From: Micromonospora fulviviridis
GTDB taxonomy: Bacteria; Actinomycetota; Actinomycetes; Mycobacteriales; Micromonosporaceae
Assembly (NCBI RefSeq): GCF_014648395.1
Contig: NZ_BMRA01000003.1
Coordinates: forward strand, 1-37,440
Length of the DNA: 37,440 nucleotides
Direction of reading: 5' to 3'
Below, one piece after another: positions 1 to 37,440 of the stretch. The translations under genes were made by a program, and so were the position numbers. The notes below the pieces were generated by a model. The model made no database searches. It saw nothing but the letters and a program-made list of their open reading frames with translations, and had not been told where the DNA came from. The number at the start of each line of letters is the position of its first letter. Within the stretch, counting starts at the first letter, position 1.

Positions 1-57
1 CCAGCGCCGATGGTACTGCACTCGGGAGGGTGTGGGAGAGTAGGACACCGCCGGACA
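1..57 (+). rRNA. rrf: 5S ribosomal RNA, 3' part
   Basis: The window opens inside a 5S rRNA gene. The first bases carry the GCCGATGGTACTGC element and then the GGGTGTGGGAGAGTAGG segment, both typical of the 3' half of actinobacterial 5S rRNA. It ends in CACCGCCGGAC, the strand that pairs with the 5' end of the molecule. The 5' half lies outside the window, and the exact 3' end is uncertain by one or two bases. The rest of the rRNA operon presumably lies just upstream. Confidence 0.93.
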
Positions 58-63
58 ATCTTC

Positions 64-101
64 CAGTCGAGGGCCGCCCCAGCAGGGTCGGCCCTCGACT
101 G
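64..101 (+). terminator. rRNA operon terminator hairpin
   Basis: A perfect 13-bp inverted repeat (arms 64-76 and 89-101, 12-base loop) begins a few bases after the 5S rRNA. There is no long T tract, as is common in actinobacteria. Its position makes it the likely terminator of the rRNA operon. Confidence 0.85.
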
Positions 102-141
102 CGTTAGCGTCCTCAGAGACGCAATGAGGAAGGATGTACCT

Positions 142-3012
142 GTGAGTTCAGGACCCCAGGGCGAGGATCGCCCCCGCCGTTACGAGGACCGCGCCGAGCG
201 TGGCCAGGGGCGCGGTGACGCCCGCCGCGACGACCGTCCCTCGTCCCGGGGCGACCGCGACGACCGCTCGGGCGGCCCGCGAGGCGGCTTCCGCGCCGGC
301 GACCGCGACAGCGGCTCCCGCGGGGGCGACCGCCGTGAGGGCGGTTTCCGTGGCGGTGAGCGCCGTGAGGGTGGCTTCCGTGGCGGCGACCGCGAGGGCG
401 GCTTCCGCGGTGGCAGCCGCGAGGGCGGCGTCCGCCGTGAGGGCGGCGAGGGCGGCTTCCGTGGCGGGGAGCGCCGTGAGGGCAGCTCCGGCGGAGCGCG
501 CCGCGAGGGTGGCTTCCGTGGTGGTGACCGCGAGGGCGGCTTCCGCGGCGGTGAGCGCCGTGAGGGTGGCTTCCGCGGTGGCGAACGCCGTGAAGGCGGC
601 TTCCGTGGCGGTGACCGCGAGGGCGGCTTCCGCGGCGGTGAGCGCCGTGAGGGTGGCTTCCGCGGTGGCGAACGCCGCGAGGGTGGCTTCCGTGGCGGTG
701 ACCGCGAGGGCGGCGGCTTCCGCGGTGGTGACCGCCGTGAGGGCGGTTTCCGTGGGGGCGAGCGCCGCGAGGGTGGCTTCCGCGGTGGTGACCGTGAGGG
801 CGGCTTCCGCGGCGGCGAGCGCCGCGAGGGTGGCTTCCGCGGCGGCGACCGTGAGGGCGGCGGTTTCCGTGGGGGCGAGCGCCGTGAGGGCGGTTTCCGC
901 GGTGGCGACCGCGAGGGCGGCGGCTTCCGCGGCGGTGAGCGCCGTGAGGGCGGCTTCCGCGGCGGCGAGCGCCGCGAGGGCGGTTTCCGCGGTGGTGACC
1001 GTGAGGGCGGTTTCCGTGGGGGCGAGCGCCGCGAGGGTGGCTTCCGCGGTGGTGACCGTGAGGGCGGTTTCCGTGGGGGCGAGCGCCGCGAGGGTGGCTT
1101 CCGTGGCGGTGACCGTGAGGGCGGTTTCCGCGGCGGCGAGCGCCGCGAGGGTGGCTTCCGTGGCGGTGACCGTGAGGGCGGTTTCCGTGGCGGTGACCGT
1201 GAGGGCGGCGGCTTCCGTGGGGGCGAGCGCCGCGAGGGTGGTTTCCGCGGCGGCGACCGTCGCGAAGGTGGCCCCGGTGGCGAGCGTCGCGAGGGTTTCC
1301 GTCGCGACGAGCGACCCGGTGGCTTCCGCCGCGAGGAGCGCGAGGGTGGCTTCCGTGGCGGTGAGCGTCGTGAAGGTGGCTTCCGTGGCGGCGACCGTCG
1401 CGAGGGTTTCGCTGGTGGTGAGCGCCGTGAGGGTGGCTTCCGTGGCGGTGAGCGTCGTGAAGGTGGCTTCCGTGGCGGCGACCGTCGCGAGGGTTTCGCT
1501 GGCGGTGAGCGCCGTGAGGGTGGCTTCCGTGGCGGTGAGCGTCGCGAGGGTGGCTTCCGCGGCGGTGAGCGCCGCGAAGGCGGCCCCGGTGGCGAGCGTC
1601 GCGAGGGTTTCCGTCGCGACGAGCGGCCCGGTGGCTTCCGCCGCGAGGAGCGCGAGGGTGGCTTCCGCGGTGGTCGGGAGCGTACCGAGCGCGACGGTGA
1701 GCGCCGGGGCTACGGCCGGGACGAGCGGGACCAGGGCGCCGCGTACCGCGAGCGGCGGGACGAGCGCGCCGAGGGGCGTACGGGTGAGGCGCCGGCGCTG
1801 CCGGACGAGGTGGTCGCCACCGACCTCGACTCGACCGTCCGGGCGGAGCTGCTGTCCCTGGCCAAGCCGGTGGCGGAGACCGTCGCCCGGCACCTGGTCG
1901 CGACCGGGCTGCTGATCGACGACGCGCCGGCCGAGGCGCTGGCGCACGCCATGGCCGCCCGCCGGCTCGCCTCGCGGATCGCCGCGGTGCGGGAGGCCGT
2001 CGGGCTGGCCGCGTACCACGCGGGGGAGTGGCAGACGGCCATCGCCGAGCTGCGCACCTACCACCGGATGACCGGGTTGCAGAGCCACCTTGCGGTGCTG
2101 GCCGACTGCGAGCGGGCGCTGGGCCGTCCGGAGCGGGCCATCGACCTGTTCCGCGGGGCGGACCGGGACAAGCTCGACCAGGGCGTCGCCATCGAGCTGC
2201 TGATCGTGGCGGCCGGTGCGCGGGGCGACCTCGGGCAGAAGGACGCGGCCGTGGCCATGCTCCAGGTTCCCGAGCTGACCGCCGAGTCGACCGAGCCGTG
2301 GGCGGCGCGACTGCGCTACGCGTACGCGGACTCGCTGCTGGCCGTGGGCCGGCGCGAGGAGGCGCGGGAGTGGTTCTCCCGGGCCGCCGACATGGACACC
2401 GAGGGCGAGACTGACGCCGCCGAGCGGCTGTTGGAGCTGGACGGCGTCGTCATCGAGGGTGACGACGAGGTGGACGAGGAGTTCGCCGCCGGTCCGGGTG
2501 CCCCGGGTGCCGTGCCGGCCCGCCCCGACGCCGACCTGACCGGCGACGCCGACGACCTCGACGACGAGGACCGGGACGAGGACGACGACGAGGACGACCT
2601 CGACGACGACGAGGACGACGACTACGACGACGAGGACGACGACCTCGACGACGAAGACGACGACGACCTCGACGACGAGGACGACGACCTCGACGGCGAC
2701 GCGGACGAGGACGACGACGACCGGGGCGACGAGGACGACGACCGGGGCGACGACGACCTCGAGGGCGACGTCCGGCTGCGGGCCGACGCCGACGCGGCGG
2801 ACGCCGTCGCGGCCGACGCCGCTGACGCGGTACCGGCCGGCGAGGGCGCCGGGTACCGGGACCGGGACGCGGCGGACCTGGGTGACGACGAGCTGACCGA
2901 CGCGGAGGCGCGCTCGCTCGCCGCCGACACCCGCGCCGCCGCCGTCGACGCCGCCGGTCCGGACGCCTCGGCCGGCAACGCGACGGGCGACGAGGCGCCG
3001 GAGCGCCGGTGA
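142..3012 (+). CDS. RGG-repeat / TPR / acidic-tail protein (Rv1691-type)
   Basis: The GTG start at 142 is preceded by GAGGAAGGA at 126-134; an in-frame ATG at 124 has no ribosome binding site. The 956-residue product has three blocks. Residues about 62-513 are a low-complexity repeat with some 37 copies of FRGG, separated by ERREGG or DREGG. Residues about 548-770 form an alpha-helical tetratricopeptide-like region. Residues about 773-876 are almost pure Asp/Glu, followed by an Ala/Asp-rich end. By position before the HAD phosphatase it matches the TPR protein Rv1691 of M. tuberculosis, whose biochemical role I do not know. RGG repeats in other proteins bind RNA and can drive condensation, so an RNA-linked role beside the rRNA operon is inference. 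No catalytic motif is visible. The next gene overlaps its stop codon. Confidence 0.85.
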   Translation: MSSGPQGEDRPRRYEDRAERGQGRGDARRDDRPSSRGDRDDRSGGPRGGFRAGDRDSGSRGGDRREGGFRGGERREGGFRGGDREGGFRGGSREGGVRREGGEGGFRGGERREGSSGGARREGGFRGGDREGGFRGGERREGGFRGGERREGGFRGGDREGGFRGGERREGGFRGGERREGGFRGGDREGGGFRGGDRREGGFRGGERREGGFRGGDREGGFRGGERREGGFRGGDREGGGFRGGERREGGFRGGDREGGGFRGGERREGGFRGGERREGGFRGGDREGGFRGGERREGGFRGGDREGGFRGGERREGGFRGGDREGGFRGGERREGGFRGGDREGGFRGGDREGGGFRGGERREGGFRGGDRREGGPGGERREGFRRDERPGGFRREEREGGFRGGERREGGFRGGDRREGFAGGERREGGFRGGERREGGFRGGDRREGFAGGERREGGFRGGERREGGFRGGERREGGPGGERREGFRRDERPGGFRREEREGGFRGGRERTERDGERRGYGRDERDQGAAYRERRDERAEGRTGEAPALPDEVVATDLDSTVRAELLSLAKPVAETVARHLVATGLLIDDAPAEALAHAMAARRLASRIAAVREAVGLAAYHAGEWQTAIAELRTYHRMTGLQSHLAVLADCERALGRPERAIDLFRGADRDKLDQGVAIELLIVAAGARGDLGQKDAAVAMLQVPELTAESTEPWAARLRYAYADSLLAVGRREEAREWFSRAADMDTEGETDAAERLLELDGVVIEGDDEVDEEFAAGPGAPGAVPARPDADLTGDADDLDDEDRDEDDDEDDLDDDEDDDYDDEDDDLDDEDDDDLDDEDDDLDGDADEDDDDRGDEDDDRGDDDLEGDVRLRADADAADAVAADAADAVPAGEGAGYRDRDAADLGDDELTDAEARSLAADTRAAAVDAAGPDASAGNATGDEAPERR
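325..1680 (+). repeat. Degenerate tandem repeat encoding GGFRGG(E/D)R(R/E)E units
   Basis: About 1.35 kb is built from 27-33-base units that read GGCTTCCGYGGYGGYGA-type sequence, with synonymous variation at third positions. Larger blocks are also duplicated. A stretch encoding GGPGGERREGFRRDERPGG occurs near 1270-1325 and again near 1585-1640, and an EGFAGGERREGG block also occurs twice. This suggests expansion by slippage or recombination at several scales. The composition leaves long open frames in two other frames (one per strand) across the repeat, which I treat as artefacts. Confidence 0.9.
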
Positions 3013-4079
3013 CCGGAAGCGCTGGGAACGCGGGTTCCGGTCCGGATCGCGGGGAACGCGACCGGGCCGGAACGGGCGGCCGGCTGGTCGACGGGTACGC
3101 CCTGGTCGTCTTCGACCTGGACGGGGTGATCTACCTGATCGACCGGCCGATCCCCGGCGCGGTCGAGGCGGTCGGCCGGCTGCGTGCCGAGGGCCGGTCG
3201 GTCGCCTACGCGACGAACAACGCCTCGCGCCGCTCCAGCGAGGTGGCCGACCTGCTCACCGGCATGGGTGTGCCGGCCGGGCCGGAAGAGGTCCTCACCT
3301 CCGCGGCCGCCACCGCCGAGCTGCTGCGCGACCGGCTGCCCGCCGGCGCCCCGGTGCTGGTGGTCGGGGCGGAGGCGCTGCGCGCGGAGCTGCGCGCCGT
3401 GGGCCTGCGCCCGGTCTCGACGGTGGACGAGGAGCCCGCCGCCGTGGCCCAGGGATACGGCCCGCAGGTCGGCTGGTCCGACCTGGCCGAGGCGTCGCTG
3501 GCGGTCCGGGCGGGCGCGCCCTGGTACGCCACCAACACCGACCGCACCCTGCCCAGCCCGCGCGGCCCGCTGCCCGGCAACGGGTCGCTGGTGGCGGTGC
3601 TGCGCACCGCGCTGGGGCGGGACCCCGACGTGGTGGTGGGCAAGCCGGAGCCGGCGCTGTTCGCCACCGCCGCCCGCCGGGCCGGCGCGGGACGGACCCT
3701 CGTGGTCGGCGACCGGCTGGACACCGACATCGAGGGCGCCCGCCGGGCCGGCCTCGACAGCCTGCTGGTGCTCACCGGGGTCAGCGACGTGGCCGAGCTG
3801 TTGGCCGCGCCCGAGGAGCGCCGGCCCGCGTACGTCTCCTTCGATCTTGCCGGGCTCTTCGACCCGGCGGCCGTGGTGCGGGTGCCGGGCGCGGCGGACG
3901 CCGGCGGCTGGTCCGCGTCCGTGACCGACGTGGGGCTCGCCCTCGACGGAGCGGGACGCCCGCTGGACGCCCTCGCGGCGCTCTGCGCGGTGGCCTGGTC
4001 GACGGGGGCGGGCCCGCGGGTGCGGCCGGCGTCCGAGGCGGCGCGGGAGGCCCTGGCCGCGCTCGGCCTGGCGGACTGA
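3009..4079 (+). CDS. HAD-IIA family phosphatase (Rv1692-like glycerol-3-phosphate phosphatase)
   Basis: The GTG start at 3009 overlaps the stop of the TPR gene, so translation is probably coupled. The 356-residue protein carries all HAD motifs. FDLDGV has the nucleophile Asp36 and acid/base Asp38, followed by TNNAS (motif II, Thr69), GKPEP (motif III, Lys212) and GDRLDTD (motif IV, Asp235 and Asp239). The cap between motifs II and III is of the NagD/4-nitrophenylphosphatase type. The syntenic M. tuberculosis protein Rv1692 is reported to be a glycerol-3-phosphate phosphatase that recycles polar heads of glycerophospholipids; the same activity here is inference. The C-terminal 100 residues extend past the HAD fold, as in that family. 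Confidence 0.87.
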   Translation: MTGSAGNAGSGPDRGERDRAGTGGRLVDGYALVVFDLDGVIYLIDRPIPGAVEAVGRLRAEGRSVAYATNNASRRSSEVADLLTGMGVPAGPEEVLTSAAATAELLRDRLPAGAPVLVVGAEALRAELRAVGLRPVSTVDEEPAAVAQGYGPQVGWSDLAEASLAVRAGAPWYATNTDRTLPSPRGPLPGNGSLVAVLRTALGRDPDVVVGKPEPALFATAARRAGAGRTLVVGDRLDTDIEGARRAGLDSLLVLTGVSDVAELLAAPEERRPAYVSFDLAGLFDPAAVVRVPGAADAGGWSASVTDVGLALDGAGRPLDALAALCAVAWSTGAGPRVRPASEAAREALAALGLAD

Positions 4080-4092
4080 CCTCCGCGGTCAG
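4076..4092. terminator. Short hairpin spanning both convergent stop codons
   Basis: CTGACC (4076-4081) and GGTCAG (4087-4092) form a 6-bp stem with a 5-base loop. Each arm contains the stop codon of one of the two converging genes. It could be a weak bidirectional terminator, but the stem is short. Confidence 0.35.
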
Positions 4093-4424
4093 AGCAGCTT
4101 GCGGAGCTTCATGAGGTCGAAGGGGTTGGCCTTGATGGACACCCGGCGGGCCCCCACGGCCTTCATCATGTCGAGCTGACCGTGCACCAGGGCGACCAGA
4201 TCGTCGCTGGTGGTGCTCAACGCGATCTTCGCCTTCGGGTCGTCGCCGTCGGCCAGGTCGACCAGCCGGCCGCCCTCGAGGCGCCCGTGGAACGCGGTGT
4301 CCAGGTCGGTGACCCGGCAGGCGAGGGTGCGGTCGAGGTCGATCCGGCCCTGCACGTCGGCGTGCCGGTCCAGCCGGGCGGCCAGGTCCCGCAACGCCTG
4401 CCGGCACTCGTCCACGCTGGCCAC
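4089..4424 (-). CDS. SCP2 sterol-binding-domain protein
   Basis: This 111-residue protein starts at GTG 4424, preceded on the reverse strand by GAGGAG. It has the layout of a stand-alone SCP-2 domain: an N-terminal helix, the segment FHGRLEGGRLVDL, a central region with KAKIALSTTSDDL, then a C-terminal helix pair ending in KANPFDLMKLRKLL. SCP2 domains bind hydrophobic ligands such as lipids or fatty acyl groups; the ligand cannot be deduced. It is transcribed toward the HAD gene, with only 9 bases between the two stops, and away from the phasin-like gene. No signal peptide or membrane segment is visible, so it should be cytosolic. Confidence 0.75.
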   Translation of the reverse strand: MASVDECRQALRDLAARLDRHADVQGRIDLDRTLACRVTDLDTAFHGRLEGGRLVDLADGDDPKAKIALSTTSDDLVALVHGQLDMMKAVGARRVSIKANPFDLMKLRKLL

Positions 4425-4493
4425 ATCGTCTCCTCACCACGCGCCACGCCGTTTCCCGGCACCGTACCGCAATGGGGCGTGCGGGGCGCCCGG

Positions 4494-4499
4494 TAGCGT
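4494..4499 (+). promoter_or_regulatory. Possible -10 element (TAGCGT) for the phasin-like gene
   Basis: TAGCGT fits the TANNNT -10 pattern and lies about 40 bases before the ATG at 4537, in the divergent spacer with the SCP2 gene. No clear -35 element is visible. Confidence 0.3.
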
Positions 4500-4536
4500 G
4501 ACACCTGCACACCCCGCCCCGCGGAAGGACTCAGGC

Positions 4537-5178
4537 ATGCAGGACGCGTGGCGCGCCTACCTCGAGCTGGCCATGGGCCTGACGGAGGCGCCCCGGAAGA
4601 AGGCCCAGGACGCCGTGAAGCGCGTGGTCGGCCAGAGCGGCGCGACCGCCGCCCAGCTCCAGTCGCTCGCCGAGGAGCTGGTCTCCACCGGCCTGGCGAA
4701 CCGGGAGGCGCTGACCAAGCTGGTCCGCTTCGAGGTGGACCGCGCCCTGGGCGCGGTCGGGCTGGCCACCGCCGACGAGGTCGCCGAGCTGACCCGCCGG
4801 GTGCACGACCTGGAGCGGCAGCTGCGCGAGGCGAAGGCCACCGGCACGCCGGTGACCGCCGCCCCGAGCGCCGCGGCGGGCCCTGGCCTTGCCGCCGAGA
4901 CGGCGGGCTCCGGCGAGGTGACCCCCTCCGGGGAGTCGGCCGCCGAGCAGCCGACCACGCCGGCCGCCGAGCAGCCGACCACGCCGGCCGCCGAGGCGCC
5001 GGTCTCGGCGCCCGCGCGGACCAAGGCGGTCGCGAAGAAGGCCGTGGCGAAGAAGGCCATCGCGAAGAAGCCGGCCGCCACGGTCGCCCGGACCCCCGCC
5101 GAGGAGTCGCCGGCCACCCCGGCCCGGCCGGTCAGGAAGGCCGCCGGCCGCAAGGATTCCGGCGGTACCGGCTCGTGA
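4537..5178 (+). CDS. Phasin-like helical protein with histone-H1-like Lys/Ala tail
   Basis: I chose ATG 4537 because GGAAGG lies about 10 bases upstream and the protein-like sequence starts there; the frame stays open upstream without coding character. The protein has 213 residues. Residues 1-105 are helical and amphipathic and end in a coiled-coil heptad stretch (ELTRRVHDLERQLREAK, about 84-100). This resembles polyhydroxyalkanoate granule-associated (phasin/PhaF-type) regulators. Residues 106-160 are an Ala/Pro/Glu linker that contains a duplicated AAEQPTTP unit. Residues 163-178 are AVAKK-type repeats, as in histone-H1-like proteins and PhaF tails, and they suggest DNA or polyphosphate binding. 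Its GTGA overlap with the next gene implies joint translation. Function is inferred from composition only. Confidence 0.72.
   Translation: MQDAWRAYLELAMGLTEAPRKKAQDAVKRVVGQSGATAAQLQSLAEELVSTGLANREALTKLVRFEVDRALGAVGLATADEVAELTRRVHDLERQLREAKATGTPVTAAPSAAAGPGLAAETAGSGEVTPSGESAAEQPTTPAAEQPTTPAAEAPVSAPARTKAVAKKAVAKKAIAKKPAATVARTPAEESPATPARPVRKAAGRKDSGGTGS
4942..4989 (+). repeat. 24-bp tandem duplication in the linker of the phasin-like gene
   Basis: Two identical 24-base units (4942-4965 and 4966-4989) encode AAEQPTTP twice. The unit length is a multiple of three, so the frame is kept. It is probably a recent slippage duplication in a disordered linker. Confidence 0.85.
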
Positions 5179-5432
5179 CCGCGCCGTTCCGCCCGGGTCC
5201 GCCGCCCGGCCCGCGCCCCGGGCCGCCGCCCGCCGGTCCCCGGCCCGGCCCGCCCCCGGGCGTCCGGCCGGCGCCGGTCGAGGAGGTCGGCGAGGCGCGG
5301 CACCCGGCGGTGGACGCCGCCGTGCAAGCCATGATCAACGCCGAGGCGCTCTCCCCGGCGGACCAGATCGCCCAGTACGAGGCGGCGTACGAGACGCTGC
5401 GCGAGACCCTGGCCAGCATCGACCAGGCCTGA
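5175..5432 (+). CDS. Small Pro-rich protein (Rv1693 position)
   Basis: The GTG start at 5175 overlaps the stop of the preceding gene (GTGA). The 85-residue product has a Pro/Gly/Arg-rich N-terminal 35 residues (PGPP repeats) and then a compact helical C-terminal half: HPAVDAAVQAMINAEALSP followed by IAQYEAAYETLRETLASI. It sits directly before tlyA, the position of the small unknown protein Rv1693 in M. tuberculosis, which probably corresponds to the helical half. No function is known to me. The helical end could pair with the upstream coiled-coil protein, but that is a guess from adjacency. Confidence 0.7.
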   Translation: MTAPFRPGPPPGPRPGPPPAGPRPGPPPGVRPAPVEEVGEARHPAVDAAVQAMINAEALSPADQIAQYEAAYETLRETLASIDQA

Positions 5433-5455
5433 CCCGAGGCGGAGAACAACCACCG

Positions 5456-6306
<851 letters not shown>

Positions 6307-6310
<4 letters not shown>

Positions 6311-7191
6311 GCCGGACCGCTCTGCTGGTGACGCACACGGGCCGTCGGCGCAGCACCGAGCACGCCCGCGCGGTGGCGGCCGACCTCATCGCGGCCGGCT
6401 TCGAGGTGCGGGTGGTCGCCGAGGAGGCCGACGACCTGGACCTGCCCGGTGTGGTGCCGGTGACCGGCCCGGAGGCCGCCGAGGGCGCGGAGATCGTCTT
6501 CGCGCTGGGCGGGGACGGCACCTTCCTGCGCGCCGCCGAGCTGGCCCGCCCGGCCAAGGCGCCGCTGCTCGGGATCAACCTCGGCAAGGTCGGCTTCCTC
6601 GCCGAGGCGGAGATCGACGACCTGGACAGCGCGGTGCGCGACGTGGTCGGGCGCAACTACACGGTGGACGAGCGGCTCACCCTCGACGTCACCGCCGAGT
6701 TCGAGGGCGGCCCGACCATCGAGTCGTGGGCGTTGAACGAGATCAGCGTGGAGAAGGGCGAGCGGGCCCAGATGCTGGAGCTGCTCGTCGACGTCGACGG
6801 CCGGCCGCTGTCCCGCTACGGCTGCGACGGCGTGGTCTGCGCGACCCCCACCGGCTCCACCGCGTACGCGTTCTCCGGCGGCGGGCCGGTGGTCTGGCCC
6901 GAGGTGGAGGCGCTGCTGCTGGTGCCGATCAGCGCGCACGCGCTGTTCAGCCGTCCCCTCGTCACCGCGCCGACGTCCACCTTCGCGATCACCGTGGACC
7001 CGTTCACCACCCTGGCGGTGCTCTGCTGCGACGGCCGGCGGGTCTACGACCTGCCCCCGGGCGCCCGGGTCACCGTGCGCCGGGGCGCGCTGCCGGTGCG
7101 CATCGTGCGACTCCGGGAGCGGCCGTTCACCGACCGGCTGGTGGCCAAGTTCGACCTGCCCGTGCAGGGCTGGCGCGGCAGCCGTCGCTGA
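6307..7191 (+). CDS. nadK: NAD kinase
   Basis: The GTG at 6307 overlaps the tlyA stop and has GAGGAGGT at 6293-6300. The 294-residue protein has the family signatures GGDGT (68-72), LGKVGFLAE, the NE pair (ALNEIS, 143-144) and TGSTAYAFSGGGP. It phosphorylates NAD to NADP using ATP or polyphosphate in the cytosol. In most actinobacteria recN follows directly. Here about 5.7 kb of other genes intervenes. Nothing in the sequence suggests loss of activity. Confidence 0.96.
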
Positions 7192-7525
7192 CCGACGGCT
7201 CAGCGATCACCCGTCCCGCCGGGCATCGGCCCGTTCGGCGTACCCGGGTACGGCCGCGGGCGCGTTACGGTAGGAGCCTCCCCCGACGACGGCACGCCGC
7301 GCCGGTCCCGGCGTAGCTCGCCGGCACCGGGCTCGGCGGGTGGTCCCGCCTTCACGGCGGGGCGGGGTTCGTCGGGGCCGTCAACGCCGTCCTCCGGGAC
7401 GGCGCTCGGGGCGTCCGGACTGCGTCGAGGTGGAGTCCGGGCGGGGCGGCGAGGCCGTGTCCGCCCGGACCGCGCGGTCCGACGGTCGTGGCCCTGGCCA
7501 GGGGGTGGTCGGGTCCACGACGGTC
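7192..7525. other. Gene-free spacer after nadK with a 14-bp palindrome
   Basis: I see no convincing gene here. A perfect palindrome, CGTACCCGGGTACG, lies at 7239-7252. A TACGGTAGG segment near 7268 could be a -10 element; it might be the remains of an original recN promoter. A small hairpin of CCCGCC and GGCGGG lies near 7345-7362. The open frames in this stretch have no recognisable protein features. Confidence 0.4.
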
Positions 7526-7686
7526 GGGGTGTCGGAGGAGTCGCGGCCGGCCGCGGCGGGCGGACGGCGAGCCGCGCCCGGCCGGGTTTCGACCCCGGTC
7601 GGGTCGACCGGATCGACGAGCCGCCGTCGGAGGAAACGGCGGCTCACGAACCGGGCGGCGACGCACTCGTTCCGACACCCCGGCCA
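7526..7686 (-). pseudogene. Relic of a LuxR-type regulator 3' end
   Basis: This stretch aligns almost without gaps to the 3' end of the intact LuxR-type gene at 11800-11963. Shared blocks include GCCGCGGCGGGCGG, CCCGGCCGGGT, GACCCCGG, CGAGCCGCCG, GCGGCTCACG and CACCCCGGCCA. On the reverse strand one frame keeps VSRR, RRL and GV(E)TRPG at the spacing of the intact helix-turn-helix. A 1-base loss after TRPG and a net 2-base loss before VSRR break the frame, and the stop codon position is changed (TCA to TCG). Only the last 45-50 codons remain visible. It appears to be the end of a duplicated or once-flanking regulator gene. Confidence 0.75.
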
Positions 7687-7847
7687 TCGGCCGCGCCTGC
7701 CCGCCCCATTCGCCGCCCCGCTCGCGGCCATCCGCCCGACACCGGGTGGCCCGACCGCGGTCGACCCGTGTCCACCTGGCGACATGTCGCCGGTGCGGCG
7801 GTCCGAACCTAGTGACCAACCGATGATCTCCGTCGCAGACTCCGGTC
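7687..7847. other. Upstream region of the protease gene
   Basis: No gene is recognised. The stretch probably includes the protease promoter, but I cannot point to a confident -35/-10 pair. CTAGTGACC near 7809 is only a weak candidate. Confidence 0.3.
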
Positions 7848-7878
7848 GGCCGGCCTCAATCCCCCCCCGAGGCCGGCC
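7848..7878 (+). promoter_or_regulatory. Perfect 10-bp hairpin in the leader of the subtilisin gene
   Basis: GGCCGGCCTC (7848-7857) and GAGGCCGGCC (7869-7878) are exact inverted repeats around an 11-base loop that ends in eight C residues. The hairpin lies 23 bases before the ATG at 7902 and just before the ribosome binding site AGAGGAG (7887-7893). It could be an mRNA structure that affects translation or stability, or a dyad bound by a regulator such as the nearby LuxR-type protein. Confidence 0.55.
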
Positions 7879-7901
7879 ACCCGAGTAGAGGAGCGCATCG
7901 C

Positions 7902-10900
7902 ATGCACCGGTCCCCACGCTGGCTCGCCGCCGGCGCGGTCGGCGCGCTGGTGGTCGGACTCGCCGTACCGGCGTCCGCCGACCCGCCCGCCCGGCCCACC
8001 GGCCCGAGCCCGGCCACCCCCGCCCCGGGCGCCGTACCCGTCCGCGTCACGCTGATCACCGGCGACCAGGTCGACCTCGCCGCGGCCGCGCCCGGCCGGG
8101 TCGCCGCCACGGTCCACCCCGGTCCCGGCCGGGAGCGGATCACCTTCCACACCCTGGAGGTCGACGGCGGGCTGCGGGTGCTGCCCAGCGACGTCGTCCC
8201 GTACGTCTCCGCCGGTGTGCTCGACGCCGACCTGTTCGACGTGCAGGAACTGGTCGCGGACGGGTACGGCGACGCCGCGCAGGGCGCGTTGCCGCTGATC
8301 GTCCGCTACCAGCAGCCCGCCGCCGGCCGGGTCCGGCCGCTCGCCGGCGCCACCGCGGCCCGTCCGCTGGAGAGCATCAACGGCGCGGCGCTGCGGGTCG
8401 GCAAGGCCGACCTCGGCGGGCTGTGGACCACACTGCGGGGCACTCCGGAGGCCCGGACCACCGCCGGTGCGCCCCGGCTCGGCGCCGGCATCGCCCGCGT
8501 CTGGCTGGACGGGCGGGTCCACGCGGATCTGGAGCACAGCGTGCCGCAGATCGGCGCCCCGGCGGCCTGGGCGGCCGGTCGGGACGGCAACGGCGTCCGG
8601 GTCGCGGTGCTCGACACCGGTGTCGACGCCAGCCACCCCGACCTGGCCGGCCGGATCGCCGAGGCGCAGGACTTCACCGGCAGCGGCAGCGCCCGGGACG
8701 GCCACGGCCACGGCACCCACGTGGCCTCCACCATCGCCGGCAGCGGCGCCGCGTCCGACGGGCTGCGCAAGGGCGTCGCGCCCGGCGCGCAGCTGCTGAT
8801 CGGCAAGGTGCTGGACGACGGCGGCCGCGGCTACGACTCGGGGATCATCGCGGGCATGGAGTGGGCCGCCCACTCCGGCGCGAAGGTGGTCAGCATGAGC
8901 CTCGGCGGCCCGGCCACCGACGGCACAGACCCGATGAGCCAGGCGGTCAACGACCTCACCGCCGAGACCGGCTCGCTCTTCGTGATCGCCGCCGGCAACT
9001 CGGGCGCGGCGGGCACCGTCGGGGCGCCCGGCGCGGCCAGTGCCGCCCTCACCGTCGGGGCGGTGGACCGCGACGACAACCTGGCCGACTTCTCCAGCCG
9101 CGGCCCGCGGGTCGGTGACAACGGCCTGAAGCCGGAGATCACCGCGCCGGGCGTCGGCATCGCCGCGGCCCGCGCCTCCGGCACGACCATGGGTACGCCG
9201 GTGGACGACGCGTACACGCGGGCGTCCGGGACATCGATGGCGACCCCGCACGTGGCCGGCGCGGCGGCGATCCTCGCCCAGGAGCACCCGGACTGGACCG
9301 CCGGGAAGCTCAAGGACGCGCTCGTCAGCACGACGAAGGCGAACCCCGCGCTGACCGTCTTCGAGCAGGGCGGCGGCCGGGTGGACGTGGCCCGCGCGCT
9401 GAGCCAGCGGGTGTACGGCTCGGCCACCGCCGACTTCGGCCGGGTGAACACCGGCGGCGCGGTGGCGGAGCGGACCGTGACGTACACCAACGGCACGTCC
9501 TCCCCGCAGACCCTGCGGCTGGCCCTCGAGCTGCGCAACCTGGACAGCGGCGCCGCCGAGCCGGACGGGGTGTCGCTCGACGGCACCGAGGTGACCGTGC
9601 CGGCCGGCGGCAGCGTGAACGTCCCGCTGCACGCCGACCCGGCGAAGCTGGACCGGGGAGTGCACGGAGGGTGGCTGGTGGCCACCGGCGCGGACGGTCT
9701 CGCGGTACGCACGGCCGTCGGGCTCACCCTCAGCGGCCCGATCCACACCGTCACCCTGCGCGCCCTGGACATGGCCGGACAGCCCGGTCTGGCGTCGGTG
9801 TTCACCCTCTTCGGCGAGCACCCCGAGTCGGACCACCTCGGTTGGATCCCCGGCGACGTGCAGGTGCAGGTCGAGGAGGGCCCGTACCTGCTGGAGGGGC
9901 TGATCGAGCACGGCGCCCCGTTGGACGAGCAGATCACCCTGGTCACCGACCCCGAGCTCATGGTGGATCGCGACCTCACCGTGGTGCTCGACCCCCGCAA
10001 GGGCACTCCGGTGCGGATCGAGACGCCGAAGCCGTCCGAGCAGCGGGCGGCGATCAGCTTCTACGAACACCGGGTCTTCGGCAACGGGCGGCAGGTCGAC
10101 CACGGCGTCATGAACTTCAGCACGACCCAGCAGGTCAACGTCACCCCGACGCGGCCGGTGAGCCGGGGCGAGTTCGAGTTCGCCTCCCGCTGGCAGCTGG
10201 TCGCGCCCATGGTGGCCGCCCAGGTCAGTGACGTCTCCGGTCCGCTGGACATCAACCTGCTGGGCCAGTCGCCGGCTCCGGCGGGCCGGCGGAAGCTCCC
10301 GCTGGTCTGGGCGGGCGACGGCACTCCCGCCGAGCTGGCCCGGGCCGGGGTCCGAGGTGCGGCCGCGCTGGTGGCCGGCAGCTACGACCGAGCCGAGGAG
10401 GACCAGGTCGCCGACGCCACGGCGGCCGGCGCCGCCATGGTGCTCGTCGTCCGCCCGGCGGACCGGAGCGCGTGGACGGTCTGGCGACCGGACGGGGACC
10501 GGTTGCCGATCCCGTCGCTGGTGGTCGCGTACGACGACGGACAGCCGATGATCGCGGCGGCGAAGCGCGGCCGCGCGACCCTGGACGTGACGCTGACCGT
10601 CGACAGCCCCTACCTGTACGACGTGTGGCAGGTGTCGAAGGGGCGGGTCCCGGAGCGGATCGTGCACCGGGTGACGGCGGACAACACCGCCGAGGTGACC
10701 ACCCGCTACGCCGACACCGGCGGGTTCGACTGGGCCAGTGAGCAGCGGTTCGGCTGGCGCCCCTGGCAGGAGTACTCCTGGAACGACGACCAGCGGATGG
10801 TGCGTACCGGCACCACCCGGCAGGAGTTCGTCAGCGCCGGGGACTCCTGGTGGCAGCAGCGGGTGCTGCACCGACTCACCTGGTCCTGGGGGCCGCTGCT

Positions 10901-11630
10901 CGGCGGGCTCACCCAGCAGCCCCGGCGGTACGCCGCCGACGACCGGGTCACCGAGACCTGGCACGCCCCGGTGGTCCGGCCGGCCGTGCCGGCGAGCAGC
11001 GGAGCCCCGGTGCCCACGCGCACCGGCGACACCCTGAACCTGCGGGTGGCCGAGTTCGTCGACGCCGACGGCCACTACGCCTCGGCCGGCTGGGGCGAGG
11101 AGCAGGACACCGTCGAGCGCCGGCTGAGCCGGGACGGGCAGCAGATCGCCGACCTCTCCGGCGGCTGGGCGCCGGTGGCGGCCACCCCGGGCGCGGCCCG
11201 GTACCGGCTGGACGTCACCACCCGGCGCGCCTCGGACGAGTGGCGGTGGGCCACGCGTACCGAGACGGCCTGGCAGTTCACCTCGGCCCGGCCGGACGGT
11301 GACGCGACCCAGCCGTTGTCGCTGCTGCAGGTCGACTACCAGGTCCCCGCGGACCTGCGGGGCGAGGTGCCCGGCGGCCGGCCGCACCAGGTGGGGCTGA
11401 CCCTGCGCCAGCCGGCCGGCGTACCGGCGCCGACCGGTGTCGGGGTCCGGGTCGAGGTGTCGTTCGACGGCGGACGCAACTGGCGGAGCGTGCCGGTGCA
11501 CGGCTCGGGCGCCCGGTTCACCGCGACGGTGCCGGCCGGGCGCGGCACGGTGTCGCTGCGGGTGCACGCCGGTGACCGGGCGGGCAACACCGTCGACCAG
11601 ACCGTGCTCGACGCGTACGGCCTGCGCTGA
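7902..11630 (+). CDS. Secreted S8 family serine peptidase (subtilisin-like, multidomain)
   Basis: The ATG at 7902 follows AGAGGAG. The 1242-residue protein begins with an export signal: HRSPR, a hydrophobic core, then ASA before DPP, with predicted cleavage near residue 26. A propeptide-like region of about 190 residues follows. The subtilisin domain has Asp238 (VAVLDTGVD), His273 (GHGTHVAS), the oxyanion Asn366 (AAGNSG) and Ser445 (GTSMATPHVAG). The set is complete, so it should be an active endopeptidase. The remaining 750 residues look like extracellular beta-rich domains, including a PA-like segment near 800-870 and a final Ig-like segment (FDGGRNW, GDRAGN). No LPXTG or membrane anchor is seen, so it is probably released. 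Substrate is unknown. It interrupts the conserved nadK-recN order. Confidence 0.93.
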   Translation: MHRSPRWLAAGAVGALVVGLAVPASADPPARPTGPSPATPAPGAVPVRVTLITGDQVDLAAAAPGRVAATVHPGPGRERITFHTLEVDGGLRVLPSDVVPYVSAGVLDADLFDVQELVADGYGDAAQGALPLIVRYQQPAAGRVRPLAGATAARPLESINGAALRVGKADLGGLWTTLRGTPEARTTAGAPRLGAGIARVWLDGRVHADLEHSVPQIGAPAAWAAGRDGNGVRVAVLDTGVDASHPDLAGRIAEAQDFTGSGSARDGHGHGTHVASTIAGSGAASDGLRKGVAPGAQLLIGKVLDDGGRGYDSGIIAGMEWAAHSGAKVVSMSLGGPATDGTDPMSQAVNDLTAETGSLFVIAAGNSGAAGTVGAPGAASAALTVGAVDRDDNLADFSSRGPRVGDNGLKPEITAPGVGIAAARASGTTMGTPVDDAYTRASGTSMATPHVAGAAAILAQEHPDWTAGKLKDALVSTTKANPALTVFEQGGGRVDVARALSQRVYGSATADFGRVNTGGAVAERTVTYTNGTSSPQTLRLALELRNLDSGAAEPDGVSLDGTEVTVPAGGSVNVPLHADPAKLDRGVHGGWLVATGADGLAVRTAVGLTLSGPIHTVTLRALDMAGQPGLASVFTLFGEHPESDHLGWIPGDVQVQVEEGPYLLEGLIEHGAPLDEQITLVTDPELMVDRDLTVVLDPRKGTPVRIETPKPSEQRAAISFYEHRVFGNGRQVDHGVMNFSTTQQVNVTPTRPVSRGEFEFASRWQLVAPMVAAQVSDVSGPLDINLLGQSPAPAGRRKLPLVWAGDGTPAELARAGVRGAAALVAGSYDRAEEDQVADATAAGAAMVLVVRPADRSAWTVWRPDGDRLPIPSLVVAYDDGQPMIAAAKRGRATLDVTLTVDSPYLYDVWQVSKGRVPERIVHRVTADNTAEVTTRYADTGGFDWASEQRFGWRPWQEYSWNDDQRMVRTGTTRQEFVSAGDSWWQQRVLHRLTWSWGPLLGGLTQQPRRYAADDRVTETWHAPVVRPAVPASSGAPVPTRTGDTLNLRVAEFVDADGHYASAGWGEEQDTVERRLSRDGQQIADLSGGWAPVAATPGAARYRLDVTTRRASDEWRWATRTETAWQFTSARPDGDATQPLSLLQVDYQVPADLRGEVPGGRPHQVGLTLRQPAGVPAPTGVGVRVEVSFDGGRNWRSVPVHGSGARFTATVPAGRGTVSLRVHAGDRAGNTVDQTVLDAYGLR

Positions 11631-11635
11631 ACCGG

Positions 11636-11675
11636 CGTCCACGCGGGACGGATCCTCCCCTCGCCCGCGTGGACG
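11636..11675 (+). terminator. Terminator hairpin after the subtilisin gene
   Basis: CGTCCACGCGGG (11636-11647) and CCCGCGTGGACG (11664-11675) form a perfect 12-bp stem 5 bases after the stop. A second, shorter hairpin (GTGCCCGCC and GGTGGGCAC, about 11696-11721) follows. Together they separate the protease gene from the converging regulator gene. Confidence 0.7.
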
Positions 11676-11814
11676 TCACCCTCGGTCCGTCCGGGGTGCC
11701 CGCCCTTCGGGAGGTGGGCACTCAGGACGGCGTACCGGCCGTCGCTGCCGCCGGCACCGCACTCGGGAAGCGGGGCCGGCGGCGGCGCGGCCGGTGGCGG
11801 GGGTGTCGGGCGGG

Positions 11815-12801
11815 TCAGAGCCAGCCGCGGCGGGCGGCGTGGTAGGCCAGACCCGGCCGGGTGTCGACCCCGGCCACGGTCATCAGATCGGCGAGCCGCC
11901 GCTGCACCGTGCGGCGGCTCACGCCGAGCTGGGAGGCGATGGACTTGTCCGGCACCCCGGCCACGAAGAGCGACAGCAGCCGGACCTCCTCGGCGTCCGG
12001 CCGGTACCCTCCGCCCGCCCGGTCCTCGACCGGCGCGGCGGACGAGCTCACCGGCGTCGCCATGAGCCAGTGGCTCTCGAAGAGGGCAAGCAGCGCGTCC
12101 AGCAGCTGGCTGCGACCGATCACCGCGGCGGTCGGTTCGCCGCTGCCCCGCTCCGGCACCAGCGGGCAGACCGCCGTCCGGCCGTCCACGATGGCCAGCC
12201 GGACCGGCAGCCGGTCGAGGACGCGGGCCTGCTCGCCGGCGCGTACGCCCTGCTCGACGTCCGCGAGGGCGCCCGGTTCGAGGAGCATCTCGCGCTCGTA
12301 GATGGCCCGGTAGCGGACCCCGCGGGCCAGCGCGTCGAACTCCTCGACGTTCTCCTGGCCCGCCATGGCCAGCGGGTTGGCCCGGCAGAACCAGAGCACC
12401 TCGGCCCGGGCGCCGTTCTGCAGGTCGCGCAGGCGCTCGCGGAGCGCCCGGGCGCCGGTGACCACCTCGACCAGGTGCCCGGCGTCGTGCCGGCGCATCC
12501 CGGCCCGGTACTCCTCGGTGAGCTGGGTGACCGCCGCGCGGGCCGACTCCAGGGCCTCCTGGCGGCGCAGCAGCGCCTCGCCCAGCGGGACGTCGGGCGC
12601 CAGCGGCCGCAGCGGCGCGTCGGGATCCGGCCCGACCGGCGGCACCAGTCCCTTGCCGCGCAGGGCGTCGAGCTGGGCGAGGATGTCCGCGCGCGGGCGG
12701 CCCAGCCGCTCGGCCAGCTCACCGACCCGCGCGGTCGTGAGCTGCACCAGGCAGCGGTAGAGCTGCTCCTCGTCCGGGGTCAGGCCGATCACGTCCAGCA
12801 C
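11815..12801 (-). CDS. LuxR-type regulator with TrmB-like N-terminal winged helix
   Basis: The conserved part starts at VLDVIGLTPDEEQLY, so I place the start at GTG 12801, giving 328 residues; longer reading is possible toward 12849. Residues about 5-65 look like a TrmB/MarR-type winged helix (ELAERLGRPRADILAQLDAL). The middle resembles the ligand-sensing region of TrmB-like regulators. The C-terminus is a LuxR-type helix-turn-helix (VPDKSIASQLGVSRRTVQRRL). There is no receiver domain. This architecture is common in actinobacteria, with mostly unknown effectors. It converges on the protease gene and diverges from recN. TACAGT (12815-12810 on the reverse strand) lies 8 bases before the GTG and suggests a leaderless mRNA. 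A decayed homologue lies on the other side of the protease. Confidence 0.85.
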   Translation of the reverse strand: MLDVIGLTPDEEQLYRCLVQLTTARVGELAERLGRPRADILAQLDALRGKGLVPPVGPDPDAPLRPLAPDVPLGEALLRRQEALESARAAVTQLTEEYRAGMRRHDAGHLVEVVTGARALRERLRDLQNGARAEVLWFCRANPLAMAGQENVEEFDALARGVRYRAIYEREMLLEPGALADVEQGVRAGEQARVLDRLPVRLAIVDGRTAVCPLVPERGSGEPTAAVIGRSQLLDALLALFESHWLMATPVSSSAAPVEDRAGGGYRPDAEEVRLLSLFVAGVPDKSIASQLGVSRRTVQRRLADLMTVAGVDTRPGLAYHAARRGWL

Positions 12802-12809
12802 GGGGCAGA

Positions 12810-12815
12810 ACTGTA
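12810..12815 (-). promoter_or_regulatory. Candidate -10 element (TACAGT) of the LuxR-type gene
   Basis: TACAGT matches TANNNT. Transcription starting 8-9 bases downstream would begin at the GTG codon itself, which is consistent with a leaderless transcript. No good -35 element is visible. Confidence 0.35.
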
Positions 12816-12866
12816 CGACCCCACCGGCTGCCCCGCGCCGGCTGGTCAAGTGTCGGAGGACGCGTC

Positions 12867-12872
12867 TACTGT
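12867..12872 (+). promoter_or_regulatory. Candidate -10 element (TACTGT) of recN
   Basis: TACTGT matches TANNNT and ends 8 bases before the recN GTG at 12881, and no properly spaced Shine-Dalgarno is seen. This fits leaderless transcription, which is common in actinobacteria. Upstream -35 similarity is poor. Confidence 0.4.
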
Positions 12873-12880
12873 CGGGTGCT

Positions 12881-14638
12881 GTGCTGGAAGAGCTGCGCAT
12901 CACCGGACTGGGCGTCATCGAGGACACCACGCTGCCGCTGACCGGCGGGATGAACGTCATCACCGGCGAGACCGGTGCGGGCAAGACCATGGTGGTGACC
13001 GGCCTCGGCCTGCTCTTCGGCGGTCGGGCCGACGCCGGCCGGGTCCGCGCCCAGCCGGGCCGCGCGGTGGTGGAGGGCCGGCTGCGCCTGCTCGGCCGGG
13101 TGGCCGAGACGGTGCACGCCCGGATCACCGACGCGGGCGGCGAGCCCGACGAGGACGGCTCGCTGCTGCTGAGCCGCACGGTCACCGTCGAGGGCCGGTC
13201 CCGGGCACACCTGGGCGGCCGCAGCATGCCGGTGTCGATGCTGGGCGAGGTCGGCGAGCAGGTGGTGGCCGTGCACGGCCAGTCCGACCAGCTGCGCCTG
13301 CTGCGCCCGGCCGAGCAGCGGGCCGCGCTCGACCGGTTCGCCGGCCCGGAGCACGAGAAGCTGCTCGACGCGCTGCGGGAGGCGTACACCCGGTGGCGGG
13401 CGGTCGTCGACGACCTGGCCGACCGGCGGCGCAACGCCCGTGAGCGCAACCAGGAGGCCGACCTGCTCCGGCTCGGTCTCGACGAGATCACCCGGGTCGA
13501 CCCGCAGCCCGGCGAGGACGACGAGCTGAAGGCGGAGGCGCAGCGCCTGGAGCACGCCGAGGGGCTGCGCACCGCGGCCCAGGTGGCCCAGCAGTGCGTG
13601 GCCGGCGGCGTGGAGGCGGCCGACGACACCCCCGACGCCACGGCGCTGCTCGGCACCGCCCGGCGCACGCTGGAGGCGCAGGCCGGCACCGATCCCGCCC
13701 TCGGCGAGCTGGCCGCCCGGCTGGAGGAGGCGGCCACCCTGGTCACCGACGTCTCCGCCGAGCTGTCGACCTACCTCGCCGCGCTGGACGCCGACCCGGC
13801 CCGCCTGCAGACGGTCTACGAGCGCCGGGCCGCGCTGCGCGGCCTCACCCGGAAGTACGCCGACGACGTCGACGGCGTGATCGCCTGGGCCGAGCGGGCG
13901 CGCACCCGGCTGTCCGACCTGGACACCTCCGACGAACTGCTCGACGAGCTGGACAAGGAGGCGGCCCGGCTCGCCGGTGAGGTGGCCGACCTGGCCGGCC
14001 GGGTCTCCACCTCCCGGCAGGAGGCCGCGGTCCGCTTCGCCGAGCAGGTCACCGTCGAGCTGGCCGGGCTGGCCATGCCGCACGCCCGGATCGAGGTGGC
14101 CGTGCTGCCCCGTCCGGTCGGCCGGTCGGAGCCGAGCCTGCCGGTCAACGGGGTCGAGGCCGGCGTCGGGCCGGACGGCGCCGACGAGGTGGAGCTGCGG
14201 CTGCTCGCCCACCCGGGCGCGCCGGCGCTGCCGTTGCAGCGGGGCGCCTCCGGCGGCGAGCTGTCCCGGGTGATGCTCGCCATCGAGGTGGTGTTCGCCG
14301 GCTCCGGCGGCCCGCCCACCCTGGTCTTCGACGAGGTCGACGCCGGCGTCGGCGGGCAGGCCGCCGTGGAGATCGGCCGGCGGCTGGCCCGGCTGGCCCG
14401 CAGCCACCAGGTGCTCGTGGTCACCCACCTGCCGCAGGTCGCGGCGTTCGCCGACCGGCACCTCGTGGTGGCGAAGGACACCGGGGGAGCGGTCACCACC
14501 AGCGGCGTGCGGGTGGTGGAGGACACTGAGCGGGCCCGGGAGCTGGCCCGGATGCTCGCCGGTTTGCCGGACTCGGATCTGGGTATCGCCCACGCCGAAG
14601 AGCTCCTGGCCGTGGCGGCCAAGGAAAGGCGTCCGTGA
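12881..14638 (+). CDS. recN: DNA repair protein RecN
   Basis: GTG 12881 begins exactly at the conserved LEELRITGLGVIE. The 585-residue SMC-like ATPase has Walker A GETGAGKT (29-36). Long coiled-coil arms flank the centre (about 160-370). The C-terminal ABC signature region has GGELSRVMLAIE, and Walker B is LVFDEVDAGVGG near 480. The D-loop/His switch is VVTHLPQVAAFAD. RecN acts early in double-strand break repair, tethering broken ends before RecA. Mycobacterial recN follows nadK; here it is separated from nadK by the protease/LuxR insertion and seems to have its own promoter. Confidence 0.95.
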   Translation: MLEELRITGLGVIEDTTLPLTGGMNVITGETGAGKTMVVTGLGLLFGGRADAGRVRAQPGRAVVEGRLRLLGRVAETVHARITDAGGEPDEDGSLLLSRTVTVEGRSRAHLGGRSMPVSMLGEVGEQVVAVHGQSDQLRLLRPAEQRAALDRFAGPEHEKLLDALREAYTRWRAVVDDLADRRRNARERNQEADLLRLGLDEITRVDPQPGEDDELKAEAQRLEHAEGLRTAAQVAQQCVAGGVEAADDTPDATALLGTARRTLEAQAGTDPALGELAARLEEAATLVTDVSAELSTYLAALDADPARLQTVYERRAALRGLTRKYADDVDGVIAWAERARTRLSDLDTSDELLDELDKEAARLAGEVADLAGRVSTSRQEAAVRFAEQVTVELAGLAMPHARIEVAVLPRPVGRSEPSLPVNGVEAGVGPDGADEVELRLLAHPGAPALPLQRGASGGELSRVMLAIEVVFAGSGGPPTLVFDEVDAGVGGQAAVEIGRRLARLARSHQVLVVTHLPQVAAFADRHLVVAKDTGGAVTTSGVRVVEDTERARELARMLAGLPDSDLGIAHAEELLAVAAKERRP

Positions 14639-14656
14639 TCCCGAGATTGTGAGCGC

Positions 14657-14686
14657 AAGCACACCGGCATGCGCTCCGGTGTGCTT
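14657..14686 (+). terminator. Terminator hairpin after recN
   Basis: AAGCACACCGG (14657-14667) and CCGGTGTGCTT (14676-14686) form a perfect 11-bp stem with an 8-base loop, 18 bases after the recN stop. It separates recN from steA. Confidence 0.75.
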
Positions 14687-14756
14687 CCCTGGGTAGGCGG
14701 CCCTGCTCAGGCATGTCGCGACAGCAAAACCTGCCTCACATGCCAGGATGGTCACG

Positions 14757-15935
14757 ATGCGTCTACCCACGTTGCGCCGGACCCGGAACGCGGAACCGGG
14801 CACAGTCCTCGGTACCGCGCGCCTCGACCGCCGGACGAAACGCCTGGTCGGCCGGCTCCGCCCGGGGGACATCGCGGTGATCGACCACGTCGACCTGGAC
14901 CGGGTGGCGGCCGACTCGCTGGTCGCCGTCGGTGTCGCCGCCGTGCTCAACGTCAAGCCGTCGGTCTCCGGGCGCTACCCGAACCTCGGCCCCGAGGTGC
15001 TGATCTCGGCCGGCATCCCGCTCCTGGACGACCTCGGCGAGAGCGTCTTCGAGCAGATCCGCGAGGGCGACGTGGTGCGCATCGAGGGCAACACGGTCTT
15101 CGTCGGCGAGGAGCCGGTCGCCCACGGCACCCTCCAGGACGCCGAGACGGTCGCCAAGTCGATGGCCGACGCCCGGGAGGGGCTGTCGGTGCAGTTGGAG
15201 GCGTTCGCCGCCAACACCATGGACTACCTCAAGCAGGAGCGCGACCTGCTGCTCGACGGCGTCGGCGTGCCGGAGATCCAGACCCAGCTCCAGGGCCGGC
15301 ACTGCCTCATCGTGGTCCGCGGCTACGACTACAAGGCCGACCTGGACGTGCTGCGCCCCTACATCCGCGAGTTCAAGCCGGTGCTGATCGGCGTGGACGG
15401 CGGCGCCGACGCGCTGGTCGAGGCCGGCTACACCCCTGACATGATCATCGGGGACATGGACTCGGTCACCGACGACGTGCTGCGCTGCGGCGCCGAGGTG
15501 ATCGTGCACGCCTACCCGGACGGCCGGGCGCCGGGCCTGGCCCGGGTCAACGGCCTCGGAGTGCCGGCGATCACCTTCCCGGCCGCGGCGACCAGCGAGG
15601 ACCTGGCCATGCTGCTGGCCGACGAGAAGGGCGCCTCGCTGCTGGTGGCCGTCGGCACCCACGCCACCCTGGTGGAGTTCCTCGACAAGGGCCGGGGCGG
15701 CATGGCCTCGACCTTCCTGACCCGGCTGAAGGTGGGCGGCAAGCTGGTCGACGCCAAGGGCGTCAGCCGGCTCTACCGGCAGAGCATCTCGGGCTCCTCG
15801 CTGCTGCTGCTCATCCTCTCGGCGGTGGCCGCGATGGCCTCCGCGGTGGCGGTCTCCACGGTCGGCAAGGCGTATTTGGGCGTGGTGTCGGAGTGGTGGG
15901 ACAATTTCGTGTTCCAGCTCGGCCAGCTCTTCTAG
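14757..15935 (+). CDS. steA: SteA-like cytokinetic protein with thiamin-pyrophosphokinase-like domain
   Basis: I prefer ATG 14757 because AGGATGG lies at a workable distance; ATG 14748 would add three residues. The 392-residue protein aligns in style with Rv1697, for example in RPGDIAVIDHVDLDRV and SVSGRYPNLGPEVLI. The central part is thiamin-pyrophosphokinase-like (GVDGGADALVEAGYTPDMIIGDMDSVTDD). The C-terminus has a hydrophobic segment (SSLLLLILSAVAAMASAVAV, about 345-365) that anchors it in the membrane. In Corynebacterium SteA and SteB are reported to act together at the septum in cell division and wall remodelling. The next gene is steB, 27 bases downstream. Catalytic activity as a thiamin pyrophosphokinase is not expected. 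Confidence 0.88.
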   Translation: MRLPTLRRTRNAEPGTVLGTARLDRRTKRLVGRLRPGDIAVIDHVDLDRVAADSLVAVGVAAVLNVKPSVSGRYPNLGPEVLISAGIPLLDDLGESVFEQIREGDVVRIEGNTVFVGEEPVAHGTLQDAETVAKSMADAREGLSVQLEAFAANTMDYLKQERDLLLDGVGVPEIQTQLQGRHCLIVVRGYDYKADLDVLRPYIREFKPVLIGVDGGADALVEAGYTPDMIIGDMDSVTDDVLRCGAEVIVHAYPDGRAPGLARVNGLGVPAITFPAAATSEDLAMLLADEKGASLLVAVGTHATLVEFLDKGRGGMASTFLTRLKVGGKLVDAKGVSRLYRQSISGSSLLLLILSAVAAMASAVAVSTVGKAYLGVVSEWWDNFVFQLGQLF

Positions 15936-15962
15936 CTCCCCGACGATCAAGAGGCTGCAAGC

Positions 15963-16904
15963 GTGATCAACTTCCGCTACCACGTGGTGTCCCTGACCGC
16001 GGTCTTCCTGGCGTTGGCGATCGGCCTGGTGGTCGGCACCGCCGCCCTCAACGGGCCGGTTGCCGACTCGCTCAAGGAGCGGGTCAACGGGCTCAGCAAG
16101 GACAACTCGCTGATGCGCCAGTCGGTCAACAACCTCCAGAAGGAACTGGACATGGAGGAGGACTTCGCCGCCGAGATGGCGCAGGTCGTCCTCCCCGGCA
16201 AGCTGAGCGGCCGGCGGGTGCTGGTGCTCAGCCTGCCCAGCGGCCGGGACCACACCGAGGGCGTGGTGAAGATGCTCCAGCTCGCCGGGGCGAACGTCAC
16301 CGGCCGGATCGACGTCCAGGACAAGTTCATCAACCCGGACAGCAACAACAACCTGCTGGAGCTGGCCGTCACGGCGGCCCGCCCGAACAGCGTGCCCACC
16401 TCCGGCCTGCCCGGCAACGGGCACGGCGTGGAGACCTCCAGCGCGCTGCTGGCCAGCGTGCTGCTGGACCGGCCGGCGGGCAACCCCGCGGTCACCGACG
16501 CGGACCGCCGGGCGGTGGTCCAGCAGTACGCCACCTCCGGCTACCTCACCTCCGAGAACAAGATCTCCGGCGCCGCCGAGGCGGTCGTGCTGGTCAGCGG
16601 CCAGCCGTACGTCGACAAGTTCTCGGCGGAGAAGGACGAGTCGGTGGTGAAGATCGCCGAGCAGTTCGACCGGACCGGCGCCATCGTGGTCGGCGGCATG
16701 GGCTCGGCCGGCGGCAACGTGGTCTCCGTGGTCCGGGGCGACCCGGTGCTCGCCCAGACCATCTCGACCGTCGACAACGCCAACACCGTGCAGGGGCAGC
16801 TGGTCACCAGCCTGGCCCTGGTCCAGCAGCTGACCGAGAAGAAGGCCGGCCAGTACGGCGTCGGCGACAACGCCGCCGCGCTGCTGCCTAAACTGCCCCA
16901 GTGA
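15963..16904 (+). CDS. steB: SteB / MctB-like membrane-anchored protein
   Basis: GTG 15963 opens INFRYHVVSLTAVFLALAIGLVVGTAAL. This is a short cytoplasmic stretch and a single N-terminal membrane helix (about 8-30) characteristic of the Rv1698 family. Coiled-coil residues follow (SLKERVNGLSKDNSLMRQSVNNLQKELDM, about 36-65), then a 240-residue outer domain. The product has 313 residues. Rv1698 was described as MctB, linked to copper efflux or outer-membrane transport. The corynebacterial homologue SteB partners SteA in division. No copper-binding motif is evident here, so I favour the SteB role. A GTG at 16901 overlaps its stop, but the next gene more likely starts at 16970. Confidence 0.87.
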   Translation: MINFRYHVVSLTAVFLALAIGLVVGTAALNGPVADSLKERVNGLSKDNSLMRQSVNNLQKELDMEEDFAAEMAQVVLPGKLSGRRVLVLSLPSGRDHTEGVVKMLQLAGANVTGRIDVQDKFINPDSNNNLLELAVTAARPNSVPTSGLPGNGHGVETSSALLASVLLDRPAGNPAVTDADRRAVVQQYATSGYLTSENKISGAAEAVVLVSGQPYVDKFSAEKDESVVKIAEQFDRTGAIVVGGMGSAGGNVVSVVRGDPVLAQTISTVDNANTVQGQLVTSLALVQQLTEKKAGQYGVGDNAAALLPKLPQ

Positions 16905-16969
16905 CCGCTGGACCGGCGTATGTCCGGTCCGTACCGCGTCGTGCTGGACATCCGGATCGGAGGGGTCGC

Positions 16970-17833
16970 GTGAGACTGGGTCGGCTGCTGACGGTCGGCG
17001 CGGGGGCGCTGGCCGCCCGCTACGTGCTGCGGGAGGTGCGCACATCGCCGGGCGCGCCGGCGCTGGAGCGCACCAACTTCCGGGGCCGCACGGTCACCCT
17101 GGCCGCCGGTCCCGCCCTCGCGGTCGGCGCGGCCACCGCGGGCGCGCTCGGCGCGGGCAGCGCCCCGGCCGGTGCCGCCGCACTGCTCGCCGGGGTGGGC
17201 GCGGGCTCCGTGGGGCTCTACGACGACATCGTCGGCGCGCGCCCCGACCAGAAGGCCGCCAAGGGCTTCGCCGGGCACCTGGCCGCGCTGCGCGAGGGGC
17301 GGGTCACCGCCGGGCTGGTCAAGATCGCCGGAGTGGGCGCGGCCGGGCTCGGCGCCGCGGCGCTGCTCGCCGCCGACCGGCGGGTCGCCGCGCACCCCCG
17401 CCGGCAGCGCGCCAGCGCCTTCGGCCGCGGGCTGGACGTGCTGCTCGGCGCCGGCGTGGTGGCCGGCACCGCCAACCTCGTCAACCTGCTCGACCTGCGC
17501 CCCGGCCGGGCGCTGAAGTCCGGCATGCTGCTCGGCGCCCCGCTCGCCACCGGCCCGTACGGGGGCATCGCGGCGGGCGCGGTCGGGGCGGCCGCCGGGC
17601 TGGTCCGGGAGGACCTCGACGAGCGGGTCATGCTCGGCGACAGCGGCGCCAACGCGCTCGGCGCCCTGCTCGGGGTGAGCCTGGCCGCCCGCACCGGGCC
17701 GCTGGGCCGGGCCGGGGTGCTGGCCGTGCTCGCCGCGCTCACCGCCGCCAGCGAGAAGGTGAGCTTCACCCAGGTGATCCAGCGGACCCCGGGGCTGCGG
17801 CACCTCGACGAGCTGGGCCGGCTCGCCGACTGA
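16970..17833 (+). CDS. MraY/WecA-like phosphoglycosyltransferase (PNPT family)
   Basis: GTG 16970 has GGAGGGG at 16959-16965 at good spacing; an upstream in-frame GTG at 16901 would add an uncharged, atypical leader. The 287-residue protein is almost wholly hydrophobic helices. It keeps three PNPT active-site features: the DD pair (YDD, Asp85-Asp86), NLVNLLD (169-175) and GDSGAN (from Gly223). ERTNFRGR near the N-terminus matches the first conserved loop. Such enzymes move a sugar-1-phosphate from a UDP-sugar to polyprenyl phosphate. It is shorter than canonical MraY (about 360), so some helices are missing or shortened. The sugar donor cannot be told. It lies one base before murJ. Confidence 0.75.
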   Translation: MRLGRLLTVGAGALAARYVLREVRTSPGAPALERTNFRGRTVTLAAGPALAVGAATAGALGAGSAPAGAAALLAGVGAGSVGLYDDIVGARPDQKAAKGFAGHLAALREGRVTAGLVKIAGVGAAGLGAAALLAADRRVAAHPRRQRASAFGRGLDVLLGAGVVAGTANLVNLLDLRPGRALKSGMLLGAPLATGPYGGIAAGAVGAAAGLVREDLDERVMLGDSGANALGALLGVSLAARTGPLGRAGVLAVLAALTAASEKVSFTQVIQRTPGLRHLDELGRLAD

Positions 17834-17834
17834 C

Positions 17835-19529
17835 GTGACGAAACCGGCACCCCTCGCCGCCGCCGGCCGCGTGGCCGGGGCGGCGGCCCTCATCGCCGTC
17901 CTCACCGTGGTCAGCCGGCTCGCCGGCTTCGGCCGCACCGCCGTCTTCACCTGGACGCTCGCCCCCACCGACCTCGGCGGCGCGTACCTGGTGGCCAACT
18001 ACGTCCCGAACTTCATCTTCGAGATCGTCGCCGGCGGGGCACTGGCCAGCCTCGTCGTACCGCTGCTGGCCGGCGCCGTCGAGGCGGGGGAGCGGCGGGC
18101 GGTGGCCGCCACCACCGGGGCCCTGCTCACCTGGACGCTCAGCCTGCTGGTGCCGCTCGCGCTGCTGGTGGCGCTGCTCGCCGACCCGCTGATGGGGCTG
18201 CTCGGCCACGGCCTGGACGCCGCCCAGCAGGCCGCCGGCGCCCGGATGCTGCGGGTCTTCGCGCCCCAGCTGCCGCTCTACGGCGTCGGCATCGTGCTCA
18301 CCGGCGTGCTCCAGGCGCACCGGCGGTTCGCCTGGCCGGTGATCGCCCCGCTGCTGTCCAGCGTCACCGTCATCGCGGTCTACCTCGGCTTCACCGCCGC
18401 CGAGGGGCGGCTGGCCCGCGTCGCCGAGGTCGGGCGCGGCGGCGAGCTGCTGCTCTCCGGCGGCACCACCCTCGGCGTGGTGGTGCTGTCGCTGTCCCTG
18501 CTCATCCCGCTGCGCCGGCTCGGGCTGCGGCCGCGCCCCGGCTTCCGGTTCCCCGCCGACGCCCGGGCCCGGGTCGGTGGGCTGGCCGTGGCCGGGGTGG
18601 TCACCGTCGCCGCCCAGCAGATCGCCCTGGTCGTCGCGCTCAACCAGGTCACCTTCGGCCGGACCGCCGACGTCGGCGTCTACAACCTGGCCCAGACGAT
18701 CTACTTCCTGCCCTGGGCGGTGCTGGCCGTGCCGCTCGCGGTGGCCGCGTACCCGACCCTGGTGGCGTCGCGGGCAGCCGGCGACGAGCGGGCCTATCGC
18801 GAGACGCTCGCGCCGGCGGTCCGCGGGGTGGTGCTGTTCAGCCTGCTCGGCGCCGCCGCGCTGGCCGGCACGGCCGTCCCGGTCGGGCACTTCTTCTTCG
18901 ACCCCGCCGACGCCGGCACCGCCGCGGCGGGCATCGCGGGCTTCGCCCCCGGCCTGCTCGGCTACGGCCTGTTCGCGGTGCTCACCCGGGCCCTCTACGC
19001 GCGCGGGGAGACCCGGTCGGCCACCCTCGCGACGGCACTCGGCTGGCTCAGCGTGCCGGCGCTGGCCCTGCTGTTCGGGCGCCTCATGCCCCTAGCCGAC
19101 CGCGTGCTCGCGGTGACCCTGGCCACCTCCGCCGGCATGCTGCTCCTCGGCGGGCTGCTGATCGCCGCCGTCCGCCGCTCCGCCGGGCCCGCCGCCCTGG
19201 CCGGCGTCGGGCGGGCCGGGGCGGCCGGCCTGCTCGCCGCCGCGGTCGCCGCGCTCGGCGGCGCGGCCACCGCCCGGGGACTCGCCGGGCTCGCCGGCGG
19301 GACCCCGACGACGGCGGAGGCCCTCGCGCAGGGCATGCTGTCCGGGGTCGTGGTCGGTGCCCTGTTCCTCGCCGTCGCCTGGCTGACCGACGCCCGCGAC
19401 CTCCGGCCGCTGCTCGCGGCCGTGACCCGCCGGCTCCGCCGGCGCCGCCCGCCCGGCGGGGGTGACGGCCCGCGGGAGGACCAGCACCCCGGGGAGCGGG
19501 GCGACGGAAAGGAGACCGTTTCCTCATGA
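17835..19529 (+). CDS. murJ: MurJ/MviN-like lipid-linked precursor flippase
   Basis: GTG 17835 lies one base after the previous stop, with no ribosome binding site of its own, so it is translationally coupled. The 564-residue protein has about 13-14 membrane helices and typical MOP-superfamily sequence. The N-terminal region reads VSRLAGFGRTAVFTWTL, GGAYLVANYVPNFIFEIVAGGALASLVVPL, with later QQIALVVALNQV and YNLAQTIYFLPWAVLAVPLAVAAYP. Charged loops end in an Arg-rich tail. MurJ proteins flip lipid II. Actinobacteria usually keep their main MurJ near the chromosome origin, so this may be a second one dedicated to the product of the adjacent phosphoglycosyltransferase. That assignment is inference. 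Confidence 0.85.
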   Translation: MTKPAPLAAAGRVAGAAALIAVLTVVSRLAGFGRTAVFTWTLAPTDLGGAYLVANYVPNFIFEIVAGGALASLVVPLLAGAVEAGERRAVAATTGALLTWTLSLLVPLALLVALLADPLMGLLGHGLDAAQQAAGARMLRVFAPQLPLYGVGIVLTGVLQAHRRFAWPVIAPLLSSVTVIAVYLGFTAAEGRLARVAEVGRGGELLLSGGTTLGVVVLSLSLLIPLRRLGLRPRPGFRFPADARARVGGLAVAGVVTVAAQQIALVVALNQVTFGRTADVGVYNLAQTIYFLPWAVLAVPLAVAAYPTLVASRAAGDERAYRETLAPAVRGVVLFSLLGAAALAGTAVPVGHFFFDPADAGTAAAGIAGFAPGLLGYGLFAVLTRALYARGETRSATLATALGWLSVPALALLFGRLMPLADRVLAVTLATSAGMLLLGGLLIAAVRRSAGPAALAGVGRAGAAGLLAAAVAALGGAATARGLAGLAGGTPTTAEALAQGMLSGVVVGALFLAVAWLTDARDLRPLLAAVTRRLRRRRPPGGGDGPREDQHPGERGDGKETVSS

Positions 19530-20659
19530 CGGACGCCTCGTCGGCGCCCCGGTGGCCCGGCTCGGTCGCCCTGGTGCTCGCCTCCAGCACCGGCGGGGTG
19601 GGCCAGCACATCCGGTCGATCGCCCGGGGCCTCACCGAGGCCGGCGCGTCCGTGCTGGTCTGCGGCCCGGCCGCCACCCAGGACCAGTTCGACTTCACCG
19701 GGGCGGGCGCCCGGTTCACGCCGGTGGAGATCCCGGCCAGCCCCACCCCGGCCGACACGCGGGCCGTCGTCGCGCTGCGCCGGGCGCTCGCCGATACGCC
19801 GGTCGACGTGGTGCACGCGCACGGGCTGCGCGCCGGCCTGGTCGCCGTGCTCGCCCGCCCAGCCGCCCCGCTCGTGGTCACCTGGCACAACGCCGTGCTG
19901 GCCGGCGGGCTGCGCGGCGGGCTGTCCCGGCTGGCCGAGCGGATCGTCGCCCGCAACGTCCGGGTCGCACTGGGCGCCTCCGCCGACCTGGTCGACCGAG
20001 CCGCCGCGCTCGGCGCCGCCGACGCCCGCCTCGCTCCGGTCGCCGCGCCGGCGCTGCCCGCGCCGCGCCGCCGCCGGGCCGCCGTCCGCGCCGAGTTCGG
20101 GGTCGGCCCCGACCGCCCGCTGATCCTCTCGGTGGGCCGGCTGCACCCGCAGAAGCGGTACGACATCCTGGTCGACGCCGCCGCCCGGTGGCGGTCCCGA
20201 CAGCCCGCGCCGCTCGTGGTGATCGCCGGCAGCGGGCCCGCGTACCTGCCGCTCGCCGCGCGGATCTCCGCCGCCCGGGCGCCGGTGACCCTGCTCGGGC
20301 ACCGCACCGACGTGGCCGACCTGCTGGCCGGCGCCGACCTGGCCGTGGTGACCAGCGACTGGGAGGCCCGCCAGCTCTTCGCCCAGGAGGCGCTGGGGGC
20401 CGGCGTACCGCTGGTGGCGACCGCCGTGGGCGGCCTGCCGGAGCTGGTCGGCGACGCCGCGGTGCTGGTCCCCGCCGGCGACGTCGACGCCGTCGACGCG
20501 GCGGTGCGTGACCTGCTGGACGACGAGACCCGCCGGGCCGACCTGGGCCGCCGGGGCGCCGCCCGGGCCGCGACCTGGCCGACCGAGGCGGACACCACGG
20601 GCGCTCTGGTCGACCTCTACGCCGAGCTGACGCCCGAGCACTCGACGGGGACCCGGTGA
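19526..20659 (+). CDS. GT4 family glycosyltransferase
   Basis: ATG 19526 overlaps the murJ stop (ATGA) and has GGAAAGGAG just upstream. The 377-residue protein shows a GT-B fold: an N-terminal acceptor domain starting VALVLASSTGGVGQHIRSIARGL with DVVHAHGLRAG. The C-terminal donor domain has LSVGRLHPQKRYDIL and the EX7E-type segment SDWEARQLFAQEALGAG, followed by VGGLPELVGD. It has no signal peptide and should act at the cytoplasmic face. Given its neighbours it probably extends a lipid-linked sugar made by the phosphoglycosyltransferase; donor and acceptor are unknown. The downstream membrane-protein gene overlaps its stop. Confidence 0.85.
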   Translation: MTDASSAPRWPGSVALVLASSTGGVGQHIRSIARGLTEAGASVLVCGPAATQDQFDFTGAGARFTPVEIPASPTPADTRAVVALRRALADTPVDVVHAHGLRAGLVAVLARPAAPLVVTWHNAVLAGGLRGGLSRLAERIVARNVRVALGASADLVDRAAALGAADARLAPVAAPALPAPRRRRAAVRAEFGVGPDRPLILSVGRLHPQKRYDILVDAAARWRSRQPAPLVVIAGSGPAYLPLAARISAARAPVTLLGHRTDVADLLAGADLAVVTSDWEARQLFAQEALGAGVPLVATAVGGLPELVGDAAVLVPAGDVDAVDAAVRDLLDDETRRADLGRRGAARAATWPTEADTTGALVDLYAELTPEHSTGTR

Positions 20660-23013
20660 TGCTGCGCAGACTGACCCCGGTGCTGCTGACCCTGGCCGTG
20701 GTGGTGCTCGGCATCACCGCGCTGGCCGCCCGCCCCGACAAGGGCGCCGCCGAGCGCAGCGCCGACTTCGTGGTGCTGGCCGGGGCGGCCGGGCTGCGCT
20801 GGGAGGACGTCGACCCGCAGACCACCCCCACGCTGTGGCGGATGGCCGAGCAGGGCTCGATCGGCTCGCTCTCGGCACGCTCCGCGCACCGCCCCACCTG
20901 CCCGGTCGACGGTTGGCTGACCCTGGGCGCCGGCAACTTCGCCGCGTGGAACGGCAGCCGGTCGAGCGGGGGCTGCCCGGCCACCGGGGTGACCGTCGAG
21001 CAGCCCGACGGGATCGGCGCGAACCTGCCGGACCAGGAGGGCGTCGTCGCGTACAACCAGGACCGGCTCTCCTGGGGGGCCACCCCGGGGGCGCTCGCCG
21101 AGTCGGTGCGCTGCTCGGTGGCGGTCGGTCCGGGGGCCGCGGTGGCCGCCGCCCGCCCGTTCGGCAGGGTCGACCGGTACGCGCCGGTGCTCCCCGCCGA
21201 CCCGGCGAAGCTGCTCGGCTCCTGCGTGCTGAGCATCGTCGACCTGGGCACCGTCGACGGCGAGGACCCGGCCAGCCGGGCCGCCCAGGCGCGCCAGGTG
21301 GACGCCCAGCTCGCCCGGGTACTGGCCGCCCGGCCGCCGCGCTCGCTGGTTCTGGTGGCCGGGGTGTCGGACACCGACACGCCGTCGCGGCTGCACGTCG
21401 CGGTGGCCGACGGCCCGGGCTGGGAGCGGGGCTGGCTGACCTCCCCGAGCACCGCCCGCGAGGGCTACCTGCAACTGGTCGACCTGGCCCCCACCGCGCT
21501 GGCCGCCCTCGGCCGGCCGATGCCCGAGCGGCTCTTCCTCGGCCGGCCCGCCGTGTCGGTCGACGGGCGCCCCGACGACCTGCGGGCCGCGATCGACGCG
21601 CCGGCCGACGCGGACCGGGAAGCCGCCGCCCAGCGCCGGGTCGCCGGCTGGTTCTTCACCCTGCTCGCCGGCGCGCAGGTGGCCCTCGCCGTGGCGGTTC
21701 TGCCGCTGCTGCGCCGGGCCCGCCGGCACGCCGGCCCGCACGGGCCCGAGCCGGTGTCCCGGCGGGTGGTGGCGGTGGTGGAACTGCTGTTGATCGGCGC
21801 CGCGCTCGCCGTGCCGGCCGCCCTGCTCGCCGACGCCGTGCCCTGGTGGCGGGGGCAGCACGCCGGTTGGTGGTTCGCCTCGGTGACCGTCCTGCTGATC
21901 GTGGGTGGCACCGCCGCGGTCCGGTTCAGCCCCGGCCACGAGCGCACCCTCGGGCCCCTCGGCGCGGTGGCCGGGCTGGCCACCCTGGTGGTCGGGGTGG
22001 ACGTGCTCACCGGCTCCCGGTTGCAGCTCAACGGCGTGGTCGGCTACTCCGCGCTGGAGGGCGGCCGGTACGCCGGCCTGGGCACCGTCGGGCTGGGCGT
22101 GTTCATCGCCGGCTCGCTGCTCTGCGGCGGCTGGCTGGCCCAGCGGGTCCGCCGGGCGTGGCGGCCGATGGTGATGGTCGCGGTCGGCGGGGCGGCGGTG
22201 GTGATCGTGGGCAGCCCCTACCTGGGTGCCGACTCGATCGGCGCGATCGCGCTCACCGCCGGGGTGAGCGTGGCCGCCGCGATCTGCTCCGGCGGCTGGC
22301 TGACCGTGAGCCGGCTGGCCTGGGCGACCATGGCCGGGCTGGCGGTCACCATCGGCTTCGCCGTGGTCGACGCGGGCCGGCCGGAGGCCGAGCGGGGCAG
22401 CCTGGGTCGGTTCCTCGCCGCCCTCGGCGACGGCACCGGCGGGCTCACCGTGCACCGGTCCAGCACCGCCAACTTCGAGACCCTGGTGAACAGCCCGCTC
22501 ACCGTGCTGGCCCTGGCCGGCGCCGCGCTGGTCTGGTTCGCGCTGCTCCAGCCCTGGGGCGGCCTCATGCGGCTGTTCGGCATCTACCCGGCGATCCGGG
22601 CGGCGATGGCCGGCACCGGGGTGGCCGCCGGTCTCGGCGGCGTGCTGGGCGGCTCGGCCCTGGACGTGGCCGGGGCGGCGGGGGCCCTGGTGGTGCCGAT
22701 GGCGGCCCTCGCGGCCCTGCGGGTGCTCGACCACTCCACCGACCGCACCCAGCCCGGCAGCGGCCGTCCGGGCGACGAGGGCGGGGCGACCCCGCCCGGC
22801 GGCCCCACCGGGGAGGGACCCAGCGGCGGACGCGCGGCCGAGGCCACCGGCGCCGGACGCGCCGCCCGGCCCGACCCCGACGCGGCCGACGCCCCGGAGG
22901 GCGCGCCGGCGGAGCCCGGCCGGGGCACACCGGCGCCGGACGCGGCCGCCGACCGGGCGCTCCGGGTGCCGGCCCAGCCGGGTCCGGCATCGACCGAGGT
23001 GCCCGCCGGCTGA
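20656..23013 (+). CDS. Polytopic membrane protein with alkaline-phosphatase-like ectodomain
   Basis: The start is GTG 20656 or the next codon, ATG 20659; both overlap the upstream stop. The 785-residue protein has an N-terminal membrane helix (about 4-25). An extracytoplasmic domain of about 300 residues follows, with features of the alkaline phosphatase/sulfatase fold: ADFVVLAGAAGLRWEDV, TTPTLWRMAEQGSIGSLSARS, then PVDGWLTLGAGN, and VDLAPTALAALG near its end. About nine membrane helices come next (330-690), and the end is a Gly/Pro/Ala-rich disordered tail of some 95 residues. Metal ligands of the classical enzymes are not clearly all present, so catalysis is uncertain. It closes the coupled cluster and may transfer or remove a phosphate-linked group in the envelope. 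I do not recognise a characterised homologue. Confidence 0.72.
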   Translation: MMLRRLTPVLLTLAVVVLGITALAARPDKGAAERSADFVVLAGAAGLRWEDVDPQTTPTLWRMAEQGSIGSLSARSAHRPTCPVDGWLTLGAGNFAAWNGSRSSGGCPATGVTVEQPDGIGANLPDQEGVVAYNQDRLSWGATPGALAESVRCSVAVGPGAAVAAARPFGRVDRYAPVLPADPAKLLGSCVLSIVDLGTVDGEDPASRAAQARQVDAQLARVLAARPPRSLVLVAGVSDTDTPSRLHVAVADGPGWERGWLTSPSTAREGYLQLVDLAPTALAALGRPMPERLFLGRPAVSVDGRPDDLRAAIDAPADADREAAAQRRVAGWFFTLLAGAQVALAVAVLPLLRRARRHAGPHGPEPVSRRVVAVVELLLIGAALAVPAALLADAVPWWRGQHAGWWFASVTVLLIVGGTAAVRFSPGHERTLGPLGAVAGLATLVVGVDVLTGSRLQLNGVVGYSALEGGRYAGLGTVGLGVFIAGSLLCGGWLAQRVRRAWRPMVMVAVGGAAVVIVGSPYLGADSIGAIALTAGVSVAAAICSGGWLTVSRLAWATMAGLAVTIGFAVVDAGRPEAERGSLGRFLAALGDGTGGLTVHRSSTANFETLVNSPLTVLALAGAALVWFALLQPWGGLMRLFGIYPAIRAAMAGTGVAAGLGGVLGGSALDVAGAAGALVVPMAALAALRVLDHSTDRTQPGSGRPGDEGGATPPGGPTGEGPSGGRAAEATGAGRAARPDPDAADAPEGAPAEPGRGTPAPDAAADRALRVPAQPGPASTEVPAG

Positions 23014-23115
23014 ACCGGACACGGCTTCACGTGCGCCGACGGTGGGTGCGACGCCGGTTCCGGGCCGGGGAGGTGTTACCGTGGAATCCCGTGGATCGCG
23101 TGATCACTTGGCTGA

Positions 23116-25520
<2,405 letters not shown>

Positions 25521-25535
25521 CCGGGAGGGACGACG

Positions 25536-25571
25536 AAGGGGCCGCGCGGTGCGTACACCGCGCGGCCCCTT
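25536..25571. terminator. Bidirectional terminator between the NUDIX and TM2 genes
   Basis: A perfect 16-bp stem (25536-25551 and 25556-25571) with a CGTA loop begins with AA and ends with TT, so it can serve both converging genes. It is one of the two strongest terminators in the window. Confidence 0.9.
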
Positions 25572-25587
25572 TCCGCTGTGCCGACGC

Positions 25588-25842
25588 TCAGTCGCGCAGC
25601 GGGCGGCCCTGCCCGTCAACGCCACCGTTGACGAGGATCAGGATGCCGTCGATGGTGCCCCACAGGGCGCCGGCGCCGCAGGTCACGACGCTCACCACGA
25701 GCTGGAGCACGCCAGTCTTGGTGTCGCCCATGTAGAAGCGCCCGGCACCGAAGAAGCCGAGCAGGATGCCCAGGATGCCCGCGACGACCTTGCTCTTGTC
25801 CGAGACGCCCTGCGGGTACTGCTGGTAAGGAGGAGTGGTCAT
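25588..25842 (-). CDS. TM2-domain membrane protein
   Basis: The 84-residue protein starts at ATG 25842, with AAGGTG upstream on the reverse strand. After a short polar head (TTPPYQQYPQG) comes a TM2 domain: a first helix GILGILLGFFGAGRFYMG, a short loop DTKTG, and a second helix with CGAGALWGTIDGILIL, then a polar tail. TM2 proteins are small two-helix membrane proteins whose bacterial function is mostly unknown. It is transcribed toward the NUDIX gene. An AT-rich patch at about 25903-25922, unusual in this GC-rich sequence, may hold its promoter. Confidence 0.82.
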   Translation of the reverse strand: MTTPPYQQYPQGVSDKSKVVAGILGILLGFFGAGRFYMGDTKTGVLQLVVSVVTCGAGALWGTIDGILILVNGGVDGQGRPLRD

Positions 25843-25902
25843 GAGCGGACACCTTAGTGATCGACTGCCGTCCTGTCCGCACCGGCGCCCCGACGGTGGG
25901 AA

Positions 25903-25922
25903 GATATTTACCGAACATTGTC
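25903..25922 (-). promoter_or_regulatory. AT-rich patch, possible TM2-gene promoter
   Basis: AAGATATTTACCGAACATTG is strikingly AT-rich for this genome. On the reverse strand it reads TAAATAT about 70 bases before the TM2 start and could form a -10 region. No standard -35 is evident. Confidence 0.3.
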
Positions 25923-26014
25923 CTGACGGCTGAGGCGGTCTCCACCGCCCAGCCCGGTCGATGCCTGACACACCGTCAGCACGACCGGGCACCGGATGTC
26001 ACTGTGTTGGCCTC

Positions 26015-26039
26015 CGTGGGGTTCCCACGCGCCTAGACT
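26015..26039 (+). promoter_or_regulatory. Putative ald promoter/operator (palindrome plus TAGACT)
   Basis: CGTGGG and CCCACG form a 6-bp inverted repeat (26015-26029) immediately upstream of TAGACT (26034-26039), a good TANNNT -10 element. TTGGCC at 26007-26012 is a possible -35, but the spacing of 21 is long. The dyad lies where an activator or repressor could act on ald, about 95 bases before the start codon. Confidence 0.4.
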
Positions 26040-26133
26040 GCCGCCGGCGGGACCGGTGGACCGCGTCGGCAAAGGGGCCGTCGCGGCGCCGCGCAGTCGG
26101 GGGTGAGCTGCCCCGGAGGAAGGTGTCTGCATC

Positions 26134-27249
26134 GTGAAGGTCGGAATCCCACGCGAGGTCAAGAACCACGAGTACCGCGTGGCGATCACGCCCGCGGGCG
26201 TCAACGAGTTCACCCGCCACGGCCACGAGGTCTTCGTCGAGTCCGGCGCGGGCGAGGGCTCCAGCATCACCGACGACGAGTTCGCCGCTGCCGGCGCGAA
26301 GATCCTGGCCACCGCCGACGAGGTCTGGGACACCGCCGAGCTGGTGCTCAAGGTCAAGGAGCCGATCGCCGAGGAGTACCACCGGATGCGCGAGGGGCAG
26401 GTGCTCTTCACCTACCTGCACCTGGCCGCCTCGAAGGAGTGCACCGACGCGCTGCTGGACCGGAAGGTCACCGGCATCGCCTACGAGACCGTCGAGCTGC
26501 CCGACCGCTCGCTGCCGCTGCTCGCCCCGATGTCCGAGGTGGCCGGCCGGCTCGCCCCGCAGGTGGGCGCCTTCTACATGATGCGCACCGGCGGGGGCCG
26601 GGGCGTGCTGCCCGGCGGCGTCTCCGGCGTGTACGCGGCCAAGACCGTGGTCATCGGCGCCGGCGTCTCCGGCCTGAACGCCGCCGCCATCGCGCTGGGC
26701 CTCCAGTCCGAGGTGCTGCTGCTGGACAAGAACGTCGCCCGGCTGCGCCAGGCCGACGCCATCTACCGGGGCCACCTGCAGACCGTGGCCTCCAACGCGT
26801 ACGAGATCGAGCGGGCCGTGCTCGACGCCGACCTGGTCATCGGCGCGGTGCTGGTGCCCGGCGCGAAGGCCCCGAAGCTCATCTCCAACGAGCTGGTCTC
26901 CCGGATGAAGCCGGGCAGCGTGCTCGTCGACATCGCCATCGACCAGGGCGGCTGCTTCGAGGACTCGCGTCCGACCACGCACGCCGACCCGGTCTACAAG
27001 GTGCACGACTCGATCTTCTACTGCGTGGCGAACATGCCCGGCGCGGTGCCGAACACCAGCACCTACGCGCTGACCAACGTCACGCTGCCGTACGCCCTCG
27101 AGCTGGCCAACCAGGGCTGGCGCGGGGCGCTGCGCAACGACCCGGCGCTCGCCCTCGGCCTGAACACCCACGCCGGCCAGGTCGTCTACGGCCCGGTCGC
27201 CGAGGCGCACGGCATGACCGCGCTGCCGCTGGCCGAGGTTCTGGCCTGA
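26134..27249 (+). CDS. ald: L-alanine dehydrogenase
   Basis: GTG 26134 follows GGAGGAAGG (26115-26123). The 371-residue length is exactly that usual for the family. The N-terminus [16 protein letters not shown] is diagnostic. Catalytic features include LKVKEP with the substrate Lys, [10 protein letters not shown] with the His, the NAD-binding [10 protein letters not shown], and [17 protein letters not shown] with the Asp. It interconverts L-alanine and pyruvate plus ammonia with NAD+, acting in alanine catabolism or redox balance. It is not operonic with the preceding TM2 gene, which points the other way. Ten bases separate its stop from the proposed xerD start, so the two may be co-transcribed. 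Confidence 0.96.
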
Positions 27250-27259
27250 GGGGCACGGC

Positions 27260-28252
27260 CTGACCGCCACCGCGGACAGGGCCGGTGCGGGCGTCGAGCC
27301 CGCGCCGGCCCTGCGCCGTGCCGTCCGGGGCTACCTGGACCACCTCACCGTCGAGCGGGGACTGTCCACGAACACCCTCGCCTCGTACCGCCGGGACCTG
27401 GACCGCTACCTGTCCACTCTGGCCGCCGCCGGGGTTACCGACCTGGCCGCCGTCGGGCCCGCCCAGATCGAGGCGCACCTGGCCCGGCTGCGCGCCGGCG
27501 ACGCCGACCACCCCCCGCTGGCCGTCTCCTCCGCCGCCCGTGCGGCCAGCGCCGTGCGCGGCCTGCACCGCTTCGCGCTGCGCGAGGGCACGGCCGCCGC
27601 CGACCCCAGCCGCGACGTCCGCCCGCCCACCCCGCCGCGCCGGCTGCCCCGGGCGTTGCCGGTCGACGCCGTGGTCCGGCTGCTGGAGACCGCCGGCCCG
27701 GTCGCCGCCACCGGCGAGACCGCGCCCCGCGCGCTGCGCGACCGGGCGCTCCTGGAATTCCTGTACGGCACCGGCGCGCGCATCTCCGAGGCGGTCGGCG
27801 CGGTCGTGGACGACCTCGACCTCGACGCCGGGACCGTGCTGCTGCACGGCAAGGGCGGCAAGACCCGGCTCGTGCCGGTCGGCGGGTACGCGGCCGAGGC
27901 GCTGCGCGCCTGGCTGGTCCGGGGCCGCCCGGCGCTGCTCGCCGCCGGCCGGGGCACCCCGGCGCTCTTCGTCAACGCCCGGGGCGGCCCGCTCACCCGG
28001 CAGGGCGCGTGGACCGTGCTGCGCGCCGCGGCCGGACGGGCCGGCCTGTCGGTCGACGGGCCCGACGCGGTCTCCCCGCACACCCTGCGCCACTCGTACG
28101 CCACCCACCTGCTCGACGGCGGGGCCGACGTGCGGGTGGTGCAGGAACTGCTCGGCCACGCCTCGGTGACCACCACCCAGGTGTACACGTTGGTCACCGT
28201 GGAACGGCTGCGGGAGGTCTACGCGACCGCCCACCCGCGCGCCCACGGGTGA
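27260..28252 (+). CDS. xerD: Tyrosine recombinase XerD, apparent CTG start
   Basis: The full-length frame is open from 27218 but has no ATG, GTG or TTG until 27554, which would delete the N-terminal domain. CTG 27260 has GAGGGG 6 bases upstream (27248-27253) and gives a 330-residue protein. Residues about 18-105 are the SAM-like core-binding domain ([17 protein letters not shown]). The catalytic domain has Arg174 (GARISEA), Lys in GKGGKTR (198/201), His274 and Arg277 ([12 protein letters not shown]), His300 (LGHASV) and the nucleophile Tyr309. XerD resolves chromosome dimers at dif. It precedes the segregation genes parA-scpA-scpB, as in many actinobacteria. A sequencing error at the start cannot be excluded. 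Confidence 0.88.
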
Positions 28253-28253
28253 G

Positions 28254-28292
28254 CGCGAGGAGTGAGCCGGGGTTGCGAGCCCCGCAGTCGCG
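28254..28292 (+). terminator. Nested stem-loop after xerD
   Basis: CGGGG (28268-28272) and CCCCG (28280-28284) form an inner stem with a 7-base loop, enclosed by CGCGA (28254-28258) and TCGCG (28288-28292). It starts 2 bases after the xerD stop. It may terminate xerD transcription. The same string could be a dispersed repeat of this genus. Confidence 0.45.
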
Positions 28293-28366
28293 AACGAAAC
28301 AGCGTCCCGGTTGACCGCCGTCCCGACACGCCGACCCGCTACCGAACGCGCTGCTGGCGCGTGGCG

Positions 28367-28372
28367 TACAGT
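28367..28372 (+). promoter_or_regulatory. Possible -10 element (TACAGT) for parA
   Basis: TACAGT in the 231-base xerD-parA spacer fits TANNNT, and transcription would start about 105 bases before the parA ATG. There is no matching -35. A TTGACC at 28311 is too far upstream to pair with it. Confidence 0.3.
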
Positions 28373-28483
28373 CGGCTTCGGCGCGGGCCTCCAGGGGTGA
28401 CGGACCGGGGGTGCGCAGCGGCGCCGCGAGGGACGTCGGACGGCTCCGACGCCGGGTGGTCGTCGGGAGGGGGCAACGAGGAC

Positions 28484-29407
28484 ATGGCAGGAAACGGTGA
28501 CCGTGCCGAGACCTGGACGTCGGAGCTCCGTGAGCAGCAGGCGACGCTCGGTGCCGACCTCGGCCCCGCCGACCCGGCCGCGTACACCATGCGCAAGCCG
28601 ATCCCGGAGCCGATGCCGACCGACCGGCACGGCCCCGCGCGGATCATCGCGATGGCCAACCAGAAGGGTGGCGTCGGCAAGACCACGACCACCATCAACC
28701 TGGGCGCCGCGCTCGCCGAGTACGGCCGCAAGGTGCTGCTGGTCGACTTCGACCCGCAGGGCGCCCTCTCCGTCGGCCTCGGCGTCAACCCGCACAACCT
28801 CGACCTGTCGGTCTACAACCTGCTCATGCAGGACGACGTCACCGCCGAGGACGTCCTGATCAAGACCGACGTGGCCGGGCTGCACCTGCTGCCCGCCAAC
28901 ATCGACCTCTCGGCCGCCGAGATCCAGCTGGTCAACGAGGTCGCCCGCGAGATGGCCCTGGCCCGGGTGCTCCGCACGATCCGCAAGGAGTACGACTTCA
29001 TCCTGATCGACTGCCAGCCCTCGCTGGGCCTGCTGGCGATCAACGCGCTGACCGTGGCGCACGGTGTGCTCATCCCGCTGGAGTGCGAGTTCTTCAGCCT
29101 GCGCGGTGTCGCGCTGCTGCTGGACACCATCGACAAGGTGCGTGAGCGGCTCAACTTCGACCTGGAACTCGAAGGCATCCTCGCCACGATGTACGACAGC
29201 CGCACCACCCACTGCCGCCAGGTGCTCCAGCGGGTGGTGGAGGCGTTCGGCGACAAGGTCTACCAGACGGTGATCACCAAGACCGTGAAGTTCCCCGAGT
29301 CGACGGTGGCCGGCGCCCCGATCACCACCCTCGACCCGGCCTCCTCCGGCGCGCGCAACTACCGCCAGCTCGCCCGCGAGGTGATCGCCGCCCAGGCGGA
29401 GCGGTAG
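28484..29407 (+). CDS. parA: ParA-family ATPase linked to scpAB
   Basis: ATG 28484 follows GGGAGGGGG and a closer GAGG. The frame is open further upstream, but that part lacks protein-like sequence. The 307-residue protein has a 50-residue N-terminal extension. The deviant Walker A is KGGVGKTT (61-68), followed by the motif VDFDPQG and Walker B (FILIDCQPSLG). This is the ParA paralogue found beside scpA and scpB in actinobacteria (Rv1708-type), distinct from the ParA of the origin-proximal parAB pair. It may help position or load condensin or drive segregation; its exact partner is not established. scpA begins within 50 bases. Confidence 0.9.
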   Translation: MAGNGDRAETWTSELREQQATLGADLGPADPAAYTMRKPIPEPMPTDRHGPARIIAMANQKGGVGKTTTTINLGAALAEYGRKVLLVDFDPQGALSVGLGVNPHNLDLSVYNLLMQDDVTAEDVLIKTDVAGLHLLPANIDLSAAEIQLVNEVAREMALARVLRTIRKEYDFILIDCQPSLGLLAINALTVAHGVLIPLECEFFSLRGVALLLDTIDKVRERLNFDLELEGILATMYDSRTTHCRQVLQRVVEAFGDKVYQTVITKTVKFPESTVAGAPITTLDPASSGARNYRQLAREVIAAQAER

Positions 29408-29430
29408 GCCGCCCGCCAGGTGTCCGGGTC

Positions 29431-30486
29431 GTGGACTACGGTTTGCCGGTGACCGCACCGCCCCTCGACCCGCCGCACGGCGCCGCCGATCCGGTGGCCG
29501 CCGCCGAGCTGGCCGCCGAGGTCGACGGCGTGGTGCCCGCCGACCCGGCCACCGTCGAGGAGACCAGCGGCTTCACCGTCCGGCTGGACAACTTCACCGG
29601 CCCGTTCGACCTGCTGCTCCAGCTCATCAGCAAGCACAAGCTGGACGTCACCGAGGTGGCCCTGCACAAGGTCACCGACGAGTTCATCGCGTACCTCCGG
29701 GCCATGGGCGACCAGTGGGACCTGGACGAGACCAGCGAGTTCCTGCTCGTCGCCGCCACGCTGCTGGACCTGAAGGCGGCCCGGCTGCTGCCCGCCGCCG
29801 AGGTGGAGGACGAGGAGGACCTGGCCCTGCTGGAGGCCCGGGACCTGCTCTTCGCCCGGCTGTTGCAGTACAAGGCGTACAAGGAGGCGGCGGCGCACAT
29901 CGCCGAGCTGGAGTCGGTCGGCGGGCGGCGCTACCCCCGCGCGGTCACCCTGGAACCCCGGTACGCCGAGGCCCTGCCCGACCTGGTGCTCGGCATCGGC
30001 CCGGAGCGGCTGCTCAAGCTCGCGCTCAAGGCGATGACCCCGAAGCCGGTGCCCGAGGTGTCCATCGCGCACGTGCACATGGTCCGGGTCAGCGTCCGGG
30101 AGCACGCGGAGATCATCTCCGAGCGGCTGCGCCGCGCCGGCACCGCCAGCTTCTCGCTGCTCTGCGCCGACTGCGAGATCACCCTGGAGGTGGTGGCCCG
30201 CTTCCTGGCGCTGCTGGAGCTCTACCGGCAGGGGCTGGTCGCCTTCGTCCAGGAGCAGGCGCTGGAGGAGTTGACCGTGCGCTGGACCGGCTCCGCCGAC
30301 GGCGCCACCGAGCTGACCATCGACGAGTACGCCGGCTCCCCGGAGGTCACCCCGCCCACGCCTCGGGCGAACGAGGGAACGGCCGCGGCGGCGGGCGAGG
30401 CCGCGCCGGCACAGGGCGGGGCGGCGGACGAGGCCGCGTTGACACAGGCCGCGGTGGCGGACGACGCCGCGCCGACACAGGAGTGA
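29431..30486 (+). CDS. scpA: Segregation and condensation protein A (kleisin)
   Basis: GTG 29431 with AGGTG upstream is one possible start; GTG 29449 is an alternative, and both precede the conserved FTVRLDNFTGPFDLLLQLISKHKLDVTEV (about 48 onward). The predicted product has up to 351 residues. It shows the ScpA pattern: an N-terminal helical domain, a central linker (DEEDLALLEARDLLFARLLQYKAYKEAA), and a C-terminal winged helix (VVARFLALLELYRQGLVAFVQE). It bridges SMC and ScpB in the bacterial condensin. The last 50 residues are a variable Ala/Glu/Gln tail made partly of a 33-bp tandem repeat. scpB follows after 4 bases. Confidence 0.93.
   Translation: MDYGLPVTAPPLDPPHGAADPVAAAELAAEVDGVVPADPATVEETSGFTVRLDNFTGPFDLLLQLISKHKLDVTEVALHKVTDEFIAYLRAMGDQWDLDETSEFLLVAATLLDLKAARLLPAAEVEDEEDLALLEARDLLFARLLQYKAYKEAAAHIAELESVGGRRYPRAVTLEPRYAEALPDLVLGIGPERLLKLALKAMTPKPVPEVSIAHVHMVRVSVREHAEIISERLRRAGTASFSLLCADCEITLEVVARFLALLELYRQGLVAFVQEQALEELTVRWTGSADGATELTIDEYAGSPEVTPPTPRANEGTAAAAGEAAPAQGGAADEAALTQAAVADDAAPTQE
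30397..30482 (+). repeat. 33-bp tandem repeat at the 3' end of scpA
   Basis: Two full 33-base units (30397-30429 and 30430-30462) and a partial third (30463-30482) encode EAAPAQGGAAD-like repeats. The unit is in frame. It lies in the variable C-terminal tail, after the conserved winged helix. Confidence 0.7.
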
Positions 30487-30490
30487 CCCG

Positions 30491-31525
30491 ATGAGCGACG
30501 AGGAACGCCGCGACTCGCTGGCCGACCAGGCCGCCGCCTGGATCCCCCCGTGGGAGCGCCCGACCCCGCCGAAGCCCACCGACAGCGAGACACCGGCCGA
30601 GCCTGAGCCGGCCGCCGGTGCCGAGCCAGAGATCTTGGACACTTACCGTTCGTCTCGAACGGAAACTCTCCAAGATCCGGTGGGGGAGAGCGCGGCGGAG
30701 CCGGCGGTCGAGCCGGAGGCGGCACCCGGAGCGGGGGAGCCCGCCCCCGGCGTCGACGAGGCGGTCGACCTCGACGCCCTGGCCGGGGCCGACTCCGGCG
30801 TCGGCGGGCCGGCTGGTCTTGCCGCCCCGTCCGGCGAGCCCGCAGACTCCGGTGTCGGCGGTCCGGCGGGCCGTGACACCTCGTCCGGCGAGCCGGAGGG
30901 GGAGGGTGGCGCGGACGGCGTACCCGGCAAGCGGGGACGGCGGCGCGCGGCGCCCGTGCCGGAGCCCGCGCCCGTGCTCGACGACGCCGAGCTGCGCGGC
31001 GCGCTGGAGGCCATCCTGCTGGTGGTGGACCAGCCGGTCAGCGAGCTGACCCTGGCCCAGGTCCTGGAGCAGTCCCCGGAGCGGATCGGCCCGATGCTCG
31101 ACGAGATCGCGGCCGGCTACACGGCCGCCGGGCACGGCTTCGAGCTGCGCCGGGCCGCGGGTGGCTGGCGTCTCTACACCCGCCCGGAATACGCGACCTA
31201 CGTCGAGCGGTTCGTGCTGGAGGGCCAGTCGGTGCGGCTGACCCAGGCCGCGCTGGAGACCCTCGCGGTGATCGCCTACAAGCAGCCCGTGACCCGGTCG
31301 CGGATCTCCGCCATCCGGGGTGTCAACTGCGACGGCGTGATCCGTACGCTGGTCTCCCGGGGCCTGGTCGAGGAGTGCGGCACCGAAGCGGACAGCGGGG
31401 CCTTCCTCTACCGGACCACCACGATGTTCCTGGAGAAGCTGGGGCTGAACTCGGTGGACGACCTGCCGCCCCTGGCCCCTTTCCTCCCCGACGACGTAGA
31501 AGAGCTTGCCGATGCGACGCGATGA
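30491..31525 (+). CDS. scpB: Segregation and condensation protein B with long disordered N-terminus
   Basis: ATG 30491 has AGGAG 7 bases upstream. The product has 344 residues, against roughly 180-250 for most ScpB. The conserved winged-helix dimer starts near residue 165 (ELRGALEAILLVVDQPVSELTLAQVLEQ) and runs through ALETLAVIAYKQPVTRSRISAIRGVNCDGVIRTL to FLEKLGL. The first 160 residues are Pro/Ala/Glu-rich. They contain an 18-residue tandem repeat and a palindromic DNA insert (30631-30677) read in frame as ILDTYRSSRTETLQD. ScpB binds ScpA in the SMC complex. rluB starts before its stop, so the genes are translationally linked. Confidence 0.92.
   Translation: MSDEERRDSLADQAAAWIPPWERPTPPKPTDSETPAEPEPAAGAEPEILDTYRSSRTETLQDPVGESAAEPAVEPEAAPGAGEPAPGVDEAVDLDALAGADSGVGGPAGLAAPSGEPADSGVGGPAGRDTSSGEPEGEGGADGVPGKRGRRRAAPVPEPAPVLDDAELRGALEAILLVVDQPVSELTLAQVLEQSPERIGPMLDEIAAGYTAAGHGFELRRAAGGWRLYTRPEYATYVERFVLEGQSVRLTQAALETLAVIAYKQPVTRSRISAIRGVNCDGVIRTLVSRGLVEECGTEADSGAFLYRTTTMFLEKLGLNSVDDLPPLAPFLPDDVEELADATR
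30631..30677. repeat. 47-bp imperfect palindrome inside scpB
   Basis: GATCTTGGA (30631-30639) pairs with TCCAAGATC (30669-30677), and inside it CCGTTCG (30646-30652) pairs with CGAACGG (30656-30662). The TTA/AAA parts between the arms pair partly. It is clearly lower in GC than the flanking sequence. The layout resembles a dispersed palindromic element that landed in the disordered part of ScpB without breaking the frame. Only one copy is in this window. Confidence 0.8.
30788..30895 (+). repeat. 54-bp tandem duplication in scpB
   Basis: Two 54-base units (30788-30841 and 30842-30895) encode ADSGVGGPAG followed by LAAPSGEP or RDTSSGEP. The duplication is in frame, so it lengthens the disordered N-terminus by 18 residues. 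Confidence 0.85.
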
Positions 31526-32282
31526 CCGTGCCCCGAAGACCGACGCCCCCGTGTACGAGGGCGCCGAGCGCCTCCAGAAGGTGCTCGCCGCCGCGGGGGT
31601 GGGATCGCGGCGCGCCTGCGAGGACCTGATCTTCCGGCGCCGGGTCACCGTCAACGGCCGGGTCGCCCAGCTCGGCGACAAGGCGGACCCGGCGCACGAC
31701 GTCATCCACGTCGACGGCGAGCGGCTCCAGGCCGACGTCCGCCTGGTCTACGTGGCCATGAACAAGCCGCGCGGGGTGGTCACCACCATGGCCGACGAGA
31801 AGGGCCGCACCGAGCTCGCCGACTTCATCGGCGCGCGGCTGGAGCAGCGGGTCTACCACGTCGGGCGGCTCGACGCCGACAGCGAGGGCCTGCTCCTGCT
31901 CACCAACGACGGCACCCTCGCCCACAAGCTCATGCACCCGTCGTACGAGGTGCTCAAGACCTACCTCGCCGAGGTGGCGGGGCCGATCCCGCGCAACCTG
32001 GGCAAGCAGCTGGTGGCCGGCGTCGAGCTGGAGGACGGGCCGGTGAAGGTCGACTCCTTCAAGGTGGTCGGCACACTGGGTAAAACCGCCCAGGTGGAGC
32101 TGACCCTGCACGAGGGGCGCAAGCACATCGTCCGGCGCCTGATGGCCGAGATGGGACACCCGGTGTCCCGGCTGATCCGTACCTCGATCGGTCCGATCAA
32201 GCTCGGCGACCTGCGCACCGGGCGGCTCCGGCGGCTGACCAACGCGGAGGTCGCCGCCCTGTTCAAGGCGGTTGGTGACTGA
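31512..32282 (+). CDS. rluB: 23S rRNA pseudouridine synthase, RluB/RsuA family
   Basis: ATG 31512 overlaps the scpB end by 14 bases, with GAAGAG upstream. An in-frame TTG lies 6 bases earlier. The 256-residue protein has an N-terminal S4 domain (ERLQKVLAAAGVGSRRACEDLI, then RRVTVNGRVAQLGDKADP) and the RsuA/RluB/E/F synthase domain. The landmarks are NKPRGVVTT, the catalytic Asp in VGRLDADSEGLLLLTNDG, and GRKHIVRRLMAEMGHPVSRLIRTSIG. It should form a pseudouridine in domain V of 23S rRNA. The same scpAB-rluB-cmk-der order occurs in mycobacteria. Confidence 0.93.
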   Translation: MRRDDRAPKTDAPVYEGAERLQKVLAAAGVGSRRACEDLIFRRRVTVNGRVAQLGDKADPAHDVIHVDGERLQADVRLVYVAMNKPRGVVTTMADEKGRTELADFIGARLEQRVYHVGRLDADSEGLLLLTNDGTLAHKLMHPSYEVLKTYLAEVAGPIPRNLGKQLVAGVELEDGPVKVDSFKVVGTLGKTAQVELTLHEGRKHIVRRLMAEMGHPVSRLIRTSIGPIKLGDLRTGRLRRLTNAEVAALFKAVGD

Positions 32283-32346
32283 CCCCGTCGATCGGGGTAC
32301 GGCTCCCGGTAGGCTTCGACGCGGCCCGCGGGCCGGCGGGTGGCGT

Positions 32347-32368
32347 GGGACGCCCCCGGCGGCGTCCC
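32347..32368 (+). terminator. Small hairpin between rluB and cmk
   Basis: GGGACGCC (32347-32354) and GGCGTCCC (32361-32368) form an 8-bp stem with a 6-base loop in the 189-base spacer. It may terminate the rluB transcript or be an mRNA structure ahead of cmk. Confidence 0.45.
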
Positions 32369-32471
32369 GTGCGGCCGCCCCGCGCGGCGCGGGATGATTG
32401 ACGACAGGACAACCGCTCAACGGCGCCGGAGACACCGGTGACCCGCGAGGTACGGGCTGAGGAGGACAACG

Positions 32472-33152
32472 GTGGAGGAAAACGTACGGGCCGGGCGCTG
32501 CGTGGTCGCTGTGGACGGGCCGTCCGGTTCGGGTAAGTCCACCGTGTCGCGGCGGCTCGCGGTCAGCCTCGGCGCCCGCTACCTCGACACCGGCGCCATG
32601 TACCGGGCGCTCACCTGGGCGGTGCTGCGCTCCGGGGTCGACCTGACCGACACCGAGTCGGTGGCCAAGGTCGCCGGCGAGGTCGACCTGCGCATCGGCA
32701 CCGACCCCCAGGGGTACGGCGTGACCGCCGACGGCGTCGACGTCGCCAAGGCGATCCGCGGTCCCGAGGTGACCGGCGCCGTTTCCGCGGTGGCCGCCGT
32801 GGGCGCCGTCCGCGAGCTGCTGGTCGCCCGGCAGCGGCAGGTGATCGCCGACGCCGGCCGGATCGTGGTCGAGGGCCGCGACATCGGCTCGGTGGTGGCG
32901 CCCGACGCCGACCTGAAGGTCTACCTGACCGCCTCCGAGGCGGCCCGCGCCCAGCGGCGCAGCGCCGAGGACGCCGCCGACGTCGTGGCGACCGCCGCCG
33001 ACCTGGCCCGCCGCGACAAGCTCGACTCGACCCGCAAGGTCAACCCGCTCCAGCAGGCCGCCGACGCGGTCGTGCTGGACACCACCGAGTTGGGCATCGA
33101 CGAGGTCGTCGCCCGGCTGCGTGCGCTGCTCACCGAGCGGGGTGTCGCGTGA
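32472..33152 (+). CDS. cmk: Cytidylate kinase
   Basis: GTG 32472 has a strong GAGGAGGA at 32459-32466. The 226-residue protein has the P-loop GPSGSGKST (16-24), [12 protein letters not shown], the CMP-binding region ending in [22 protein letters not shown], and [14 protein letters not shown] with the substrate Arg and Asp. It phosphorylates CMP and dCMP, feeding the same CTP pool as PyrG. Its stop overlaps the der start (GTGA), which indicates coupled translation. Confidence 0.95.
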
Positions 33153-34555
33153 GCGAGGATTTCGGGGGCTGGGTCGAGCTGCGCGAGCCGGAGCTCGAGC
33201 CCGGTGAGCCGACCGGCCCGCAGCCGGTCGTGGCCGTGGTCGGCCGCCCCAACGTGGGCAAGTCCACACTGGTCAACCGCATCATCGGCCGCCGGCAGGC
33301 GGTCGTCGAGGACATCCCCGGCGTGACCCGGGACCGGGTGCCGTACGACGCGCAGTGGAACGGCCGGGCGTTCACCGTGGTGGACACCGGCGGCTGGGAG
33401 CCGGACGCGAAGGACCGCGCCGCGGCCATCGCCGCCCAGGCCGAGACGGCCGTGGTCACCGCCGACGTGGTGCTCTTCGTGGTCGACGCCGTGGTCGGCT
33501 CGACCGATGTGGACGAGGCCGCCGTGAAGATGCTGCGGCGCAGCGCCAAACCGGTGATCCTGGTGGCCAACAAGGCCGACAACACGGCCATCGAGATGGA
33601 GTCGACCGCGCTCTGGTCGCTCGGCCTCGGTGAGCCGTACCCGGTCTCCGCGCTGCACGGCCGCGGCTCCGGCGACCTGCTCGACGCCATCATGGAGGCG
33701 CTGCCCGAGGCGCCGAAGATCGTGGAGAACCGCCCGCGCGGCCCGCGCCGCGTCGCCCTGGTCGGTCGCCCCAACGTCGGCAAGTCCAGCCTGCTCAACC
33801 GCTTCTCCGGGGAGGAGCGGGCGGTGGTCGACGCCGTGGCCGGCACCACCGTCGACCCGGTCGACAGCCTGGCGGAGATCGGCGGCGAGACCTGGCAGCT
33901 GGTCGACACCGCCGGCCTGCGCAAGCGGGTCGGCAAGGCCAGCGGCACCGAGTACTACGCCAGCCTGCGCACCGCCTCGGCGATCGAGGCGGCCGAGGTG
34001 GCCGTGGTGCTGCTCGACTCCAGCGAGGTGATCAGCGAGCAGGACCAGCGGATCCTCACCATGGTGGTGGAGGCCGGCCGGGCCCTGGTGATCGCCTTCA
34101 ACAAGTGGGACCTGGTCGACGGTGACCGCCGCTACTACCTCGACAAGGAGATCGACCGGGAGCTGCGCCGCATCCCCTGGGCGATCCGGTTGAACCTGTC
34201 GGCGAAGACCGGCCGGGCGGTCGACAAGCTGGCCCCGGCGCTGCGCAAGGCCCTGGCCAGCTGGGAGACCCGCATCCCGACCGCGCAGCTCAACCAGTGG
34301 CTCACCGCCCTGGTCCAGGCCACCCCGCACCCGGTGCGTGGCGGCCGCGCCCCGCGCATCCTCTTCGCCACCCAGGCCGGCGTGTCCCCGCCGCGCTTCG
34401 TGCTCTTCACGACCGGCCCGCTCGACGCCGGCTACCAGCGGTTCGTGGAGCGCAAGCTCCGCGAGGAGTTCGGCTTCGAGGGCACCCCGATCGACATCTC
34501 GGTCCGCCCCCGCAAGAAGCTCGGCCCGGGCGGCCGGGGCAAGGCACACGGCTGA
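33149..34555 (+). CDS. der: Ribosome assembly GTPase Der (EngA)
   Basis: GTG 33149 overlaps the cmk stop. The 468-residue protein has tandem G domains. The first has GRPNVGKST (32-40), DTGGW and NKAD; the second has [14 protein letters not shown] and NKWD. A KH-like domain ends the protein ([36 protein letters not shown]), followed by a basic tail. Der is needed for 50S subunit maturation. It closes the conserved block and is followed by a strong terminator. Confidence 0.96.
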
Positions 34556-34566
34556 GCCATCTGCGA

Positions 34567-34602
34567 AGAAGCCGCCGGGGTCCGATCCCCGGCGGCTTCT
34601 TT
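34567..34602 (+). terminator. Rho-independent terminator of der
   Basis: AGAAGCCGCCGGGG (34567-34580) and CCCCGGCGGCTTCT (34587-34600) make a perfect 14-bp stem with a 6-base loop, followed by TT. It lies 11 bases after the der stop. Confidence 0.92.
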
Positions 34603-34715
34603 CCTAGGACGCTCTAGGGGGAGTGCGGCGCGGCACCCAGTGGGGCCTGTGCGCGGGGCTGAGGATCTTGCGCTAAGCTGTACCGGCTGCCGCGGGGAAC
34701 GCCGCGCGGGGGCAT

Positions 34716-34789
<74 letters not shown>

Positions 34790-34797
34790 CGCAGGTG

Positions 34798-34831
34798 AGG
34801 GGCCATCTCGGAAGATCGGGACGGCCCCTTT
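34798..34831 (+). terminator. Terminator after tRNA-Pro
   Basis: AGGGGCC (34798-34804) and GGCCCCT (34823-34829) form the stem, followed by TT. An inner ATCT/AGAT pair may add structure. It lies 9 bases after the tRNA. Confidence 0.75.
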
Positions 34832-34833
34832 GT

Positions 34834-34977
34834 CGTACCTGGGTGACGAACGGCGAGACGCCGGCGGCTGGCGGGTGTGGCTAGCCGGCCTGCCGCCGTG
34901 GCTCGCTGATGTTGATCCAGGGCCAGGTGTCTGCGGGGTCGATCGGCCCTGGCCGGTGTTCGGTCGATCGGTGGCAC
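34834..34977. other. Spacer with lysR-side hairpin and a 10-bp direct repeat
   Basis: No gene is seen. CCAGGGCC (34917-34924) and GGCCCTGG (34945-34952) could end the lysR transcript. GGTCGATCGG occurs twice (about 34938 and 34962), which could be an operator pair or chance. Confidence 0.35.
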
Positions 34978-35880
34978 TCAGCCGGTGGTGGTTAGGTCCA
35001 TCGTGGCGGCCAGCTCGGTCACCACGTCCGTTACGCGGCGCAGCGCGGGCGAGGGATTGTCGGCCAGCCAGATCATCTCGGTGGTGGCGATTTCCCCGGC
35101 CAACGGTACGAACACCACACCGGTACGGCGCAGGTTGTGCGCCGACCAGCCGAGCCGGGTGATCCCGAGACCGGCCGCGACCAGGCCGAGCAGCCCTTGA
35201 ACGCTGGCGTCCCGGGCGACGATGTCGGGGGTGAACCCGGCGGCGCGGAAGTTTTCGTCGAACGTCTGGTGCCAAGGTTCCCAGGAGCTGCGCGGGGTCA
35301 TGACCCACCGTTCGTCTGCCAGCTCGGACAGGGTCAGCTCGGTGCGGTCGGCGAGCGGATGCCCCTCGGGTAGGACGACGCACACCTGTTCGGTGGCGAT
35401 GGTCCGTGCGGCCAGGCCCGGGACCTGTGGCGGTCGGGTGAACGCGAGGTCGTAACGGCCGCTGAGCACGCCTTCGACCAGCGGGGCGATGGTGGTCTCC
35501 TCGGTGATCAGCTCCAGGCCGGGGAGGCGGTCCCGGGCGGCCCGGACCACCGGCGGCAGCAGGTGGTTCGCGGTGGTGGCCAGGAACGCCAGGCGGAGCC
35601 GGCCCGTCTCGCCGCGCACGGCCCGCCGGACCACGGCAACGGCCTCGTCGGCGCGGTCCAGCACCGCGCGTGCCTCGGGCAGGAACAGTGCCCCGGTATC
35701 GGTAAGTCTGGTACCCCGGCTGTCCCGGTTGAACAGTTTCGCGCCGAGGATCCGTTCCAGCGCGTTGATCTGCTGGGAGAGCGACTGCTGCGTGATCATC
35801 AGCCGGCTGGCGGCCTGGGTGAAGCTCGACTCCTCGGCAACGGCGACGAAGTACCGGAGCTGCCGAAGATCAGGGGTCAC
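34978..35880 (-). CDS. LysR-family transcriptional regulator
   Basis: The start is GTG 35880. The 300-residue protein begins with the canonical LysR winged helix-turn-helix (LRQLRYFVAVAEESSFTQAASRLMITQQSLSQQINALERILGAKLFNRDSRG, to about residue 58). A helical linker and the periplasmic-binding-protein-like effector domain follow, with ALFLPEARAVLDRA and WVMTPRSSWEPWH. It is divergent from the SDR gene, with 103 bases between the start codons. This is the standard arrangement for a LysR regulator controlling its neighbour; the inducer is unknown. It lies outside the conserved block, beyond the tRNA. Confidence 0.9.
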   Translation of the reverse strand: MTPDLRQLRYFVAVAEESSFTQAASRLMITQQSLSQQINALERILGAKLFNRDSRGTRLTDTGALFLPEARAVLDRADEAVAVVRRAVRGETGRLRLAFLATTANHLLPPVVRAARDRLPGLELITEETTIAPLVEGVLSGRYDLAFTRPPQVPGLAARTIATEQVCVVLPEGHPLADRTELTLSELADERWVMTPRSSWEPWHQTFDENFRAAGFTPDIVARDASVQGLLGLVAAGLGITRLGWSAHNLRRTGVVFVPLAGEIATTEMIWLADNPSPALRRVTDVVTELAATMDLTTTG

Positions 35881-35983
35881 AGGCCGAGACTACCGCCGTG
35901 GCAGGTAACCGGTGTTGGCCGCGCCGGACTGCCCGCCAGCAGCATTGTTCCTGTTCACGACGACACTTGACGGGAGCAGGAAG
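35881..35983. promoter_or_regulatory. Divergent lysR/SDR control region
   Basis: This spacer should hold both promoters and the LysR site. It contains relatively AT-rich sequence near 35943-35970 (TTGTTCCTGTTCACGACGAC), but I cannot define the T-N11-A site with confidence. GGGAGCAGGA at 35972-35981 is the SDR ribosome binding site. Confidence 0.4.
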
Positions 35984-36817
35984 ATGCAGGACAACACGCA
36001 GGGTCGGGTCTGGCTGATCACCGGCTGTTCCTCCGGCTTCGGCCGGGAACTGGCGCTGGCGGCGGTGGCCGCCGGTGACCGGGTAATGGCCACTGCTCGC
36101 CGGCCGGAGAGCCTGGCCGACCTGGCGGAGCAGGACCGGATCAGCACGACGGCGTTGGACGTCACCGATCCGGCCTCGATTGACGCCGCGGTACAGGTCA
36201 CGCTGGCTCTCTACGGCCGGATCGACGTCCTGGTTAACAACGCCGGTTCGTTGGTCCTCGGCGCGGTGGAGGAGGTCACCATGGCAGAGCTGCGCCAGCA
36301 GATGGAGGTGGTCTTCTTCGGCGCGGCCGAGGTCACCAAGGCGGTCCTACCGCTGATGCGCGAGCAGGGCAGCGGGACCATCGTGCAGATGAGCTCCCTG
36401 GGGGGACAGAAGACGTACCCGGGATTTGGGGCCTACCACGCCGCCAAGTGGGCCCTCGAAGGGCTGTCCGAGACGCTGGCGACCGAGCTGGCGCCGCTGG
36501 GCGTACGGGTGCTGATCGTGGAACCAGGCGCGTTCCGCACCGAGTTCAACAACAACAAGTACGTCACCGAGCAGACGGCGGCGTACCAGGACACGGCCGG
36601 GGCGACCCGCCGCCTCACCCACGAGTTGTCGGGCGTGGAGCCGAACGACCCGGTGAAGGGTGCGGCGGCGATCCTGAAGGTCCTGGACAGTGACCGCCTG
36701 CCGTTGCGGCTCCTGCTCGGTGGTGACGCGGTGGACGGGCTGCGCGAGCACCACGAGGCGCTGCTGGCCGAGGTCGCCGCCTGGGAAGAGACCAGCCGCT
36801 CAACGGCGGTCGCCTGA
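35984..36817 (+). CDS. Short-chain dehydrogenase/reductase (classical SDR)
   Basis: I place the start at ATG 35984 after GGGAGCAGGA; the frame is open 72 bases further but would add a non-conserved leader. The 277-residue protein has the cofactor motif TGCSSGFG (about 13-20). NNAG follows (LVNNAGSLVLG), then the catalytic Ser in VQMSSLGGQ and Tyr-x3-Lys in YHAAKWALEG. An Arg in ATARRPES after the second strand suggests NADP. The C-terminus (DPVKGAAAILKVLDSDRLPLRLLLGGDAVDGL) is typical of the SDR group annotated as oxidoreductases related to retinol-type dehydrogenases. Substrate is unknown. It probably answers to the divergent LysR regulator. Confidence 0.88.
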   Translation: MQDNTQGRVWLITGCSSGFGRELALAAVAAGDRVMATARRPESLADLAEQDRISTTALDVTDPASIDAAVQVTLALYGRIDVLVNNAGSLVLGAVEEVTMAELRQQMEVVFFGAAEVTKAVLPLMREQGSGTIVQMSSLGGQKTYPGFGAYHAAKWALEGLSETLATELAPLGVRVLIVEPGAFRTEFNNNKYVTEQTAAYQDTAGATRRLTHELSGVEPNDPVKGAAAILKVLDSDRLPLRLLLGGDAVDGLREHHEALLAEVAAWEETSRSTAVA

Positions 36818-37440
36818 CCGGCATACGTGCACGCTGGTCGATTCGGGGTCTCGGCGCCAGCTGTCGACAGCAACGAGCCGGGCTGAGGGCAGGCAGCGCG
36901 ACCGCTGACGGACGGTCCTCGGCTCCACCTGAAACTTGCCCGCAGGCTCCAAGAAACCTGTGCTCGTTATCCTAGATATCCTTGCCTGGCTCGGCTAAGG
37001 TAACTCTTGTTGACGACAGAGGTACGTAAAGACGCAGACGGACTGACCGACCGCGACGTCGCGACGGGCAGGGGAGTTATGCACGCCCTGAGCTGTATGA
37101 CGGGGCGCCGCAGGTGGGGCCGAGGCACGTTCAGGGCTCCAGCTGACAGTTCGTCGCACGCGTGTGGGGCCACGAAGTTGCGTGGGGCTCCGACGCCGGC
37201 GGACAGTTCGGGCAGTGGAAGCAGAGGAAAGGGAGGGCCTTACACCGTTGGATCGCCCGCTACCGGTCCTCATGCGGGCCGGGCGGACACCGCAGTTTCC
37301 ATCGAACGAGAGGTGGTCTCCGGTCACGCTTACGCGATCCTCGCACCCGAAGCCTGCACAGCTGGCTGGTGCGAAAAGGACAAGCCGACGCTCCTGTCGG
37401 TAGGTGGTGTTTCAGACCCCGTAACCCTGGGCCCCGGCGC
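36818..37440. other. Region without a convincing gene, possible upstream control region
   Basis: I find no reading frame with recognisable protein character on either strand. GC content falls near 36950-37030. TATCCTAGATA (36968-36978) is a TATC-N3-GATA dyad, followed by CCTTGCC and GGCTAAGG, which can form an imperfect hairpin (about 36980-37000), and TTGACG at 37010. GTGGGGCC/GTGGGGCT occurs three times at 37113-37184, and GACAGTTCG occurs twice. The segment may be the control region of a gene beyond the window or a degraded mobile remnant. Confidence 0.35.

Follow-up and report, generated by a model that had tools for sequence, protein, structure and literature searches.

The 47 bases at positions 30631 to 30677 of a 37,440-nucleotide stretch of Micromonospora fulviviridis DNA (the window, by which the whole of the analysed stretch is meant) form a palindrome that recurs throughout the genome and is read in frame within scpB. 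They are probably a copy of a dispersed repeat, here called family A. Its translation within ScpB is predicted, and the copy most likely goes back to a REP-like unit copied in trans in an ancestor that several Micromonospora species share; we infer its mobility from dispersal and copy number. In-frame palindromic repeats are already known from Rickettsia, as are intragenic REPs and MITEs from a number of other bacteria. What is new here concerns a sister family, B, whose ends are frozen at synonymous positions in ScpB despite varying amino acids. The features of the scpB region are as follows.

29431..30486, + strand: scpA (segregation/condensation protein A), the upstream neighbour.
30491..31525, + strand: scpB, SMC-Scp complex subunit ScpB, 344 aa; variable linker at about residues 25–160, conserved domain from about residue 165.
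30631..30677, 47 nt: family A palindromic element inside scpB; the unit is common to 36 other places in the genome, of which 26 were printed alongside it and have unrelated flanks.
30631..30638, + strand: left end octamer GATCTTGG, common to families A and B.
30632..30676, + strand: ScpB codons 48–62, predicted to be translated as ILDTYRSSRTETLQD; the frame is identical in 17/17 ScpB linkers that hold A.
30646..30662, + strand: family A core CCGTTCG-TCT-CGAACGG, including the 3-nt loop.
30670..30677, + strand: right end octamer CCAAGATC, the inverted copy of the left end.
31506..32282, + strand: downstream ORF, which we take to be pseudouridine synthase-like (RluB-type); no element was found in it.

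The two arms of the element (30631–30652 and 30656–30677) are 22 nt each, are 86% complementary and enclose a 3-nt loop. With 23 G or C (49%), the unit lies in GC-rich surroundings, and its computed RNA fold reaches −21.5 kcal/mol, compared with −7.9 for shuffled sequences (z −5.7). The sequence-only reading had described a 47-base in-frame palindrome of lower GC content in ScpB; this is confirmed, and the palindrome is real. Its first base is the third position of codon 47. Family A has the general layout GATCTTGG-ACAGTTN-CCGTTCG-NNN-mirror. Family B is 48 nt long and has the same 8-nt ends, with a core of the form GGCCCC...GGGGCC. Elsewhere in the window, no other element with GATCTTGG-type ends was found.

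The host ORF is identified as ScpB by TIGR00281 (115.9 bits; cut-off 89.2). A crude gene finder based on codon usage placed its start at 30680, directly past the element. The start is taken as 30491 because relatives conserve the terminus MSDEERRDSLADQAAAWxPPW upstream of the element and in frame. At the other end of the gene (window ~31494–31525), where the next gene starts, certain rare codons, CTT and GAT among them, are nearly frozen across species; they appear to be those of the ScpB C-terminus.

Further copies, which the sequence-only reading had suspected in this family, proved to be numerous. In the 6.98 Mb genome of M. fulviviridis, blastn with the element and its flanks located 27 distinct places (43 rows, both strands); the window copy and the 26 others align without gaps over 47 nt, while their flanks are unrelated. 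A covariance model built from these 27 aligned copies finds 37 distinct places at E ≤ 0.1 and 35 at E ≤ 0.001. On each strand of this genome there are 27 matches to the exact-ended pattern GATCTTGG-N15-45-CCAAGATC and 0 to the reversed control; 19 of the 27 belong to family A and 8 to family B. Arms of family A occur in pairs only; a search of the genome with 0–1 mismatch found no solitary arm that might mark a parent insertion sequence. In 362 kb of loci from the same genome, chosen for holding copies, the octamer GATCTTGG was counted 66 times inside elements and 15 times outside them, where 7 were expected; with the word so little spread outside elements, a reading as a DNA uptake sequence is unsupported.

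Two other kinds of sequence were observed beside A copies. A third GATC-ended palindrome of ~57 nt, GATCATGA(G/T)GTTGGC...GCCAAC..CATGATC, is present in three copies, each within ~130 nt to the left of an A copy (L019, L023 and L028, on contigs C15, C4 and C5 of this genome). At about positions 87–125 of locus L013, also left of an A copy, there is a terminator-like hairpin, GGCCGGCACCCC...GGGGTGCCGGCC, which in five relatives turns up often as a dispersed sequence in its own right.

Most copies lie between genes. According to the gene finder, 2/37 A copies of this genome are contained entirely within a predicted gene and 3 run across a gene end. When scpB is included manually, the figures become 3 wholly inside genes, 3 overlapping ends and 31 intergenic; the 8 B copies all lie between genes. 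A sample drawn from G146 and further genomes (handles beginning with G denote genomes, those with L loci) had 1/26 A and 0/21 B copies wholly in a gene and one of each overlapping a gene end; this sample was drawn from the top of score lists and lacks the G146 scpB copy, and its pairing and intergenic bias are not fair estimates. The orientation of neighbouring genes was considered for 34 copies of the M. fulviviridis genome in gaps of at least 60 nt, the scpB copy being left out. Divergent gaps held 4 of the 34, compared with 12.4 expected by length (binomial 0.001), convergent gaps 9 (5.6 expected; 0.10) and co-directional gaps 21 (15.9 expected).

Avoidance of divergent gaps, together with the surplus in convergent ones, is what might be seen if the copies were transcription terminators or mRNA 3′ ends, with the scpB copy as a read-through or attenuating hairpin. 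Perfect copies would indeed be very stable as RNA (−37.7 kcal/mol for A and −43.2 kcal/mol for B by RNA folding). We nevertheless consider this explanation unlikely. The printed copies have no T run after the stem, a terminator has no need of frozen ends, and one inside scpB would cut the gene's own mRNA; Rfam gave no match in four loci.

Covariation within the arms bears on the same question, and points in both directions. For A, it is 0.113 compared with 0.075 for shuffles (0/500 as high), although two of five measures are not above shuffles (129 and 309 of 500). For a mixed B set it is 0.159 against 0.100 (0/500), two measures again not exceeding shuffles (335 and 144 of 500), and 0.117 is still reached after a one-column slide. 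For 27 B copies from places other than ScpB it is 0.118 against 0.045, with all measures at 0/500, but 18 or 19 of these copies were picked from lists that pairing-rewarding models had ranked. The eight B copies of M. fulviviridis, which were found by their ends alone, show no covariation in the middle block (48% paired, 52% shuffled). In ScpB, middle-block pairing is 40% for B (32% shuffled, 0/500) and 60% for A (57%, 42/500). When five copies of this genome were aligned across species, two had paired arm changes and the others erosion. The imperfect cells in the 27 B copies outside ScpB comprise 50 unpaired and 4 G-U, which hints at DNA rather than RNA.

Within scpB, the element can be followed through relatives, which are mostly Micromonospora. 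The set comprises 99 loci, of which 85 have a complete linker and 76 are distinct (14 incomplete, 9 duplicates); it was assembled from at least 69 loci of one scan and the best 30 of 160 genomes, is not a random sample and leans to relatives of M. fulviviridis, so that the figures below are counts and not prevalences. An element was accepted at ≥27 of 42 consensus bases for A and ≥22 of 30 for B. On this basis, A is present in 17 of the 76 distinct linkers, B in 37, both in 5 and at least two B in 14, while 27 have neither; four weak A matches (28–32 of 42) are counted in the 17. The segment is therefore held by some orthologues and absent from others. G016, for example, lacks A at the place where its relative G014 has it, some A copies have altered ends, and some linkers carry three elements, such as L134 (G132) with A and two B. 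The linker of L145 (G024) also contains a long Pro-Ala-Asp run beside its A element.

Codon shuffles of the linkers (1520 in number) reached a maximum of 25 for A and 21 for B and never attained the cut-offs. A chance palindrome in ordinary ScpB sequence, for which nothing but the low complexity of the linker speaks, is hardly credible and was rejected: dozens of copies exist elsewhere, the printed ones with unrelated flanks, the reversed control has no matches, and the shuffles stay below the cut-offs.

Each family keeps a single reading frame in ScpB. All 17 A elements are read as ILDTYRSxxTETVQDP and all 51 B elements as DLGxxxPLEGPxxSKI, which speaks for few old insertions followed by inheritance, decay and loss. 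As a copy common to several species, the one in scpB is not a fresh insertion.

Two further genes hold the element. One M. fulviviridis copy (C1:252250) lies in an MFS transporter gene (PF07690), in a variable loop near the middle of the protein. Among 30 orthologous loci, this one included, six have A at the same alignment position, one (G093) has it at another loop position and 23 have none; all 7 copies are read in the ILD frame, as in ScpB. In the MFS gene of L160 (G014), a stop appears in the reading ahead of the A element. The third coding copy is in a 637-aa ORF without a Pfam match; it uses a different open frame (DLGHFPFAANDNCPRS) and is also present in G016, G044 and G146. With in-frame copies in at least two unrelated genes and mostly intergenic copies otherwise, the earlier suggestion of protein-coding invasion by a non-coding repeat in an actinobacterium is supported, translation being predicted.

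Both families conserve their ends and core, with 7–8 variable nt in between. The ends of the B copies in ScpB behave differently from the middle. Their Asp codon is GAT in 48/48 cases and their Leu codon CTT in 41/41, against linker backgrounds of 15% and 2.6%. Where the second residue is not Leu, the third base is T in 9/10, and codon 6 ends in G in 51/51 despite a varying residue. As a yardstick, the ScpB domains of the 37 B carriers were compared pair by pair: of the codons that specify the same residue, a median of 24% have different third bases. In that domain, a single codon is used in 1/22 conserved Leu columns and in 6/8 conserved Asp columns (one of them GAT); since so many Asp columns are also single-codon, the GAT result alone is weak, and CTT carries the weight. 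When B was found by its core alone, 34 of 45 matches had 15–16 of the 16 end bases, 4 had 12–14 and 7 had 10 or fewer.

Because third bases are frozen while residues vary, the constraint on B ends in ScpB looks to be at the nucleotide level and does not fit a dead passenger; frozen ends are not what is expected of a neutral one. With ends and core conserved rather than the peptide, it is most likely that the ScpB B copies continue to serve as DNA sites. The freeze may alternatively be due to recent re-insertion or to conversion among copies.

These observations also lend themselves to an explanation in which the palindromes are binding sites of a chromosomal DNA-binding protein (a nucleoid or segregation factor), with selection for the site driving both dispersal and retention, and scpB carrying one to three sites in a tolerant linker. 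We regard this as possible, albeit doubtful. The conservation of ends and core around a variable spacer suits it, as do the synonymous freeze of B ends, even in copies found by core alone, and the excess of unpaired over G-U cells. On the other hand, 39 of 160 genomes of the genus have no A match at E ≤ 0.001, which makes an A site dispensable; intergenic copies with changed ends exist in relatives; the octamer by itself is little spread outside elements; and the single-codon Asp columns weaken the GAT argument, CTT being the stronger. We know of no protein for such a palindromic site. More tentative still is the broader proposal that the GATCTTGG palindromes constitute a living chromosomal site system of the Micromonosporaceae, in which a putative protein would read the 8-nt ends and the core as DNA. 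Across much of the genus scpB would then have carried one to three such sites, the price of keeping the DNA word being rare codons and a peptide that changes.

A function of the peptide itself, as a linear motif of ScpB kept by selection, is very improbable. The motif ILDTYRSxxTETVQDP does stand out in a variable linker and is always in one frame, and the third-position share of variation is higher in ScpB than in intergenic copies for A (0.33 vs 0.27; 6/500 reshuffles as high) and higher for the B2 subset (0.45 vs 0.41; 0/500), in comparisons that ignore relatedness. However, 0.33 is the value without codon bias, and the B1 subset behaves in the opposite way (0.34 vs 0.41; 458/500, relatedness again ignored). 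The three codon positions are much alike in the ScpB A copies (0.150, 0.136 and 0.142). The codon-position analysis used 13 ScpB and 30 intergenic A copies, without the four weak matches. Third bases of the end codons are frozen while residues change, and 27 of 76 linkers have neither element. There is no clear case of protein-level selection on the element peptide.

The preferred reading, a REP-like unit copied in trans, rests on dispersal and copy number, and clean insertions were looked for in several ways. No clean empty site was found among 20 joined flank pairs in five relatives, 23 loci compared by blastn and five aligned copies; where relatives lack a copy, the flanks are reshaped or eroded, and the same is seen for relatives' copies at the corresponding M. 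fulviviridis loci. Direct flank repeats of 1–10 nt are not in excess in 89 copies, and old copies may have been stripped of target duplications. The first base outside the unit is A in 1%, T in 49% and C in 30%. Inverted symmetry extends outward as 3-nt matches in 11/89 (4.9 expected) and 4-nt matches in 7/89 (1.6 expected), on account of which the true edges of the 47/48-nt units may lie a few bases further out in some copies. As 47 is not a multiple of three, an in-frame insertion needed a further small change, none of which was seen. A Y1 transposase (PF01797) was detected in 5/14 genomes at six loci, none with A or B within ~1.5 kb on each side. Mobilisation of the RAYT type was rejected since these loci lack copies and G122 and G145, both rich in A, gave no Y1 match.

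Family A is widespread. It was found at E ≤ 0.001 in 121/160 genomes of the genus; at E ≤ 1e-5 it is present in 136/354 genomes of the family Micromonosporaceae, made up of 113/160 within the genus and 23/194 outside it (9/43 other genera). Family B is about as widespread, with 147/354 genomes (120/160 and 27/194, the latter in 15/43 other genera). Per-genome copy numbers from the genus and family scans are lower bounds, to be read as "at least". With rows halved, the A copy numbers of eight relatives differ strongly, at 43 (G146), 41 (G014), 28 (G113), 21 (G016), ~21 (G045), 19 (G044) and 1 each in G137 and G023. The A place seen in G137 lies in the scpB region (locus L121), and in the tree of the scpB locus this genome is the sister of M. 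fulviviridis (92/88, below the mark for strong support). Either its other copies were lost, or they were never present, or the locus was moved by recombination. In collections that may omit records near the M. fulviviridis genome, phages gave no match to the window copy, viral contigs none to a 32-nt A pattern and plasmids none to one perfect A copy. No report of palindrome families A or B in Micromonospora or Micromonosporaceae was found among the open-licence papers listed.

Several known systems invite comparison. Rickettsia palindromic elements (RPEs) are described as palindromic repeat families found between genes and in frame inside unrelated protein genes, where they are read as an inserted peptide; they are 105–146 or ~150 nt long, and in R. 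conorii almost half of them are located in ORFs (PMC10969869, PMC2229807). Family A resembles them as a many-copy palindromic repeat in frame in unrelated genes (ScpB, MFS transporter). Unlike RPEs, A and B measure 47–48 nt rather than 105–150, have another sequence and occur in another phylum, with searches made within Micromonosporaceae; moreover, 3/37 A copies of this genome are wholly in genes, and the ends in ScpB are frozen at synonymous sites. The RPE-like behaviour claimed in the sequence-only reading thus holds for an in-frame repeat in unrelated genes, and membership of the RPE family does not, on grounds of length, sequence and host.

REPs, according to PMC3733652, are short multi-copy palindromes, mostly between co-directional or convergent genes and downstream of genes, some lying in genes, many of these for replication or repair; the main text has no mention of Micromonospora, Salinispora, Streptomyces, Frankia or actinobacteria. 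Family A is like REPs in this general sense, being a short palindrome in many copies, mainly extragenic and depleted from divergent gaps. It differs from GTAG/CGTC REPs in that A and B have GATCTTGG/CCAAGATC ends and a near-complete 22-bp stem, with no GTAG/CGTC foot and none in the outward flanks, and from RAYT-associated REPs in that no Y1 transposase lies beside A or B copies in 14 genomes. Bacterial MITEs (Correia/NEMIS, ERIC, RUP) are portrayed as non-autonomous and intergenic, with inverted ends and sometimes in-frame fusions (PMC2229807, PMC10969869). In contrast, no target-site duplication was seen in 89 copies of the palindromes, 5′-TA ends are lacking, and a solitary A arm that might mark a parent insertion sequence was not found in this genome. 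The suggestion of a mobile or REP-type repeat dispersed in the family accordingly stands as to dispersal, in Micromonosporaceae and at 37 places in this genome; mobility is deduced, and no clean insertion was seen.

Under the preferred reading, a putative trans-acting enzyme that recognises the GATCTTGG ends would copy the unit into places where it is tolerated, namely gene ends, disordered linkers and a variable transporter loop. Coding copies would survive where the frame used is stop-free through the palindrome and the host stretch is variable. After arrival, it would be the ends and the core, and not the peptide, that are conserved in the ScpB B copies.

In-frame invasion of genes by palindromic repeats is best known from Rickettsia; these findings add the high-GC actinobacteria. 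Species are found at different stages, with no element, one, two, three or decayed ones, which makes the birth and decay of repeat-derived protein segments traceable. The synonymous freeze in ScpB separates the keeping of a peptide from the keeping of a DNA word, two things that are usually confounded, and renders the choice between passenger and site testable. If the tentative site-system reading were true, the protein sequence of the ScpB linker would be a by-product of a DNA site.
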